A stretch of DNA of 64,000 nt, taken from contig CADBDT010000004.1 in NCBI GenBank assembly GCA_902793465.1, positions 124,001 through 188,000 of the forward strand. Reading direction: 5' to 3'. Numbering within the stretch: the first letter of the stretch is position 1; each line of letters opens with the position of its first letter. Made by a program: the position numbers and the translations under genes. Shown here one piece after another: positions 1 to 64,000 of this stretch. The notes below the pieces were generated by a model. It was not told the origin of the DNA. It searched no databases and saw nothing but the letters and a program-made list of their open reading frames with translations. The stretch is from an uncultured Coriobacteriaceae bacterium (GTDB lineage: Bacteria; Actinomycetota; Coriobacteriia; Coriobacteriales; Atopobiaceae).

Positions 1-1910
1 AGGTCGGTCACAACCGAGCGCAGGCGCTCGGCGACGGTTGTGCCTTCCCAGGATGGAGCCCATGGCTCGGCGGCCTTCACATGCACGCTCTGATGCTTGG
101 GCGCGCCGTTGGAGTTAAGAAACTCGCGGCTTATGTCCACAATGGTCGCACCGTTCCAGCTCATGTGCAGGCGCGGGTCTGCCGTTACGGTTGCCACGGC
201 CGTTGCCTCGAGGTTCTCCTCCTGCGCATAGCCAAAGAACTCCTCTACGTCCTCGGGTGCCAGTGCCACAGCCATGCGCTCTTGGCTCTCCGAGATGGCA
301 AGCTCGGTGCCGTCCAGGCCTTCGTACTTCTTGGGTACGAGGTCCAGGTTGATGTCCAGTCCGTCTGCCAGCTCGCCAATGGCCACGCTTACGCCGCCAG
401 CACCAAAGTCGTTGCAGCGCTTTATGAGCTTGCAGGCGTCTTCGCGGCGGAACAGACGCTGGAGCTTGCGCTCTATAGGGGCGTTGCCCTTTTGTACCTC
501 CGCTCCGCAGGTGGTGAGGCTCTCCAGTTTGTGTGCCTTGGAGCTGCCCGTGGCGCCGCCGATTCCGTCGCGGCCGGTGCGTCCGCCCAGCAGCACAATA
601 ACGTCGCCGGGAGCGGGGCACTCGCGGCGCACGTGGCTTGCCGGGGTGGCGCCCACCACGGCACCTATCTCCATGCGCTTTGCCACGTATCCTGGGTGAT
701 AGAGCTCGCTTACCTGACCGGTTGCGAGGCCAATCTGGTTGCCGTAGCTGGAGTATCCCGCTGCGGCAGTGCGCACGAGCTTGCGCTGGGGCAGCTTTCC
801 GGACATTGTCTCGCTTACGGGGATGGTAGGATCGGCGGCGCCGGTTACGCGCATGGCTTGGTACACGTAGCTGCGGCCAGAAAGCGGGTCGCGGATAGCG
901 CCGCCAATGCAGGTGGCCGCGCCGCCAAACGGCTCGATCTCGGTGGGATGGTTGTGGGTCTCGTTCTTGAAGAGAAACAGCCAGTCCTGGTCCTCGCCGT
1001 CCACGTCCACCTTTACCTTTACCGTGCAGGCGTTTATTTCCTCGGACTCGTCCAGTCCCGTGAGCCTGCCCGTGTGTGCAAGGTACTTTGCGCCAATGGT
1101 TCCCATGTCCATAAGGCACACGGGCTTGTTTTCCCGTCCAAGCTCGCCGCGAATGCTTAGGTAGCGATCGAAGGCCGCCTGCACCACGGCATCGTCGATG
1201 TCCACCTTGTCGAGCACCGTGCCAAACGTGGTGTGGCGGCAGTGGTCCGACCAGTAGGTGTCTATCATCTTTATTTCCGTAATGGTGGGGTCGCGCTTCT
1301 CGGACGCAAAGTACTCCTGGCAGAAGGCGATGTCCGCGAGGTCCATTGCCAGACCCCGCTCGTCAATGAACTCTGCGAGCCGCTTTTTGCTCAGCTTGCG
1401 GAATCCCTTTAGGACCTCTACCGCCTGGGGCTCGGCCAGCTCGAGCGCCAGCGTCTCGCGCTCTTCCAGTGAGGCCTCGCGAGCCTCCACGGGATTGATT
1501 ACGTAGTTCTTTACTGCCTCGAGCCCCGCGTTGCTCACGCGACCTTCCAGCACGTATACCTTGGCGCTTGCGACCACAGGCCGCTCGCCCTGGCTTATGA
1601 GCTGTATGCACTCGCTTGCGCTTGCGGCGCGCTGGTCAAACTGGCCGGGAAGAAACTCCACGGCAAACACCTTGGCCGTCTTTGCGAACTTCGGAAGTTC
1701 GAAGAACACGTTGTCGGACTGTGGCTCGCTAAATACGGTGGGGACGCAGCGCTCAAACAGCTTGGCGTCTATTCCCTCCACGTCGTAGCGGTTGATTATG
1801 CGAACGTCCTTTAGCCCCTTTACGCCCAAGGTGTGGCGCAGCTCGTGGCTGAGCTCTTGGGACTCGACGTCAAAGCCGGCTTTCTTTTCCACGTAGACGC
1901 GAGAAACCAT
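1..1910 (-). CDS. purL: Phosphoribosylformylglycinamidine synthase PurL (partial, N-terminal part)
   Basis: The frame stays open from the ATG at 1908-1910 to the left edge, so about 636 N-terminal residues are present and the C-terminus lies outside the window. The protein starts MVSRVYVEKK and carries the PurL ATP/substrate motif ETHNHP at residues 317-322, followed by a glycine-rich stretch (PFGGAATCIGG) and later GGRTGRDGIGGATGSS, both typical of FGAM synthase. In the family it converts FGAR, glutamine and ATP to FGAM in de novo purine synthesis. The long N-terminal region before ETHNHP suggests the large form of the enzyme, but the glutaminase domain, if fused, is not visible. No other purine gene is in view. 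Confidence 0.95.
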   Translation of the reverse strand, partial: MVSRVYVEKKAGFDVESQELSHELRHTLGVKGLKDVRIINRYDVEGIDAKLFERCVPTVFSEPQSDNVFFELPKFAKTAKVFAVEFLPGQFDQRAASASECIQLISQGERPVVASAKVYVLEGRVSNAGLEAVKNYVINPVEAREASLEERETLALELAEPQAVEVLKGFRKLSKKRLAEFIDERGLAMDLADIAFCQEYFASEKRDPTITEIKMIDTYWSDHCRHTTFGTVLDKVDIDDAVVQAAFDRYLSIRGELGRENKPVCLMDMGTIGAKYLAHTGRLTGLDESEEINACTVKVKVDVDGEDQDWLFLFKNETHNHPTEIEPFGGAATCIGGAIRDPLSGRSYVYQAMRVTGAADPTIPVSETMSGKLPQRKLVRTAAAGYSSYGNQIGLATGQVSELYHPGYVAKRMEIGAVVGATPASHVRRECPAPGDVIVLLGGRTGRDGIGGATGSSKAHKLESLTTCGAEVQKGNAPIERKLQRLFRREDACKLIKRCNDFGAGGVSVAIGELADGLDINLDLVPKKYEGLDGTELAISESQERMAVALAPEDVEEFFGYAQEENLEATAVATVTADPRLHMSWNGATIVDISREFLNSNGAPKHQSVHVKAAEPWAPSWEGTTVAERLRSVVTD

Positions 1911-2067
1911 AAAAACCTACCCTTCGTTGAAAAAGACGCCCTCCATAATAGCCGAGGACTGCGCCTGGGTGACAAAATTGCCGCACTTGTTGCAAATAGA
2001 AGCATGGTTAAGGGGACGTGGGCCCAATCCTGAGGATGAGTCGGGAGTGCCAGCTCCTCGACTATAC

Positions 2068-2578
2068 GCAGCAAGCGACGTTTCGGCCACGGCCAGCCGT
2101 CCAGATGCACGCGGTTGCGTACAGTTGGGCATGACGCCACGCAGCGACGTGCGTTTCGGCCACGACCAGCCGTCCAGATGCACGCGGTTGCGTACAGTTG
2201 CGCATGACGCCGCGCACGCACGTGCATTCGGGAGGCTGCTGGCAGCGGAAACGCACGCGTTTGCGTACAGTTGGGCATGACGCCACGCACGCACGTGCAT
2301 TCGGGAGGCTGCTGGCAGCGGAAACGCACGCGTTTGCGTACAGTGGTCACCTTCTACACGCAAACGCGTGCATCTCAAGCGTGTTTTCCATCTCAAACGC
2401 ACGTTTCTGCGTGCAATTCCGCTTGACTATGTGCAGCGACGTGCGTTTCGGCCACGGCCAGCCGTCCAGATGCACGCGGTTGCGTACAGTTGCGCATGAC
2501 GCCACGCAGCGACGTGCGTTTCGGCCACGGCCAGCCGTCCAGATGCACGCGGATGCGTGCTCAGTCCGCAACATCACG
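2068..2578. repeat. 73-bp tandem repeat array, about seven units
   Basis: Units begin at about 2068, 2141, 2214, 2287, 2360, 2433 and 2506, a constant 73-bp period. Each unit has a conserved part (GCA..ACGTGC at the start, then GCACGCGKTTGCGTACAGTT and GCATGACGCC) and a central block of about 22-24 bases that comes in three types. Type A (GGCCACGGCCAGCCGTCCAG) is in units 1, 2, 6 and 7, type B (GGGAGGCTGCTGGCAGCGG) in units 3 and 4, and a divergent type C in unit 5. The gap from 1911 to 2637 holds no credible gene; frames through the array shift because 73 is not a multiple of 3. The function is unknown. Confidence 0.85.
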
Positions 2579-2637
2579 TATTCACGGTCGTTTCGCATGC
2601 CGCTAAGTCGCCGCCCCAGCGCGCCAGGGACCATTCA

Positions 2638-3438
2638 CTACTTGTTGCCGAGCGTGCGATAGAGCTCGGGGCGTCGGTGGTCGAACACGGGCATGGCGTC
2701 GCGTGCGTCGCAAAACCGCTGCGGGCTTATCCTGCACACCAAAAGCTCGTCGCTCCCGCTTGCCACTGCGTTGCCCAGCGGGTCGAACACGTGGCTGTGG
2801 CCCACATAGCGCTCCGCTCTGTGGCAGATGCCCGCCACATAGCATTCGTTCTCGATGGCACGGGCGCGAAGGAGCGTCTCCCAATGTAAGGGCTTGTTTG
2901 GGCCGTCGTGCCATGCAGCGGGAAACACAAGCATGTCGCAGCCCTCAAGTGCCAACGCGCGGGCATATTCGGGAAAGCGCAAGTCGTAGCATATGCCCAC
3001 GCCCAACGTACAAAATGGCGTGCGGATTGGCGAGCAGAGCTGCGATCCTGGAGTCATGCGATCGGACTCGCGTACGCCGTGTGCGTCGTAAAGGTGACAC
3101 TTGCGATACGTGCCCCGCACTTCGCCGGTATTGCTCACGACCACCGCCGTGTTAAACGGTGGACCGCCCTGCGGGTTCGTTTCGCTCATGGTAAACACGA
3201 TCCAAATGCCCGATTCCCGAGCCATGTCGCAGACGGCACGCACATACGGGCCGTCCAGAGGTTCGGAGAGCTCGGCGAGCTCGCGTGCGGAAAGCTCGCG
3301 CGGGCACATGAGGTTTTCGGGGAACGCCAGCAGGTCGACGCCGCGTTCGCGCGCGCTTGCGACAACGCGACCTACGTTTCGCAGCACGTCTCCGTCCTCG
3401 GGAAAGGAGGTCTGGGGTATTCCGAGCGTAAAGTCCAC
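2638..3438 (-). CDS. Carbon-nitrogen hydrolase (nitrilase superfamily, omega-amidase/Nit2-like)
   Basis: A 266-residue protein with the complete nitrilase catalytic set: Glu41 (FPEN), Lys112 (YRKCHLYD) and Cys149 (GICYDLRFPE). The GICYDLRFPE and FPAAW segments are most like Nit2/omega-amidase members, which hydrolyse omega-amides such as 2-oxoglutaramate; the substrate here is inferred. I chose the GTG at 3436-3438 because a GGAG sits six bases upstream. An in-frame extension to 3789 exists but overlaps the deformylase gene antiparallel-free on the same strand and has no family similarity. It lies downstream of def on the same strand, with a 56-bp gap, and ends next to the 73-bp repeat array. 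Confidence 0.88.
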   Translation of the reverse strand: MDFTLGIPQTSFPEDGDVLRNVGRVVASARERGVDLLAFPENLMCPRELSARELAELSEPLDGPYVRAVCDMARESGIWIVFTMSETNPQGGPPFNTAVVVSNTGEVRGTYRKCHLYDAHGVRESDRMTPGSQLCSPIRTPFCTLGVGICYDLRFPEYARALALEGCDMLVFPAAWHDGPNKPLHWETLLRARAIENECYVAGICHRAERYVGHSHVFDPLGNAVASGSDELLVCRISPQRFCDARDAMPVFDHRRPELYRTLGNK

Positions 3439-3494
3439 GTGCTTCTCCGTTCTGCGTGTGACAACAAGGCCGGCATGCGAATTGCCTTGTGGCG

Positions 3495-3908
3495 CTAAAT
3501 GAGGATTCCGTTGCAGTGGTCCAACTCGTGTTGGATCGCCTGGGCAACGCCCCCACAGAACGTCTGCGCGTGCGGCTGCAAGCCCGTGTCCAGCCAGGAG
3601 ACCCGTATGCGACGGAACCGCCTTGCAGGCCGCGTGCCGTCCAGCGACAAGCACCCCTCCTGCGCCTCGTATTCGTCCTTTCCCCATTCGAGCGTGGGAT
3701 TGAGCATCGCAATCGTCCTGCCGCCGTCGTCCAGCACCGCGATTATGCGCTTGCGCTGGCCTATCATGTTTGCGGCCATGCCCACGCACGTTGCCCTGTG
3801 CGACTCTAGGGTGTCAATGAGGTCTTGTGCTATGGGAAGATCGTCGGGGGTGGCTGCCTCGCTCGGTTGCTGCAGGAAGAACGTCATCCTCATAATTGGT
3901 CTTATCAT
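3495..3908 (-). CDS. def: Peptide deformylase
   Basis: A 137-residue protein with the three deformylase motifs: GMAANMIG (43-50, in place of GxGxAAxQ), EGCLS with metal ligand Cys86, and HELDH with His127, Glu128 and His131. It removes the formyl group from nascent proteins. Motif 1 has Asn-Met instead of the usual final Gln, so it belongs to the divergent short class found beside classical Def in many Gram-positives. The ATG at 3906-3908 has AAGGGA five bases upstream; an upstream ATG at 3932 is also in frame but has no good ribosome site. It follows the flavin reductase gene closely on the same strand. Confidence 0.88.
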   Translation of the reverse strand: MIRPIMRMTFFLQQPSEAATPDDLPIAQDLIDTLESHRATCVGMAANMIGQRKRIIAVLDDGGRTIAMLNPTLEWGKDEYEAQEGCLSLDGTRPARRFRRIRVSWLDTGLQPHAQTFCGGVAQAIQHELDHCNGILI

Positions 3909-3935
3909 CGCTGTCCCTTGTGTTTGCGCCAATGG

Positions 3936-4451
3936 TTAGAGAACGTCCACGACCTCGGCGGTGTAGGCAAGGTGGGCGCCTTCGGCATACAGATTGTTGC
4001 TGCGACTCGCAAAGTGCTCGAGCACTTCGGGAGGCACCTGCGTAAGGTCGATCTGGTGGGTGTAGAGCTTACGACACACGAGGGTGACGGTTGCTTCCTC
4101 AAACATCATACCATGCTCGATGGGCTTGGGCGTGAGGGAGGTGAGCTGGACCTTGTTTGTGTCGCGTCCGGACTTGGCGCCCAGCAAGGCAAGGTCGCGC
4201 TTGTGCTCGGGGCCAAACAGCTGGATTGTAAAGTAGTCGTTTTCCAGCATAAAGCGATGGGTGTAGCGCCTTGGGTGCACGTATACCGTTACAGTTGGCG
4301 TGCTCCATAGCGTGCCGGCCTCGCCCCAGCCTATGGTCATGGTGTTCCAGTCGTCCTGGGTTCCTGCGGTAACGAGCGCCCAGTCGTCGTGGACGGCTCG
4401 TACGAACGCGAGCTGTGCCTCCTCAATTTGCGTGGTGGGCTTGTTGAACAT
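3936..4451 (-). CDS. Flavin reductase family (flavoredoxin-like) protein
   Basis: A 171-residue protein of the FMN-binding split-barrel flavin reductase/flavoredoxin type. The N-terminal part (WALVTAGTQDDWNTMTIGWGEAG) and the following WSTPTVTVYVHPRRYTHR are characteristic of this family, as is the FTIQLFG strand. Such proteins bind FMN and reduce flavin or pass electrons in anaerobes. The substrate is not evident. It sits between the YaiI-like gene and def, all on the minus strand with gaps of 20-30 bases, so these may be cotranscribed, although no shared pathway is obvious. Confidence 0.82.
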   Translation of the reverse strand: MFNKPTTQIEEAQLAFVRAVHDDWALVTAGTQDDWNTMTIGWGEAGTLWSTPTVTVYVHPRRYTHRFMLENDYFTIQLFGPEHKRDLALLGAKSGRDTNKVQLTSLTPKPIEHGMMFEEATVTLVCRKLYTHQIDLTQVPPEVLEHFASRSNNLYAEGAHLAYTAEVVDVL

Positions 4452-4472
4452 GGCAGTTCCCTTCTTGGTTGC

Positions 4473-4964
4473 TTATGAGTCCATGGCCTCGCGTACGAGC
4501 GAGCGCAGATTGCGAACAAATCGCTTGCGGTCGTCGCTGGTAAAGGCGGCGGGTCCCTTGGTGCGCCCGCCTGCACGACGGACTTTTTTCTCTTCGTGGC
4601 GAATAAACATCATGGAGTCGATGGTAAGCGGGTCGTATACGCGGCCGCGCACGCCTATGGCTCGCGCCCCACGTCCGAGCACGATGGACGCAAGGCCTAT
4701 GTCCTGCGTTACCACCACGTCTTGGGGGCTAAGCTCGCACACGATGGCAAAGTCGGCCGAGTCGGCATCTATGCCTACTTGCAGCGTGCGCACCCAAAAG
4801 CCTCCATTTGCCGGCGGCTGGGTGGGGTCGGAATGCCGCACATGTCGCATAAGATTTTGCGTGGAGTTGCCCGCTATTACACAAGGGATGTTTGCCTTGC
4901 GGGCACAGTCAAGCGCCTCGCGCGTTACGGGACATGCGTCGGCGTCTACAAACAAGGTGGTCAT
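4473..4964 (-). CDS. YaiI/YqxD family protein (DUF188, UPF0178)
   Basis: A 163-residue protein starting MTTLFVDADACPVTREA, with the DADACPV motif that defines the UPF0178/DUF188 family. The conserved acidic residues near the start and the QDIGLAS segment fit a PIN-like nuclease fold, but no activity has been firmly assigned to the family as far as I know. The C-terminus carries GGRTKGPAAFT, also conserved in the family. It is the first gene of a minus-strand run that continues to the nitrilase. Confidence 0.88.
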   Translation of the reverse strand: MTTLFVDADACPVTREALDCARKANIPCVIAGNSTQNLMRHVRHSDPTQPPANGGFWVRTLQVGIDADSADFAIVCELSPQDVVVTQDIGLASIVLGRGARAIGVRGRVYDPLTIDSMMFIRHEEKKVRRAGGRTKGPAAFTSDDRKRFVRNLRSLVREAMDS

Positions 4965-5164
4965 GGCAATCCGTTCGGCTTGGTGTTGTACACGTCACAG
5001 TCTACACGCATTCGCGCAAGTGGTCAGGCACCCGTGTAATAGAATTGTGAGAGTAGCGCCCTGGGAAAACGGTGACTCCATGAGGTCTGACCGCGGAATT
5101 GGACAGGGCGTAGAGTCCACACGTGCGCTTACGTGCTCGCAAAAGGTCAAGGAAGGTCAACGAC

Positions 5165-5623
5165 ATGCGTGTTCTTATGGTCTGTTTGGGCAACATCTGC
5201 CGCTCTCCCATGGCAGAGTACGTCTTGCGCCATCTTGCGGAACAGGAGGGGATGGCAGGCGAAGTTCGCGTGGACTCCGCCGCAACAAGCAGGTACCAGA
5301 TTGGCGAAACACCTCACATGGGAACGCGTCGCGTGCTCGCAGCCCACAAGGTACGCTGCGGAAACCACCGCGCGCGCCAGCTTACCAAAGGTGACTACGG
5401 GCGCTACGACCTTATTGTTGGCATGGACGAGGAGAACCGCTACGACATTATGCGTATTTTGGGCAGCGATCCTCTGGGCAAGGTTTACCTGCTGCTCGAC
5501 TGGTCCGAGCACCCGCGTGACATCGCCGACCCCTGGTACACAGGCGACTTCGAGACCACTTACGCGGACGTCCTGGAGGGGTGCGAGGCGCTAATCGCGT
5601 GTCTGCGCGAAGGACGAGCATAG
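5165..5623 (+). CDS. Low-molecular-weight protein-tyrosine phosphatase
   Basis: A 152-residue protein with the LMW-PTP P-loop CLGNICRS, giving catalytic Cys7 and Arg13, and a downstream DPW segment containing the general-acid Asp. The family dephosphorylates tyrosine or arginine phosphates, often to control capsule or stress proteins. I chose the ATG at 5165 because GGAAGG lies eight bases upstream and the P-loop normally begins within ten residues of the start; the frame itself extends upstream to 5123. There is no tyrosine kinase gene next to it, so its partner is unknown. It is transcribed away from the upstream YaiI-like gene. Confidence 0.9.
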   Translation: MRVLMVCLGNICRSPMAEYVLRHLAEQEGMAGEVRVDSAATSRYQIGETPHMGTRRVLAAHKVRCGNHRARQLTKGDYGRYDLIVGMDEENRYDIMRILGSDPLGKVYLLLDWSEHPRDIADPWYTGDFETTYADVLEGCEALIACLREGRA

Positions 5624-5814
5624 GGGAGCGCTTCTAAATAACCGGAAGTTATGCGTGTCCTCCCAAGAGGCACCCCACTTCATCACGAGTTCTCGGATGG
5701 CCTGCCCACCATTCTCTTTGCCTAAGTATAGCAACGTGATACGAAAGCTTGTGTTATGGAGATGCCGTATACTTGAGGCGTTACGAATCTAACTATCGCT
5801 GGAGGGGCAACACG

Positions 5815-6615
5815 ATGACAATCACGCAGTCCCGCGACGAGCTGGGCCATGCCATTAGCGCGTATTGGGACAATCGTGCACAGACGTACTCCAATGGCGT
5901 GCAAAACGAGCTGGCCGGATACTGCCGGTGCACTTGGCAGCGCGCGCTCGCGCGTGCAATACAAGATACATGCGAAGCTGCGGCAAAGGAAGGTCGCGTG
6001 GTGCGCGCGCTTGACTTGGGTTGCGGGCCGGGCTTCTTTAGCATCCTGCTTGCCGATGAGGGCTGCGCCGTGGATGCGGTTGACATGAGCGCGCGGATGC
6101 TCGACCGTGCGCGTGCCAACGCGGCGCAAGCCGTGCCCGGTGCCAGCATCGCATTCCACCAGTGCGACGCTGCAAGCCTCGCCTTCGCGAATGACACCTT
6201 CGACCTTGCCGTCTCGCGCAACCTCACTTGGCTCATGCGCGATCCCGAAGGTGCCTATGCCGAGTGGCTGCGGGTGCTGCGTCCTGGAGGCAAGCTCCTT
6301 GTGTTCGACGCCAATTGGTATCGCTATCTTGTCGACGACGAGGTGGACGCCGCTCGTCGCAGCGACCAGAAGGACGCGGAGGTCTACGACAAGAACTCTC
6401 GCGCGACCGACGACGAGGAGCGGCGCTGCGAGCAGATAGCAGCCGAGCTCCCGCTGACCTCCGTCAGGCGTCCTCAGTGGGACATCCAGGTGCTCAGGCA
6501 ACTTGGCGCAAGACAGGTAAGGGTGGACGAGCAGGCATGGCGCGATCTCTGGTCTGCCGAAGAGCAGGCCTACTACGGCTCTTCGCCCCTCTTTATGATC
6601 GAAGCCCGCAAGTAG
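5815..6615 (+). CDS. Class I SAM-dependent methyltransferase, first gene of the nickel/peptide importer cluster
   Basis: A 266-residue Rossmann methyltransferase. Motif I is LDLGCGPGFFSILL, followed by VDMSARML and the motif IV region FDLAVSRNLTWLMRDP. GGAGGGG precedes the ATG at 5815. Only 23 bases separate it from the first permease gene, so it probably heads the ABC operon. A methyltransferase in front of a NikABCDE-type importer is a pairing I recall from anaerobic Firmicutes and other gut bacteria. It may modify a metal chelator or the imported ligand, but the substrate is not shown by the sequence. Confidence 0.85.
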   Translation: MTITQSRDELGHAISAYWDNRAQTYSNGVQNELAGYCRCTWQRALARAIQDTCEAAAKEGRVVRALDLGCGPGFFSILLADEGCAVDAVDMSARMLDRARANAAQAVPGASIAFHQCDAASLAFANDTFDLAVSRNLTWLMRDPEGAYAEWLRVLRPGGKLLVFDANWYRYLVDDEVDAARRSDQKDAEVYDKNSRATDDEERRCEQIAAELPLTSVRRPQWDIQVLRQLGARQVRVDEQAWRDLWSAEEQAYYGSSPLFMIEARK

Positions 6616-6638
6616 GGCATCCCTAAGGAGCGGCGTCC

Positions 6639-7604
6639 ATGCATCGCTACGTTATCCGACGGTTGTTGCAGCTCGTGCCCATACTGTTGGGCATCACACT
6701 GCTCTCGTTTGGCATGATGCACCTCGCGGGCGGGGACGCGGTTACGGCCCTGTTGGAAAACCAGGGCGTGGCGGTAACTCAGGACGTCATAGACGCAAAG
6801 CGCCACGAGCTTGGCCTGGACCAACCCTTCCTGGTCCAATACCTCGGCTGGCTCAAAGGGCTTGTGACTGGCAACATGGGTACGAGCTACGTGTCGGGAA
6901 AGGACGTGTTCCAGACGTTTGTCTCCAAGCTGCCTGCCACCATCCTGCTCACGTTCTCCTCCGTGCTGGTTACCGTAATTGTGGCGGTGCCGTTGGGCAT
7001 CGTTGCCGCAACCAAGCAGAACAGGTTCGTGGACTACCTCATTCGCGTGCTTAGCTTCGTGGGCAACTCGCTGCCCAACTTCTTTGTGGCATTGCTGCTT
7101 ATCCTTGTGTTTGCCATAACGTTAAGATGGCTGCCCGTTATTTCTGCAAACATTGGCAAGACCGGCGTCGCGGCAATCTCGTGGACGGGGCTCGTCCTGC
7201 CCACGGCAACGCTTGCCATAGCCATGACGTCCAAGTACATTCGCCAGATTCGCGCAACCGTGCTCGACGAACTCGAAAAGCCCTACGTGGCAGGCGCCCG
7301 GGCACGCGGTGTGAGCGAGAGGCGCATCCTTACCAAGAGCGTGCTCAAGAGCGTGCTCATAATGCTGGTAACGCTGCTGGCGTTGTCCATCGGTGACCTC
7401 TTGGGAGGAACGGCGATTGTCGAGACGATATTTCAGTGGGATGGCGTGGGCAAGCTTGCGGTGGATGCCATTACCATGCGCGACTATCCCATGATTCAGG
7501 CGTACGTGGTGTGGATGGCGATTATCTACGTGGTGGTAAACCTGATTGCCGACCTGCTGTATCACCATCTGGATCCGCGCGTGAGGCTGGGAGGTGACGA
7601 CTGA
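6639..7604 (+). CDS. ABC importer permease (NikB/OppB/DppB family)
   Basis: A 321-residue inner-membrane permease. It starts MHRYVIRRLLQLVPILLGITLLSF, the usual N-terminal helix of DppB/NikB, and has the coupling-loop region EKPYVAGARARGVSERRI, which contacts the ATPase. A Shine-Dalgarno AAGGAG precedes the ATG. It forms the heterodimeric channel with the next gene, overlapping it by one base (TGATG at 7602-7606). The class carries dipeptides, oligopeptides or chelated nickel; the gene order permease-permease-binding protein-ATPase-ATPase and the methyltransferase neighbour make a metal-chelate substrate plausible but not proven. Confidence 0.92.
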   Translation: MHRYVIRRLLQLVPILLGITLLSFGMMHLAGGDAVTALLENQGVAVTQDVIDAKRHELGLDQPFLVQYLGWLKGLVTGNMGTSYVSGKDVFQTFVSKLPATILLTFSSVLVTVIVAVPLGIVAATKQNRFVDYLIRVLSFVGNSLPNFFVALLLILVFAITLRWLPVISANIGKTGVAAISWTGLVLPTATLAIAMTSKYIRQIRATVLDELEKPYVAGARARGVSERRILTKSVLKSVLIMLVTLLALSIGDLLGGTAIVETIFQWDGVGKLAVDAITMRDYPMIQAYVVWMAIIYVVVNLIADLLYHHLDPRVRLGGDD

Positions 7605-8581
7605 TGTCTGCAGCGGAGGCAAGTCGCACCACCAACCCCGTTACCGTGCGCACGCAGAAGGTGCGACGCGAACACATTACGGCGAGGCTCGTGGTGTTTG
7701 GCGCACTTGCGGCGTCGTTGCTTGTCGTGGCGGTTCTATCGCCATTGCTGTGCCCGTGCGACCCATACGCACAGGACCTCTCGCATGCACTCGAGGCTCC
7801 GAGTGCCGCGCATCTGGCAGGCACCGATCGATTCGGCCGCGATCTGCTCTCCCGCGTGATCTTGGGGTCGCGGCCTTCGATTCTCTATACGCTCGCACTC
7901 GTGACCATAGTCGCTGCGATTGGTGTCGTTGTTGGCGTGGTGTGCGGTTGGAAGGGCGGAAAGGTTGACGTGGTGCTCATGCGCACGTCCGATGTATTCC
8001 TGGCGTTTCCGGGACTGGTCTTTGCGCTGGCCGTTGCGGGAGTCCTTGGCGGCGGCATGATAAACGCCGTTATCGCGCTCGCGGCCATAGGCTGGCCCAA
8101 GTACGCGCGCATTGCGCGTGGTCTCACGCTCGCACAAAAGAGCGAGCCGTACCTTGCCGCGGCGCGGCTTGCAGGCTGCTCCACGGCACAACTCGTCTTT
8201 TTCCATCTGCTCCCCAACATTGCGGGACCTTTGCTGGTTACCGCGATGCTGGACATTGGCACGATGATGATGGAGCTCGCGGGCTTGTCATTCCTGGGCC
8301 TTGGCGCCAAGCCGCCAGCGGCGGAGTGGGGTTCCATGATGAGCGAGAGCCGCAGCCTCCTGCAAACGGCGCCGTGGACCATAGTTGCCCCAGGCGTTGC
8401 CATCTTCGTTGCCGTTATGGTGTTCAACCTGCTTGGCGACACGGTCCGCGACTACATGGACCCGTCGCAGCGAAGCAGGCGGAATGCAAGTGCGGGGCGT
8501 AACTCGAGTCCAAAAGGAGGACTGCCCCAATCTGCAGCTTGTGCTGTAAGGGAAACACAAGAGGAAAGTGAGGAAGCATGA
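7604..8581 (+). CDS. ABC importer permease (NikC/OppC/DppC family)
   Basis: A 325-residue permease with an N-terminal helix (LVVFGALAASLLVVAVL) then a DppC-type periplasmic segment and the AGTDRFGRDLLSRVILGSR motif that is almost invariant in DppC/NikC proteins. The coupling loop reads EPYLAAARLAGCS. Its start overlaps the previous stop by one base and its end overlaps the next start by four (ATGA at 8578-8581), which indicates translational coupling. After the last helix it has a hydrophilic tail of about 40 residues (from about residue 288), longer than usual for the family. Confidence 0.92.
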   Translation: MSAAEASRTTNPVTVRTQKVRREHITARLVVFGALAASLLVVAVLSPLLCPCDPYAQDLSHALEAPSAAHLAGTDRFGRDLLSRVILGSRPSILYTLALVTIVAAIGVVVGVVCGWKGGKVDVVLMRTSDVFLAFPGLVFALAVAGVLGGGMINAVIALAAIGWPKYARIARGLTLAQKSEPYLAAARLAGCSTAQLVFFHLLPNIAGPLLVTAMLDIGTMMMELAGLSFLGLGAKPPAAEWGSMMSESRSLLQTAPWTIVAPGVAIFVAVMVFNLLGDTVRDYMDPSQRSRRNASAGRNSSPKGGLPQSAACAVRETQEESEEA

Positions 8582-10164
8582 AGAGCATCAAATGGAAGCG
8601 AAACGGGTTCGCGCTTATGGCGGTGGCATTCGCCTTGATGGCGGTGGTCGCGCTTGCGGGGTGCGGCGGCTCTCAGCGGGCAAGCCAGGGGGGCAGTGCC
8701 GGCGCCGCGTCGGGCGAGAAGCGGTTTGTGTACGGCACGACGGGATACGGGCCACAGATGGACGACGCCGGCCTCAACCCCCACAGCGCCTATTCCGGGT
8801 GGTCGGCCGTTCGCTACGGCGTGGGCGAGACGCTCTTTAAGTTCAACGACGCCATGGAGGCGGAGCCGTGGCTGGCCACGAGCTACGAGTTCTTGGACGA
8901 TACCCACGTAAAGATTGTGCTGCGCGACGGCGTTACGTTCTCGAGCGGCCGCGCGATGGATGGGGCGGCGGTAAAGGAATGCCTGGACGACCTTGTGGCA
9001 ACGCACGATCGCGCGCCGTCCGACATGAAGATTGCGGGCATCGTCGCAGAGGGCAACACCGTAACCATTCAGACCACCGAGCCGTGTCCCGCCCTCATAA
9101 ACTACCTGTGCGACCCCTACGGGGCCATCGTAGACATGCAGGCAGGCGTTACGGCCGAAGGCAACGTTGCGGGTACGGGACCCTACGTGGCCGATACCGT
9201 ATCGGACACAGAGATAACGTTGCACAAGAACGAGAACTACTGGGGAGGCAAGCCCAAGGTGGACACCGTGGTCGTCCGTGCGTTCTCGGATACCGACGCC
9301 CTGCAGAGCGCCCTGCAATCCGGAGAGGTAAACGCGACGTATGGCCTTGCATACTCGAGCTATCAGCTGTTTAACAACGATGCCTACCACGTGTCCGACT
9401 GCTTTACCAGCCGCGTGTTCTTTGGCCAGGCAAACTACACCTCTCCCGTTATGAGCGACGAAGCGGTTCGCAAGGCCATTGCCATGGGCATCAACAAGGA
9501 AGCCTTCGTAACGGCGCTTCTTAGCGGCCGCGGCCAGCCTGCCAAGGGCCCGTTCCCCGCCACCATGAAGTTTGGCGACGATACCGTGACCACCGAGTCC
9601 TACGACCCCAAGGCCGCCGCCAAGCTACTGGAGGAGAACGGCTGGGTGGACTCCGACGGCGACGGCATCCGCGAGAAGGGCGGCCAGAAACTCACCGTGC
9701 GTTGGCTCACGTATCCCGGACGCCTCGAGCTTCCGCTGCTCGCCGAGTCCGCACAGGCCAGCCTCAAGGAGATTGGCATCGACGTGCAGGTAAACAGTAC
9801 GGCTAACCACACCGACATCCGAAAGGACGCAAGTGCCTGGGACGTATACGTAAGCGCGCTTACAACCGCGCCCACCGGCGATCCCGAGTACTTCTTTGGC
9901 GCCACGTGCCTTTCCGACTCGACCAAGAACTTCGGTGGGTATCGCAGCCAAAAGCTCGACGAGCTGTACGCCCAGCTCCACAAGGAGTTCGACCCCGAGA
10001 CGCGCGCCAAGCTCGCCACGCAGATGAGCCAGACCATCCTGGACGACCACGGGTACTTCTTCGCGTCGTTCCTCCAGATGGGCATCGTGAGCCAAGCCAA
10101 CGTAAAGGGCATGGCCGCGCATCCGTGCGACTACTACGAGATAACCGTGGACTTGGACGTGTAA
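8578..10164 (+). CDS. ABC importer substrate-binding lipoprotein (NikA/OppA, family 5)
   Basis: A 528-residue binding protein with a lipoprotein signal peptide: basic start, hydrophobic core and a lipobox ending LAGC at about residue 28, so it should be tethered outside the membrane. The mature part has family 5 solute-binding features, such as WLATSYEFLDDTHVKIVLRDGV and the later VRKAIAMGINKE. It delivers the ligand to the two upstream permeases. The ligand is undetermined: family 5 includes nickel-, heme-, dipeptide- and oligopeptide-binding proteins. The gene overlaps the previous stop by four bases. Confidence 0.92.
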   Translation: MKSIKWKRNGFALMAVAFALMAVVALAGCGGSQRASQGGSAGAASGEKRFVYGTTGYGPQMDDAGLNPHSAYSGWSAVRYGVGETLFKFNDAMEAEPWLATSYEFLDDTHVKIVLRDGVTFSSGRAMDGAAVKECLDDLVATHDRAPSDMKIAGIVAEGNTVTIQTTEPCPALINYLCDPYGAIVDMQAGVTAEGNVAGTGPYVADTVSDTEITLHKNENYWGGKPKVDTVVVRAFSDTDALQSALQSGEVNATYGLAYSSYQLFNNDAYHVSDCFTSRVFFGQANYTSPVMSDEAVRKAIAMGINKEAFVTALLSGRGQPAKGPFPATMKFGDDTVTTESYDPKAAAKLLEENGWVDSDGDGIREKGGQKLTVRWLTYPGRLELPLLAESAQASLKEIGIDVQVNSTANHTDIRKDASAWDVYVSALTTAPTGDPEYFFGATCLSDSTKNFGGYRSQKLDELYAQLHKEFDPETRAKLATQMSQTILDDHGYFFASFLQMGIVSQANVKGMAAHPCDYYEITVDLDV

Positions 10165-10231
10165 GGCAAGCTATCGCGTGCTGAGGCCGCAAGCTGGCGT
10201 GTTGCCCGGAACTAGGTGGCCAGGAGGAAAA

Positions 10232-11023
10232 ATGACAAGACCGCTGCTCGAGTTCGACCACGTGGAGGTGTCCTACGACGGCACCCCTGTCGTACACGAC
10301 GTCTCGCTTCCGGTTTCGGAGGGTGAGGTCGTGTGCATAGTGGGCGAGTCGGGCAGCGGCAAGTCTACGCTCGTGCGCGCCGCCATGGGGCAGCTTGGAA
10401 GGCGCGGCTGCGTTACGCGTGGTGACATCTGGTATAAGGGGGAGTCCATCCCCGATCTTGCTCCGCGGCGCATGCGAGAGCTGTGTGGTTCGGAGCTTGC
10501 GCTCGTGTTTCAGGATTGCCTGGCCTCCCTGACTCCCATCCGCCGAATTGGCGACCAGGTATTTGAGGCAATGGGTTCGCATCGCAGAATCTCGCGCGAG
10601 GAAAGCGACGGCTTGGCGAGCAAGATGTTCGAACGACTTGGCCTCAGCGATCCGGAGCGCGTACTCGCCAGCTATCCGTTCGAGCTTTCGGGAGGTATGG
10701 GCCAGCGCGTGGGCATTGCCATTGCCCTGCTGGGCGAGCCGCAGGTGCTCTTTGCGGACGAGCCCACAAGTGCTCTAGACGTAATTGCACAGGCGCAGGT
10801 GGTAAGGCTGCTCACTCGCGTTAACCGTGAGCTCGGAACCACTATCGTGCTTGTTACCCACAACATGGCCGTGGTCGAGGCCATGGCGGACCACGTGCTC
10901 GTGCTGCGAGACGGACGCGTGGAGGAGGTCGGTCCTGCCAAGCAGGTGCTCGAGGCGCCGACGGCTGCATATACGCGTGAGCTCATATCCGCGACCCCGC
11001 GACTTGCGGCAATCGGCAGTTAG
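10232..11023 (+). CDS. ABC importer ATP-binding protein (NikD/OppD family)
   Basis: A 263-residue ATPase with Walker A GESGSGKST, the signature LSGGMGQRV, Walker B VLFADEPTSALD and the switch His in VLVTHNM. The ATG at 10232 has AGGAGG five bases upstream; an earlier in-frame ATG at 10178 lacks a ribosome site and family similarity. It follows the binding-protein gene by 67 bases and pairs with the next ATPase gene. The length fits the shorter NikD type without the extra C-terminal oligopeptide-binding extension seen in OppD. Confidence 0.92.
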   Translation: MTRPLLEFDHVEVSYDGTPVVHDVSLPVSEGEVVCIVGESGSGKSTLVRAAMGQLGRRGCVTRGDIWYKGESIPDLAPRRMRELCGSELALVFQDCLASLTPIRRIGDQVFEAMGSHRRISREESDGLASKMFERLGLSDPERVLASYPFELSGGMGQRVGIAIALLGEPQVLFADEPTSALDVIAQAQVVRLLTRVNRELGTTIVLVTHNMAVVEAMADHVLVLRDGRVEEVGPAKQVLEAPTAAYTRELISATPRLAAIGS

Positions 11024-11071
11024 CGTCGTGTCCATGTTGTGGGGCGGGAAGAAGGAAAAGAGGCGATTCGC

Positions 11072-11839
11072 ATGACGGAGCCAGTGCTCGAGGTAACGGA
11101 CCTTACCAAGCGTTTCGAGCGCAAGGGGCATGCGGACGTTGTGGCCGTGGACGGGGTCGGGTTCTGCATACAGGCAGGCGAGTGCGTTGGCCTGGTGGGT
11201 GGATCGGGCAGCGGCAAGTCCACCGTTGCGCAGATGATAACGCGCCTTATCGATCCGACGTCTGGCAGGATCGTCCTTTGTGGTCGAGACGTTACGCACG
11301 TGCATGGAGCGCAGCTTCGGGCCATGGCCAAGGACGTGCAGATGGTGTTTCAGAACCCCGTGTCTTCCTTCGACCCGCGGCACACGTTGGGGGAGGGCGT
11401 GGCCGAAAGCATGCGCAACATGGGCGTGTGCAAGGCCGAGGCACGGAATCGCGCTTGCGAGCTGCTGGAACAGTGCGGACTTACCGCCTCGATGGCAGGC
11501 CGCTATCCGCACGAGGTGTCGGGGGGCCAATGCCAGCGTGCGGCCATCGCTCGTGCGTTGGCGCCGGATGCGCCGCTTGTGGTGTGCGACGAGGCAACCA
11601 GCGCGCTTGACGTAACGGTACAGGCACAGATCGTACGACTGCTCTCCCAAATCCAGCGCGACCGTGGCCTCGCAATGCTGTTTATCTGTCACGACCTTGC
11701 TCTGGTGCAAGGCTTTTGCGATCGCGTTCTCGTTATGCAGGAGGGGCGCATAGTGGAGGAGGGCGTCGCGTCGGAGGTGCTTGCGCATCCTCGTCATCCC
11801 TACACGCGCCAGCTGCTCGATAGCGCGGTCCTTGCGTAG
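11072..11839 (+). CDS. ABC importer ATP-binding protein (NikE/OppF family)
   Basis: A 255-residue ATPase with Walker A GGSGSGKST, signature VSGGQCQRA, Walker B LVVCDEATSALD and switch region ICHDLAL. It is the last gene of the importer cluster and forms a heterodimer with the NikD-like ATPase. The ATG at 11072 is preceded by AGAGG at eight bases. Downstream, a palindromic intergenic element starts within about 30 bases of the stop and separates it from the convergent msrA gene. Confidence 0.92.
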   Translation: MTEPVLEVTDLTKRFERKGHADVVAVDGVGFCIQAGECVGLVGGSGSGKSTVAQMITRLIDPTSGRIVLCGRDVTHVHGAQLRAMAKDVQMVFQNPVSSFDPRHTLGEGVAESMRNMGVCKAEARNRACELLEQCGLTASMAGRYPHEVSGGQCQRAAIARALAPDAPLVVCDEATSALDVTVQAQIVRLLSQIQRDRGLAMLFICHDLALVQGFCDRVLVMQEGRIVEEGVASEVLAHPRHPYTRQLLDSAVLA

Positions 11840-11865
11840 CTGTAGTAAGAGGGGTACTCCCACCG

Positions 11866-12014
11866 CCATTAAGCTAGCGCTGTGCACATTGGGGATATTC
11901 CCCTGCGGGTACATCGCGGATGAGCCGGACCCCAACGGAGGCCCTGCTCGCGATGTACCCGATGGGGAGTATCCCCTATGTGCACAGCTCCCCCAGACCC
12001 TTAACTAAATGGCG
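11866..12014. repeat. GTACATCGCG-core palindromic element, GCCATTAAG-armed subtype
   Basis: The element lies between convergent nikE-like and msrA genes. The centre reads GGGTACATCGCGGATGAGCC .. CTGCTCGCGATGTACCC. Flanking arms GCTGTGCACAT (11879) and ATGTGCACAGC (ending 11988) pair, with GGGGATATTCCCC and GGGGAGTATCCCC inside them. An outermost imperfect pair is GCCATTAAGCTAG / CTTAACTAAATGGC. The whole would form a hairpin of about 70 pairs. It has no U-tract, so it is not a classical terminator on either strand. Near-identical relatives occur at 15667 and 63395. Confidence 0.85.
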
Positions 12015-12017
12015 TTG

Positions 12018-12105
12018 GGTACTCCCCCTTGATAGGCACCAATCAAGAGGGGTACTCCCCCTTGATAGGCACCAATCAAGAGGGGTACTCCCCCTTGATA
12101 GGTAC
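12018..12105. repeat. 33-bp tandem repeat of the CCTTGATAGG family
   Basis: Nearly three copies of a 33-bp unit lie head to tail, with ACTCCCCCTTGATAGG at 12021, 12054 and 12087, separated by CACCAATCAAGAGGGGT. Each unit is itself palindromic (ATCAAGAGGGGTACTCCCCCTTGAT), so the array can fold into alternative hairpins. The same palindrome recurs as single or double elements at 17701, 51092 and 58301. The array and the adjacent GTACATCGCG element fill the 301-bp gap between the importer operon and msrA; I see nothing else there. Confidence 0.8.
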
Positions 12106-12140
12106 ACGTTGGGGGATGCTTCCCCAAGCGGCACCCCGTT

Positions 12141-12629
12141 CTAGAACGGCCTGCTCAGTATCGACATGTCCACATGGCAGTATCCGCCTGGATTCTTCTC
12201 GAGGTACTTCTGGTGGTATTCCTCGGCGGAAAAGAAGTTGCGCAGCGGTTCCAGCTCTACCGCGAGCTTGGATCCTGCCCGCTCTTCCTGCGCGCTGTAT
12301 ACGGCGCTGATCGCGGGTAGCTGGCTTGCGTCCGTGTAGTAGATGCCCGTCCGATATTGGATACCGCGGTCGTTGCCCTGCCTGTTTACGGACGTCGGAT
12401 CGATGATTGCAAAATAGTAGTCCAATATCTTGGCAAGAGACAGAATGCTGGGGTCGTAGTCGATTTTTACCGTCTCGGCATGACCGCTGCCTTCGCACAC
12501 GTCGCCGTAGGAAGGTGGCTTGTCTGGACCGTTGGCGTAACCGACTTCCGTATGTATTACGCCGTCCATCTGATCGAAGAAGCTCTGGACGCCCCAAAAG
12601 CATCCTCCTGCAAGATAGATCGTCTGCAT
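12141..12629 (-). CDS. msrA: Peptide-methionine (S)-S-oxide reductase MsrA
   Basis: A 162-residue protein starting MQTIYLAGGCFWGVQ, with catalytic Cys10 in the GCFWG motif, and the family segments TEVGYANG, YEGDVCEGSGHAE-type (here YGDVCEGSGHAETV) and NPGGYCHVD. It reduces methionine-S-sulfoxide in proteins and free methionine. There is no fused MsrB domain and no msrB in the window. It is convergent with the ABC operon and has a palindromic element downstream. A GAGGAGAC ribosome site precedes the ATG. Confidence 0.95.
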   Translation of the reverse strand: MQTIYLAGGCFWGVQSFFDQMDGVIHTEVGYANGPDKPPSYGDVCEGSGHAETVKIDYDPSILSLAKILDYYFAIIDPTSVNRQGNDRGIQYRTGIYYTDASQLPAISAVYSAQEERAGSKLAVELEPLRNFFSAEEYHQKYLEKNPGGYCHVDMSILSRPF

Positions 12630-12667
12630 GGTCTTGTCTCCTCTACTCGTTGCGGCAAGACGCTCCG

Positions 12668-13300
12668 CTAGTTGTTAGCGCGACGCACGGGATGGCGTAT
12701 TACCGTTCGCAGCCGCTCCGGAGCAGTGCGCCTCGCATCGGAAAGGTAGATCTCGTGATGCCGGCGCTCGTCGCTAAAGTCAAGCTCAAGTCCCTGTTCG
12801 AAAGCGTATTCGTGCATGGCGTCTACCGTGGCGGGCTCGTTGTCGTAAGGGCCCACGTGCATGCACTGGACACAAAGCCCTTCCTCAACAGCAAGGAACT
12901 CCACCGCACCGAAGTCCTGCTTCTTCTTCTTGCGCGTTGCCTCGTCGATTGCCCAGTCGAGGTCGGCTTGCGTCACGAAGTCGGGCAGGCGGATGCAGCT
13001 TATCCAGTTGAAATCCGCCTTGCGCTCATAGTCGACGCCCTGTAGGTCGTCCATCCACCAGAAGCCCTCCAGAGGCGGCACCACGTAATCGAAGTAGCCC
13101 TCAATGCGACGATCGCCCTTCTTGCTCATCTTTATTGTGTATGCGATGCCATAGAGCTGCTGCAGGGCATGCGAATACGCCCCGTTCGGGTCGCCTTTGC
13201 CGCGCACGGCAACAAAGTTCATAGCGGGAATCTCTACGATTGATGGCTTACGTGCCGGCTGGTAGAACTCCTTGAACTCTTTTTTGTAGTCGAATGCCAT
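12668..13300 (-). CDS. GyrI-like small-molecule-binding protein
   Basis: A 210-residue protein from the ATG at 13298-13300; the frame continues upstream without similarity, so I use the ATG where the family pattern begins (MAFDYKKEFKEFYQPARKPSIVEIPAMNFVAVRGKGDPN). This start and the later GLCVQCMHVGPYDNEPAT are typical of the GyrI-like domain family, which binds small molecules or toxins. Members stand alone or are fused to AraC/MerR regulators; here there is no DNA-binding domain. It lies 38 bases upstream-coded from msrA on the same strand and may be cotranscribed with it. Confidence 0.8.
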   Translation of the reverse strand: MAFDYKKEFKEFYQPARKPSIVEIPAMNFVAVRGKGDPNGAYSHALQQLYGIAYTIKMSKKGDRRIEGYFDYVVPPLEGFWWMDDLQGVDYERKADFNWISCIRLPDFVTQADLDWAIDEATRKKKKQDFGAVEFLAVEEGLCVQCMHVGPYDNEPATVDAMHEYAFEQGLELDFSDERRHHEIYLSDARRTAPERLRTVIRHPVRRANN

Positions 13301-13538
13301 GTTTCTGCCTATCTGCGTGAGGGCTGTACGCGTTTCTAGCGAACACTTTCCTAGCATTGTAGGACCAAAGTTCCATGTACCCAACGAAGAAGGTCTTGGA
13401 CGGTGCCTCTTGGCCTTGGTCGTGGCCTTTGCCCGAAGCTGCTTGACGCAACACCGAATAAGGCCCGTAGATGCCTCTCGTGCTCCCTGGTCATATGCCA
13501 AACTGGAAAGAGACGTCGGAACAGGCTTGGGGGCAGTC

Positions 13539-14018
13539 ATGGAAGGAAGCACTCAGAAGAAGATGCCGGCAACGTGGGCAATAACGGTCTTTGTCATCGG
13601 TCTGTGCGTAAGTGCCGTAGGCGTAATGTTTTGGATCCTTTCGCCCAACCATGGCAACCTAACAGCGGAGGCCGAGGGTGTGGTTACCCGCGTGGAGGTG
13701 AGCGAGCATCACAATCGAAAGAGGGGAACCACCTACACGTACATAACCTACGTGGAGTTCGAAGACAGCGACCACCGGCTGCTCGAGGCGCGCTCTGTTG
13801 TAAACGGTTCTACGAAGCGCCATTACGAGGGCGATTCCGTAACGGTGTCGTACGACCCCAAAGATCCATCGGGCGGCTGCCTTATTAAAGGGGACGAGGA
13901 TCGTTTGGCAATGTTCCAGTTCCTAGACTACTTCTGTCGCTTTGGTGGGCCGATATTGGCAATCGTTGGGCTTGTAGCCATGCTGCTTACGCGAAAGCCT
14001 GTGCCCGTGGCAAGCTAG
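13539..14018 (+). CDS. DUF3592 membrane protein
   Basis: A 159-residue protein with one membrane helix near the N-terminus (about 12-33), an extracytoplasmic beta-rich domain and a second helix near the C-terminus (about 130-150). The middle region, with EGVVTRVEVS, YTYITYVEFED and YEGDSVTVSYDPKDPS, matches the DUF3592 pattern. The function of the family is unknown. The start at 13539 is where the membrane helix context begins; the frame is open from 13299. It stands alone between a divergent gene and the GH1 gene. Confidence 0.7.
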   Translation: MEGSTQKKMPATWAITVFVIGLCVSAVGVMFWILSPNHGNLTAEAEGVVTRVEVSEHHNRKRGTTYTYITYVEFEDSDHRLLEARSVVNGSTKRHYEGDSVTVSYDPKDPSGGCLIKGDEDRLAMFQFLDYFCRFGGPILAIVGLVAMLLTRKPVPVAS

Positions 14019-14086
14019 CGGAGCGTCTTAGCTCGTTCTTAGATATGGGATTTGCATAGCCCTTTGTTCAACGTGGTAAAAAAGGT

Positions 14087-14119
14087 CGGTAAAAGGCGGG
14101 CACCACACGCCTTTTACCG
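14087..14119. promoter_or_regulatory. 12-bp perfect inverted repeat upstream of the GH1 gene
   Basis: CGGTAAAAGGCG (14087-14098) and CGCCTTTTACCG (14108-14119) flank a nine-base spacer, 82 bases before the GH1 start and 69 after the DUF3592 stop. It could be an operator, or a transcript hairpin at the end of the upstream gene; the absence of a following T-run argues against a simple terminator. Confidence 0.5.
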
Positions 14120-14164
14120 AGCCATACCTTGGCGCATTTGGACTTCACACGATAATTGCAATAA

Positions 14165-15655
<1,491 letters not shown>

Positions 15656-15666
15656 TCGTACCCATA

Positions 15667-15870
15667 GGGGTGCCGCTTGGGGATACTCCCCCTGCCATTA
15701 AGTTAGCGCTGTGCACATTGGGGATATTCCCCTGCGGGTACATCGCGGATGAGCCGACCTTAAACGAAAGCCCTGCTCGCGATGTACCCGATGGGGAGTA
15801 TCCCCAATGTGCACAGCTCCCCCAGACCCTTAACTAAATGGCATTGGAGAGTATCCCCAAGCGGCACCCC
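15667..15870. repeat. Nested GTACATCGCG-core palindromic element
   Basis: The outermost arms are a perfect 22-bp pair: GGGGTGCCGCTTGGGGATAC.. at 15667 and ..GTATCCCCAAGCGGCACCCC ending at 15870. Inside are GCCATTAAGTTAG / CTTAACTAAATGGC, then GCTGTGCACATTGGGGATATTCC-type arms, then the GTACATCGCGGATGAGCC / CTGCTCGCGATGTAC core. It lies between the convergent GH1 and EAL genes and fills that gap. It is nearly the element at 11866 plus an added outer layer. Confidence 0.85.
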
Positions 15871-15900
15871 GTGCCATCACGGACTCGCCGATAGGCTCCT

Positions 15901-17601
15901 TTACACCAAGCCTTCCTCCAGTGGGCGCGGACGGCCAAAGAGGTAGCCCTGCATCATGTCGGCACCGGCGTCGCGCAGGAAGTCGCGTTGTGTCTGGGTT
16001 TCCACGCCCTCTACCAGAGTGCGAATGCCCAGGCTCTTTGCCATGGCGAGCACGGACTTAACGATGGTCTTGGAGCGCTCGTTTCCCTCCATGTCGCGCA
16101 GGAACTCCATGTCCACCTTTAGGACGTCAAAGTCGTAGTCCTTTAGCAGGTTGAGCGAGCTGTATCCGCATCCAAAGTCGTCCATCCATACCTCGAACCC
16201 AGCGGCACGAAAACGCTCCATCTCCCTACGCAGGTTGGAGGTGCCGTCAAGCGCGCTTTCGGTAACCTCGACCGCCAGCAACTCGTGCGGTACGGACCAA
16301 CGCTCACATGACTGCACAACCTGCTGGTAGATGTCGCAAAGCTCGAAGTCCAGACGCGATAGGTTAACGCTTGCGGCGTATACTGGCAGGCCCTCTTGCA
16401 TCCGCTCGCTAAGGTGCCTGCACACCTCGTCCACCATGAACGCGTCTACCTTGTGAATAAGGTGCGCCTCCTCAAGAGTGGGAATAAACACGGCTGGCGA
16501 CAGGATCCCCCTGTGCGGGTCGTCCCACCGCGCAAGCGCCTCGAATCCGCAGATCTCGTTTGTGCTGGTGTCTATTACGGGTTGGGCGTAGGCGCGAATC
16601 CAGTGCTCGTCTACGGCATTCTCTGCATGGCGCGCCACATAGCGACGTGTAAACAGCTGCTCGCGAAGCTCGTCGTCAAACAGTCTGAAAGTCTTATCGT
16701 AGCGACCCTTTATGCTTTCGCAGGCCATCTTTGCGCAGTCGAGCGCAACAAAGGGCGAGCGAACCTCGTCCTCAAAGTGAAAGATGCCGCACTTTACCTC
16801 TGGCGCGAAGGTCTTGCTGTAAGCCTTGGTCTTCTCGTGAACCACAGCGCATCTGCGCGCAAGGTCGGTGGAGTTGGTAAGCACGGCATATCGGTCTACG
16901 GAAAGGTGCGCCACAACATCGGTGGGAAAATTGTCCCGAATAAGATGCGCCACAAACAGGAGCAATTCGTCGCCCTTCGCCTGGTCGAACGAGCGGTTGT
17001 ACGACTTAAAGTCGTCAATGTCGAAGTACAGCACGCTCATCTTCTTGTCGTATTGCTCCGCGCTGTTTAGCACCTCGTCCAAAAGCGACATAAAGCGTTG
17101 TTCGGTAATAAGCCCGGTAAAGATGTCCATGTACTTTAGCTGCTCGTGCGAGAGAAAGTCCACCCCAACGGATTCCAAGCTCTGCCAGATGTCCAGCTCG
17201 TCCCCCGTAAGGAATGCGGTCGGGCAGTCCACGTGGTTCATGTAGGCCAGCAGACTCTGTGCGGCATCGTTTACAAAGGAGCGCATGGCACGCTCGCTTA
17301 TTGCGCCCACACGCACCTTAAGCGCGACATCCGGTGTGCCAGGTACCGTGAGCTCTTGTGCATTTATGGCCATCTGCCGTATGCGGTCAAGGAATTCCTC
17401 GCGCGGAAGCTGGTCGAGCCTAAGCAGAAGCGTGTCGCTTCCCATCTTGCGAATATGGCCAGGATCAACGCCGTTCTCTATGGCAAATGCGCGTAGCAGG
17501 TCTATAAGCGCATCCGCGAGCGCCTTGTCGTCCTTCGAGCACACTTCGCAAAAGTTCGCGATGCTTAAAACCGCCGCTTGGCGTGGGGGTACAACACTCA
17601 T
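15901..17601 (-). CDS. Cyclic-di-GMP phosphodiesterase: degenerate GGDEF plus EAL
   Basis: A 566-residue cytoplasmic protein without obvious membrane helices. Residues 1-140 are unassigned. About 165-320 is a GGDEF fold (YFDIDDFKSYN present) whose active site reads LSVDRYAVL instead of GGDEF, so cyclase activity is unlikely. About 330-560 is an EAL domain with Glu354 of EALARW, NLSRLDF, EVTES, DDFGCGYSS, KVDMEFL and VEGVET, all residues expected for c-di-GMP hydrolysis. I chose the ATG at 17599-17601, with GAGAGG nine bases upstream, over an in-frame ATG 42 bases earlier. It shares this layout with the N-terminal half of the protein at 22343. Confidence 0.88.
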   Translation of the reverse strand: MSVVPPRQAAVLSIANFCEVCSKDDKALADALIDLLRAFAIENGVDPGHIRKMGSDTLLLRLDQLPREEFLDRIRQMAINAQELTVPGTPDVALKVRVGAISERAMRSFVNDAAQSLLAYMNHVDCPTAFLTGDELDIWQSLESVGVDFLSHEQLKYMDIFTGLITEQRFMSLLDEVLNSAEQYDKKMSVLYFDIDDFKSYNRSFDQAKGDELLLFVAHLIRDNFPTDVVAHLSVDRYAVLTNSTDLARRCAVVHEKTKAYSKTFAPEVKCGIFHFEDEVRSPFVALDCAKMACESIKGRYDKTFRLFDDELREQLFTRRYVARHAENAVDEHWIRAYAQPVIDTSTNEICGFEALARWDDPHRGILSPAVFIPTLEEAHLIHKVDAFMVDEVCRHLSERMQEGLPVYAASVNLSRLDFELCDIYQQVVQSCERWSVPHELLAVEVTESALDGTSNLRREMERFRAAGFEVWMDDFGCGYSSLNLLKDYDFDVLKVDMEFLRDMEGNERSKTIVKSVLAMAKSLGIRTLVEGVETQTQRDFLRDAGADMMQGYLFGRPRPLEEGLV

Positions 17602-17700
17602 TGCTGCCGTCCTCTCGAATGCTACATCGAGTATACAGCGCAAGCCAAGAAACGCTGAGCTAACCCCTTTACGGCTAAATTCGTCGGGGGAGGGGTCGTT

Positions 17701-17790
17701 TGCCGTTGACCTATCAAAGGGGGTACTCCCCCTTGATAGGTCGCTTGCGACCTATCAAAGGGGAGTACCCCCTTTGATAGGTCAACGGCA
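17701..17790. repeat. Double CCTATCAA palindrome
   Basis: Two palindromes of the CCTATCAAAGGGGG / CCCCCTTGATAGG family lie side by side, and the whole 90-bp unit is a larger palindrome: TGCCGTTGACCTATCAAAGG at the left end pairs with CCTTTGATAGGTCAACGGCA at the right, around TCGCTTGCGA. It lies between the EAL gene promoter side and the stop of the cation-efflux gene. There is no T-run after either stem. Confidence 0.85.
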
Positions 17791-17802
17791 ACAGGGGTTG
17801 TG

Positions 17803-18909
17803 CTAGTCACCGACGTCGAGTAGCACGCGTATGTCAAAGTCCCAATCGGGATAACGCTCGCTGCACTCGCTTACCAGCTCGGCATGCAACTCGTTTGTGT
17901 TGGGGGTATCAAAGCTCGCGACGGCATCAAATCGTATGGTGGAGGTAATGGTGTCCACGTACAGCCCGTTAAGCTCGACCACGTGATCGTGCAACCACAC
18001 AATGCGGCCTATGTCCGCTCGAATCTTGCGGATGTTGTCGTCGTCCGGAATGTAGGGGTAGGGTGTTACGCCCGCAAGGGAGACCCCGCACTCTGTTTTT
18101 ACTCGATCATGCACGGCGCGTGCCACAGCGTCGAACTCGGCTACGGTCATGGAACCGTCCACCGTAACGTGGATGGTCCCGCCAGTCTTGTCGGGCCCAA
18201 AGTCCATAAGCACAACGCCGTTGGCGAGCTTAACCTCGTCTATGGAACGGGCCACCTTTTCCACCTTTGATGCAACGTGGGGGTGCACGCGCTCGCCCAG
18301 AAGCTTGGATGCCGCGTCAAGGTGAAGAGATAGGCCGCTCTTTATTATGAGCAGTGCGATTCCCGCGGCAAGCCAGGCTTCCACGTCCCATCCCAGCGTC
18401 ATAAATAGGATGCCCGACGCAAGCGTTGCCGTAGACACGAATCCGTCCATAACAGAGTCGGTACCAGAGCCGGTAAGGGAAGCCGACTTCAAGCGCTTTC
18501 CCTCGCGCTTTAGGTAGAAGCCAAGAATGAACTTTACCATTGCCGCGCCAGCCACAATAACAAGTGCCACAACGGTGTATTCCGGCTTTGAGGGATCGAG
18601 GATCGATTTGACTGCCTCTATAAATGCAGAGACGCCCGCGGCAAGAATGAGGGCTGCAATGAAGTTTGACGTAAGATACTCTGCACGGCCGTATCCAAAG
18701 GGATGACTCTGGTCGGCAGCCTTCGAGGATATTCTGGCGCCTACGATTGCAACGATTGAAGACAGTGCATCTACCAGGCTGTTGACGGCGTCCATCGTAA
18801 TGGAAACGGAACCGGTAAGGGTTCCCACCACGCCTTTGGTTACTGCCAAAATTACGTTGCCCGCAACGTTGAGCGCGCTCGCCCGAATTATTTGGCCTTC
18901 TCGATTCAC
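17803..18909 (-). CDS. Cation diffusion facilitator (CDF) family efflux protein
   Basis: A 368-residue protein with about six membrane helices in the first 215 residues and a cytoplasmic C-terminal domain. Metal-site motifs are MDAVNSLVD in helix 2, HPFGYGRAEY after it, and TDSVMDGFVS in helix 5. The DxxxD pairs suggest zinc, iron or manganese efflux by proton exchange, as in MntE/FieF-like members; the metal is not decidable from sequence. The C-terminal part extends some 80 residues beyond the usual ACT-like domain and is rich in acidic and histidine residues. Confidence 0.9.
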   Translation of the reverse strand: MNREGQIIRASALNVAGNVILAVTKGVVGTLTGSVSITMDAVNSLVDALSSIVAIVGARISSKAADQSHPFGYGRAEYLTSNFIAALILAAGVSAFIEAVKSILDPSKPEYTVVALVIVAGAAMVKFILGFYLKREGKRLKSASLTGSGTDSVMDGFVSTATLASGILFMTLGWDVEAWLAAGIALLIIKSGLSLHLDAASKLLGERVHPHVASKVEKVARSIDEVKLANGVVLMDFGPDKTGGTIHVTVDGSMTVAEFDAVARAVHDRVKTECGVSLAGVTPYPYIPDDDNIRKIRADIGRIVWLHDHVVELNGLYVDTITSTIRFDAVASFDTPNTNELHAELVSECSERYPDWDFDIRVLLDVGD

Positions 18910-18949
18910 GTGGACACCCTTTCGCTAAACGTTACACTTCGTGTTGTGG

Positions 18950-20104
18950 CTAGTACACCAGTGGTGACCCAAAGTAAAGATGCTGCATTACCCTTCGCCA
19001 TGGGGAGGGATTTTCTACGTATGTGTACTCGAACGTTGCCTCGGTGCTCTCGGTGGCTGTTTTTTTGCCGTCGCTGTAGGCGGTCGTCTTGTCGACCTCG
19101 TGGGCTAGGTTTCCGTTTTCGTCGTACTCATAGGTCGTTTCGGTCTCTTGCTCTGTCTTGTTGGTTTTCTTGTTTACGCTCTTGGTGTGGCTCGAAACAA
19201 TCCGATTGTTTTTGTCGCGTTCGTAGGTGAACTCGGCAACCATGTTGTTGTCGTCGTTACTGGTTTCTATGTGCGTGGAATGGCCGTCTTCATCAAAGTC
19301 GTATATTCGCTTTAACTTGCTTTGGTCTTCGAGAGTCATGTTTGCTGTTACGCGCTTTATGAAGCCTTGGTCGTTGTATTCGTACGTATTGGTACTATCC
19401 TGCTTTTTGGTGTCGTCGTTAACCACGCTCATGCTCTTTGGCCGCTCGTCACCCAAAGAGTTCCATTCGTAGCTAAAGTGCTCTGTTTTGCCGTCGGTGG
19501 TTCTTTCGCAGGAAAGACATTGGCCGGATTTGTCGAACGTGTATAACTCTGAGATTTTGCTCTTATGGTTTTCCGAGTCGTTGTAGCTGTAATTAAAGGA
19601 TATGGGATTGCCAGCTTCGTCAAGTTTGTACTGCTGTTCTATGTTCCAGGTACCCTTGTCCTGTTTTCCGTTGCTCGTCATCTTGGTTTGTACCCATACG
19701 CCCTTTTGCGCGCTGCCACCGCCTGGCTTTACTACAAACACGACCACCACTACGACTGCCGCAATTAGTACGGCCGCTCCAATTCCGATTGCCAGTGGCA
19801 ACATGCTCTTCTTCTTTTGTTGCGATGGAGGCTCGGGTGGCGCCGGGGTTGGTGCTTGAGGTTTGCGCGGTGCTTCCGGCTTAGGCTGGGGTTGAGCTGG
19901 AGGCTTGGGATTAGCCTGCGGTGCTGCTGGTTTTGGCTGGGGCTGGGGCACAGGCCTGGCCTGTGACGCCTCCGGCTCTGGTTGCGACTCGGCTTTCTCC
20001 CTTTCCACGCGAGAGGCAACCTGCCAATTTGTTAGAGAGATGCCGCAGCCCTCGCAAAACTTTTGTCCTGGCTTGATTTCGGATCCGCATTCGGGACAAA
20101 ACAT
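18950..20104 (-). CDS. Zinc-ribbon membrane protein with extracellular YD-like repeats
   Basis: A 384-residue protein. Residues 1-21 form a zinc ribbon (CPECGSEIKPGQKFCEGCG), followed by a Pro/Gln/Lys-rich linker (about 35-98), one membrane helix (about 105-125) and an extracytoplasmic domain with repeated Tyr/Asp-Gly motifs such as YEYDENGN, YEYNDQG, YDFDEDGH and YTFDKSGQ, spaced by 35-45 residues. The repeats resemble YD/RHS strands that form a beta-sheet shell. The start has AAAGGAGG five bases upstream. Function is unknown; it may bind sugar or protein at the surface. Confidence 0.75.
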   Translation of the reverse strand: MFCPECGSEIKPGQKFCEGCGISLTNWQVASRVEREKAESQPEPEASQARPVPQPQPKPAAPQANPKPPAQPQPKPEAPRKPQAPTPAPPEPPSQQKKKSMLPLAIGIGAAVLIAAVVVVVVFVVKPGGGSAQKGVWVQTKMTSNGKQDKGTWNIEQQYKLDEAGNPISFNYSYNDSENHKSKISELYTFDKSGQCLSCERTTDGKTEHFSYEWNSLGDERPKSMSVVNDDTKKQDSTNTYEYNDQGFIKRVTANMTLEDQSKLKRIYDFDEDGHSTHIETSNDDNNMVAEFTYERDKNNRIVSSHTKSVNKKTNKTEQETETTYEYDENGNLAHEVDKTTAYSDGKKTATESTEATFEYTYVENPSPWRRVMQHLYFGSPLVY

Positions 20105-20222
20105 AGTGCCTCCTTTGGATGGGTATCGCGCATTACAAATAACTATATACCACCTGGCATGTGGCTGGTTGGCATGTCTCCCAAAGGTGGGCTGTGGGGT
20201 GCTTCCAATTGGGTACATCCCA

Positions 20223-20275
20223 GGGTGCCACCCCCACGCATACGCCCCTCGGGCATACGCGTGGGGGTGGCACCC
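20223..20275. repeat. 25-bp inverted repeat
   Basis: GGGTGCCACCCCCACGC at the left and GCGTGGGGGTGGCACCC at the right pair, with two mismatches further in, around a short CTCGG-type loop. It lies in the 259-bp gap between two divergent genes (the zinc-ribbon gene on minus and a small membrane protein on plus), a position where a terminator is not expected. GGTGCCACCC also occurs in the loop of the long palindrome at 43502. I see no gene in this gap. Confidence 0.75.
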
Positions 20276-20363
20276 CGAGACGTATCCCTGTTTGTAATCC
20301 GAACGTGTCTGTTGCTTGCAAATGGGCTAATATGGCTCAAGACTTTCGATAGGGGGTAAGTGA

Positions 20364-20549
20364 ATGCGCAGACTCAATCCCGTTGCACGCCCGTTTGTGG
20401 CGGCGGCCGCATTTGCCATCGTAATACTTATGGCGCAATTTATTCGAACCGTGCTCATTGAGGGAGGGGAGTTTAGGCCAGACTGGATTATAGTTGGTGC
20501 GGGATCTGCGCTTCTGCTTGTGATTAACTTTATTAAGTTGAAACTGTAG
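20364..20549 (+). CDS. Small two-helix membrane protein, unknown function
   Basis: A 61-residue protein, MRRLNPVARPFVAAAAFAI.., with two predicted membrane helices (about 10-30 and 40-57), the second ending in Lys-Leu-Lys-Leu. AGGGGGT lies six bases before the ATG, and codon use matches neighbours. It ends 14 bases before the convergent stop of the binding-protein/permease gene. I do not recognise a family. Confidence 0.6.
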   Translation: MRRLNPVARPFVAAAAFAIVILMAQFIRTVLIEGGEFRPDWIIVGAGSALLLVINFIKLKL

Positions 20550-20563
20550 CACGCGCTCCGTCA

Positions 20564-22171
20564 CTAAGCCGCGTCTTCGCCTTCCGCAGAAACATATCTG
20601 TTGGTCTTTTGTACGCGCTTAGCAAATGCCTTGAGCACGTGTTCCAAGGCGCTCGATATAGCCAAGTACACCACTGCGGTGGCAATCATTGCTGGTAGCG
20701 CCTCCGTGGATCGGGCGCGTACGAGATCTGCCACGCGTGTCATGTCGTGTACGGCAATAAGACCCACAACCGAGGTGTCAAATACCGATTGCATAATTGC
20801 AGCAAAGAGTGCTGGCATAAACTGTCTTCGTGCCATGGGAGAAATTATGCGTCCGAATGCCTTCCACGTAGTGTATCCCATGGATGAGGCAATTTCCCAG
20901 GGCTGGTTGCCCAAGGAGGCTACTGCGTCGCGCACAATGCCTGCAACTGTTGCTGCGAGTGCGCAGGAAAGTCCTATTATGGCCACAAATCCCCCGGGCG
21001 TCGTGGCAAAGTCGAATACCAAGTAACGCAGCACAAGCAGCACTATTACAATAGGCACTTCGGAAAACACTATCTGGAGCCCAAGCAGGATCGTGCGAGC
21101 GATGCGAGAAAGAAGGCGCAGGAACCATGCACTTTTTCTGCTCTTTCCACCAAGCTCTAGAGGACGAGAAAGGCAGACAATAAGTGCGCCAAGCAGGCAT
21201 CCAAGAATTGTTCCTATTGGTACCGACGAAAAAGTTAGCAGTAGGGTTATTGCTACGCCGGTAATAAACAGCCAGCCGTGTCCATTGTGGAAAAAGGTGG
21301 ACCGTATCATTTGCACGATGTTTTCGAACAGTCCCATTTCGTGGGAGGACACGTCGCGGGTTACGAGCGTTACGATGGCCGAGCGATATGCGGGGGTAAG
21401 GTCGTAGAGCTGCGAGCGCTCATCGGTAATGGATATGCCCGCAATTGCCATATCCACGTCGTATGACGAAAGCGAAAGCATTATTGCATCAAACGGCATG
21501 GGCCTAAGATCAAGGTCCATGTTGAGCTCGCGAGCAATAATGTAGGCGAGCTCCACCTCCAAGCCGCGAAGTTCTCCATCGGCGCTCCTGTACGACATTG
21601 GCTCGGTGGCGTCGTCTACGGCAACCACAAGAACCCCGTTGCTCCCGGTCCAGTCCTTTTCGGGAAGCTTGCGCTCGGATTCGGGGAGCTCGCACCATTC
21701 GTGTTCCAGCTCTTCCATGGTGCCATCCTCCACCAGCCGTTCCACGATGTTGCTAACGTAGGGCGTAAGGCTGCTTCCCTTGGGCAGTGCGACCGCGTTG
21801 GCATCGGGTCCGGCGTCCTCGGGCATTATGGCAAGGCCCGCATTCCTCTCCACTGCAATGCGTGCTACCGGCTTGTCCAAACAACAAGCATCGATGCGCT
21901 TGTACTTGAGGGCCAGCAGCATCTCGGACATCTCGCCGTAATACTTAAAGGTGGGGTTCTCGCTTAGGCGATTGTTTACGTCGGCATCGTAGGTCGTACC
22001 CAATACGGTGCCAAGCTCCTTGTTGCTTAGCTCCGCGAGCGTCGAGTATTCGGGCTTTGGCTCTGTGTCCTCTTGGGCAACTGCGAGCGAAGGGACCATG
22101 ACACATGTCACGATTACAGCCACGATTATCAGGAAGCGTATACGTTTGTGCACGGTCTGTCCCTGTTTCAA
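20564..22171 (-). CDS. Fused solute-binding protein and amino-acid-type ABC permease, with permuted binding lobes
   Basis: A 535-residue protein. Residues 1-32 are a signal sequence. About 45-165 matches the second half of a family 3 amino-acid-binding protein (LGTVLGTTYDAD, then LPKGSSLTPYV and a C-terminal EDGTMEELEHEW). About 175-275 matches the first half (GVLVVAVDDATEPMSYR, then AIAGISITDERSQLYDLTPAY). From about 295 there is a HisM/GlnP-type permease with the loop EIASSMGYTTWKAFGRIISP. So the lobes are in reverse order before the permease. No ATPase gene is nearby. It is divergent from the c-di-GMP protein at 22343, with 171 bases between the starts. Confidence 0.85.
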   Translation of the reverse strand: MKQGQTVHKRIRFLIIVAVIVTCVMVPSLAVAQEDTEPKPEYSTLAELSNKELGTVLGTTYDADVNNRLSENPTFKYYGEMSEMLLALKYKRIDACCLDKPVARIAVERNAGLAIMPEDAGPDANAVALPKGSSLTPYVSNIVERLVEDGTMEELEHEWCELPESERKLPEKDWTGSNGVLVVAVDDATEPMSYRSADGELRGLEVELAYIIARELNMDLDLRPMPFDAIMLSLSSYDVDMAIAGISITDERSQLYDLTPAYRSAIVTLVTRDVSSHEMGLFENIVQMIRSTFFHNGHGWLFITGVAITLLLTFSSVPIGTILGCLLGALIVCLSRPLELGGKSRKSAWFLRLLSRIARTILLGLQIVFSEVPIVIVLLVLRYLVFDFATTPGGFVAIIGLSCALAATVAGIVRDAVASLGNQPWEIASSMGYTTWKAFGRIISPMARRQFMPALFAAIMQSVFDTSVVGLIAVHDMTRVADLVRARSTEALPAMIATAVVYLAISSALEHVLKAFAKRVQKTNRYVSAEGEDAA

Positions 22172-22342
22172 GTATTAGTACGACACTCTCTTTATTGGGT
22201 AAAATGTCCTACCATTATACTAACGAATCCGTTTGCCAAGGCGGAGGTGCATCATTAGCGGGTTATACCTTCGCTTGCGGGCAAATGGGGTATGCTTTTG
22301 TTTTAAGAGAGCTTGAGTTCCAAAGGTATGGGGGTTGTGACA

Positions 22343-25300
22343 ATGGCACACTCGCATAACAACAAGTACGATGTCCAGCCGTCGCAGCTGCCACAGGCCG
22401 ATGACATTGTTCCTGCGCAAGCAGATCGGCTTACCGGTCTTGGTGACGTGAGACGATTCTATGAGCTTGCGAGCGAGGCGCTGCGGGTCAGCAATGGGGA
22501 GGACGAGCGCATAGTTGCGGTTGCGTTTGACCTTATGGGCATGAAGGGCTTCAACACGCGCTACGGCCGCTCGGAAGGAGACAAGGCCCTGCGCGTGTTT
22601 GCCTGCGTTCTTAAAGAGGTGTTTGGCAGCGACGCGTGCTGCAGGCTTTCCGAAGACTGCTTCTACGCCTTTGCCCCCGAGGCTGGCGTGGAGGACAGGG
22701 TCCGCTCTGTGTTTGCGGGCTACAAGACCAAGCAGGGAGAAACTGCGCTGCCGGTGCGTTGCGGCCTGTATGCGTGCGAGCCCGACGACGAAGCCATGGA
22801 AGTGGTGTTCGACCGTGCAAAGTTGGCGTGCGACCTAGACCGCAAGACGTGGCAGTCGCACCTTACGTGGTTTACCAACACCATGAAGGCCAGCGAGCGG
22901 CTGCGCATCCACGTGCTCGCCACGCTGGACCAAGCAATAGCGGAAAAGTGGATTCGTCCGTACTACCAGGCCATCGTTCGCTCTGCCACGGGTGACGTGT
23001 GTGGCGAGGAGGCGCTGGCGCGCTGGATAGACCCGCAGTACGGAGAGTTGAGGCCCGGACAGTTTATACCAGTGCTGGAAGAGGCTGGGCTGTTGCAGCG
23101 ACTCGACATGCACATGGTAAACTGCGCCCTCGACGACATAGCCACCAAGCAAAAGAGCGGCATAGCAATCGTTCCCGTTTCGGTAAACATATCGCTGCGA
23201 GACCTTGCCAAGCTCGACGTTGCAAGCGAGGTATGCGAACGGGCAGATGCCGTGGGCGTGGCACACGATCTTTTGCGCATAGAGTTTACGGAATCCGCTG
23301 CCACCGACGACCCAAGCTATTTGCGCGACCAGGTTAATAAGCTGCACGCGGCTGGGTTCGAAGTGTGGATGGATGACTTTGGGAGCGGTTATTCTTCCCT
23401 CAGCAACCTGCAGCGCTTTGACTTTGACCTCATAAAGCTCGACATGGGCTTTTTGCATGCGGACAATTTCGAAAAGTCCAAGGCCATCTTGGAGGCAACG
23501 GTCCGCGCTGCGGGCAGGCTTGGCGTGGGAACGCTGGCCGAAGGTGTGGAGACCGAAGAGCAGGCAATCTTCTTGGAAAGCATTGGCTGCGACATGCTCC
23601 AGGGATACTTCTACAACGATCCCAAGTCGCTTGCCAAAACCATAGCCAGCATTCGCGCAAAAAAAGAAAGGGATCGCGAGCGATACGACGAAGCTGCGTA
23701 CTGGGACGCGGTTAGCCTCATGAGCCTTACCGACCTCAATGGGTCGGATGCGGGAGAGGGTGGCTGGGCGCCGCTTAACGAGACGCCCATGGGCATCCTG
23801 GAACGACGCAAAGGTGCATGGCGTGTGCTACGTGCAAACCATACCTTCGATAAGTTTCTTAAGGACGCAAAGATCGTTAGCGAATCCTATTCGCATTTGC
23901 ACGCCAACCCACTTGTGGGCGAGCTTGGCGACGGGTTTAATGCGGCCATACGGCGCTGTGTGGGATCGGGCGCCTGGGAGCATGCGGCGGTTCCCTTGGA
24001 ACTCGGCACGGGTTACCAGCTTTACGTCAAGTACATTGCCTCCGTTCCCGATGCAGAGGCGTACCTTATGGCGGCCATGCCTGCGATGGCAGGAAATGCG
24101 TTGGAGTTGTATGGCGACGTACCCGTTGGATACGCGGTTTTCCGCGTGGTGCTCAACGAGGCAAAGGATGCCGTCGTGGACGCATACTACGTATACACCA
24201 ACGAGCAGTACTGCAAGTGGGGCAACCTCGACCAGAAGGAGATAATCGGCAAGTCGTTCCTGTCTGTGCACGGGGACGCGAGCACGGAGTGGTTTCCGTA
24301 CTGCTACCGCGCAGCCGTGCTTGGCGAAAGCGTAAAGGACATCGTGTACAGTCCCGAGACGGGGCACTGGCTGCGGTTCTCGCTCGTTCCCTCGCCCATA
24401 GAGGGATGCTGCATGTACGCCTTAACCCTTGCTGACGACGAGCACGATGAGCGCCAGGCGATTATCGTCGACCGCGATACCTCGGACTTCATAATCGACG
24501 TGGCGGACGTGTTGAGCGGCCCCATGGAATACGAGAAAGCAATGAACCGCGCGCTGCGCATGTTGAGCGAGGCCATCCATCCGCAACGTCTCTTTGTGTA
24601 CGAGCGTGGCAGGAAGACCACGAGCTGCACCTTCGAATGGTGCGCACCTGGCGTCTCGGCACGAAAGCAGCAGTTGCAAAGCATTAACAACTCCGCGTTT
24701 ACGAATTGGAACAGGCTCATAGATGCCGACCCCTCCGTTCGTGCGCTCACGTCGTTCGAGCATCCCGTGGTGGGCGGACCGTCCGCGGAGTCCCACTCCG
24801 ACAAGCATGAGGACGAGCAGATGCTGGTAGTGCCCCTTTATGGTGAGGGAAGGCTGCTTGGCTATCTTGGTGCCGAGAACTACGTTGCCACCGAGGGGCT
24901 GGAGATCCTTCGCCTGTTTAAGGCTGTCGCGTCGTTTATGAGCGCCCGCGTAATGAGTCGACGGCTGGTGTCCGAGCTCGAGAAGACGAGCATGCAGGAC
25001 AGCCTTACCGGCTTGCTCAACCGAAGGGGCATCGATGCGGCCATTGGCAAGGCCCTGCAGGGAGGCAAGGGTGTTCCGTACGTCTTGGCGCTCATGGACG
25101 TGGACGACTTCAAGACCGTAAACGACCTGTATGGCCACGAAGTAGGAGACGAGGCGCTGCGCTCGCTCTCGGCTACCATCCAGAAAGTGTTTCCCAAGGG
25201 TTCCATATTGGGAAGAAACGGCGGCGACGAGTTCCTTGCCATGCTGGTGGGAAGCAACGCGCGTAGGGCAGAGGAATACATACGCAAGCTTTCCGACATG

Positions 25301-25876
25301 GAGCTTAGCTGTACGCTTGAGGGAAGGGTGTATCCCCTTTCCATGTCTATAGGCTACGTGGATTCGTCGCAGTCGGACACCTTGCAGCATGCGTACAGCA
25401 AGGCGGATGCCGCACTGTACGCCATAAAGCTTGCAGGCAAGGCGGGCATGCGCAAGTACGATGACGGAATAGACACGAGCAACAGGAGCCAGCTTGGTTT
25501 TACCCCGCGCGACATTGCGGAGAACATCCCCGCCTCGCTGCTGGTGCTTCGCAAGGGCGACGGCGACATACTCTTTGCCAACGACGAGCTCGTGTCCTTG
25601 ATGGAATGCGACAGCCTCGAGGACTTGATGGATTATACCGGAGGCACGTACGGCGGCATTGTGCATCCCGACGACAGAGAGCGCGTTGAGAAGGAGCTTG
25701 CTTCCCAAGTGGGCAACCTGGCAAAAACCAAAAAGGACTTTGTGGACTTCCGCGTTCTTACGAAGAAGGGAAACGTGCGCCACGTTGCCAACAACGGCAA
25801 GCTGGTGCGGGTAGAGGGCGAAGGAGACCTCTTCTACGAGCTCTTGGTCAATCTCGACGAGCGCAAAAACCGTTAG
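22343..25876 (+). CDS. Multidomain c-di-GMP protein: degenerate GGDEF, EAL, PAS, GAF, GGDEF, PAS
   Basis: About 1177 residues, cytoplasmic, with no clear membrane helix. Order: degenerate GGDEF (about 25-165, with LSEDCFYAF at the active site); EAL (about 190-440, Glu223 of EALARW, DDFGSGYSS, AEGVETEE all intact); PAS-like (about 480-715); GAF-like (about 725-870); canonical GGDEF (about 885-1045, NGGDEF at 959-964); a C-terminal PAS (about 1060-1170). The protein could both make and break c-di-GMP in response to ligands. The start is uncertain: 22343 has GGGGG eight bases upstream, while ATG 22328 and TTG 22313 are in frame. Confidence 0.85.
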   Translation: MAHSHNNKYDVQPSQLPQADDIVPAQADRLTGLGDVRRFYELASEALRVSNGEDERIVAVAFDLMGMKGFNTRYGRSEGDKALRVFACVLKEVFGSDACCRLSEDCFYAFAPEAGVEDRVRSVFAGYKTKQGETALPVRCGLYACEPDDEAMEVVFDRAKLACDLDRKTWQSHLTWFTNTMKASERLRIHVLATLDQAIAEKWIRPYYQAIVRSATGDVCGEEALARWIDPQYGELRPGQFIPVLEEAGLLQRLDMHMVNCALDDIATKQKSGIAIVPVSVNISLRDLAKLDVASEVCERADAVGVAHDLLRIEFTESAATDDPSYLRDQVNKLHAAGFEVWMDDFGSGYSSLSNLQRFDFDLIKLDMGFLHADNFEKSKAILEATVRAAGRLGVGTLAEGVETEEQAIFLESIGCDMLQGYFYNDPKSLAKTIASIRAKKERDRERYDEAAYWDAVSLMSLTDLNGSDAGEGGWAPLNETPMGILERRKGAWRVLRANHTFDKFLKDAKIVSESYSHLHANPLVGELGDGFNAAIRRCVGSGAWEHAAVPLELGTGYQLYVKYIASVPDAEAYLMAAMPAMAGNALELYGDVPVGYAVFRVVLNEAKDAVVDAYYVYTNEQYCKWGNLDQKEIIGKSFLSVHGDASTEWFPYCYRAAVLGESVKDIVYSPETGHWLRFSLVPSPIEGCCMYALTLADDEHDERQAIIVDRDTSDFIIDVADVLSGPMEYEKAMNRALRMLSEAIHPQRLFVYERGRKTTSCTFEWCAPGVSARKQQLQSINNSAFTNWNRLIDADPSVRALTSFEHPVVGGPSAESHSDKHEDEQMLVVPLYGEGRLLGYLGAENYVATEGLEILRLFKAVASFMSARVMSRRLVSELEKTSMQDSLTGLLNRRGIDAAIGKALQGGKGVPYVLALMDVDDFKTVNDLYGHEVGDEALRSLSATIQKVFPKGSILGRNGGDEFLAMLVGSNARRAEEYIRKLSDMELSCTLEGRVYPLSMSIGYVDSSQSDTLQHAYSKADAALYAIKLAGKAGMRKYDDGIDTSNRSQLGFTPRDIAENIPASLLVLRKGDGDILFANDELVSLMECDSLEDLMDYTGGTYGGIVHPDDRERVEKELASQVGNLAKTKKDFVDFRVLTKKGNVRHVANNGKLVRVEGEGDLFYELLVNLDERKNR

Positions 25877-25891
25877 GCGGGTGACCAGCCG

Positions 25892-26779
25892 ATGGCAAAG
25901 CACATGTCGTCTGGTCCGGACGGCAGGCGTACGTCGGTGGCTCCCGTCGTGGCTGTGATTGTGGTTGTTGTTGCAGTTGCGGTGGGCGTGCTTGCGTTTG
26001 TTGGTACAAGGGCGCCTGCAACCAACGCAGAGTCGACAGGGGAGGCAATCGGCAGCGCGAGCGTGGATGCATCCGATGCCAAAGAGACGCAAAAAGAGGA
26101 CGCAAAGGTGACGGCCAAAGATTACAAGAGCGAGGTTGCGCGCCAATTGGCAACAGGGGAAGTGCGCTCTGTTCGCCTTATTGGCGACAGTATAACTGCT
26201 GGCTTTGGAACAGACGGCTACGATAATGCCGTTCAGACCGAGGACACAGACGTTATATACAGCGACGAAAGCGGAGACACACAGTTTGAGACGCCCGCGT
26301 CCGTAAACTGTTGGGCCAACGCGTTTCGCGCCTATGCAAAGGATCGCGGCGTGCGGGAGTTCGTTAACGCGGGTATTAACGGTGCCTTTATGAACAGACT
26401 TGCAGACCATCCAAGCGAGTGGTTGGATGGCGGTGCCGATGTGGTATTTGTTGCGTTGGGTACCAACGACGCCGGCTACTATGGACCAGACGAGTTTCGC
26501 GCAACTGCGCAGCGCGGACTTGCTGCCGCTGCGCAAAAGAGCAAGGTTCTGGTGGTATTATCGCCCGTCCGCGACCTGCGGCCCGAGTACACGCTCGTGG
26601 AGCCAGCGTCCGACTTGGGAGACATCCTAAAGGAGATTTGCGAAAGCGAGGGCTACGTGTTCGTTGACCCGCGTGACTACGTATTGCCAAGCATGTTTAA
26701 CGCCGACGGTCTGCATCCCAACTCAACAGGCTCTTTGGCCATATGGGATTGCGTAAGGGAAACGCTGGGCCTCGAGTAG
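25892..26779 (+). CDS. Membrane-anchored SGNH/GDSL hydrolase
   Basis: A 295-residue protein with a membrane helix at about 17-40 and a following low-complexity linker, then an SGNH hydrolase domain: block I GDSITAG (catalytic Ser), block II Gly in NAGINGA, block III GTND, and block V DGLHPN (Asp/His). The active site is therefore outside the membrane, where such enzymes deacetylate or hydrolyse esters of envelope polysaccharides. It starts 16 bases after the c-di-GMP gene, so the two are probably cotranscribed, and the hydrolase could be one of its outputs. Confidence 0.88.
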   Translation: MAKHMSSGPDGRRTSVAPVVAVIVVVVAVAVGVLAFVGTRAPATNAESTGEAIGSASVDASDAKETQKEDAKVTAKDYKSEVARQLATGEVRSVRLIGDSITAGFGTDGYDNAVQTEDTDVIYSDESGDTQFETPASVNCWANAFRAYAKDRGVREFVNAGINGAFMNRLADHPSEWLDGGADVVFVALGTNDAGYYGPDEFRATAQRGLAAAAQKSKVLVVLSPVRDLRPEYTLVEPASDLGDILKEICESEGYVFVDPRDYVLPSMFNADGLHPNSTGSLAIWDCVRETLGLE

Positions 26780-26799
26780 CAACGTGAGATGCGCGCCTG

Positions 26800-26935
26800 C
26801 CCCTAGACAAAGGCCATGCCAGGAGGCGCCATGGATAAGCGCTGTGCTCAAACAGTCCTCGCTTCGCTTCGCTCACTGCGGAACTGCGCGCGGCCGCTTT
26901 CCATAGCGCCTCCTGGCATGGCCTTTGTCTAGGGG
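26800..26935. repeat. Palindromic element with GTGCTCAAACAGTCCTCGC core
   Basis: 36-bp arms (CCCCTAGACAAAGGCCATGC.. at 26800-26835 and its complement at 26900-26935, one mismatch) flank a 64-base core containing GTGCTCAAACAGTCCTCGC and CTGCGGAACTGCGCGCGGC. The core and inner arm (GGCGCCATGGA) recur at 39742 with entirely different outer arms. It lies in the 306-bp gap between the SGNH hydrolase and yebC; apart from it and the yebC promoter region I see nothing there. Confidence 0.85.
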
Positions 26936-27085
26936 GGAGCCGTTAGGGGAGTATTGTCTAACGTCACCCCGTTTCCGGATGCCCTTCCGTCCCAAACGGC
27001 ATGCATTTATTGTTGTGGGGGTTTCGTAATGCGTTCGTTTCCGCTAGTATCGTTATGTTTTTGAGTCAACAAGTAAGGAGATCGC

Positions 27086-27883
27086 ATGTCCGGACACTCT
27101 AAGTGGGCCACCACCAAGCACAAGAAGGCAGCGATCGACGCCAAGCGCTCGTCGCTCTTCTCCAAGCTTTCTCGTAACATTACCGTTGCCGCCAAGGTAG
27201 GCGGAGACCCCAACCCCGACAACAACGCGTCGCTCGCAGCCGCCGTCGCACGCGCTCGCATGGTTTCCATGCCCAACGCAAAGATTAAGGCCGCTATCGA
27301 CAAGGCCTTTGGCTCGGGCTCGGATGCCGCGGTATACAGCGAGATCGTATACGAGGGCTATGGTCCCGCAGGTGTTGCGTTCTACGTCGAGTGCCTTACC
27401 GACAACAAGAACCGCACTGCAGCCGACGTCCGCTCTGCCTTTACGCACTCTGGTGGCAGCCTGGGCACCTCTGGTTCGGTGGCCTTCCAGTTTGAGCGCA
27501 AGGGATCCATTGCCGTAGAAAAGGTTATAAAGAGCGACGACAAGAAGGTTGCCGACCGTCAGAACGCCGTGGACGAGGACGAGTTTATGATGGCGGTTGC
27601 CGAGGCCGGCGGCGACGACTACGAGGATGCTGGCGACGAGTGGATCGTGTGGACCGCATATGACGGCATTCAGGACGTCGTTAAGGGTCTTGAGGAGCAG
27701 GGCATTGAGGTTAAGGGTTCCGAGCTTACGCGCGTTCCCACCAACCCCACGCAGGTGAGCGTTGCCGACGCAAAAAAGGTCCAGCGTCTTGCCGACCGTC
27801 TTGACGACCTTGAGGACGTGCAAAACGTGTACAACACGATGGACGTAACCGACGAAATCGCCGAGGCGCTTGACGCGGAGTAG
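27086..27883 (+). CDS. yebC: YebC/PmpR (TACO1) family translation-related regulator
   Basis: A 265-residue YebC protein: MSGHSKWATTKHKKAAIDAKR at the N-terminus, then YEGYGPAGVAFYVECLTDNKNRT and the FxHxGGxLG-like FTHSGGSLGTSGSV. Family members bind ribosomes or DNA and affect polyproline translation or transcription. AAGGAG precedes the ATG. The C-terminal region is somewhat longer and more acidic than in E. coli YebC. In many genomes it lies before ruvC; here it is followed instead by a J-domain protein after 17 bases. Confidence 0.95.
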   Translation: MSGHSKWATTKHKKAAIDAKRSSLFSKLSRNITVAAKVGGDPNPDNNASLAAAVARARMVSMPNAKIKAAIDKAFGSGSDAAVYSEIVYEGYGPAGVAFYVECLTDNKNRTAADVRSAFTHSGGSLGTSGSVAFQFERKGSIAVEKVIKSDDKKVADRQNAVDEDEFMMAVAEAGGDDYEDAGDEWIVWTAYDGIQDVVKGLEEQGIEVKGSELTRVPTNPTQVSVADAKKVQRLADRLDDLEDVQNVYNTMDVTDEIAEALDAE

Positions 27884-27900
27884 CCTTGCGACGCCCCGAC

Positions 27901-28854
27901 ATGACACCAGAGGCAGCCGAGGAGATCCTTGGGCTGCCTCAGCGCTATACAAAGGAAGAGCTACGACGCGCCTATACAGACATGGCGCGCAGGTATCACC
28001 CCGACGCCGCCCGCCAGCAGCACATGGATCCTGCAGCGGCACAGGCTCGCATGGTTGAGGCCAACAAGGCATACAAGGTGCTCAAAGAAGAGTTTGCGCT
28101 TATGCCCGACCGCATTGTGCAACGTAGTGCCAGTGGCATTTCGGGCGGCTTTGCGGGAGTGGACTGGCGTGCTGGGACCTCAGACCCCTTTGACGAGTCC
28201 GCCGACCCCTGGGATTTTGCCAACGACTGGAGCACGGAGGCGCCGCCCGAAAAGGTGCCGCTTAGCGTGCGCTCGGTTTTGCTGGGGCCCGTGGTCCTGC
28301 GCGTACTGTTTATTGCGCTGTTTGCCTGGCTGTGGTGGTGTAACTTCCCGTTGCTTCCACACAACATGGGTCGCTTTATGGTTGCGGGCGAATGGAACCT
28401 TATGGATGTGGCGCGTCTGGTTGCGGCCTGCGTCTATCCCACGTACCTCGTTATTTACGAAGCGGCTTCGGGCTACATCTCGGGCTTTGTACGCGAGATG
28501 CTCAATGGAATCGTATCGTGGATTACGCGCCGCTACGTGGACCTAAGGCCAAAGAGCTCCTCGTATGGGTGCGCCCTGTACAAGCTCCTGCGCGAGCAGG
28601 TGTATGTGCTGCTGCTTGCTCCCATCGTGCTCTATTTGGCGGCTATATGCGTAAACGAGACATCGATGCCGCTAAAGATTGCGGTGGGCGTGCTTGCCGT
28701 GGCGCTTGGCATAGACACCCTTGCCGCATGTACGCGCGGAGGTTTCGTTAACGTATGGTCCTCCGCTTTGGCCGAACGCGTTGAAGACCTGTATTTGCTT
28801 GCCCGTGCGCGTTTGCTCAAGCACTGCGACCAGTGGGGCGCCCACGCTCGTTAG
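27901..28854 (+). CDS. J-domain (DnaJ-like) membrane protein
   Basis: A 317-residue protein. Residues about 1-65 form a J domain with the HPD motif in RRYHPDAARQ, which recruits DnaK. Instead of the Gly/Phe and zinc regions of DnaJ, it has an acidic Trp-rich linker (DPFDESADPWDFANDW) and then about four membrane helices (from about residue 130 to 290). This suggests a membrane-tethered co-chaperone. The frame opens at a TTG (27886) three bases after yebC; the ATG at 27901 fits the J domain better, though neither has a strong ribosome site, so coupling with yebC is likely. Confidence 0.8.
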   Translation: MTPEAAEEILGLPQRYTKEELRRAYTDMARRYHPDAARQQHMDPAAAQARMVEANKAYKVLKEEFALMPDRIVQRSASGISGGFAGVDWRAGTSDPFDESADPWDFANDWSTEAPPEKVPLSVRSVLLGPVVLRVLFIALFAWLWWCNFPLLPHNMGRFMVAGEWNLMDVARLVAACVYPTYLVIYEAASGYISGFVREMLNGIVSWITRRYVDLRPKSSSYGCALYKLLREQVYVLLLAPIVLYLAAICVNETSMPLKIAVGVLAVALGIDTLAACTRGGFVNVWSSALAERVEDLYLLARARLLKHCDQWGAHAR

Positions 28855-28864
28855 GGCTTTGTGG

Positions 28865-28971
28865 GGTGCCGTGAGGGGATACTCCCCTACGGGTACATCG
28901 CGGATGGGCCTTCTCGTAGGGGAATGGCCTACTCGCGATGTACCCGATGGGGAGTATCCCCTCACGGCACC
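28865..28971. repeat. GTACATCGCG-core palindromic element
   Basis: Arms GGTGCCGTGAGGGGATACTC at 28865 and GAGTATCCCCTCACGGCACC ending 28971 are perfect complements, around the GTACATCGCG / CGCGATGTAC core. It starts about ten bases after the J-domain gene stop and precedes the LCP gene on the same strand. The rest of the gap to 29127 shows no gene beyond the LCP leader. Confidence 0.85.
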
Positions 28972-29127
28972 TCCTTTTCGGATAGCCTACCGGGACGCCA
29001 CTCAGGTTCCATCCTTCTCCGATTTCTGCCTTTCTTCTGCGACGGCTGCTCAACCAAAAGATATTGTCGTACAATGGGTATCCACACCGCAAACGAAGCA
29101 CAACTGAAACAAGACAAGGTGGATGCG

Positions 29128-30426
29128 ATGAGCGACAACCCCTATGACGGCTATGACAAGCTCAATCCATGGGATAGTGACGACGACGGGTCGGGTGCGT
29201 TCTCGTTCGTAGAGGACGAATATAACTCCATGGACCAGGGTGCTGGCGACGGATTCACCTACGTGGGCGATCCTCTCGATTCAACCGCAGCTCAACCCGG
29301 GCACACCGAGGCCATGCCGGCCACGCAGGTGCGCTCAAACTTTGGTCAGCCAGCGGACTACGCGGAGCCAGTGGAGCCTCGCGGAGGCATTTTGCGCAGA
29401 AAAAAGAAGGGTCGCAAGAACGCCGCAAACAACGAGCCCCTTCCTGCTGGCTACTATCCTCCGCAACAAGGTTATGGAGCGCCAGCGGAGCCCGCGGGCA
29501 GGCGGCCCGTGCGCCGTAGGCGTCGCCATCGCTTTGGGTGCCTTGTTACGCTGCTGATGTTTGCGCTGGTAGTGGTGGGTGCATACTGGGTGATTGCCCA
29601 TCCCATAGACGAGCGGCTGGCGTTTACCCCGGCAGAACAGGCAACGGTGGACGGTACGCTTTCGTGGCGCGTCCCGCTTATGCCCTACAACGTTCTGTTG
29701 CTTGGATCCGACGCGCGAGAGGACGATACAGCCTCGCGCACCGATACCATGGTTCTTATGCGCGTAGACCTTATTGGCGGCAAGCTTACCATGGTGTCCA
29801 TCCCGCGCGACACCAAGGTAAACATAGAGGGGCATGGCACGTCCAAGATTAACGCGGCGTATGCGTATGGCCAGGCAGGCGGTGCGGTTAAGGCCGTGTC
29901 AAAGCTTACTGGCATGCCGGTAAACCACGTGGCCGTTATTCACTTTGAGGAGCTCGTGGGACTCATTGACTACCTGGGCGGCGTTACGGTAAACGTGCCG
30001 GTAGACGTTAACGACCTCGAGTACAGCGGTTTGGTAATGGATTCTGGCATGCAGACAATGGATGGCGAAACCGCTCTTGCATGGGCGCGTACGCGCTATG
30101 GCTTTGAGAACGGCGACTACCAGCGCCAAGAAGATCAGCGAATACTTATGACGGCCATCATGAATCGCATACTCTCGCTCTCGCCACGCGAGATGCCAAG
30201 GGCTCTGGAGGAGCTTGCCAGCATGGTGGGAACCGACATGCGATGCTACAACCTTGTTCCCCTGTTTGTGCGATTTAAGCTGCTTTCGCCAAAGGTGTAC
30301 TCGTGTGCCATTCCAACCACGAGCGAATATGTGGATGGTGTGTGGTACGAAAACGTAGACCAGGTAAAGATGCAGGAGCTGCTGCGCGTGGTAAACAGCG
30401 GCGGCGATCCCTCTACGGTTGGCTAG
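29128..30426 (+). CDS. LytR-CpsA-Psr (LCP) family envelope glycopolymer ligase
   Basis: A 432-residue protein: an acidic, disordered cytoplasmic part (about 1-130) ending in a basic RRRRHRFG stretch, one membrane helix (about 137-157) and an extracytoplasmic LCP domain (about 185-345) with LGSDAR, the Asp/Arg pattern SRTDTMVLMRVD, SIPRDTKVNI, KINAAYAYG and WARTRYGFENGDYQRQEDQ. The family transfers undecaprenyl-linked glycopolymers to peptidoglycan. I chose ATG 29128 (AAGGTGG five bases upstream); ATG 29074 is possible. The N-terminal extension is longer than usual for the family. Confidence 0.92.
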   Translation: MSDNPYDGYDKLNPWDSDDDGSGAFSFVEDEYNSMDQGAGDGFTYVGDPLDSTAAQPGHTEAMPATQVRSNFGQPADYAEPVEPRGGILRRKKKGRKNAANNEPLPAGYYPPQQGYGAPAEPAGRRPVRRRRRHRFGCLVTLLMFALVVVGAYWVIAHPIDERLAFTPAEQATVDGTLSWRVPLMPYNVLLLGSDAREDDTASRTDTMVLMRVDLIGGKLTMVSIPRDTKVNIEGHGTSKINAAYAYGQAGGAVKAVSKLTGMPVNHVAVIHFEELVGLIDYLGGVTVNVPVDVNDLEYSGLVMDSGMQTMDGETALAWARTRYGFENGDYQRQEDQRILMTAIMNRILSLSPREMPRALEELASMVGTDMRCYNLVPLFVRFKLLSPKVYSCAIPTTSEYVDGVWYENVDQVKMQELLRVVNSGGDPSTVG

Positions 30427-30433
30427 ATCTTGC

Positions 30434-30552
30434 TGCGTGGTGTGCCGTCTGGGGATACTCCTCTACGGGTACATTGCGGATGAGTCCCTCGTAAGGGAAC
30501 GGCCTGTTCACGATGTACCCGATGGGGAATAACCCAGACGGCACACCACGCA
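30434..30552. repeat. GTACATCGCG-core palindromic element, variant arms
   Basis: Outer arms TGCGTGGTGTGCCGTCTGGG and CCCAGACGGCACACCACGCA are a perfect 20-bp pair, unlike the arms of the other copies, while the centre (GGGTACATTGCGGATGAG / TGTTCACGATGTACCC) is a slightly degenerate version of the shared core. It sits eight bases after the LCP stop. Confidence 0.85.
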
Positions 30553-30657
30553 GTATGCCCGCGTGCCGACAAACGCGCCGAATTCGCACCTTCTGCCGTG
30601 CATGTTTGATGGCTAAAAGGGTATCCTCAATACCGTGCATATCTTAGGAGGTCAACC

Positions 30658-31434
30658 ATGAACTGGTTCAAGCGACTTTGCTTGTTTGTGTTTGGGCTCT
30701 CTGGCATGCTCTCGCTGGCTGCGCTCTCGCTGGTGTGGGTAGGGCCTTGGACGACCCAGGCACGTACACTCATATCCGAAAACAGGTACTACTTTATTGT
30801 GCTGGAAGTCCTGGTGTGCATTTCGGCACTTGGCCTTCTAATGTGCTTTCTTGCGGCGCTTTTTTCGCCACGCAATCCAAAGGAATCAGTTGTTGCCGAG
30901 GTTCCAGGGGGAGAGATAACGGTTACGCGAACAGCCGTCGTTTCGCAGGTGCGACACATAATGGACATAGACGGCACCTGCTATCCGGCGTCTATTCACG
31001 TGCGCATGCATCGCAGGGGTCGTATTAACATTAGCGTTCGTGCGCGTCCCCACATACCGATTGATGTGGTGGAGCGCGGGGCCATACTGTACCAGGAGCT
31101 CGAGGAAGGGCTCGCCAAGGTGTGCGGCGAAAGCGTGCAGTCCATAAACCTCGTGTTTACCGAGCCCGAACAAGACGAGGCGACTCCCAATGTAACGGTG
31201 GAAAAGACGCCGCGTAATGCAGAAAGGTCTAGTGGCGCTTCTACGGGAGCTCGGGAAATAACCGTCTCCATGAACGCAGCAGATGCCAACTTGCCCAAAA
31301 AGACGGCGGATACCGCAAGCCAGGAAGGTGTGGACCAGGTGGTCAGCATGCCTGCAAGCGAGCCGCAGCCAGCTGCAGAGGAGACGCCCGTTGCCGAGGC
31401 ACCTGAACTTCAGGCATCCACGGAGGAGGTGTAG
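30658..31434 (+). CDS. AmaP-like alkaline shock membrane anchor protein
   Basis: A 258-residue protein with two N-terminal membrane helices (about 7-30 and 45-70), then a domain of about 110 residues (SVVAEVPGGEITVTRTAVVS..INISVRARPHIPIDVV), the layout of AmaP, which anchors Asp23 to the membrane in staphylococci. The C-terminal 80 residues are a disordered Glu/Pro/Ala tail not seen in the short family members. TAGGAGG precedes the ATG. Followed after three bases by the DUF2273 gene and then asp23. Confidence 0.82.
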   Translation: MNWFKRLCLFVFGLSGMLSLAALSLVWVGPWTTQARTLISENRYYFIVLEVLVCISALGLLMCFLAALFSPRNPKESVVAEVPGGEITVTRTAVVSQVRHIMDIDGTCYPASIHVRMHRRGRINISVRARPHIPIDVVERGAILYQELEEGLAKVCGESVQSINLVFTEPEQDEATPNVTVEKTPRNAERSSGASTGAREITVSMNAADANLPKKTADTASQEGVDQVVSMPASEPQPAAEETPVAEAPELQASTEEV

Positions 31435-31437
31435 GCC

Positions 31438-32157
31438 ATGGCCCCACGCATGAAGGTTGAAGTGGACTCCGCCTCGTCCGAAGGCTCACGTCAAGACGCA
31501 CCCACGCCCAAGACTACGGCGCCTAAGGCAAAGGCGGATGCACCGGTTGCTTCTGCACCAGAAACCAGGCCTGCCCCAACGCCTGCTGCATCCGCAGCAC
31601 CGAGGCCGCGCGTGGAGCCGGCGCCCGCAACGAGCGTGCAAGCCCCGGCGTCGCCCGTGCAGCAACCGGCAGCTCCGCAAGCAACGGCTCAAAAGCCAGC
31701 GGTTTCTGTGGAAGCCCCCGCCAATCTCGATCAGGGATATGCAACCGGCGCAGACTACAGTGCACCGCAACAGCCTGCTGGCAACGAGCAATTTGTAGGG
31801 CAGGATGCGTATACCACGCCGAACCCTCAGCCAGTGCAAGGAGCCCAGCCTGCAGCGGAGCCCCAGCCAGCGCAATCCGTGTCGGAGCCGCATGCGCAAA
31901 AGCGGAGCCTCGGCGACACGCGCAGGGCGGCAGCCAACTGGGTCCACACTACGTTTCCCGGGCATGAGCATGCGTTTTATGGCGGGCTCATAGCGTTGTT
32001 GGTTGCTATCCTAATCTTTATAATAGGGCCATTGCATGTTCTAATTATTTGTGTGCTGGTTGTTATTGGTGTTGCCATTGGCCAATACTTGGATGGTGAC
32101 CCAAAAATCATTCGCACGGTTGGCGATTTGTTTAACGGCAATCGCGAACAGCGATAG
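31438..32157 (+). CDS. Pro/Ala-rich DUF2273-type membrane protein
   Basis: A 239-residue protein. The first 165 residues are low complexity, rich in Ala, Pro and Gln. The last 70 hold the sequence HEHAFYGGLIALLVAILIFI and IGQYLDGDPKIIRTVGDLF, with two membrane helices, characteristic of the small DUF2273 proteins found between amaP and asp23. The gene position supports this. Such long Pro/Ala leaders are unusual, since the family normally is about 60-80 residues. It starts three bases after the amaP-like stop. Confidence 0.78.
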   Translation: MAPRMKVEVDSASSEGSRQDAPTPKTTAPKAKADAPVASAPETRPAPTPAASAAPRPRVEPAPATSVQAPASPVQQPAAPQATAQKPAVSVEAPANLDQGYATGADYSAPQQPAGNEQFVGQDAYTTPNPQPVQGAQPAAEPQPAQSVSEPHAQKRSLGDTRRAAANWVHTTFPGHEHAFYGGLIALLVAILIFIIGPLHVLIICVLVVIGVAIGQYLDGDPKIIRTVGDLFNGNREQR

Positions 32158-32207
32158 AAGGAAATAGCGGTTTAGGCGCACTACTGAGTGCAGAAAGGAG
32201 CTCAACC

Positions 32208-32732
32208 ATGAGCAACGAGACAAAGGTAGTAGAAGATACGTCATCGGCGCTGGTAACTGCCGACGAGGAGACTCAGGACATCATTACGACGTCCGAAGAA
32301 GAAGACGTAAACAGCGAGGACTCCCTTACGTTTTCTAATGGTGTTATAGAAAAGATAGTTGCCATTGCGGTACGCGAGGTTCCTGGTGTCGTGGGCATGA
32401 AGGGCGGTTGGGTAAACCGCGTACAGGACGCCTTTGGCGCACGCGACATCCGTAAGGGCGTTACGGTTGAGGTTACACCCGAAAGCACCGTTCGCGTAAA
32501 CATTGCCATCCTTATGGAGTATGGAGTGTATGCTCCCCAGGTATTCGACGACGTAAAGCGCGCTGTTGTAAACCAGTTAAACGGCATGACCGGCCTGGAC
32601 GTAGCCGGCGTTAACCTGCGAATCGAGGACATTCTTACCGCAGAGGAGGTCCGTGAGCGCAAGAGCCGTCGTGGTGAGCTGCCCGAGGGCGAAGAGGGGT
32701 CGGAAGAGACCGAGGATAAGTCCGAGGAGTAG
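32208..32732 (+). CDS. Asp23/Gls24 family envelope stress response protein
   Basis: A 174-residue protein with an acidic N-terminal 40 residues, the Asp23 core (IEKIVAIAVREVPGVVGMKGG .. VTVEVTPESTVRVNIAILMEYG .. MTGLDVAGVNLRIEDI) and an acidic C-terminal tail. In staphylococci Asp23 coats the inner membrane by binding AmaP, and its loss triggers cell-wall stress. GAAAGGAG precedes the ATG. With the two genes upstream it forms an amaP-DUF2273-asp23 operon. Confidence 0.92.
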   Translation: MSNETKVVEDTSSALVTADEETQDIITTSEEEDVNSEDSLTFSNGVIEKIVAIAVREVPGVVGMKGGWVNRVQDAFGARDIRKGVTVEVTPESTVRVNIAILMEYGVYAPQVFDDVKRAVVNQLNGMTGLDVAGVNLRIEDILTAEEVRERKSRRGELPEGEEGSEETEDKSEE

Positions 32733-32761
32733 TGCCCAACACCCTGGATTGTAAATTGGGA

Positions 32762-32872
32762 TGGGGTGCACGAAGGGGATACTCCCGCTAGGGTACGTCG
32801 CGGATAGCTCTCCCATAACACGACGGCAACACGCAACGTACCCTAGAGGGAATATCCCCTTCGTGCGCCCCA
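32762..32872. repeat. GTACATCGCG-core palindromic element, divergent copy
   Basis: Arms TGGGGTGCACGAAGGGGAT and ATCCCCTTCGTGCGCCCCA pair with one mismatch. The centre is degenerate (AGGGTACGTCGCGGATAG / ACGCAACGTACCCT), and the inner GATACTCCCGC differs from other copies. It lies between asp23 and the acyltransferase gene and fills much of the gap. Confidence 0.8.
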
Positions 32873-32962
32873 CTCTACAATGGTTTTTTGGGAAGCCTAA
32901 AGCAGGGGCTTCCCTCGTGTGCATCTCAGAACGAGAATCGGTTGATATTTTTGGAGGCATGC

Positions 32963-34030
32963 TTGGCCACTCGACGAGTAGATCGCATGGGCTGGATTGA
33001 GTACGCGCGCGCATTCGGCGCCGTTGGCGTGCTTGTTATCCACGTGCTCGCGAGCGTATTTGCTGTGTCGGAATGCGAGCAGCAGCGCATGGCCGCCTAC
33101 TCCGTAATCAGCATAGTCCTGGGTAGATGGGCCGTGCCCGGGTTCTTTATGATAACTGGCTATCTGCTGCTCAACCCAGCCAAAGAGGTAGGATGGCGGC
33201 AGGCCAGGCGCTATTCCCTGCGCATGGCAAAGGTCATAGCAACTTTTGGCCTTGTATTCTCTCTTATAAAGGAAGGCTGGACAAGCTACTCCGAGGGCAC
33301 CCTTTCCATAAGTGTTCTGCCTCGGGCAATTGTGGATACGCTTACGGCCTCGTCTTTGGAACACTTGTGGTACGTATATGCACTCATGTTGGTATACCTG
33401 CTTGTTCCGCCACTGCGACTCCTTGGCAAAAAACTAGGACCTACGGGCTTTTGCGCATTTACAGCCGTCCTCTTTGTGGGGGTGCTCGTTGTTCCCACAT
33501 GCATAAAAACGTGGGAGCTCATCCAAGGTGCCGACATGGAAATTGTGCAGGTGGGTCTTGTGGCCCTTATAAACAACACGGCCATCGGTGCCACCTGCGT
33601 TTGCGTGGGCGGCTGCATGCACTACCTTAAACTGCGTCCCTGGGTTGTGTTGGCTGGCATTGCCTCTCTTGCAACAATGCTGGGGATAAGCCAATGGGGC
33701 GTTTGGAACGAATATAGCGATATGGGCGTTGTGTTTTTGCAGGGCAGTTGTTTTGCGTGCCTGTATGCCCTCATGGTGCTCATGCTGCTAAGGGATCGCC
33801 TGGGTAATGTGGCTGTGGAGCAGGGATCCATCGTGGACGAGCTGGCTCGCGACAGCTTTGGCATCTACGTGTTGCACCCGCTGTTCCTGCACGTGTTCTT
33901 GCTCTTTGTGGGCCCGTATATGCTCCCGCCTGTGATACTAGAGGCTTTGTTGCTGGTGGCTGCGCTTGTTTGCTCTGTTGCGGCAACGCGCATTGTAAGG
34001 AAGCTACCCTTAGTCGGAGGACTGCTATGA
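32963..34030 (+). CDS. Acyltransferase 3 family membrane protein
   Basis: A 355-residue polytopic membrane protein with about ten helices. WIEYARAFGAVGVLVIHVLAS carries the family His, followed by WAVPGFFMITGYLLL, both typical of acyltransferase 3 proteins that add acetyl or succinyl groups to extracellular glycans. The start TTG at 32963 has GGAGG five bases upstream; ATG 32987 is an alternative, and an ATG at 32959 is out of frame. It overlaps the next gene by four bases (ATGA). Confidence 0.82.
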   Translation: MATRRVDRMGWIEYARAFGAVGVLVIHVLASVFAVSECEQQRMAAYSVISIVLGRWAVPGFFMITGYLLLNPAKEVGWRQARRYSLRMAKVIATFGLVFSLIKEGWTSYSEGTLSISVLPRAIVDTLTASSLEHLWYVYALMLVYLLVPPLRLLGKKLGPTGFCAFTAVLFVGVLVVPTCIKTWELIQGADMEIVQVGLVALINNTAIGATCVCVGGCMHYLKLRPWVVLAGIASLATMLGISQWGVWNEYSDMGVVFLQGSCFACLYALMVLMLLRDRLGNVAVEQGSIVDELARDSFGIYVLHPLFLHVFLLFVGPYMLPPVILEALLLVAALVCSVAATRIVRKLPLVGGLL

Positions 34031-34593
34031 GCTTGCTTTTTGTTAACGCTTGTATGAGGGAGAATTCCAGAACAGAGCGTCTGGCTCGCATGGTTTTGCA
34101 AGGCCGCATGCAAAATGCGGTGCAAGACGTGGTGGAGCTGCGTATTTCGGACCTCGATATGCGGCCGCTGGACCAAGAGCTCCTTGCTGCATACAGCGCA
34201 TCTGTGTCGCAGGCTAAGTATGACCATCCTATGTTTGCGTATGCCAAGCAGTTTGCTGAGGCCAACAGCATTCTAATTGCCGCGCCGTTCTGGAACTTCT
34301 CTATTCCGGCCAAGCTACACGACTACTTGGAGCTCGTGTGCTCGCAGGGCATTACATTTGACGTGGACAGCTCGGGTGCCTATGTAAGCCTGTGCAAGGC
34401 CAAAAGCCTTGTGTTTGTTTGCACCTCGGGCGGTGTAATAGGGGAGGCCACAGACGACCATGCATTTGGCTATGTGCGCACTCTTGCGCGTCAGTTCTGG
34501 CATATTTCCCAGGTGGAGTGCGTTATGGCGCAGGGACTCGATGCTCCTGGCGCAAACGTGGAAGCCTTGCTGGAGGCCGCGAGTCGCGCCTGA
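34027..34593 (+). CDS. NAD(P)H-dependent FMN reductase (flavodoxin fold, AzoR/MdaB-like)
   Basis: A 188-residue flavodoxin-fold protein: LLFVNACMRENSRTERLA (FMN phosphate loop), APFWNFSIPAKLHDYLE (characteristic PxYNxxxPAxLKxW variant) and CTSGGVIGE. It probably reduces quinones or azo compounds with NAD(P)H. The ATG overlaps the stop of the acyltransferase gene, so translation is coupled, though the two functions have no evident link. It is convergent with the uridine-kinase-like gene, nine bases apart. Confidence 0.85.
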   Translation: MSLLFVNACMRENSRTERLARMVLQGRMQNAVQDVVELRISDLDMRPLDQELLAAYSASVSQAKYDHPMFAYAKQFAEANSILIAAPFWNFSIPAKLHDYLELVCSQGITFDVDSSGAYVSLCKAKSLVFVCTSGGVIGEATDDHAFGYVRTLARQFWHISQVECVMAQGLDAPGANVEALLEAASRA

Positions 34594-34602
34594 CGCTGCC
34601 CC

Positions 34603-35220
34603 CTATTTGTGGTTTTCCCCACTGGCAATCTGGCTCACGAGGTCGAGTGCCATGCTGTTGCTGCCGATTCCTGGAACAACAATGTTCGCAAAGGACTTGG
34701 ACGGCTCCACATAGAGGTTGTGCATGGGCTTTACGGTGGCAAGGTACTGGTCAATTACGCTCTGGATGCTGCGGCCGCGTTCGTTTACGTCGCGCTGCAG
34801 GCGGCGCAGTATACGGACGTCCGCATCCACGTCCACAAAAATGCGCAGGTCCATAAGATTGCGCAGTCGTTCGTCGGCAAGAATTAGAATGCCCTCCACG
34901 ATTATGACCCGCGAGGGGTGCACCAGCATTACCTCGTGCGAACGCGTATGACAAGAAAAATCGTAGGTTGGCACCTCCACGCTGCGACCGTCTCGTAGCT
35001 GTTTTAAGTGCTCCACAAGAAGCTCTGTCTCGTATGCGTTGGGATGGTCGTAGTTGAGCTTGGCTCTCTCTTCAAGAGTTTTACTGTCTTGGGCGCGATA
35101 GTAGCAGTCGTGTGCTATGAGCGTGCAGTCTTCGCCCAAACGCTGCGCGAGAGCCTTCGCAAACGTGGTCTTGCCGCTGCCGGTGCCACCGGCAATGCCA
35201 ATTACAAACGGTTCTGCCAT
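34603..35220 (-). CDS. udk: Uridine kinase-like P-loop kinase
   Basis: A 205-residue protein with Walker A GGTGSGKTT, IAHDCYYRAQDS, YDHPNAYETELL and VIIVEGILILADERLRNLMDLRIFVD, the standard landmarks of uridine/cytidine kinase (Udk). It should phosphorylate uridine or cytidine with a nucleoside triphosphate in pyrimidine salvage. The length equals that of E. coli Udk. The 3-base gap to the downstream Spx-like gene on the same strand indicates an operon. Confidence 0.9.
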   Translation of the reverse strand: MAEPFVIGIAGGTGSGKTTFAKALAQRLGEDCTLIAHDCYYRAQDSKTLEERAKLNYDHPNAYETELLVEHLKQLRDGRSVEVPTYDFSCHTRSHEVMLVHPSRVIIVEGILILADERLRNLMDLRIFVDVDADVRILRRLQRDVNERGRSIQSVIDQYLATVKPMHNLYVEPSKSFANIVVPGIGSNSMALDLVSQIASGENHK

Positions 35221-35223
35221 GCT

Positions 35224-35565
35224 CTACTCCCAGCCTTTCCAGACGTCGGGCGCATAACCCGTGGTAGCCTGCCTTCCGTTTCGAACAATGGGCGTGCACA
35301 AAACCTGCTGGTTCTCTAGAAGCACGTTGGGAAGCATTGCCGCCGGCGTGTGCTGTGCCAGGGCCACGGCGTATTTGTCTTTTGCATTTGGGTCTATGAG
35401 CTTGTCGTATCCGCCAACCGCGTTTGCAACGGAAGCGAGCTCACCCTTAGACAAGCCCTTCTCGGCAAGGTTGATGTATTGAAAGCGTATGCGACGTTCC
35501 TTAAACCATCGTTCGGCCTTGCGTGAGTCGCTGCTCTTTTTTGTGCCAAAGATCTGGATGTTCAT
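35224..35565 (-). CDS. ArsC/Spx family thioredoxin-fold protein lacking the CxxC
   Basis: A 113-residue protein. MNIQIFGTKKSSDSRKAERWFKERR has the family shape, but the redox CxxC (or single Cys) is replaced by Lys-Lys-Ser-Ser; the second conserved region LLENQQVLCTPIVRNGRQATTGY (with Arg and Gly) is intact. An arsenate-reductase chemistry is thus unlikely; Spx-type regulatory or unknown function is more probable. The ATG at 35565 has AAGGAG seven bases upstream. It overlaps the end of the deacetylase gene's region by no coding bases but lies in a run of minus-strand genes. Confidence 0.8.
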   Translation of the reverse strand: MNIQIFGTKKSSDSRKAERWFKERRIRFQYINLAEKGLSKGELASVANAVGGYDKLIDPNAKDKYAVALAQHTPAAMLPNVLLENQQVLCTPIVRNGRQATTGYAPDVWKGWE

Positions 35566-35575
35566 CGCATGCTCC

Positions 35576-36661
35576 TTAGTTGCCAATGCCGTGATGCGGA
35601 ACGCAGGTATTGCGGTCTATTGAGGCAAATTCGTAGCCTTCGGACTTAAAGTACTCTATGATGCGCGGCAGAGCCTCTGCGGTGGTTTCCTTGGCAGTGC
35701 CGTCGTGCATAAGAAACACTATGCTCTTGTAGCCGTAGGAAGTGTCGGCCATAGTTGCGTCAACAAGCTCGTCGGCCGTATGCTCCGCACCGTCGCCGCA
35801 GCTGGCGTCCCAGTCGAAGTACTGGTAGCCAGCATCCACCACCTGCTGCGAGAGCGTGGTCATTATGCCCTTGGTGTAGTTGGCGCTAATGGTGTTGGAG
35901 GAGCCTCCGGGAAAGCGGATAAAGCAGGGCACGTAGCCAATCTGCTGTCGTACGGTATCGCCGATTTGGTTAAGGTCGTTCCAGTAGGCGTCTACGGAGG
36001 CATACACCTGGTCGTATTCGTGCGTGTAGGTGTGCAGGCCTATGGTATGACCTTTGTCATGGCACTTCTTAATCATGTTAAAGTAATCGGGATGCATGCC
36101 AGTGACAAAGAACGTTGCCTTTATGCCGTACTTGTCCAACACGTCGAGAACCTTTTGGGTGTTCTCCGAGGGGCCGTCGTCAAAAGTGAGGTATACCGTC
36201 TTGGTGGCTGGGGCCTCAAAGTTCCAGGTTGTGCGTGACGGATCGACGGCAAACTCGGCCGCTCGCTCGTCGTTGCCTGCTGGTGGCACAGACGAAGAGC
36301 CGGAGTCGGGAACGGACTCATCGCTATTTGCCTGCACAGTTGTTTGCGAGCTGGTGTCTCCCTGCTGACTGGATGTTTGAGACGACCCTGCGGCCTGCCC
36401 TCCAACAAAACGAGGCATAACGAGCGTAAAAAAGAGGACTGCACATATCGCAACTAGCAATACGGCTACAACAGCGGGGGCAGCCGAGCGCTTTTTGGGA
36501 GGTTGAGGCGCCTGCTGCTGTGGTGGGCGCCGCGAAGTACGTTGCGGCCCACGCTGCGGCTTTTGGCTGGAAGGATGTCTTTGCCCGGCTGGCCTAGCAT
36601 TTGCGCCTCGCTGCGTTGAGTGGGGCCGCGGGTTGCCTGTTTGCCTCATGTGTGATGCCAT
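35576..36661 (-). CDS. Membrane-anchored polysaccharide deacetylase (NodB domain)
   Basis: A 361-residue protein: a disordered basic N-terminus (about 1-62), a membrane helix (about 65-86), a Ser/Gln-rich linker and a NodB deacetylase domain (about 165-345) with TFDDGPSE (metal Asp), HTIGLHTYTHEYD (metal His) and the RFPGGSS motif. It should N-deacetylate peptidoglycan or another N-acetylated glycan outside the cell. The start is uncertain between ATG 36661 and GTG 36673; GGGAG is close to the latter (one base). Confidence 0.9.
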   Translation of the reverse strand: MASHMRQTGNPRPHSTQRGANARPAGQRHPSSQKPQRGPQRTSRRPPQQQAPQPPKKRSAAPAVVAVLLVAICAVLFFTLVMPRFVGGQAAGSSQTSSQQGDTSSQTTVQANSDESVPDSGSSSVPPAGNDERAAEFAVDPSRTTWNFEAPATKTVYLTFDDGPSENTQKVLDVLDKYGIKATFFVTGMHPDYFNMIKKCHDKGHTIGLHTYTHEYDQVYASVDAYWNDLNQIGDTVRQQIGYVPCFIRFPGGSSNTISANYTKGIMTTLSQQVVDAGYQYFDWDASCGDGAEHTADELVDATMADTSYGYKSIVFLMHDGTAKETTAEALPRIIEYFKSEGYEFASIDRNTCVPHHGIGN

Positions 36662-36689
36662 GGTGCGAATCACGCTCCCTTAACAGTTG

Positions 36690-37676
36690 CTATTGCTGGC
36701 TGGACTTGGCGTCTTTGGATTGCGCCTGCCCGTCGTCGCAGGTAACGACCTCTTGTATAAGGTAGAGCGGACGCTGGCGTGCCTCGGTAAAGGTGTTGCC
36801 CACGTATATGCCTACCATTCCCACAACGCTAACCAGCATGCCGCCCACAAAAAAGATGGCAGTCATGGTGCTTGGCCAGCCCATGGGGATGTCTGTGTCC
36901 AAGAGGTGATGCACAAAGAGCACGACGAGCGCCACAAACGACACGGCAGCCATCAAAAAGCCAAACTTTACGGCAACCGCAAGAGGCTTGGTGGAATGGG
37001 ACGTTATTGTTTCTATGGCCAGGCCCATCTTTTTTCCAAAGGTGTAGGAAGACTCTCCCTCAAAACGCTCCTCCGGCTCAATGTCCACGGTTGCCTGATC
37101 GAAGCCAATCCATGTCATAAACAGGGAATAGTCGCGCGCCTGCTCTCGCATGGAAAGATACGCCTGGTACGCACGCCGGCTGGCAATGCTAAAGTTGCCA
37201 ATGGTGGGATCCACCTCCGTCTCTGCCAAACTAGAGAACACGCGATAGAACGCCCGTGAAAGGGCAAGCGTTATGCCAGAGTCCTTGCGGCCTACGCGTC
37301 GGGCAAACACTACGTCGAATCCCTCGAGCGCCTTGGCGTACAAGAGGGGGATATCTTCTGGTGGGTCTTGACAGTCGCAGTCCATTACAACAACCCAGTT
37401 GCCACGAGCATGGTCCATGCCAGCGGTTATTGCGCGGGACTGGCCCGTGTTGCGCGCAAGGTGTATTCCCACAACGTGCTTGTCGGCACTCGCAATTGCG
37501 CGAATGCCCTCCCACGATCCCATGGGGCACCTATCGTCTACCAGAATAATCTCGTACGAGTCCACGAGGCTCGCAAGGGTCTCGGTAAGTCGTCGGTGCA
37601 GTTCGGGCAGTGCACCAGGGCAGCCATAAACAGGAACGACTACCGAGATGTCCACTTCGTCGTTTATGCCAAGCAC
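36690..37676 (-). CDS. GT2 glycosyltransferase with two C-terminal membrane helices (GtrB/DPM1-like)
   Basis: A 328-residue protein: GT-A fold with VVVPVYG, EIILVDDRCPMGSW, DCDCQDPPEDI (DxD-like metal site) and two C-terminal membrane helices (about 235-300). This is the layout of polyprenyl-phosphate glucose/mannose synthases such as GtrB or YkcC. It would make a sugar-polyprenyl phosphate for envelope modification. The two SMR-type proteins just upstream on the strand may flip its product. The Ser/Gln-rich C-terminal end is short. Confidence 0.88.
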   Translation of the reverse strand: MLGINDEVDISVVVPVYGCPGALPELHRRLTETLASLVDSYEIILVDDRCPMGSWEGIRAIASADKHVVGIHLARNTGQSRAITAGMDHARGNWVVVMDCDCQDPPEDIPLLYAKALEGFDVVFARRVGRKDSGITLALSRAFYRVFSSLAETEVDPTIGNFSIASRRAYQAYLSMREQARDYSLFMTWIGFDQATVDIEPEERFEGESSYTFGKKMGLAIETITSHSTKPLAVAVKFGFLMAAVSFVALVVLFVHHLLDTDIPMGWPSTMTAIFFVGGMLVSVVGMVGIYVGNTFTEARQRPLYLIQEVVTCDDGQAQSKDAKSSQQ

Positions 37677-37759
37677 TCTATTTCAGAGCTCCTTTGCGTT
37701 AGCGAATACGTGCGCAAGTTCTCACATTTTAACCCGTGGACAAATGCGCGGAGCACAAA

Positions 37760-38113
37760 TCACCCAAGTAGCGCAAAGACGCAGATGCCGCCCACAATGA
37801 GGGCAAGTGCAAGAAGCTTTTTTGCGCTCACCTTTTCCTTAAATATAAGCACGCCAAAGGCGGTTATGTAGAGGTAGCTCGTGGATTCCAGTATTGGTCC
37901 CATGGATAGGGGAACTTCCTTGTATGCGTACACCGTCATAAGGGTAGAGAGCACAAACAGGGCGTAAGCCCCTACAACCAGCGGGTTTGCGTATTCCTTT
38001 ACGGCGCTCTGGTGCTGGCGGTTTGCCGATATCTTAAGCATTACCTGCGAGATCGCACTCACAAAAACGCTTACCAAAAGAATGCCGGCATAAAGCAGGA
38101 GCGTGTTGTTCAT
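37760..38113 (-). CDS. SMR/EamA-type four-helix transporter, second partner (ArnF-like)
   Basis: A 117-residue protein with four membrane helices: LLLYAGILLVSVFVSAISQVML, then PLVVGAYALFVLSTLMTVYAYK, LSMGPILESTSYLYITAFGVLIF and KLLALALIVGGICVFALL. It matches small drug/metabolite transporters of the EmrE-like group. The ATG at 38111-38113 overlaps the stop of the neighbouring gene (ATGA), so the two proteins are coupled and likely form a heterodimer. By analogy with ArnE/ArnF it could flip a polyprenyl-phosphate sugar. Its N-terminal helix lacks the central EmrE Glu, as in ArnE/F. Confidence 0.8.
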   Translation of the reverse strand: MNNTLLLYAGILLVSVFVSAISQVMLKISANRQHQSAVKEYANPLVVGAYALFVLSTLMTVYAYKEVPLSMGPILESTSYLYITAFGVLIFKEKVSAKKLLALALIVGGICVFALLG

Positions 38114-38478
38114 GCCGCATCGCCCCCGTCCTCGTTGTCGGCCATGGAATACAGCACGATTCCCACAATTATGAGCGCTGCGCCCACGAGCTTGAAGGGG
38201 GTTACGGCCTCGCCAAAAAACACGGCCCCCCAAAAGATTCCCCAGACCACCGTAATGCCTCGGTTTGCATAGGCGGTGGTAAGCGGCATGCGCTTGATTA
38301 CCTGCTGCCAGCCCAGTGCATAGGCGGCCAAAATAAAGAGCACGATGCCGTAGCATACAATAAAGCCAATGCTTAGGAAGTCGTAGCCCGAGGCAAACTT
38401 GCTTGCCACGTCGGCAAGCGAGTATCCCATTAGCAAAATGTGCAACAGCAGAAGCACTCTAATTCGGTTTTTATCCAT
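38110..38478 (-). CDS. SMR/EamA-type four-helix transporter, first partner (ArnE-like)
   Basis: A 122-residue protein with four helices: VLLLLHILLMGYSLADVASKF, FIVCYGIVLFILAAYALGW, TVVWGIFWGAVFFGE and LVGAALIIVGIVLYSM. Residues around AYANRGITVVWGIFWG fit the half-DMT/EmrE family. It is translationally coupled to the next gene and stands in a block with an ATP-grasp enzyme upstream and the GtrB-like GT2 downstream. The substrate is inferred, not seen. Confidence 0.8.
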   Translation of the reverse strand: MDKNRIRVLLLLHILLMGYSLADVASKFASGYDFLSIGFIVCYGIVLFILAAYALGWQQVIKRMPLTTAYANRGITVVWGIFWGAVFFGEAVTPFKLVGAALIIVGIVLYSMADNEDGGDAA

Positions 38479-38510
38479 GTTTGCGCCTTGCTTCCAGTTT
38501 CTCGTACGGT

Positions 38511-39710
38511 TTAGAGTACCTCGGCCACGCGAGCCAGCTTGTTGGGAAGGTAGGGAGCGAGCGCCGCTCCTTCGCTCGCGGCCATAACAAAGTGTCCCAG
38601 ACGCGTGGAACTGTCCAACACTTCGTGCGCGCCCGGCTCCGCGGTCATGCATGAGTAGCGAACGAGTTCGGGATGCTCTTGCTGCAGAGTCTTAAACATC
38701 TTGAGGTCGTCCTTGTTAAACAGGAATCGCGCGGCGGATACTGCGGGCGAGTGGCTGGGTGTGAGGTCTGGCTCATGACCAAGCGCAACGTCCACAACGG
38801 CACCCAGGTAGTCGATGCCGGTGGAAAGCTGTACCATGTGGCTGCCAATGCAGTCGCCGCCCATGCGTGCGCCAATTTCTATTATGCGTACGGTGCCGTC
38901 CGATGCCACCTTAAGCTCGCTGTGGGACGCGCCGTACTCCACGCCCAGCGTATCGAGCGCCTTTGTTACCACCTCGCGCACCACGAGCTGCGTCGCATTG
39001 CTTAGGCCGCATGGCTGCAGGTGGGCGGTCTCTATAAAATGGGGGGCTCCCGTGGTTCCCTTGCGCGTAATGGTAAGGATGCGGTGCTCGCCCTTCCAAC
39101 TAATGCCCTCTACGCTAAATTCGTCTCCGGTGGCAAACTCCTCCACGAGCGCCTCTTTGGCAAAGCTCTGCTCGAGCGCGGCTTGCAAGGCACTTTGCAA
39201 TGCGTCTGCATCGTAGGGCGTTTCGAGCTTGGTGATCCCGCGGCTTCCCGAACGATCGGTGGGCTTTACGATAAGTGGATACTGCAAGCCGTAGGTGGCG
39301 GGATTAAACGTGTCTTGTTCGTCTGCATGTACGAGCACGCTCCTAGGAGACGGATCGCCCGCACTGGCAAATGCCTTGCGCATAAGGTTTTTGTTCGTAG
39401 ACACATTCATACAGGCAATCGAGTTGCCCACAAGGCCCAACGCGTCTGCCACGGTGCACACGGCAACGGTGGCAAGATCGCTTGCAATGGTGCAAATGCC
39501 GTCTATGCCTACCTCTTTGCAGGCATCCACTATGGCATTTGTCTCCACAATGCTCACGGGATGAAATACGTCTGCTGCCTTTTCTCCAACATCTCCGCAC
39601 TCCCACGCAAAGGCATGTACCTCGCAGCCCATCTGCTGTGCCTTTTGTATGAGCGGCAACTGGAAGTGAGAAGCACCGATTACCGCGAGTTTGGGTTTGC
39701 TCTTGCTCAT
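38511..39710 (-). CDS. ATP-grasp domain protein (carboxylate-amine ligase type)
   Basis: A 399-residue protein: an N-terminal preATP-grasp domain (KLAVIGASHFQLPLIQKA, GIDGICTIASDLA), an ATP-grasp domain with LIVKPTDRSGSRGITK and VEEFATGDEFSVEG, and the metal site VRIIEIGARMGGDCIGSHM. This is the layout of PurK/CarB-like and L-amino-acid ligase proteins, which join a carboxylate to an amine. The substrate is not evident; the SMR pair follows 32 bases downstream in the same direction. AAGGAGA lies nine bases before the ATG. Confidence 0.85.
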   Translation of the reverse strand: MSKSKPKLAVIGASHFQLPLIQKAQQMGCEVHAFAWECGDVGEKAADVFHPVSIVETNAIVDACKEVGIDGICTIASDLATVAVCTVADALGLVGNSIACMNVSTNKNLMRKAFASAGDPSPRSVLVHADEQDTFNPATYGLQYPLIVKPTDRSGSRGITKLETPYDADALQSALQAALEQSFAKEALVEEFATGDEFSVEGISWKGEHRILTITRKGTTGAPHFIETAHLQPCGLSNATQLVVREVVTKALDTLGVEYGASHSELKVASDGTVRIIEIGARMGGDCIGSHMVQLSTGIDYLGAVVDVALGHEPDLTPSHSPAVSAARFLFNKDDLKMFKTLQQEHPELVRYSCMTAEPGAHEVLDSSTRLGHFVMAASEGAALAPYLPNKLARVAEVL

Positions 39711-39741
39711 GTGAGATCGTCTCCTTGCTCTTTGTTTGCCT

Positions 39742-39864
39742 CCAAGCGGGGTCCCAATCCGTAAGGCGCCATGGACAAGCACCGTGCTCAAACAGTCCTC
39801 GCTGCGCTGCGGAACTGCGCGCGGCTGCTTTTCATGGCGCTCTACGGATTGGGACCCCGCTTGG
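39742..39864. repeat. Palindromic element with GTGCTCAAACAGTCCTCGC core, second copy
   Basis: Arms of 34 bp (CCAAGCGGGGTCCCAATCCG.. at 39742-39775 and its complement at 39831-39864) flank a core sharing GTGCTCAAACAGTCCTCGCT and CTGCGGAACTGCGCGCGGC with the copy at 26800. The innermost arm GGCGCCATGGA is also shared, but the outer arm has no similarity to the one at 26800. The right arm overlaps the 3' end of the YfhO gene, supplying its last codons and stop. Confidence 0.85.
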
Positions 39865-42736
39865 GGGTAGGGCTCTTTGGGGGCATGGTGCTCTTGCTGC
39901 GCATGCGCAACACCACGGCCATAATCGCAACACCAAGCAGCCCGATGCCGGTAACAACAAATCCGAGTACCAAGCCAGGCGTTTGGTAGCGAAGCTCTAT
40001 GTCGTGATGTCCGGCAGGCAGGTCGAGCGCCATAAAGCCGGTGTCCGCACGAAGAATTTGTGCTGGAGCGCCATCCACATACGCCTGCCAGCCGTCGCTG
40101 TAGGCAACGGTAAGCAGGAGGGTTTGCGGGTTGTTAAGGTCTATGCTGCCAGTTAGGGTGTTGCATCCCTGCTTGGCGTCTTGAAGGACGGCAGTTGCTC
40201 GCTCGGCTATCCACTCGCTTTGGTGCTCGTGGGTTTGGGTAACAACCTTAAAATCGTCGAAGGTATATATGCCGGGCGCGCTAAACGTAATCGTAATGGT
40301 GGTCGCGGGCTCCTGAGCATAGCCGAGGTTTGCAAGCCACGTGCTTTTGCCGCCGTACATGTGGTTGGACGGTGTGCTGTTGGTAATTGGTCCCGAGATG
40401 TTGCAAACGTTGCTCTTTGCGGTTACCACGTGGTCTGTTACGGCAACATGCGTAATGTCTTGGAGTAGGAGGTTTGCCTTGTAGTGCCACAGCATTTCGG
40501 CCTTGGCCTCTTCCGAAACAAAGGAGGAGGGGAGGGCGTCGTGAAGCACTAGGTTGGAGAAGTACACATACGTATCTGCATTTGGCGTGCCCTCCACCGT
40601 TAGGGTAATGCTTGCGTTGCCGTGATCCACAACAAATTGTTTGTCCTCAACGCGCACGCCCGAGCTGCCAGCCACCTGGAATCCCACGTTCTTGTCTTCG
40701 AACGTTAGGCTGGAGACGTCGCATTTGCCGGCACCGGACCCATTGAGCCTCTGCGCGTCGTCCTCCAGTACGATTGCTTGCAAGAGTGCCTGTTGTCGCT
40801 GGGCAGGCGTGAGCGTCATGTAGTCCTGGTGGCTCAGATACTTGTTGAATGCGAATCCTATGGGAAGCGACTGCTGCGCCTCCACGAGCTGGTGGTTGAG
40901 TCCCATAGCCTCCTGCTGCGCTATTACGCGGTCGGGCAAGAAACCGTAGGGTAGGGTGTCGGTGCCGTCGTCGCGATACACGTAGTAGCGCACTCCCAAA
41001 AGCGCCATGAGGTCCGAGCGGCCCTGCAGGTTTAAGTAGCGGAAGTTTATGTAGTCGCCAATTATTGCCAGCTCCGTATGAAAGGCATCCACGTTACCGT
41101 TGTACACGCTGTTGTAGAAGTCGATTCCCTGCAGGCCCAGGACCAGGCTGTTGTTGGGAATACGGTTTACCAGGGCAAGAACAAGCTGTCCCTCGTCGTA
41201 GCGCCACCATTGGTCCTTGGGCGCAATGGTTGCTACGAGGTCGTTGGATTCGGCCGTGAGTTTTTTGTATGCCATGCCCAGCGGCGTTTGCATATGGCCC
41301 ATGCCACCTTCGCTCGAGGCCAAAAAGTAGAACCCGTTAACCACCAGCGTAAGGGAGAGAGCAAGCGTTAGCGGCAGGCGCGAGGAACCGTTGCCAAAGG
41401 CAACTATAATCGCAAGCGCCGCAAGGAGTGCCCCGAATCCGGCAACGGTTGCCTCGATGCGAAAATGATCAAGAAGAAACAGCAGCGCATAGATGGCCGA
41501 GCCAACAAACAAGGTGCGCATCATCCGCGGGGTGGGGGAAAGCAGCTGTGGGGTCATGCGTGCTAGCACAAGGCTCACGCACAGCGTGTACGCCCACGCA
41601 AAGCGATTTGTGGCGTAGTTCATACCGTTAAAGAAGCTTCCGACGTAAGGGAGCAAAAGACACGCAGAAAGTACCAGGAACACAAGCTTGAGCTCCTTGT
41701 TTTGCTCCTTGCGCGAAAACAGCATTAGGCAGGCAAAAAACCCTACGCCGCCAAGGCCTTGGTATGTGTCGCTGCCTACCTCCTGTGTGGAAAGGAAGGT
41801 GGACAAGATTTCCACTACAAGTTGGGGGCTGTAGAACAGCGGCACCTCGGTCGCCTGCTCGACCAGACGGTTCATGCCCATAAGGGCCACTCCTGCAGGC
41901 ACAAGTGCAAAGCCGGCAATAAGCAGGCAGAGGACTACGAGCCCGGCAAAGATGCCCACCCACCTAAGGAACTTACGCACGGTTAGGTTTGGACGCTCTA
42001 CCATAATTACGCGTATGGCAAGATAGCCAACAAGCAGTATGCAAGCCATATAGGTAAAGTAATAGGAAACGATTGCAAGTAGCGAGAGCGATGCCACAAA
42101 CACCCATGGGCGCTTGCCTTCCAAAATACGCTCTGCACCAGCAAGGATTATGGGAAAGAGCATGAGCGCATGGAGGCCGCTTGCCCAGCGTACTGCCGTA
42201 AGACCTGCGCCGCTTAGGGCATAAAGGAGCGCTCCGAGCACCGTGCCAGTGCGGTTTTCTCCTCTGGTCCTGCAATAAAAGACAAAGGCTAGGCCAGAAA
42301 TATAGAGACGTACCACAATAAGGAGCTGAAAAACCCACTCGCTTATGGACGGCGGCGTAATGCCCGACACTAGGTTAAGGGGGTCCAAAAACACATCGAA
42401 GGTGGTGGGAATGTCTGCACCATATCCGCTGCACCACTCCCATAAGGGTACCTGCAGGCCCTGGCCCGAAAAGAGGCTGCCAAAGATTTCGCGAAGCCAC
42501 TGTCCTTCGTAAATAAAAAAGGGATAGTACTGTCCCAGGCCGTCTATGTTCCAAATTATCTCTCGACCGCTTAGGGGCAGCGCAATATACGTAAGTATAA
42601 AGAGGGGTATAAAGAGCAACGAGTAAGCGTGGTAGCAGCCGCGTCCCATATGCTTGGGAGACTTGCTCTCCCATTCGACGAGTGCCTTTTCTTTGCCATG
42701 CGCCCACTGGCCAATACGTGATGCTAGCTTTGTCAT
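39842..42736 (-). CDS. YfhO family polytopic membrane protein (GT-C-like)
   Basis: A 964-residue membrane protein with about 13 helices and a large extracytoplasmic domain in the C-terminal half (about 510-900). The start region (SGREIIWNIDGLGQYYPFFIYEGQWLREIF) and GYGADIPTTFDVFLDPLNLVS are typical of YfhO, which in Bacillus and Listeria glycosylates lipoteichoic acid. It should use a polyprenyl-phosphate sugar outside the cell, which fits the nearby GtrB-like enzyme and SMR pair. The last residues, KRGPNP, come from the palindromic element at 39742. Confidence 0.9.
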   Translation of the reverse strand: MTKLASRIGQWAHGKEKALVEWESKSPKHMGRGCYHAYSLLFIPLFILTYIALPLSGREIIWNIDGLGQYYPFFIYEGQWLREIFGSLFSGQGLQVPLWEWCSGYGADIPTTFDVFLDPLNLVSGITPPSISEWVFQLLIVVRLYISGLAFVFYCRTRGENRTGTVLGALLYALSGAGLTAVRWASGLHALMLFPIILAGAERILEGKRPWVFVASLSLLAIVSYYFTYMACILLVGYLAIRVIMVERPNLTVRKFLRWVGIFAGLVVLCLLIAGFALVPAGVALMGMNRLVEQATEVPLFYSPQLVVEILSTFLSTQEVGSDTYQGLGGVGFFACLMLFSRKEQNKELKLVFLVLSACLLLPYVGSFFNGMNYATNRFAWAYTLCVSLVLARMTPQLLSPTPRMMRTLFVGSAIYALLFLLDHFRIEATVAGFGALLAALAIIVAFGNGSSRLPLTLALSLTLVVNGFYFLASSEGGMGHMQTPLGMAYKKLTAESNDLVATIAPKDQWWRYDEGQLVLALVNRIPNNSLVLGLQGIDFYNSVYNGNVDAFHTELAIIGDYINFRYLNLQGRSDLMALLGVRYYVYRDDGTDTLPYGFLPDRVIAQQEAMGLNHQLVEAQQSLPIGFAFNKYLSHQDYMTLTPAQRQQALLQAIVLEDDAQRLNGSGAGKCDVSSLTFEDKNVGFQVAGSSGVRVEDKQFVVDHGNASITLTVEGTPNADTYVYFSNLVLHDALPSSFVSEEAKAEMLWHYKANLLLQDITHVAVTDHVVTAKSNVCNISGPITNSTPSNHMYGGKSTWLANLGYAQEPATTITITFSAPGIYTFDDFKVVTQTHEHQSEWIAERATAVLQDAKQGCNTLTGSIDLNNPQTLLLTVAYSDGWQAYVDGAPAQILRADTGFMALDLPAGHHDIELRYQTPGLVLGFVVTGIGLLGVAIMAVVLRMRSKSTMPPKSPTPKRGPNP

Positions 42737-42949
42737 TTTTTGCGTCTTTGCTGCTCGATAGTATGGTCATGCAAACAAGAAGTATATCATCCACAACAGC
42801 CCTGCCCCAAAACCACAAACAGCGCCATGGCCTTAGCGAAACACCCCTACAGATACGGTGACTTTGTTGCGTCTAAGTCCCCAATTTGCCAGCCAAATAT
42901 GAGTGACGGTAGAATAGAGGGGACCAATAACGATGTAAGGAGGCCGAGC

Positions 42950-43405
42950 ATGAGTCTTAAGAAGAATCTCATTATAGGTGGTGCTGTTGGAGTTGCCGCG
43001 GTGGTGGCTGGAACGGTTGTTATCGTAAAGGCTGTAAAACGCAGGGTCAGGCGCGTGCTCGATCGCAAGATGCATGCCATAATGGCCGATGTGCTTGTAA
43101 TGAAGGTCGAAGACTTTATACCGCTGAGCGATGGCAGCGCCTCCAAGTTCCGTCGCTATATCGACGGTCTGGACAACAAGCACCTTGCGGCGCTGTGTGC
43201 TCTGGTGCAGGTGGGATATCACATTAAGGTATCGGGAATCAATCCCATACGTCCCTCAAGACAGCAGATTCTCCGTGCGGTGGAAAAGTTCTTCCTTGAG
43301 GAGCGCCTGGCACCCAAGACCCGCGTTGAGCTTCTGGACAAGCTGGACACCTCAGACGCCTACGACGCGCTCGTCTCTGCCTTCGGAGTTCTTTCCAAGG
43401 CCTAG
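42950..43405 (+). CDS. Single-helix membrane protein, unknown
   Basis: A 151-residue protein with an N-terminal helix (about 7-27: LIIGGAVGVAAVVAGTVVIV) followed by a basic KRRVRRVLDRK stretch and a helical domain. I recognise no family. AAGGAGG lies six bases before the ATG at 42950, and the amino-acid and codon use are normal, so it is a real gene. It is divergent from yfhO, with 213 bases between the starts. Confidence 0.65.
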   Translation: MSLKKNLIIGGAVGVAAVVAGTVVIVKAVKRRVRRVLDRKMHAIMADVLVMKVEDFIPLSDGSASKFRRYIDGLDNKHLAALCALVQVGYHIKVSGINPIRPSRQQILRAVEKFFLEERLAPKTRVELLDKLDTSDAYDALVSAFGVLSKA

Positions 43406-43435
43406 GGATAACTTCCAAAAGCACCTGTATACAAA

Positions 43436-43479
43436 GGGGATGCTCCCACCGTCGTGTGTTAGGCCGCGGGAGTATCCCC
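43436..43479. repeat. Short GGGGATGCTCCC / GGGAGTATCCCC palindrome
   Basis: GGGGATGCTCCC (43436) and GGGAGTATCCCC (ending 43479) pair around a 20-base loop, 31 bases after the stop of the upstream gene. The stem uses the same GGGGATACTCCC module found in the arms of the larger GTACATCGCG elements, but without that core. Confidence 0.65.
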
Positions 43480-43501
43480 TCAGTTGCACTCAAAACCGGG
43501 G

Positions 43502-43625
43502 GAGGCTGTCCGAAAAGTACGTGCGGGGGTGCCACCCATTGCGTGCCCGAAGTTCAACGTCGCAGGTACGGGGGATTGTTGGTGCGCAAGGCTGTCACCC
43601 CCGCACGTACTTTTCGGACAGCCTC
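43502..43625. repeat. Long perfect inverted repeat, 30-bp arms
   Basis: GAGGCTGTCCGAAAAGTACG.. (43502-43531) and its exact complement (43596-43625) flank a 64-base loop that holds GTGCCACCC, TTGCGTGCC and GGTGCGCAA. The GTCCGAAAA part recurs in the outer arms of the element at 60684. With the shorter palindrome at 43436 it fills the 288-bp gap between two convergent genes. A weak AAAGGT/ACCTTT hairpin with ATTTT follows at about 43650 and may serve as a terminator. Confidence 0.85.
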
Positions 43626-43693
43626 GGGGGGCGTTTGCACACAGCGCCTAAAGGTTTTTGACCTTTATTTTAAAGCGCCCTTTGCGCACCCTT

Positions 43694-46501
43694 TTAGTCG
43701 TGCACGACCACAACGTCGCCGACCTTAATGGCGTTGTACAGGATCTCGGCGGCGTAGTAGGGAAGGTTTACACAGCCGTGGCTGCCATCAAACTGGTAGA
43801 TGTTTTCGCCAAAGTAGTTGCGCCACAGGGCGTCGTGCAAGCCATAGCCCCCGTAGAACGGCATCCAGTACTGTACGTCACTCTCGTAGTCTGGCAGCCC
43901 ATCGCCGTCCTGATCCAGGCCGATGAGCTTTTCGGGTGACTTCTTCTTTTCTAGGTAAAAGACACCGGTTACCGTCTCGTCGTTGAGCGCTGTGTTGCCC
44001 GAAACGCACTCGGACTGCATTATTATGTTTGAGTCCTCGTCAAACATAATTACATACTGTTCGGTTAGGTCTACGTCTACGTAGCGCGGACCCCAGTCCT
44101 GAGCATTGTGAATGTACTTTTCGGCAGTGCTCTTCATGGGGATTTCCAAAGGCTCGGAGGATCCAGCAGCCAGCTGTTCGCATACCTTAACGGTTAGTGC
44201 CTGGGGGTCGATTTCCCATCCGTAGGTTCCGCCGAATACCTGGACACGCTTGCCGTCGCTTGCGCGCGTGTAGGTTCGCTGCGTGCCAACAGTGTTGACC
44301 TTTTTGGCAAGAGTGTTAATTGCCCAGTCTGCCACCCAATCTGCATTGGCAACAACGTTGCCGTCCTTGTCCAGCGAAAGCCAGGAACGTATGAGCTCCG
44401 AATCTATGGTTGCTGCCTTGGATTCCTTAACCATAAGGGGAATCTCGAGGTCTCCCAAGGCGTTGGCCTGCTTTATGGCGCCGTCTATTGTGTTCGAACT
44501 CATGGTAATGTTCGGCTTTTGAATTTGCTCTTCGCCAAATGTGACCTCGTTCTTTAGCTCCTTAACAGCCTGTGTGACCGTCTGGTTGGCAAGGTCGTGC
44601 GAAATCGCGTTGCCATTTTTTTCCTCCTTGGCCACAAAGGTCTTCTTGGAGGAGTCGTAGGTAATGGATGCGTCCTGCGGCATGGTGGCATTCTTGTTGT
44701 AGGCGTCCACTGTTGCGTCGGTTGTCGACTGGAGCTTGTCTTGGTTAAAGAGCACGCCCTCGGTTACGCTAAACGTTCGCGGCAAGAAGGCCGCAACGGG
44801 CCAGGTCCACCCAGGAAGATCCTTTTTTGCGCCCTCCTCGTAAGCCTGCGGATCGAGCGAAAAATCTATGTCGCCCGAGCTAATGTCCAGGTTTATGCCG
44901 TCGCCAGTAACCTTGAGGTCATAGTTTGTGTGAGCTTCCTGAACCTTGGAGGCAACTTTTTTGGCTGTGCTCCAGGATGCGTCCACCTCGTTGATTACGG
45001 TTCCCGGCAAATAGTGCATAGAGAAGAACACCGATACGCCTATATACAAAACAATAATTACGACGGGAACAATGAATTTGGGCGATTTTGCGTTGTTTAC
45101 CACCCAGTCCCTGGCGGATGTAAACGCATGCTGCACGACCTCAAACGGAGTTCGCTTCTCCTGTTCCTTAATGTGGGCTGCCTTGGGCTTGCCCTTTGTC
45201 TTTGCCGTTGTAGCGGCGACCTTTGGCTTTGACCCAGCTGGCTTGGCCGCTGCAGCCGCCGCTTTGGTGCCAGCGGGCTTTTGGCCATTGACCGTCTTGC
45301 CGTTTTGCGTAGCGGCCTTCTTTGCGGCCTTTTGCTTTTTTGCGCCTGCGCTCGCTGCACCGGCTGCCGCGGCCTTTTTTGCTGTTGTTTTTGACTGTGC
45401 GGCTTTAGGGCCGTTTGGCTGGGCGACCGTTGTCTCGGCGTTCTTGGGGACGGATTTGATCTTTTTTGTTCCGTTTTCGCCTGCGACTTTGGTGGTGTTT
45501 GGCCTTGATGCCTTCGTGGCTGCGGCCTTGCCCTTTCCAGAGCCTTTGGCCACCTTGGGGCTTGCGACGTTTGCTGGAACGGCCGTTGATTCGGGCGTTC
45601 TCTTTCTCTTTTTTGTTGGCTCTCCAGCCGTTGCTCGGGTTGCAGCTATCTTTGCGCTCTCGGTCTGGGTGGCGCCTGTCGTAGCCTCCGAAGGAGCGGC
45701 CTTTGTCGTGCTAGCGGGCCTTCCTTTTGCTGATGCAGGCCTGCGAGTCCGCTTTGCCAAAGCGGTAGAGTCGTTGTTCGGGCGTTTGGCTAGGCTTGTT
45801 GAGCCATTCTTTTTACGCTTGGTCAGGTTTGTAGGACCGTTCTGGCGCCTGGCTAGGCTGGTTGATCCTGCGGCTGCCGGCCTTTTGCCGCGCTTGGGCG
45901 ACTGATTGGCCATCTGCTGCGAAGGAGCATCCTTGCGCTTGACCTTCTTGTTAGGCGTTTTTTTGTTTCCCGATTTGGGCGCGCCCCCTGCGTTGGGAGT
46001 GCCGGCCGCCTTGGGGGCGTTGCCCGCCTTGGGGGCGCTACCAGCGTTAGAGCCGCTGGCCGACTTGGGAGCGCTACCTGTCTTGGAGGCGCTGGTCGAC
46101 CTGGAAGTATTGTTCTCTTGCGAAACGCTACCAGCCTTGGGAGCATTACCCGCGTTAGAAGTACTGGTTGCCTTGGGAGCGCCTGCTGTTTTGGAAGCGC
46201 TGGTCGGCTTTAGTACGCTGCCTGTTTTGGGCGCGGCATCCGCCTTGGGCGCGTTGCCCGTCGTGGGAGCATTGCCCATTTTGGGAGCTGCGTCTGTCTC
46301 GGGGACGCCGTCCACGTTTGAGGCACCGCCATCATTGGGAGTTGCGCTCTCTTTTGTGGATGGAGAGGCCGAAGGCTCGCGCCGCTGGTCGATGGCCTGT
46401 CTGGATTCTGGCTTGGTTGTGTCCTTACTTGCTTCTGTCGCTTTGTTCTGCATTCCTTCTATTCCAAACTCAAAGGCAACAGCATGGACCACAAGTCTCA
46501 T
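43694..46501 (-). CDS. L,D-transpeptidase (YkuD) with long Ala/Lys-rich cytoplasmic tail
   Basis: About 935 residues. About 1-460 is a low-complexity tail with repeats of the A-P-K-x-G type, then Lys/Ala/Thr-rich histone-H1-like sequence. A membrane helix follows (about 480-500), then a peptidoglycan-binding domain of the PG_binding_4 type (about 510-800) and a YkuD domain with HGCVNLP, catalytic Cys910. It should make 3-3 crosslinks or attach proteins to peptidoglycan. The start is uncertain: ATG 46501 lacks a good ribosome site, while ATG 46453 has GAAGGA directly before it. Confidence 0.87.
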   Translation of the reverse strand: MRLVVHAVAFEFGIEGMQNKATEASKDTTKPESRQAIDQRREPSASPSTKESATPNDGGASNVDGVPETDAAPKMGNAPTTGNAPKADAAPKTGSVLKPTSASKTAGAPKATSTSNAGNAPKAGSVSQENNTSRSTSASKTGSAPKSASGSNAGSAPKAGNAPKAAGTPNAGGAPKSGNKKTPNKKVKRKDAPSQQMANQSPKRGKRPAAAGSTSLARRQNGPTNLTKRKKNGSTSLAKRPNNDSTALAKRTRRPASAKGRPASTTKAAPSEATTGATQTESAKIAATRATAGEPTKKRKRTPESTAVPANVASPKVAKGSGKGKAAATKASRPNTTKVAGENGTKKIKSVPKNAETTVAQPNGPKAAQSKTTAKKAAAAGAASAGAKKQKAAKKAATQNGKTVNGQKPAGTKAAAAAAKPAGSKPKVAATTAKTKGKPKAAHIKEQEKRTPFEVVQHAFTSARDWVVNNAKSPKFIVPVVIIVLYIGVSVFFSMHYLPGTVINEVDASWSTAKKVASKVQEAHTNYDLKVTGDGINLDISSGDIDFSLDPQAYEEGAKKDLPGWTWPVAAFLPRTFSVTEGVLFNQDKLQSTTDATVDAYNKNATMPQDASITYDSSKKTFVAKEEKNGNAISHDLANQTVTQAVKELKNEVTFGEEQIQKPNITMSSNTIDGAIKQANALGDLEIPLMVKESKAATIDSELIRSWLSLDKDGNVVANADWVADWAINTLAKKVNTVGTQRTYTRASDGKRVQVFGGTYGWEIDPQALTVKVCEQLAAGSSEPLEIPMKSTAEKYIHNAQDWGPRYVDVDLTEQYVIMFDEDSNIIMQSECVSGNTALNDETVTGVFYLEKKKSPEKLIGLDQDGDGLPDYESDVQYWMPFYGGYGLHDALWRNYFGENIYQFDGSHGCVNLPYYAAEILYNAIKVGDVVVVHD

Positions 46502-46935
46502 GCGTAATAAACCAAGTAGATACGTAGCTAAAGAAGATTACCGCTAATTTGTGTCAGTTAAACCTATATCGAATGGATTCAGCACCAAATCCATAATGCA
46601 CACCTTATTGACGTCCCCGTGTTTGCGAATATGTTCGTGGTGTTGCGGGGCCGGGCCTTGACGGCTGGCTGTCAAGGGTCTTCTTAGGCGGTGTACCCCG
46701 AGCTGGCATCTCCCCGTGTTTTGTAGTTGCCAAGGTGGATAGGCACACACTCGGGGTGGGGTCATCCGCGCGGATGGGTGGCAGCCGAGTGTGCACGCGT
46801 GCCGCCAGGACCCGCGACCCTGCCTTCGGCCGGGCTTGCCCGCCCGCTGGCGCCCCACGACGGTTGCTGCCAGAAGTATGGGTGGATGGCCTGGCTGCCC
46901 TTATCCGCACGCGTGGTAGCCCCCCGCAAGCAAGA
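46502..46935. other. Non-coding stretch with potential RNA structure
   Basis: This gap of about 550 bp between the divergent ldt and Cthe_2159-type genes has no credible ORF. It holds a hairpin CTTGAC GGCTGGCT GTCAAG (about 46657-46676) and a longer one, CACACTCGG .. CCGAGTGTG (about 46742-46784) enclosing CCGCGCGG. High G+C and several stems suggest a structured transcript or leader, but I could not match it to RNase P, tmRNA, SRP RNA, 6S or a known riboswitch on either strand. Confidence 0.45.
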
Positions 46936-47000
46936 CCTTAAAGAACCTTAAGCCATGTGTGAGATGTGGTGTAGACCTGGTTCTTTAAGTTTTGTTAAAG
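46936..47000 (+). promoter_or_regulatory. Paired TTAA-rich inverted repeats upstream of the Cthe_2159-type gene
   Basis: CTTAAAGAACCTTAAG (46936-46951) and CTTTAAGTTTTGTTAAAG (46983-47000) are palindromic sites with six-base CTTTAA / TTAAAG half-sites, in an A/T-rich patch 54-120 bases before the ATG. Spacing and symmetry suggest binding of a dimeric regulator to the promoter. The regulator is unknown. Confidence 0.55.
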
Positions 47001-47013
47001 CGTACGGTCGTAT

Positions 47014-47044
47014 CTTCGTCGTGTGTTGGAACACACGAAGGAGG
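47014..47044 (+). promoter_or_regulatory. Hairpin overlapping the Shine-Dalgarno site
   Basis: CTTCGTCGTGTGTT and AACACACGAAG pair (about 10-11 base pairs, one bulge) around GG, and the right arm runs into GAAGGAGG, the ribosome site of the gene starting at 47054. Pairing would partly hide the site, so translation may be controlled by structure in the leader. Confidence 0.5.
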
Positions 47045-47053
47045 TTCTACGTT

Positions 47054-48379
47054 ATGAAAACGATCAAGACAACGGGTGCACGTTCCGCAATTATGGCAGG
47101 TCTTCTTTCTCTTGCGCTTGTAGGGTGTGGCGCAGGTGCAGGCTCGGGCTCTTCCTCGGCCAATGCCAGCTCTGCGAGCAATCAGGCGGCTTCCAGTGCG
47201 CTGTCTGTATCGTCCGCAGCCTCAACGGCCTCGGGCGACTCCATTCTGAACACCGCCGACCTGTTTACAGATCGTGACATGCAGCAGACTGCCGACACGA
47301 GCTCGGCAACAAAGATTAGCGTGCAGGACAATACCAATGTAACTATAGACAAGGAAGGCGTGTACGTGCTTTCCGGTTCTGCAAGCAACGTGACCATTAA
47401 CGTTACCGCAGACGACACCGCCAAGGTCCAGCTTGTTCTAGACGGCCTTACAATCCAGAACACCAATACCCCGGCCATCTGCGTGACCTCTGCCGACAAG
47501 GTATTTGTTACCACGGCAAAGGGGAGTACCAACAAGCTCACGGTTACGGACGCCTTTGCTACGGACGAACAGACCAAGGCAGACGCAGTGGTATTCTCTA
47601 AGGACGACCTGGTGCTCAACGGCGAGGGATCGCTGGAGATAAGCTCTTCGCAAAACGGTGTCTCGTCGCACGACGACCTTAAGGTTACGGGTGGAACCTA
47701 TGTAATAAACAGCCAAGAGGACGCGCTCGAGGCAAACGACAATGTGCTCGTAGCCGGAGGCGCAATAACCATAACGTCTCAGAAGGACGGCATCCACGCA
47801 GAAAACGACGAGGACAATACCACAGGCAACGTATACATTAGCAATGCGAACCTGACCATAGACGCAAAGGGCGACGGTATACAGGCTACTGCAGCCCTAC
47901 AGATAGACAGCGGAGTTCTTGCCGTTACGGCTGCTGAGGGCCTGGAAGCCACGTATATCCAAGTTAACGATGGCAACATTAACGTGACTGCGACCGACGA
48001 CGGCATAAACGGATCCAACAAGTCTACCGCGTACACTCCCACCATCGAGATTCGCGGAGGAAACCTTGTGGTGGAAATGGGCCAGGGAGACACCGACGCG
48101 CTCGACGTAAACGGCAACCTGTACATAAGCGGCGGAACAGTGGACATATCGGCGCAGTCTGCGTTCGACTACGACGGCGAGGGCTCGCTTACGGGCGGTA
48201 CCGTGTACGTTAACGGCGAACAAGTGGACACCCTCCAGAACTCCATGATGGGTGGCGGCCAAGGCGGCGGTATGATGGGCGGCCACGGCGGCGGCATGAT
48301 GGGCCAACAAGGCGGCGATATGCAGGGAGGTATGCCCGGTGGCCGCGATGGCGGCATGCAGGGTAGTATGCAGGGCTAA
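47054..48379 (+). CDS. Cthe_2159-type carbohydrate-binding beta-helix lipoprotein
   Basis: A 441-residue protein with a lipoprotein signal (LALVGC at about 21-26) and a Ser/Ala-rich linker. The main domain has repeated right-handed beta-helix rungs (GVYVLSGSASNVTINV.., ADAVVFSKDDLVLNGEGSL.., QEDALEANDNVLVAGGAITITSQKDGIHAEND) typical of Cthe_2159, a calcium- and polysaccharide-binding family. The C-terminus is a Gly/Met-rich repeat (MMGGGQGGGMMGG..). GAAGGAGG precedes the ATG, which gives a start at 47054 rather than the longer frame. It is probably a surface or envelope protein; no neighbour indicates its role. Confidence 0.85.
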   Translation: MKTIKTTGARSAIMAGLLSLALVGCGAGAGSGSSSANASSASNQAASSALSVSSAASTASGDSILNTADLFTDRDMQQTADTSSATKISVQDNTNVTIDKEGVYVLSGSASNVTINVTADDTAKVQLVLDGLTIQNTNTPAICVTSADKVFVTTAKGSTNKLTVTDAFATDEQTKADAVVFSKDDLVLNGEGSLEISSSQNGVSSHDDLKVTGGTYVINSQEDALEANDNVLVAGGAITITSQKDGIHAENDEDNTTGNVYISNANLTIDAKGDGIQATAALQIDSGVLAVTAAEGLEATYIQVNDGNINVTATDDGINGSNKSTAYTPTIEIRGGNLVVEMGQGDTDALDVNGNLYISGGTVDISAQSAFDYDGEGSLTGGTVYVNGEQVDTLQNSMMGGGQGGGMMGGHGGGMMGQQGGDMQGGMPGGRDGGMQGSMQG

Positions 48380-48411
48380 GAGTCTGCCTAGCAGGAAGGA
48401 CCGCGGTAAAA

Positions 48412-48435
48412 CCCAGCCCCTGCTTAGGGGCTGGG
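48412..48435 (+). terminator. Stem-loop after the Cthe_2159-type gene
   Basis: CCCAGCCCC TGCTTA GGGGCTGGG, a perfect nine-base-pair stem starting 33 bases after the stop. It is followed by CCTACTTACG, not a T-run, so efficiency as an intrinsic terminator is uncertain. Confidence 0.5.
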
Positions 48436-48502
48436 CCTACTTACGCCTCGCGCGCCTCGTGCTTGCTCGCGTTATTATGGTGTGGAGCCATAAGGAGGAC
48501 GC

Positions 48503-49957
48503 ATGAACGAGCTTGGCAAGCAGTTTAGGGAATACGTGCTTGGTGCTGCAATTCCCGACTGCACCGTACAAAAGATTGACAACGAGCACATTACGCTAAC
48601 CACGCCCGATGCCGTTGGCGAGGTAAACTTCTACGATTTTGAAGGTGCCCCAGAGATTGTTGAGCTGCGTATCGTAAACCCCGAGTGCGACTGCGAGCCA
48701 AAGTTCTTCCTGCACTTCGAGCTGGAAGACGAGAGTCGCGCCGAGGAGCTCTTTAACGAGATGGCCAGCGAGCTGGAACACCACGATCGCTACGACACCA
48801 CACGTGTTTTGCTTTGCTGTACGGCGGGTATGACAACATCTATGTTTGCGAGCAAGCTAACCGACGCGGCCAACACGCTCTCTTTGGACTACACGTTTGA
48901 CGCCATCCCGCTTGAGCAGGCAAAGGAGCATGGCGGATCCTACGATGCGGTGCTTCTTGCTCCGCAGGTGGGCTACCAGCGCCAGGCTGTTGCAGATGCC
49001 TTTCCCAACGCGGCCGTGGTGGAGATTCCAGCAAAGGTATTTGCGAGCTTCGATGCCGGTGCTGCGCTGCGCATGGTAATGCACTTGCTTTCGGACAACA
49101 CGTTTTTTGTCGATCAGGACTCAACCAACCTCAAATTTGCACGCAACCTCAAAAACGACAAGCGCATTATGGTTATAACCATTGTTAACCGACCGCGCTT
49201 CTCGTGGATAGGTTGGCGCATTTACGATGGGGACAAGATCGAAGCCCACGGAAGCGTTACTAAGCCCAAGCACGACCTGCGCGACGTGGAGGACCTTCTG
49301 GCTACCATGCACTTTAGGGGTTACGACCCCAGCGAGCTCGATGCCATTGGCATAGCTGTGCCTGGCGTGGTAAATCGCGGTTCGGTGGCCTTTACCGGCC
49401 ACAACATTACCGACTACGAGCTGGGAAGGACGCTTGCCAAGCGCTACGGGCTTAAGGTGTTTGTGGACAACAACGCAAACGCTGCGGCCGTGGGCTGCTA
49501 TATGACGCAGGACGAATACGATTCGGTCGTACTGCATGCACAGCAGACTGGATATGCTGTGGGTGGCCAGGGTATCGTGGTGGACGGGCATCTGCTCAAG
49601 GGCCGCAAGAACTTTGCGGGCGAGTTGGGTCCGCTGTTTGGTGCCGTGCACACGACGGTACGCGAGGAGCGCAAGAATCTGGACCCGTGGACGCCCGAGG
49701 GCATGCGTAAGCTGGTGGCTCCCGTGCTCGCCTCCGACGTCTCGCTTGTTGCGCCGGACGCAATCTACGTTGCGGTGGATCTTCTGGACGACATGGAGGC
49801 TCTGCGCAAAGAGATGGAATTGTACTTTGGCAGCAGGCTGGAAACATACATCCCCGACCTCGTTCACGTTACGGACTACCGCGAGCGCATTACACTGGGC
49901 GAGCTTGCGCTTTGCCTGCAAAAACTCAACAACCCGCGTCCACACCGCAAGCATTAG
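48503..49957 (+). CDS. PTS EIIB-like domain fused to a ROK-family domain
   Basis: A 484-residue protein. Residues 1-95 are an unassigned domain. About 100-195 resembles the lactose/cellobiose-type EIIB, with VLLCCTAGMTTSMFASKL; Cys106 takes the place of the phosphorylated Cys in CxxGMSTS. About 215-475 is a ROK-type sugar-kinase fold (AIGIAVPGVVNRG, VFVDNNANAAAVG, FAGELGPL), but the N-terminal ATP-loop DxGxT and the zinc Cys motif are absent. It is probably a sugar-responsive regulator using PTS phosphorylation state, with no HTH visible. DUF2804 gene follows 89 bases later. Confidence 0.8.
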   Translation: MNELGKQFREYVLGAAIPDCTVQKIDNEHITLTTPDAVGEVNFYDFEGAPEIVELRIVNPECDCEPKFFLHFELEDESRAEELFNEMASELEHHDRYDTTRVLLCCTAGMTTSMFASKLTDAANTLSLDYTFDAIPLEQAKEHGGSYDAVLLAPQVGYQRQAVADAFPNAAVVEIPAKVFASFDAGAALRMVMHLLSDNTFFVDQDSTNLKFARNLKNDKRIMVITIVNRPRFSWIGWRIYDGDKIEAHGSVTKPKHDLRDVEDLLATMHFRGYDPSELDAIGIAVPGVVNRGSVAFTGHNITDYELGRTLAKRYGLKVFVDNNANAAAVGCYMTQDEYDSVVLHAQQTGYAVGGQGIVVDGHLLKGRKNFAGELGPLFGAVHTTVREERKNLDPWTPEGMRKLVAPVLASDVSLVAPDAIYVAVDLLDDMEALRKEMELYFGSRLETYIPDLVHVTDYRERITLGELALCLQKLNNPRPHRKH

Positions 49958-50046
49958 CAGAACGCTGGGCACACCACCACGAGTCAAGCTAGAATGGATG
50001 CAGGCACATACATGCGCATTCGGCAGGAGGGAAGGGGAGTAACACA

Positions 50047-51093
50047 ATGGCGCAGGAACATCTGATTACTAACGCTTCGGGTCCGCTCCTAAACGAGGAC
50101 GGGAGCCTGAGGGAACCAGGCTATGCATTTGCACCGCCCTTCGAGTACAGTCACGACCGTATTGCAGCCTCGCCTCTTCGTATTAAGGACTGGGATTACT
50201 ACTTGGCAAACGACGACGAGTACGCCGTTTGCCTTACGTTTTCGGACCTTGGCTACATAGGCCTTGTGTCTGCGAGCGTGCTCGACTTTGCCAACCGTAC
50301 ATACAAGACCACCAGCGAGCTTCTTGTAATGCCGCTCGGACGCATGGGCTTGCCAACGAGTTCGGACGTGGGCGACATAGAATGGCAGAACAAGCGGTGT
50401 CGGGTTCACTTTGCCCATACGCCTGCTGGAAGGCGACTCTCGTTCTTCATGGCTCGCTTTGACGGCGACGAGGAGCTGGACGTGGAGCTTCTTCTGGACG
50501 AGCCTCCACGTGACTCGATGGTTATCTGCACGCCGTGGGCCACTAACCCAAAGGCGTTCTACTACAACCGCAAGATTCTGGGCATGCGTGCCCGTGGCGG
50601 TTTTAGGAAGGGGGCGCTCTCTCACGAGTTCGACCGCTCGCAGTCGCTTGGCCTGCTGGATTGGGGTCGCGGCGTGTGGACATACAACAACACTTGGTAT
50701 TGGGCGGCTATCCAAGGGCACGTGGACGGGCACGTTGTTGCGCTCAACCTTGGCTACGGATTTGGCGATACAAGCGCCGCAAGCGAGAACATGCTGTTTG
50801 TGGATGGCATTGCGCACAAGCTGGGCCTCGTAGACTTTGGCATGCCAGTCCTTCCCGATGGGAGCTACGACTACCTGGAGCCATGGCATATAACCGATCA
50901 GGATGGCAGGCTTGACCTCGCGTTTTCTCCCGAGATCGACCGCGTGGACAACATAGACGTCGCAGGGGTCGTGTCCTCGAAGCAGCATCAGGTCTTTGGC
51001 AAGGTTTCCGGTTACGCCGTGCTCGACGATGGCTCGAGGCTCGAGCTCGAGGGAATCCGCGGCAGTGCGGAGCACATACACAACAAGTACTGA
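50047..51093 (+). CDS. DUF2804 family protein
   Basis: A 348-residue protein matching the DUF2804 pattern: N-terminal LITNASGPLLNEDGSLREPGYAF, RIKDWDYYLAND, and WTYNNTWYWAAIQGHVDGH. The family is found in bacteria and some eukaryotes and has no established activity that I know; its fold suggests a sugar- or lipid-binding beta-barrel. It may be cotranscribed with the EIIB-ROK gene, and GGAGGGAAGGGG precedes the ATG. Confidence 0.85.
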   Translation: MAQEHLITNASGPLLNEDGSLREPGYAFAPPFEYSHDRIAASPLRIKDWDYYLANDDEYAVCLTFSDLGYIGLVSASVLDFANRTYKTTSELLVMPLGRMGLPTSSDVGDIEWQNKRCRVHFAHTPAGRRLSFFMARFDGDEELDVELLLDEPPRDSMVICTPWATNPKAFYYNRKILGMRARGGFRKGALSHEFDRSQSLGLLDWGRGVWTYNNTWYWAAIQGHVDGHVVALNLGYGFGDTSAASENMLFVDGIAHKLGLVDFGMPVLPDGSYDYLEPWHITDQDGRLDLAFSPEIDRVDNIDVAGVVSSKQHQVFGKVSGYAVLDDGSRLELEGIRGSAEHIHNKY

Positions 51094-51132
51094 CCTATCA
51101 AAGGGGGAGTACGAAAACTCGCGAAGAAGTGG

Positions 51133-51236
51133 GTGCCGTAAGGGGATACTCCCCATCGGGTACATCGCGAGTTAGCAATTCCCTACGATAGGGCCTATCC
51201 GCGATGTACCCGTAGGGGAATATCCCCTTACGGCAC
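51133..51236. repeat. GTACATCGCG-core palindromic element inside a CCTATCAA pair
   Basis: Arms GTGCCGTAAGGGGATACTCC.. (51133) and ..TATCCCCTTACGGCAC (ending 51236) flank the core GGGTACATCGCGAGTTAG / CCTATCCGCGATGTACCCG, in the opposite orientation to most copies. It is enclosed by GACCTATCAAAGGGGGAGTA (51092) and CTCCTGATAGGTC (51257-51269), which pair as an outer stem from the second element family. The 257-bp gap to the next gene holds nothing else. Confidence 0.8.
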
Positions 51237-51350
51237 TCCGTTTACGAACAGCCTGCTCCTGATAGGTCAAAAGTGCCCTGAGCGCCTGCTCGCTTTTCGT
51301 TAATATAGTCCTGTAGGAACCAGCGCCATTTGGACGATAAGAGGCCCATT

Positions 51351-52904
51351 GTGAAAGATGATCAAAAGAAGCAGCAGCGTGACCTTAATACTGCCGAAAA
51401 GGCGGTGGGGCGCGCCTTTACCACTGGCAAGGCCGATCGTGCGGCCATAACCCGCATGGCTCAGCTCGATGCCGCAGAGGCGGTGGCGCGAGCTGGCGAG
51501 GCCATGGAGTCGGACGAGGCTGCCGACGAGGCGGCACGCCTAACGGTTATTGCCACCACGATGGGCACTCGCCAGAAGGCAAAGGCAGCTCGCGAGCGCG
51601 AGCGCATAGCCAGGAACAAGGCGAAGGAAGACCATCGGGCGGCAACTAAGTCAGCCAAGAAGGCCTATGACGCCATTCGGTTTAGCGATCCCACAACGCT
51701 CGGCTTTATGCGTGTGGTGCAGGTAATATTCCTGGTGCACATTATTACAACGTTTCTCATACTCTTTCTAACTTCGCGCGACACGGTTAGCTACAGCTCG
51801 GTAAACATAATCGACTGGATACTGGTCGTTCTAGAAAGCATCGCGTTCTACTTTATCGTTAACCGGTTTAAGGTGGGAAGGCCCTTCGTAATTGCCATTA
51901 TGCTGCTTGGTGGCATCGCACATCTTATATCCGACATCTTTACCGGCACCTTTATTCCCATATCGTCTATTGGCAACTTTTGCTACTACCTTCTTGTTGC
52001 CTTATATTTCATGTTCTCGGACCGCGTAAAGGTCGTGCTGGTAAACGAAATGTCCTCCGACAAGGGCAACGAAGAGGAAACCTTTGTTGTGGACCGGCGC
52101 AGCTGGCCGTTCTACCGAAATCTCATTATCTACTTTGTGGTCTTCTCGGTGCTTGGACACTGGATGGAGGCCGGGTTTTGCCAACTCATTAGACTCGGCA
52201 TTGTGCAAGGCGAGTTTCATGCCGAAAACACCATGCTCTGGCGCGACTGGCTTTACCCCTATCCCATGCACGGCACGGCCGTCATACTGATTGCGGTGTT
52301 CCTAAACCCCCTGTTCAACAAGCTAAAAAAGACCTTTAAAAACAAGTTTGCTCCCTACGTGGTGAGCTTCGTAATAAATGCGCTCATTTGCACTCTCATT
52401 GAGTTTTGCGGCGGCCTTATGTTTAACGCGCAGCTGCAAAACTGGGACTACTCAAATATGCCCTTTAACTTTATGGGTCAGATTTGTTTGCAAAACGCCA
52501 TTGGCTTTGGCGTGGCCTCTTCGGTAATTGCCTGGTGGCTGTATCCCATGATGGAGCGGCAAATTGCGCGCGTGAGGCCGGCTGTTATGAACATCGTGTG
52601 CGTGGTGGTTGCCATTGCCGGCGGCATTCTGTTTTCGCTCTATGCCATCAGCCCTCCCGACGGCGTAGATCTTGGCAGCCAGCAGCATGCTGCAGCAGAT
52701 ACCGTGGAGGTTAATACGAAGGAAATCGAGACCGTGGACAAGCTGATTGCGGACAGCGCGGAAGCCATGAGAAAGAAAGCGAACGAGACCACAGGTCTTA
52801 CTGCCGAGGAAAAGCAGGAGATAAGCAAGCACGTTGATGCAATTACTTCAGAAGCGGAAGACATCCAGAAGATCGTAGAGAGCAAAAAGGGGTCGAACTC
52901 CTAG
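51351..52904 (+). CDS. CmpB-like (ABC_trans_CmpB) membrane protein
   Basis: A 517-residue protein from GTG 51351 (AAGAGG six bases upstream; TTG 51330 is an alternative). About 1-110 is a charged, coiled-coil-like helical region rich in Ala, Arg and Glu. About 125-235 has four helices, and about 255-440 matches the CmpB-type family (LIEFCGGLMFNAQLQNWDYSNMPFNFMGQICLQNA). The family is called a putative ABC permease component without proven transport. A C-terminal helical region follows. The function is unclear. Confidence 0.75.
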   Translation: MKDDQKKQQRDLNTAEKAVGRAFTTGKADRAAITRMAQLDAAEAVARAGEAMESDEAADEAARLTVIATTMGTRQKAKAARERERIARNKAKEDHRAATKSAKKAYDAIRFSDPTTLGFMRVVQVIFLVHIITTFLILFLTSRDTVSYSSVNIIDWILVVLESIAFYFIVNRFKVGRPFVIAIMLLGGIAHLISDIFTGTFIPISSIGNFCYYLLVALYFMFSDRVKVVLVNEMSSDKGNEEETFVVDRRSWPFYRNLIIYFVVFSVLGHWMEAGFCQLIRLGIVQGEFHAENTMLWRDWLYPYPMHGTAVILIAVFLNPLFNKLKKTFKNKFAPYVVSFVINALICTLIEFCGGLMFNAQLQNWDYSNMPFNFMGQICLQNAIGFGVASSVIAWWLYPMMERQIARVRPAVMNIVCVVVAIAGGILFSLYAISPPDGVDLGSQQHAAADTVEVNTKEIETVDKLIADSAEAMRKKANETTGLTAEEKQEISKHVDAITSEAEDIQKIVESKKGSNS

Positions 52905-52943
52905 GGAGCTGTGCCCATTGGGATTGCTCCCGCCATTAAGTTA

Positions 52944-53035
52944 GTGCGACTGAGGGGATACTCCCTCCAGTTCCATGCGTGCCCGTCGCAGCTACGAGCA
53001 CTGAGGAACTGGAGGGAGTATCCCCTCAGTCGTAC
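52944..53035. repeat. 31-bp-armed palindrome with GGGGATACTCCC module
   Basis: Arms GTGCGACTGAGGGGATACTC.. (52944-52974) and ..GAGTATCCCCTCAGTCGTAC (53005-53035) are complementary except for one base pair, around a 30-base loop. The stem contains the GGGGATACTCCC module of the GTACATCGCG family, and GCCATTAAGTTAG (seen in other members' outer arms) lies just upstream, but the core is absent. It lies between the convergent CmpB and talC genes. Confidence 0.8.
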
Positions 53036-53083
53036 TCCCGCGATTTAGCATAAAAGCAGTTTCGGACTTTCATCCACCGTCCT

Positions 53084-53749
53084 CTACAGCGTGTTCCTGC
53101 CGTAGGCCTTGCTCCAGTTGGCGGTAAACTCCTCCATGGCAATGGCTGTCCCAGGATGGCCTACCATAGCGCGAATTACGTCGGGGGCAACGGTAATGGC
53201 GGGCACGCCTGCTGCCAGCAGTTGGTGTACCTGGTCCACGTTCTTAAAGCTTGCGGCACACACCTTGGCGTCCATGCCGTAAACGGCGAGTGTTTCCACA
53301 AGCTCGGCAACCTGGCCAACGCCGTCGCCGTAGTTGCACATGCGGTTTACATAGGGAGCCAAGTAGTCCGCGCCGGCTTTGGCAGCCCAAAACGCCTGGT
53401 CAGGCGAGTAGATGCCCGTGGCAAGGACGCAAATGCCCTTGGCCTTTACTGCGGGGATGGCACGCAGGCCCTCGCGTGTAACGGGAATCTTTACCACAAT
53501 GTTCTTGCCGCCACGAATCTGTGCGATGCGCTCTGCCTCGGCAAGAATGCCGTCGTAGTCTAGGCTAACCACCTGGGCAATTATCTTCTGATCCTCGGTG
53601 AGTACCTCGCAGAGCTCGTCGAACACCTGGCTGGGCTCCTTGCCGCTCTTGGTAATGATGGTGGGATTGGTGGTAACGCCGTCTATGGGCAGGTACTCGC
53701 AAAGCTCCCGAATTGCATCAATATCCGCACTGTCAATAAAAAACTCCAT
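53084..53749 (-). CDS. Fructose-6-phosphate aldolase/transaldolase-like protein (TalC/FSA)
   Basis: A 221-residue protein with MEFFIDSADIDAIRELC, GVTTNPTIITKSG, and the Schiff-base Lys87 in VVKIPVT (matching E. coli FSA Lys85). The length is that of FSA/TalC rather than classical transaldolase. It is downstream of the pflD-like gene on the same strand, across a 172-bp gap that holds a palindrome, as fsaB (talC) neighbours pflD in E. coli. It likely cleaves a ketose phosphate made by that lyase. Confidence 0.92.
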   Translation of the reverse strand: MEFFIDSADIDAIRELCEYLPIDGVTTNPTIITKSGKEPSQVFDELCEVLTEDQKIIAQVVSLDYDGILAEAERIAQIRGGKNIVVKIPVTREGLRAIPAVKAKGICVLATGIYSPDQAFWAAKAGADYLAPYVNRMCNYGDGVGQVAELVETLAVYGMDAKVCAASFKNVDQVHQLLAAGVPAITVAPDVIRAMVGHPGTAIAMEEFTANWSKAYGRNTL

Positions 53750-53827
53750 TTTCTTTCCTCTCTTTCCTAAAGCGCGCGAAGCGCGCACATATTTTTTGCC
53801 GTGGGCACGTAGAGCACGTGATGGAGA

Positions 53828-53916
53828 GGCGGCCTGCGGTCTTCTCTGCTGCGAATTGCGAGCGCAGCGAGCGAGCAAAGCGAGCGCTGAGCAAGCAGGG
53901 AAGACCGCAGGCCGCC
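53828..53916. repeat. Palindrome between pflD-like and talC-like genes
   Basis: GGCGGCCTGCGGTCTTC.. (53828-53850) and its complement ending 53916 pair over 23 bases with one mismatch. The loop holds GCGAGCGCAGCGAGCGAGCA, whose complement resembles the CGCTTCGCTTCGCTCACTGCG part of the 26800 core. It lies six bases after the pflD-like stop on the transcript, so it may attenuate talC or protect the pflD-like mRNA end. A small CGCGCGAAGCGCGC hairpin lies nearer talC, at about 53772. Confidence 0.75.
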
Positions 53917-53921
53917 CCACC

Positions 53922-56339
53922 CTACAGCACCTGCTCCGTGCGATCGATAATGTCGTCTTGGGTGGCCTTGCTCAGTACGTTGAAGAACGCGGAGTAGCCG
54001 GCCACGCGCACAATCAGGTCTTTGTGGCGCTCGGGATGCGCCTGCGCGTCCAGGAGCGTGGCGCGATCCACGACGTTAAACTGCACGTGGTAGCCGTGCA
54101 ACCGGTTAAAGAACGTGCGTAGCATCATCTGCAGCTTTGCCTTGTTCTCCTCGCGCTCGAGCATGGCGGGGGTCACCTTTTGGTTAAGCAGCACGCCGCC
54201 GGTAATCTTGTTCGTTGGCAGCTTGGAGACGGTCTTGAAAACGGCCGTCGGTCCCTGTTTGTCGGCGTTGTGCGCAGGGCTGCAGCCCTCGGCCAGCGGC
54301 TCGTGCGCGTGGCGTCCGTCAGGCGTGGCCATGGTGCCCATGCCCTGACCAACATTCGCGCTAATGGAGCTGGTACCGGCATAACGAATTCCACCAATGG
54401 GTCCGCGGCCAAAACGGGTGTTGTGGTACTTGGCAACCTCGTCGATGTAGGGCTCGTAGCACTCTACGGCAAGCGAGTCCACGTAGTCGTCGTCGTTTCC
54501 GTACTTGGGCGCGCCGTCAACAAGCATTTGCTGGATGCGTGCTCCCTCCTCGCCCTCAAAGTCGGAGAGCAGGGCATCCCACAGCTGCTGGCGCGAGATG
54601 CGGCCCTCTTCGTACACGAGCTTCTTTATGGCGGCCAGGCTGTCGGCTATGTTGGCAATACCCACCTGCAGGCCGGAGATAAAGTCGTAGACAGCGCCGC
54701 CCTCCTTTATGGTCTTGCCGCGCGCAATGCAGTCGTCGGTGAGCGCGGAGCACAGCACGTCGGGCACGTCGCGCTCGCTGGCCTTGTCTATTGCGTTTTC
54801 CACCACTACGGACCAGCGGCACATCTCGCGCAGGCTCGCGTCCCATGCGGCCATGAGCTCGTCGAACGTCTCCCACTCCAAAAAGTTGCCGTGGGCCTCC
54901 ACAAAGCGCTTGCCCGAGGTTAGGTCCACGCCGCCGTTCATGGCGCACAAAAGCAGGCGCGGGAAGTTAATGTAGCTCATGCCCGTGCAGCGATAACCCC
55001 AGCGGCCAGGCACGGCCGTTTCCACGCATCCGATGGCGGAGTAGTTGTAGGCGTCGTACTCGCTCACACCCCAGGCAATAAAGCTGGGGATTATAATCTC
55101 GTCGTTGTTGAGGGCTGGCATGCCAAAGCCAAGGCGCATGACCTCAACGCATTCGGCAAAGAAGGCCGGATCGAGGTTGGCGTGGTAGCGCACGGTAAGG
55201 TTGGGCTGGGTAAGGCGGGTCTGCGCCACGGAGCGAAGCACGAGCCAGCTCGTGGGGTTAACGGCGTCCTCGTGGGTGTCGGGCGTCTGGCCGCCAATGG
55301 TTACGTTCTGATACATGGGGCTGCCGGCCGAGCTGTACGTGTGCGCCTGGCTGCGGATCTTCTGCACGGTGAGCGTCTTTATCCATAGGTTGGTAAGAAG
55401 CTCGAGCGCCTGGTCCTCGGTAATGCGGCCAGCTGCAAGGTCGGCCTCGTAGAACGGATCTATATACTGGTCAAAGCGCCCAAAGCTAAGCGAGTGACCG
55501 TTGGACTCAATCTGCAGCAACACCTGAGAGAACCAAGCCGCCTGAACCGCCTCGTAGAAGGTCTGCGCCGGCTCGTAGGGAACGCGGGCGGAGGCGGCGG
55601 CCATACGTTCGAGCTCTGCCTTGCGGGCGGGATCGTTGCATGCGGCTGCCTGCTTGGAGGCCAGCTCGGCATAGCGGTTGGTCCAGCGACGAACGGCGTC
55701 GATAACGACCAGAACCGCGTTGTAGAACACGTACTTATCTATGGAGTCGGGGTCAGTGAGGTCGAGGGCGGCCTTTGCAGTCAGGGTGCGCTCCTCGTAT
55801 CCGCGCAGACCCTCCTTTAGCATGCGCGCATGGTTAATGGCCAGGTGGGCGTCGCCTGCGTTGAGCTTGCCCTCCATGCCAAAGACGCCGGTCTCCATAA
55901 AGGGCGCGACCTCGCTTGGAAGCAGTGCCTCGCTGCGGCTGCGCAGGTTGTTGTTTTCCCAAAACGGAGCAATATCGCGAATGCGCTGCTTGTCCTGATC
56001 CGTAACGTAGAACACGTCGCCGTCGCGCTTTTCGAACTTGTCCAGCTCATCGATTACAAAGCCCAGCGTGTACTCGGGAAAGACCGGTGCGTTGCCGTTC
56101 TTGGTGGCCTGATTGCCGGCAATGAGGGTCTTGTCCTCAATATATATGCTCATGTTGTCGAGCACGTGGGCAAAGGCGAGGGCACGACGCATTACCGGTG
56201 GCTGGTTGAGCGTCTGTTGGTAAGACTCGGTGTACAGGACTGCGCGCTCGGCGTCCACATAGGGTTTCTCGTCCAGGACCTCCTCGCGAAAGGCCTGCAT
56301 GCGATCGGTTAGGGCTCCAAAGTGCTCGCGATTCTCCAT
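53922..56339 (-). CDS. Glycyl radical enzyme, PflD/YbiW subgroup
   Basis: An 805-residue glycyl radical enzyme. The radical Gly781 lies in RVAGYSAFF near the C-terminus, and the active-site Cys438 and Glu440 lie in GCVETA, followed by WGYRCTGMSYINFPR. These features place it with E. coli PflD and YbiW rather than pyruvate formate-lyase, which has a Cys-Cys pair. The subgroup is associated with FSA-type aldolases; as I recall, YbiW has been assigned as a 1,5-anhydroglucitol-6-phosphate lyase, which is an inference for this protein. Its promoter and divergent activase gene are at 56394-56519. Confidence 0.9.
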   Translation of the reverse strand: MENREHFGALTDRMQAFREEVLDEKPYVDAERAVLYTESYQQTLNQPPVMRRALAFAHVLDNMSIYIEDKTLIAGNQATKNGNAPVFPEYTLGFVIDELDKFEKRDGDVFYVTDQDKQRIRDIAPFWENNNLRSRSEALLPSEVAPFMETGVFGMEGKLNAGDAHLAINHARMLKEGLRGYEERTLTAKAALDLTDPDSIDKYVFYNAVLVVIDAVRRWTNRYAELASKQAAACNDPARKAELERMAAASARVPYEPAQTFYEAVQAAWFSQVLLQIESNGHSLSFGRFDQYIDPFYEADLAAGRITEDQALELLTNLWIKTLTVQKIRSQAHTYSSAGSPMYQNVTIGGQTPDTHEDAVNPTSWLVLRSVAQTRLTQPNLTVRYHANLDPAFFAECVEVMRLGFGMPALNNDEIIIPSFIAWGVSEYDAYNYSAIGCVETAVPGRWGYRCTGMSYINFPRLLLCAMNGGVDLTSGKRFVEAHGNFLEWETFDELMAAWDASLREMCRWSVVVENAIDKASERDVPDVLCSALTDDCIARGKTIKEGGAVYDFISGLQVGIANIADSLAAIKKLVYEEGRISRQQLWDALLSDFEGEEGARIQQMLVDGAPKYGNDDDYVDSLAVECYEPYIDEVAKYHNTRFGRGPIGGIRYAGTSSISANVGQGMGTMATPDGRHAHEPLAEGCSPAHNADKQGPTAVFKTVSKLPTNKITGGVLLNQKVTPAMLEREENKAKLQMMLRTFFNRLHGYHVQFNVVDRATLLDAQAHPERHKDLIVRVAGYSAFFNVLSKATQDDIIDRTEQVL

Positions 56340-56378
56340 GTTTGCTTCCTTTGCTCTTATCTACGAACTTAATAAAGC

Positions 56379-56471
56379 TTACGTTCGTAATTAATAGTAA
56401 GCAGATGAAGGAGTTTTGTCAACTACGAAAGCCAAAAAAACTTTGACAAGAATCGTATATACTTACGAACG
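56379..56471. promoter_or_regulatory. Operator-like sites and promoter in the pflD-activase intergenic region
   Basis: On the minus strand TTGACA (56417-56422) and TACTAT (56394-56399) are separated by exactly 17 bases, a good promoter for the pflD-like gene. TTACGTTCGTAA (56379-56390) is a perfect palindrome with a 2-base centre just downstream of that -10, and TTACGAACG recurs at about 56463, with related CTACGAA sequences between. A TTTCGTTCG motif also precedes the DeoR gene at about 58256. These look like operators for the adjacent DeoR-type regulator. Confidence 0.65.
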
Positions 56472-56518
56472 AAACATTATTCACGATCAACCCGCATAAA
56501 CTGACGCACGGAGGAAGC

Positions 56519-57427
56519 ATGCAAAGCGCAACGGTGTTTAACGTACAAAAGTTTAGCCTCAACGACGGGCCAGGCATTCGCACGGTGGTGTTCCTTAAGG
56601 GATGCCCATTGCGCTGCACGTGGTGCGCTAATCCAGAGAGCCAAATGCGTGCCCCGCAGCTCGAATGGAAGAATAGCGCCTGCATTGGGTGCGGCGCATG
56701 TTTAAAAGCCGCGCCTGGTGCAGAGGCCGCGGTGCATGCCAATAAGCGCCATGTGGACGTGCACAGCTTAGCAGGCGACTCCAACGAGGGCAGGGCTGCT
56801 GTTTCCGCGTGCCCAACGCATGCGCTTACCTGCACGGGGGAGACTAAGACCGTGGAAGAGGTGCTACGCGTTTGCTTGCAGGACAAACCCTTCTACGAGG
56901 ACTCGGGCGGCGGCGTTACCCTAAGCGGTGGCGAGGCGCTCGTTTGGCCGGAGTTTTGCGAGGAGCTCTTGGGACGTCTGCACGAAGAGGGTGTGGACAC
57001 CTGTGTGGAAACCGAGGCGCATGTTTCCCCCAAGGTGTTCCGGCATATGGCGCCGTTGTTCGATCATATGCTCGTGGACCTAAAACACGTGGATGCAAAC
57101 AAGATCTTTGCCCACACGGCCGGCCAGGCCAACCTCATGCTGGACAACCTGCGCTGGGCGATTGCCAACCATCCGGATGTGCTCCCGCGCACACCGGTGA
57201 TTCCGGGGTTTAACGATACGAACCAGGATGCCCGTGCCATGGCCGTATGGTTGCGCGATGCGGGTGCCATACGCGTGCAGCTGCTTCCCTTCCACAACTT
57301 TGGAGAGAACAAGTACGAGCTACTGGGGATGGACTACGCGCTGCGTGGCGCCAAGAACCTACGCTCCGAGAATCTTGAGGAGTACCGGCAGGTGTTTGTG
57401 GACGAAGGCATTCAGGCGTTCTTCTAG
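56519..57427 (+). CDS. Glycyl radical enzyme activating enzyme (radical SAM)
   Basis: A 302-residue radical SAM protein. Cys29, Cys33 and Cys36 (CPLRCTWC) bind the [4Fe-4S] cluster that cleaves SAM to form the glycyl radical. The insert normally carrying two ferredoxin clusters (CxxCxxCxxxC twice) is reduced: it has Cys55, Cys58, Cys61, Cys98 and Cys105, with LKAAPG replacing the usual xxxCP. It is divergent from its presumed target, the pflD-like gene, sharing the intergenic operator region. GGAGG precedes the ATG. Confidence 0.92.
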   Translation: MQSATVFNVQKFSLNDGPGIRTVVFLKGCPLRCTWCANPESQMRAPQLEWKNSACIGCGACLKAAPGAEAAVHANKRHVDVHSLAGDSNEGRAAVSACPTHALTCTGETKTVEEVLRVCLQDKPFYEDSGGGVTLSGGEALVWPEFCEELLGRLHEEGVDTCVETEAHVSPKVFRHMAPLFDHMLVDLKHVDANKIFAHTAGQANLMLDNLRWAIANHPDVLPRTPVIPGFNDTNQDARAMAVWLRDAGAIRVQLLPFHNFGENKYELLGMDYALRGAKNLRSENLEEYRQVFVDEGIQAFF

Positions 57428-57457
57428 CGGGGTTCGGTACGGCTTTTCCAGGCTATC

Positions 57458-58207
57458 TCACTTGGCAACGGTTACCTCCACGCCGTTGCGCGCGAGCGAG
57501 GATTGCCAGCTGTCGGAAAGGCCCGCATCGGTAACCACAGAGATCTTTTTGCTGGTCAGGCGCATGGGTACAGCTCCGCGCTGCCCAAACTTCTCCGATT
57601 CGGTAAGAACGACGATCTCCGAGGCGGCCTCGGCCATGGACCGTACGGCATCGGCACGCATCTGGTCGGCGTTGGTGGGCCCCACGCCCTCAATCCAGCC
57701 GTCAGCGCCCACAAAAAGGCGGTCCACATAGAACTCTTGGGCGCACGTGCGTACCAGCGGACCAACCATTACCTGCGAGTCTCGCTGATATGTGCCTCCC
57801 AGCAGCACGACCTCCACACTGGTGGAGTCGCGAACATAGCCTGCAATAAAGGCGCTGTTGGTAACAACGGTAACGCTCTTGTGGGTGTCGGCCAGCTCAC
57901 GTGCGAGCAGCGCGCAGCAGCTGCCGCTTTCCACCATTATTGTTGACCCGTCAGCGACCATTGCCGCGGCTGCTTGGGCAATGCGGCGCTTTTCCTCGTA
58001 ATGGTAGGCAAGCCGGCCGCTCACATCGTTGGGGTTGGAAAGCTTGGCAAAGCCGTGCTCCCTTACCACAAGTCCCTTTGCCTGTAGCGCGTCCAGGTCT
58101 TTGCGTACGGTAACTTCCGATACCCCAAGCTCCTCGGAAAGCAGCGCCACCTCTATGCGCTGCCTGCTGGTGAGTATGTCCAAGATCTGGCTGTCGCGCC
58201 TGCCCAT
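57458..58207 (-). CDS. DeoR-family transcriptional regulator of the glycyl-radical module
   Basis: A 249-residue DeoR-type repressor: an N-terminal HTH (RQRIEVALLSEELGVSEVTVRKDLDALQAKGLVVREHG) and a C-terminal sugar-phosphate-binding DeoRC domain (about 75-235) with VVTNSAFIA and LGGTYQRDSQ. It is convergent with the activase gene (30 bases apart). The inducer is probably a phosphorylated sugar linked to the pflD-like pathway. Candidate operator sites lie upstream of both target genes. Confidence 0.88.
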   Translation of the reverse strand: MGRRDSQILDILTSRQRIEVALLSEELGVSEVTVRKDLDALQAKGLVVREHGFAKLSNPNDVSGRLAYHYEEKRRIAQAAAAMVADGSTIMVESGSCCALLARELADTHKSVTVVTNSAFIAGYVRDSTSVEVVLLGGTYQRDSQVMVGPLVRTCAQEFYVDRLFVGADGWIEGVGPTNADQMRADAVRSMAEAASEIVVLTESEKFGQRGAVPMRLTSKKISVVTDAGLSDSWQSSLARNGVEVTVAK

Positions 58208-58278
58208 GTCGTGACCTCCCGTGTGCGTTGTACTTTCTCTTGTATCTTACTTTACTTTCGTTCGAATGGAATCTGCGC

Positions 58279-58390
58279 GACCACAAATAGCCTGCCCCTA
58301 GACCTATCAAGGGGGAGTACCCCTCTTGATAGGTCAGCGCCCCAGCCTTTTAGGGGCAGGACAAATAGGGGACTGTCCCTATTTGTGGTC
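58279..58390. repeat. Nested palindrome with CCTATCAA hairpin
   Basis: GACCACAAATAG (58279-58290) pairs with CTATTTGTGGTC (58379-58390). Inside, CCTGCCCCTA pairs with TAGGGGCAGG (about 58351-58360), and at the centre is the hairpin GACCTATCAAGGGGGAGTAC / CCCTCTTGATAGGTC (58301-58335). It lies between the divergent DeoR and SpoIIE-type genes, so a terminator role for either is not expected. Confidence 0.8.
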
Positions 58391-58439
58391 TGAGGTGCAG
58401 CTATACTTGTGCTGTTGACATTTTGCGGAGGGAGCGCGC

Positions 58440-60659
58440 ATGGACGTCGAGGCAAAGGATCGCTTTAACGTGTTTATGTGGGGCGGGCTCATGCAGGGAG
58501 AGAGCCGTAAGCTAAGGGCCTCGGTGGCCTTGGGCCTGCTTATTGTTCTGGCTGCCATGACCTTCGTGCAGTTTGGTTTTGTGGGTGTAGGCTTCGACCA
58601 AGACTACTCCTGCTATGTGTTGGCGCTCCTTGGCCCCATTGCCGTTGCATCGCTTACGCTTGGTGCAGGATGGGGCACCTTGGAGGGGGCGCTTGCGGGC
58701 GCTGTTCTCTTTGCGCACGCCCAGCGTCAACCCCTCGATATAATAGAAAAATATTTTGTTAACCCAATGACCTCAATCGTAATGTACGGTGTGGCAGGCC
58801 TGATGCTCGGGCTGCTTTTTGCCGTGGCGCTGCGAAACAACCCAAACGGCGCTCGACGGTGGATCTACATTGCCATACCGTGCATTTTGGTTGCAATACT
58901 GGCAACAGTCGCCTTCGAAAAGGGCATGCTGCTTGTTATTGACCAAAACAAGAACATGGATGTTGTACAGGCGTTTGTGGGCACGGGATTGCCGTTTATC
59001 CAGCCGATTCTGGACTTTGTCCTCATGTACGCGCTCTGCATTATTTCCGATCTTGGTTGGAAATGGTATGAAGCAACGCGTGTTTTCGTTGGCGTCCGCA
59101 CCATTTTTCGCACTAGGATGCTCTGCACGTTGTTCCTCGTGTTCCTAACCATGTCTGCTGCGTGCTTTGCCATTATTACCCTGCAGGAGGAGGCCGCTGC
59201 CAACGAGAGCATAACCGCGGAGCTCGACTATTTGCAGGGCCAGCTCGACTTGCGTTGGAATACGTACGAGGCGCTTCTAAAGCAGCCGGAGGTAGAAAAC
59301 CTTCCCGAATCGATACTGGATCCCATTGACGAAGGCCTTTCTGTAGACGGGCTCATAAAGGGATACGACCTTACCGACGGAACCATTGTCCTGTTTTATA
59401 ACGGTGAACCGATCCTTACAGACAATCCCGTCTTTGACCTCAAATCGGTCCAAAATTACGAGGATCTTAAGGAGTACTACGACCAGCTCATGAAAGAGGC
59501 GTATGAGCGCGTTAAGGCGTCTGCGGAGTCAAATAAGCTTATTATGACGGTCTATAGCGACGGCTCGGACGAAACCGAGCTCGGATACGTTAAGGGCAGA
59601 AAGCTCGACGACAGTAGCTACCTCATGTTCTCGCGTCCTTTTTCCATGGTGTTTGCCCATCGCACGGGAACGCTGCTCTGGACGTCGATAATGGTTTTCG
59701 TACTGCTTGTGGTGCTGTATCTGGTGGTGGCAAACCTGCTTAGAAAGGTGGTAATAAAACCCGTAGACAATACCAACGCCTCCATGGCAAAGATTATGTG
59801 CGGCAACTTGGACGAGATGGTGAGCGAGGTGGGGAGCGTGGAGTTTGCCTCCCTCTCTGCCGGCATTAACTCTACGGTCGACGCGCTCAAGACGCTCATA
59901 GACGAGGCCGAGCGGCGCAACGAACGGGACCTGGCAACGGCGCGCGCCATCCAAATTGGTGCCCTTCCCAAGAGCTTCCCGGCATTTCCAGACAACCAGA
60001 AGGTGGATCTGTATGCCGCCATGGACGCCGCAAAGGAGGTGGGGGGCGACTTCTACGACTTCTTTGAAATAGACGAGCGTACGGTGGGGTTCCTTATTGC
60101 CGACGTAAGCGGCAAGGGCATACCCGGCGCGCTGTTTATGATGGCGGCCAAGGCGGAGATTCAGAACTATTTGGCATCGGGCATGGAGCCCGCAAAGGCA
60201 ATTGCCTCCGCCAACGCCTACCTGTGCGCAAACAACGAAGCGGGCATGTTTGTTACGGTGTGGGCAGCCACGCTGGACTGGACAACCGGGGAGCTTACGT
60301 ACGTTAACGCAGGCCATAACTTCCCGCTCCTTCGCCATGGGCAAGGCGGCGAGTGGGAGTGGCTCAAAAAGAAGTGTGGCCTGTTCTTGGGCACGTTTGA
60401 CACTGCCAAGTACAGGCAGGAAACCCTCGTGCTCGAGCCTGGGGACGAGCTTCTTTTGTATACCGATGGCGTAAACGAGGCGTTTAACATCGCGGAGGAG
60501 GAGTACGGCAACGACCAGCTGGAGGAGTTCCTTGTCGCCCACAGCAACATGCGGCCGCAAGAGCTCGTTACCGTACTGCGCGACGACGTGGCAAGATGGG
60601 CGGAAGGCGCGGAACAGTCCGACGACGTTACCATCCTTGTTGTTGAATATGACGCATAG
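58440..60659 (+). CDS. SpoIIE-type PP2C phosphatase with multi-helix membrane sensor
   Basis: A 739-residue protein: about six helices in the first 225 residues, a further helix (about 230-255), an extracytoplasmic domain (about 260-400), a helix (about 405-430), a HAMP-like linker and a SpoIIE/PP2C phosphatase domain (about 520-739) with Asp537 in GGDFYDFF, ADVSGKGIPGALFM, YTDGVNEA and SDDVTILVV. These are the metal-binding acidic residues. In other bacteria such proteins dephosphorylate anti-sigma-factor antagonists; no such partner gene is adjacent. CGGAGGGAG precedes the ATG. Confidence 0.88.
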   Translation: MDVEAKDRFNVFMWGGLMQGESRKLRASVALGLLIVLAAMTFVQFGFVGVGFDQDYSCYVLALLGPIAVASLTLGAGWGTLEGALAGAVLFAHAQRQPLDIIEKYFVNPMTSIVMYGVAGLMLGLLFAVALRNNPNGARRWIYIAIPCILVAILATVAFEKGMLLVIDQNKNMDVVQAFVGTGLPFIQPILDFVLMYALCIISDLGWKWYEATRVFVGVRTIFRTRMLCTLFLVFLTMSAACFAIITLQEEAAANESITAELDYLQGQLDLRWNTYEALLKQPEVENLPESILDPIDEGLSVDGLIKGYDLTDGTIVLFYNGEPILTDNPVFDLKSVQNYEDLKEYYDQLMKEAYERVKASAESNKLIMTVYSDGSDETELGYVKGRKLDDSSYLMFSRPFSMVFAHRTGTLLWTSIMVFVLLVVLYLVVANLLRKVVIKPVDNTNASMAKIMCGNLDEMVSEVGSVEFASLSAGINSTVDALKTLIDEAERRNERDLATARAIQIGALPKSFPAFPDNQKVDLYAAMDAAKEVGGDFYDFFEIDERTVGFLIADVSGKGIPGALFMMAAKAEIQNYLASGMEPAKAIASANAYLCANNEAGMFVTVWAATLDWTTGELTYVNAGHNFPLLRHGQGGEWEWLKKKCGLFLGTFDTAKYRQETLVLEPGDELLLYTDGVNEAFNIAEEEYGNDQLEEFLVAHSNMRPQELVTVLRDDVARWAEGAEQSDDVTILVVEYDA

Positions 60660-60683
60660 CGTATAATGGCGGTATTCCCCTGG

Positions 60684-60838
60684 CGGGGTGTCCGAAAACG
60701 GGGTGCCGTGAGGGGATACTCCCCTACGGGTACATCGCGGATAGGTCCCTCGTAAGGAGAAGGCCTGCTCGCGATGTACCCGAGGGGGAGTATCCCCTCA
60801 CGGCACCCCACATCGCCACAAGTTTTCGGACAGCCCCG
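60684..60838. repeat. Nested GTACATCGCG-core palindromic element
   Basis: Outer arms CGGGGTGTCCGAAAAC (60684) and GTTTTCGGACAGCCCCG (ending 60838) pair; inside are GGGGTGCCGTGAGGGGATAC.. and its complement (60700-60809), identical in part to the element at 28865, around the core GGGTACATCGCGGATAGG / CTGCTCGCGATGTACCC. It starts about 25 bases after the SpoIIE gene stop. Confidence 0.85.
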
Positions 60839-60866
60839 GGGGCAGAAACGAGAGACAGGAGCGCTC

Positions 60867-61406
60867 ATGGACTTTTTGGAGCTTGCGCAAAGCAGATGGT
60901 CGGTTCGCAACTACGACGCACGGCCCGTGGAGCAAGAGAAGCTCGACCGCATTCTGGAGGCCGCACGACTTGCACCCACAGGGGCAAACCGCCAGCCGCA
61001 GCGCCTGTATGTGCTGCGCAGCGAGGAAGCCCTCGCGCGCTTGCGGGCGGCAACGCGCATGGCGTTCAACGCACCGCTGGTAATTGTGGCATGCGCAAAG
61101 GTGGACGAGGCGTGGCACAACGAACGCGAAACGGTAATGCGCGGCACTACGTGCGACACGTACAACGTGGCCGAGATGGACGCCTCCATCGTATGCGACC
61201 ACATGCAGCTTGCGGCAACCGAGGTGGGTCTGGGCACGCTGTGGGTTCGTGGCTACGACACCCAGTCGATCCTGGACGCATTCGAGTTCCCTGAGGGGAT
61301 TGTGCCCATGTGCATCCTAGACGTGGGGTATCCTGCTCCGGAGGCCAAGCCGTCGAGGCTTCACGAAGATCGCAAGCCATTGTCGCAGACCGTCGTGGAG
61401 TGGTAG
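60867..61406 (+). CDS. Nitroreductase family protein
   Basis: A 179-residue FMN-binding nitroreductase: N-terminal SRWSVRNYDARPVEQEKLDRILEAARLAPTGANRQPQ, and AATEVGLGTLWVRGYD, typical of the small single-domain group. The ATG at 60867 has ACAGGAG six bases upstream. The natural substrate is unknown; the group reduces nitro compounds, quinones or flavins with NAD(P)H. It is preceded by a palindromic element rather than by a cotranscribed gene. Confidence 0.9.
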   Translation: MDFLELAQSRWSVRNYDARPVEQEKLDRILEAARLAPTGANRQPQRLYVLRSEEALARLRAATRMAFNAPLVIVACAKVDEAWHNERETVMRGTTCDTYNVAEMDASIVCDHMQLAATEVGLGTLWVRGYDTQSILDAFEFPEGIVPMCILDVGYPAPEAKPSRLHEDRKPLSQTVVEW

Positions 61407-61497
61407 CCATCGTATATCGGCGTCTCGTCGCATGGGCGTGCCATGTGGGATACAATCGGAATGAAAGCCACACCAACCCGTATGGCGCGGAGGGCCT

Positions 61498-62403
61498 ATG
61501 GATAACGACGACCTTTTGGCACGAATACAAGAAACCACTCTCGAACTGCCCGGCTCACGCAAGTCAATAGCCGACTTTCTTATACGAGAAGGCGGCGGCG
61601 TGGAAAACCTCTCGATGGCCGAGGTCGCAGACCTTACCTTTACGTCCAAGCCATCGCTCGTGCGTTTTGCAAAGACGTTTGGCTTTGCTGGCTGGCGCGA
61701 CTTTAGGTTGGCGTTCGTCACGCTTATGCGCCAGAACGACGAGGATATCGCGCACTTGGAAAACGTGGATCCAAACCACCCCTTTGCACCAGAGGATTCC
61801 GTTGGCGAAGCCGTGCAAAGCGTGCTTGCGTTGGAGCAACGTGCGCTTGCGGATGCAGCCGATGTTGTGGACGTAAACATGCTCGTTGAGGCATCGCGCA
61901 GAATAATAGAGGCAAATCGCACGGTGTTCTTTGGATACGAGCCAAACTACTGCTTTGGCAGGTTGCTTGCATACAAGTTGGCGCAGATTGGCATTAGGTG
62001 TCTTGTGCCTTCGCCCGAGGACTGGGAGTCGTTGGCGCGTACCCTTGGCCCCAACGAATGCGCAATAATCGCGTCGTATTCTGGAATGGGCCCACACCGA
62101 GAGCCAGTGAGCTTTGCGCCTATGTTTGCGCAGGCAGGAGTGCCTGTTATTGCAATAACGAACTCTGGAGATAACTGGTTGCGCGAGCAATGCGACTGCG
62201 TGCTTTCGTTTAGGCCTCGCGAGCGCTATTACAGTAAAATATCGGGTTACTACAGCGAGCAGTGCATTCACTTTTTATTGGACGCGCTATACTCTGCAAT
62301 ATTCTGCGCCGACTACGATCGCAACGAGGTACGAAAGCTGCATACGGTTATTGCGTTCGAGCGTACGCATAATCAGAACCTCGTAGACGAGCTACCGTGC
62401 TAG
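61498..62403 (+). CDS. RpiR-family (MurR-like) transcriptional regulator
   Basis: A 301-residue regulator: an N-terminal RpiR HTH (about 1-77; LSMAEVADLTFTSKPSLVRFAKTFGFAGWRDFR) and a SIS domain (about 125-265) for a phosphosugar (FFGYEPNYCFGRLLAYKL, IIASYSGMGPHREPV). GGAGGG precedes the ATG. The murB gene starts 41 bases downstream on the same strand; the phosphosugar sensed may be MurNAc-6-phosphate, as in MurR, but nothing in the sequence proves this. Confidence 0.88.
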   Translation: MDNDDLLARIQETTLELPGSRKSIADFLIREGGGVENLSMAEVADLTFTSKPSLVRFAKTFGFAGWRDFRLAFVTLMRQNDEDIAHLENVDPNHPFAPEDSVGEAVQSVLALEQRALADAADVVDVNMLVEASRRIIEANRTVFFGYEPNYCFGRLLAYKLAQIGIRCLVPSPEDWESLARTLGPNECAIIASYSGMGPHREPVSFAPMFAQAGVPVIAITNSGDNWLREQCDCVLSFRPRERYYSKISGYYSEQCIHFLLDALYSAIFCADYDRNEVRKLHTVIAFERTHNQNLVDELPC

Positions 62404-62444
62404 AGCCTTCCACTGTGGTGGAAAAGAGATAGGAGAGAGCTGCA

Positions 62445-63302
62445 ATGATTTTGCTAGACGAGCCCATGAGCAAGCACACTACCTTTAAGGTAGGGGGCCC
62501 TGCAGACGTATTTGTTATTCCGTCGTCTGCGGACGAGGCAATTGCCGTAGTGGGTGCATGCAGGCGGTTGCAGGTGCCCTACTTCGTGTTGGGCAAAGGC
62601 TCCGACCTCTTGATTTCGGACGAGGGATATCGCGGCGTAATGATTTCGCTGGAGTCGCTTGCAAACATAGAGGTGCAGGGCAACGTGCTTGTTTGCGGAG
62701 CAGGTGCGGCACTTAAGGACGTTGCCCATGTGGCGCGCGACAACGGCTTGGCAGGGTTCGAGTTTGCCAGCGGGATTCCGGGAAGCGTTGGAGGCGCCTG
62801 CTTTATGAACGCGGGCGCATACGACGGCTGCATGGCCGACGTGCTGCAGTCCGTGGATGTGCTGGACGCAAACGGCGAGGTAGTTACCATTGGTGTGGAA
62901 GACTTGGAACTTGGGTATCGTACCAGCAAGATTCGCACGGACGGTCTTATGGTGCTAAGCGCCCGCATTGAGCTTGCGGATGGCAGCAAGGAGCAGATTG
63001 GACAGAAGATCGACGACCTCACGCGGCGTCGAGAGGAAAAGCAGCCGCTGGAGTACGGCAGCGCCGGCTCCACCTTCAAGCGTCCCGAGGGCTACTTCGC
63101 CGGCAAGCTCATAATGGATTCGGGGCTAAAGGGATACACGGTAGGCGGGGCATGCGTGTCCAACAAGCATGCCGGGTTTGTAATCAACAAGGGCGGCGCC
63201 ACTGCAGCGGATGTGCGTGCCGTTATATCCCACGTGCAGGATGAGGTGGAGCGCCAGTTTGGCGTGCGTCTGGAGCCCGAGGTCCGCTTTATCGGGTTCT
63301 GA
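62445..63302 (+). CDS. murB: UDP-N-acetylenolpyruvoylglucosamine reductase MurB
   Basis: A 285-residue MurB of the short type: FAD-binding motifs LGKGSDLLISD and GIPGSVGGACFMNAG, KIRTDG, and the catalytic Ser region GSAGSTFKRP, followed by GKLIMDSGLKGYTVGGACVSNKHAGF. It reduces UDP-GlcNAc-enolpyruvate in peptidoglycan synthesis. It starts near residue 25 of longer homologues (MILLDEPMSKHTTFKVGGPAD), which is common. AGGAGAG precedes the ATG. Its neighbour is RpiR-type; other mur genes are not in view. Confidence 0.95.
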   Translation: MILLDEPMSKHTTFKVGGPADVFVIPSSADEAIAVVGACRRLQVPYFVLGKGSDLLISDEGYRGVMISLESLANIEVQGNVLVCGAGAALKDVAHVARDNGLAGFEFASGIPGSVGGACFMNAGAYDGCMADVLQSVDVLDANGEVVTIGVEDLELGYRTSKIRTDGLMVLSARIELADGSKEQIGQKIDDLTRRREEKQPLEYGSAGSTFKRPEGYFAGKLIMDSGLKGYTVGGACVSNKHAGFVINKGGATAADVRAVISHVQDEVERQFGVRLEPEVRFIGF

Positions 63303-63319
63303 TTTGCAACAATGGTCCC

Positions 63320-63393
63320 ATCGTGTACGTCGCGAGGAGCCCGCCTCATCATGAAGGGACTATCCGCGATGTACCCGTAGGGGAGCATCCCAA
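63320..63393. repeat. Degenerate partial GTACATCGCG-core element
   Basis: GTGTACGTCGCGAGGAG and GACTATCCGCGATGTACCCG keep the core halves of the family, but the left arm is degenerate and the outer stem lost. It lies directly beside the intact copy at 63395, 20 bases after the murB stop. Confidence 0.6.
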
Positions 63394-63394
63394 C

Positions 63395-63546
63395 GCCATT
63401 TGGTTAAGGGTCTGGGGGCGCTGTGCACATAGGGGATATTCCCCTACGGGTACATCGCGGATGAGCCGGCCTCCAACGTAAGCCCTGCTCGCGATGTACC
63501 CGATGGGGAGTATCCCCCCCTATGTGCACAGCGCTAACTTAATGGC
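63395..63546. repeat. GTACATCGCG-core palindromic element, GCCATTAAG-armed subtype
   Basis: Outer GCCATTTGGTTAAG / CTTAATGGC and inner GCGCTGTGCACATAGGGG.. / ..CTATGTGCACAGCGC (63418-63534) surround the core GGGTACATCGCGGATGAGCC / CTGCTCGCGATGTACCC. It is closest to the copies at 11866 and 15667. It fills the gap between the convergent murB and DUF711 genes. Confidence 0.85.
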
Positions 63547-63569
63547 AGTGGGAGTATCCCCGATATCTC

Positions 63570-64000
63570 CTAGTTCCGCAGCGAGTTGAGCGGCGCTGGA
63601 AAGCGGCCACCGCGATGCGCAAACACGGTGCCGGCATGTTGGTTAACGGGCATTACGGGAGCCGATCCAAAGAGCCCGCCAAACTCCAGCACATCGCCCT
63701 CCTTGTGGCCGATGGCAGGAATCAGGCGCACGGCCGTGGTCTTGCCGTTAATTACGCCAATGGCCATCTCGTCGGCAATTATGCCGGCAATCGTCTCTAC
63801 GCTGGTGTCTCCTGGAACGGCAATCATGTCCAGTCCGACCGAGCATACGCAGGTCATGGCCTCGAGCTTCTCTAGACTCAGAGCTCCGTCCCGCGCGGCG
63901 CGTATCATGCCGGCGTCTTCGCTCACGGGAATAAACGCGCCGGACAGACCACCGACGCTGGAGCTTGCCATTACGCCGCCCTTCTTTACGGCGTCGTTAA
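63570..64000 (-). CDS. PFL family / DUF711 (UPF0210) protein (partial, C-terminal part)
   Basis: The reading frame is open from the right edge to a stop at 63570, giving 143 C-terminal residues. [28 protein letters not shown] and [19 protein letters not shown] are typical of DUF711/UPF0210, a family with a pyruvate formate-lyase-like fold and unknown function. The start lies outside the window. In many genomes an ACT-domain protein (UPF0237) gene lies upstream, which cannot be checked here. Confidence 0.9.

Follow-up and report, generated by a model that had tools for sequence, protein, structure and literature searches.

The window analysed here, a stretch of 64,000 nucleotides that corresponds to positions 124001-188000 of contig C4 in a genome of 3.1 Mb and 68 contigs (G000), carries at 15667-15870 a large palindrome that encloses another. 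Bases 15667-15688 are the exact reverse complement of bases 15849-15870 (22/22), and the 149-bp unit lying between them, at 15694-15842, is the same as the unit at 11865-12013; the original prediction that 15667 has an extra perfect 22-bp layer around the structure seen near 11866 was thereby borne out. The locus consists of three parts:

15667-15690, no strand: outer B element, left arm, whose last bases form the target-like site GGGATACTCCC (15680-15690); recognized by the 22/22 reverse complement and by its arm type, GTGCCnnnnGGGGATACTCCCC.
15694-15842, plus strand: A element, a 149-bp MITE-like unit and one of 47 copies; it has an internal core of its own (15736-15789), and A's ends include the three bases on either side of the unit.
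15846-15870, no strand: right arm of the outer B element, with B's own core absent; a degenerate B end, CCATCACGGACTCGCCGA, then follows.

When 15667-15870 is folded as single-stranded DNA, a single nested hairpin of -85.4 kcal/mol results, as against -29.0 ± 3.5 kcal/mol for 200 shuffles (z -16), and across the window 66 overlapping 20-mers have an exact reverse complement no more than 260 nt away, as against 0 in 50 first-order Markov sequences. The layering at 15667 is a palindrome inside a palindrome, and chance does not produce such structure.

The layers are separate repeat families, designated C, B and A. Family C comprises the REP-like hairpin CCTATCAAGGGGGAGTACCCC and its relatives, whose half-sites (≤3 mismatches) number 211 in G000, 49 in G015 and 0-3 per genome in the remaining 14 of the genus. 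Elements of family B are about 150 bp long, with ends GGCTGTCCGAAAA, arms GTGCCnnnnGGGGATACTCCCC and the core GGGTACATCGCG...CGCGATGTACCC, and a search with the 19-base end (≤3 mismatches) returned 54 matches. A G-rich putative target duplicate of B can be made out by reading at L047 and at a few other loci. The analysis revealed no autonomous partner for B, and B is probably mobile. Family A has ends A(A/C)CGCCATTAAGTTA and an internal core of a B-like kind, and of its 47 copies listed with an end 27 measure 149 bp. The core half-site CGGGTACATCGCGGAT (≤1 mismatch) occurs 229 times in G000 and once in the genus-mate G002 (86% complete), and is absent from the remaining 38 of the 40 genomes searched; at least one contig in a scan of genome contigs carries arm and core joined. 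Eight viral contigs matched a 16-base half of the core, none of them with the neighbouring arm, and these matches were taken as chance. Other cores lie between similar arms at 52943 in the window and at C1:55051, and five core-less mini-palindromes with the same arms as B were found; the pattern GTGCCNNNNGGGGANNNTCCCCNNNNGGCAC, with 492 sites, includes ordinary arms and is not a count of mini-palindromes, 5 of its 11 exact sites being self-complementary. Because most loci were drawn from the surroundings of the first 100 core matches listed, families without this core are under-sampled. At L029 (1447-1601) the core unit and half its arms are tandemly duplicated. L185, L186 and L188 represent another family, which has A-type ends and a tandem interior of the GTGTACAGT / GTGCGCAC type, at roughly 0.35-0.5 kb.

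Elsewhere in the window the same families stand alone, side by side or one within another:

11851-12027, plus strand: A element (11865-12013) with a copy of GGGTACTCCC on each side.
17700-17791, no strand: C-type palindrome pair (CCTATCAAAGGGGGTACTCCCCC...) with 45-nt arms (98%).
28865-28971, no strand: B arms with a core.
30433-30553, no strand: B-like arms with a diverged core.
32762-32872, no strand: B-like arms with a diverged core.
51091-51268, no strand: C hairpin stem (TGACCTATCA / TGATAGGTC) around a B element with its core (51107-51251).
52943-53036, no strand: palindrome whose arms are GGGGATACTCCC and whose core differs.
60685-60836, no strand: B element with a core, both of its ends being present (GTGTCCGAAAAC...GTTTTCGGAC).
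63323-63560, minus strand: truncated B with a core (63323-63376), then an A element (63395-63546).

The unit at 11865 matches that at 15667 but has a partial outer layer too, with GGGGTACTCCC on both flanks and, to its right only, an arm of a C-type hairpin; tandem C hairpins lie to the right of 11851-12027 and reach about 12110. Similarly, the GTCCGAAAAC sequence that had been described as an added layer at 60684 is present, but as the normal end of family B at 60685 rather than as an extra layer. The stem said to enclose an element at 51092-51269 is real, being the C stem around a cored B, and modules do, as claimed, recur in different combinations. An A-type end, GCCATTAAGTTAG (about 52932-52944), adjoins the palindrome at 52943, and its partner end was not found there, while the A element at 63395-63546 has the near-direct flanks GGGATACTCCC / GGGATGCTCCC when read on the minus strand. 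Three further repeats were seen in the window: two copies of a long inverted repeat (26800-26935 and 39739-39867), with arms of about 51 nt (GGCGCCATGG...) and a sequence unrelated to A, B or C; B-type ends GGCTGTCCGAAAA around a different interior without the core at 43504-43623; and, outside the three families, short inverted repeats clustered around ACGCAAACGCGTGCATCT at 2176-2376.

The flanks of A have a common form. The motif GGGN3-6CCC is found at 38 of 47 left and 26 of 30 right flanks, as against 0.6% of random 16-mers from the window, and GGG-N4/5-CCC sites are present in C, B and A, either in an arm or at the centre. Copies of A and the insertion sequence (IS) described below both occupy such sites, which are duplicated over 10-12 bp. 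Pairing of the flanks was assessed with the 30 A copies that have both ends, 17 of the 47 being excluded for an unrecognizable second end or too short a flank. When shifts of up to two bases are permitted, the flanking 11-mers match their own partners directly at 8.7 of 11 positions (7.8 when shuffled), and at 9.6 (8.7 when shuffled) if the better of the direct and inverted matches is taken, neither value being reached in any of 3000 shuffles (n=30). In a fixed register (n=30), P is 0.0027 for direct matches, 0.20 for inverted ones and 0.00005 for the better of both. Direct flanks are perfect (11/11) in 8 of the 30 copies, and many others are imperfect or inverted. The outer arms of A are readable in 23 of the 30 and complementary in 6 of these 23, a number reached in 1 of 5000 shuffles (shuffled mean 1.05), so that most A copies are without a symmetric outer layer.

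The only match to DDE_Tnp_1 in G000, at L068, is the single intact gene of this kind found there. It is a single ORF of 446 aa that scores 132 bits against NF033592 (IS4 family; cut-off 115) and carries the YREK signature YHMRWGVETCFQFMK at 306, fitting Y(2)R(3)E(6)K; D119, D198 and E313 have spacings of 79 and 115, within D(60-110)D(100-150)E, where the pair of D residues was picked by sequence context and is thus the analyst's choice. The IS has ends (C)AATGTCATTAACTTA on both sides and is flanked by GGGATACTCC, duplicated over 10-12 bp (the length depends on end placement); these features fit the end pattern -AATR--------WTW and the 10-13 bp direct repeats of subgroup IS4 (De Palmenaer 2008, PMC2266710). 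The element lies within one arm of an A copy and has GGGGATACTCCC on either side. A relative in G010, 86% identical, has GGGGACAGCCCC on both sides and, on a reading by eye, lies centrally in a short GC inverted repeat, and a full IS in G013 has the inverted flanks GGGACTGTCCC and GGGACAGTCCC. The ends of A are similar, not identical, to the AATGTCATTAACTTA ends of the IS. Ends closer to those of A, e.g. ACCGCCATTAAGTTAAG, belong to elements of other species (G002, G008, G013 and G015), and 7 of the 8 flanks fetched for them read GGGG-N4/5-CCC; the search of the genus with an IS-end pattern had a noisy control, control matches equalling true ones at two mismatches in several genomes. A remnant with such an A-like end sits in a B arm of G000 (L184). 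Being short and multi-copy, with similar terminal inverted repeats and the same type of target duplication, A resembles a MITE of the IS4-family IS, and, as far as this likeness of sequence goes, the IS4 transposase would be the enzyme that moves it. The transposase pattern gave four matches in viral contigs, none of them a relative, and a tblastn search of plasmids gave 164 records, all at <60% identity, with the ten listed at 27-28%. The sole PF01797 gene of G000 (L066, 1040-2000) encodes a RAYT-like Y1 transposase (33.9, cut-off 23) that has an E value of 2e-14 and 53.7 bits against the RAYT model NF047646, under its cut-off of 80; inverted pairs of C hairpins lie on either side of this gene.

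The stems of these elements are variable in sequence and strongly paired. Counting A copies, 104 core elements have both arms; in these, the four bases that separate GTGCC from GGGGATACTCCCC occur in 34 forms, and these inner bases are fully paired in 90 of the 104, as against a mean of 9.1 and a maximum of 21 in 2000 shuffles, a comparison that serves as a guide only, the copies being interrelated. Over nine stem positions there are 59 mismatches, consisting of 10 G-T, 11 A-C and 38 others. Since this is no wobble excess, arm copying at the DNA level is preferred over selection on RNA, and the arms are probably kept complementary mainly by palindrome-templated copying; arm copying of this kind has been proposed for RNA stems (PMC8794818). 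With regard to genomic position, 40 of the 100 core elements with both neighbours called lie in convergent gaps, as against a window baseline of 10 of 47 gene pairs, and 3' gene ends make up 130 of their 200 sides, at a median distance of 107 bp, although these counts rest on crude ORF calls that place 12 of 107 core elements inside a called ORF. According to Tobes and Pareja (2006, PMC1525189), REPs too are often located in convergent gaps. The convergent-gap bias, the closeness to 3' gene ends and the strong pairing of the stems are what would be seen if the palindromes were selected as functional RNA or DNA structures, e.g. bidirectional terminators between convergent genes, with the layering arising from selection on stem length. 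That explanation is nevertheless improbable, given the near equality of G-T and A-C mismatches, the lack of any Rfam match in the window at gathering thresholds, the restriction of the core family to 2 of 40 genomes (a single copy in the second) and the presence of duplicated joints.

These joints, together with the arms that they interrupt, bear on the order in which the layers arose. At L057, an intact B element that has kept its core carries an A copy in its right arm, with the 11-bp direct duplicate GGGAGTATCCC on either side, and the left arm displays the unsplit form of the right. Direct duplicates accompanied by a retained core are also perfect at L010 and L083, and imperfect at L035 and at 63395-63546 of the window. 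At L047, a C pair encloses a B element; the joints read CTCAAGGGGG and CTGAGGGGGG, the remainder of the C unit lies beyond, and the arrangement at 51091-51268 is the same. Because the inner element splits an arm whose partner arm is uninterrupted, it is the later of the two where the order is readable, and the inner unit is younger than the outer layer where that order is legible. The original prediction had left the choice between repeated insertion and outward growth of palindromes; the first is supported by the joints, duplicated over 10-12 bp, at which A units, an IS of the IS4 family and a B unit lie inside other palindromes (L057, L010, L083, L069 and L047), and the second is not supported, arms being split from within. 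Outward growth, in which inverted arms are added round an existing palindrome, e.g. by template switching at its base, so that the outer layer is the younger, would be in keeping with outer layers that are perfect palindromes and with the copying between arms that the stems show. It is, however, very improbable, because the outer layers are not arbitrary flanks but recurrent families that stand alone (the five mini-palindromes, the 211 C half-sites and cored B), because A at L057 splits one arm and leaves the other unsplit, and because at one locus the outer B end is common to G002.

That locus emerged from a comparison with one genome per species. The segment G000:C2:1-1200, beside a tRNA-Pro gene, has its orthologue at the beginning of contig 103 of G002, with flanks 93% and 83% identical; G002 has a B element with its core there, and G000 has the same B end, CTGTTCGTAAACTCGTGATGG, with a GTGTACAGT-type interior and a different right arm. 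This agrees with an older outer layer and is weak evidence, from one locus in two species. The interior in this B remnant beside the tRNA-Pro gene is a piece of the GTGTACAGT / GTGCGCAC type (L134, about 230-560). At the gene ends of genus-mates that are orthologous to those at 11865 and 15667, synteny stops at the gap, and no empty site is definable. The orthologues of the gene before 15667 (L114, about 2950-3180, in G002; L102, about 2970-3230, in G012; L115, about 2960-3240, in G001) are followed by other large palindromes, partly layered, which carry the motif CAAAACCCCAG; extended by NT, this motif has 2-20 occurrences in each of the 16 genomes of the genus, as against 0-2 for controls.

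The orientation of the duplicated flanks differs with the state of the outer element. A copies between core-less B arms, that at 15667 included, have inverted flanks in 7 of 7 cases (L088:719 by just 7 to 6), and A copies in core-bearing B arms have direct flanks in 5 of 5, a difference (Fisher, 0.0013) between classes that were set after the data had been seen and in which L010 was reassigned by its variant core. In C hairpins, flanks are direct in six of eight A copies, inverted in one and tied in one. As simple duplication would give direct flanks, inverted ones need an extra step of core loss or repair. At 15667, A would have entered one B arm, as at L057, after which the core hairpin of B would have been lost between two copies of GGGGANNNTCCCC; core loss between these copies is the likely course. 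Alternatively, A entered a core-less mini-palindrome and its direct duplicates were later inverted by palindrome-templated repair, in which case 15667 never had a B core. Five core-less mini-palindromes with matching arms do exist, stem complementarity is maintained in 90 of 104 elements, and template-switch repair of imperfect palindromes has been reported (PMC8794818). Even so, this route is rather unlikely, since the combination of symmetric B arms, an A copy and still-direct flanks occurs in 0 of the 30 copies, whereas core-bearing B arms with direct flanks occur five times, and since only 5 of the 11 exact pattern sites are mini-palindromes, a small number beside 104 cored elements with both arms.

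The layered palindromes are, with good probability, nested insertions of small non-coding mobile elements, added from inside. The outer layer would be a C-type REP-like hairpin or a B element, and the 149-bp MITE A, or the IS4-family IS, would enter a GGG-N4/5-CCC site in the arm or centre of that layer, its insertion duplicating the joint over 10-12 bp. Since this site is nearly palindromic, the duplicates would mimic a palindromic layer, and, since A carries two such target sites, nesting can continue. It is conceivable, and is put forward tentatively, that the nesting is self-seeding, i.e. that a MITE carrying the near-palindromic target of its transposase twice is inserted so as to seed targets in itself as well as in older REP-like palindromes, with arm copying keeping the layers palindromic. 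Since layered palindromes of other kinds follow the same gene in further species of the genus, nesting may be a genus-wide mode of intergenic evolution. A layered palindrome would thus become a readable order of arrival, the outer layer being older and the inner one younger. The findings also suggest that an IS4-family element and its MITE target the axis of repetitive palindromes, their own included, and the approximately 100 natural stems with arm-matched variable bases constitute a data set for separating palindrome copying at the DNA level from selection on RNA.

Several known systems share part of this organization. REP/BIME hairpins, with the usual motif GTAG, flank RAYT (TnpA-REP) genes, and the C hairpins likewise form inverted pairs on both sides of a Y1 transposase gene, although that gene falls under the cut-off of the RAYT model. 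BOX elements are mosaic intergenic repeats whose modules are variously combined between genes; modules are variously combined here as well, but they lie concentrically and have a palindromic joint in common. In Bacillus cereus, IS231 and the non-autonomous elements related to it have the target GGG-N5-CCC, a type of target also seen here, whereas IS231 ends begin CAT... and those here (C)AAT/AAC..., and the host group is another. Duplicates of 10-12 bp (PMC2266710) are likewise common to both. With subgroup IS4, the IS at L068 shares the transposase signature, the end pattern and the repeat length, while a GGG-N4/5-CCC target within REP-like hairpins and a palindromic MITE are features here that were not found in the account of that subgroup consulted in part (PMC2266710). 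Among the open-licence papers searched, for nested palindromes, MITEs whose targets are palindromic, insertions into REPs, RAYT genes of Actinobacteria and MITEs of Eggerthellaceae, PMC1525189 alone came close. The nearest precedent described there is ISRm22, an IS4-family element inserted in REPs of Sinorhizobium meliloti with direct repeats, the insertion point being the axis of palindromy (PMC1525189). Both cases involve IS4-family insertion in extragenic palindromes with direct repeats; but ISRm22 is a full IS with 6-bp repeats, whereas the inserted element here is mainly a MITE with 10-12 bp duplicates, and one that carries its own target, so that the palindromes nest concentrically.
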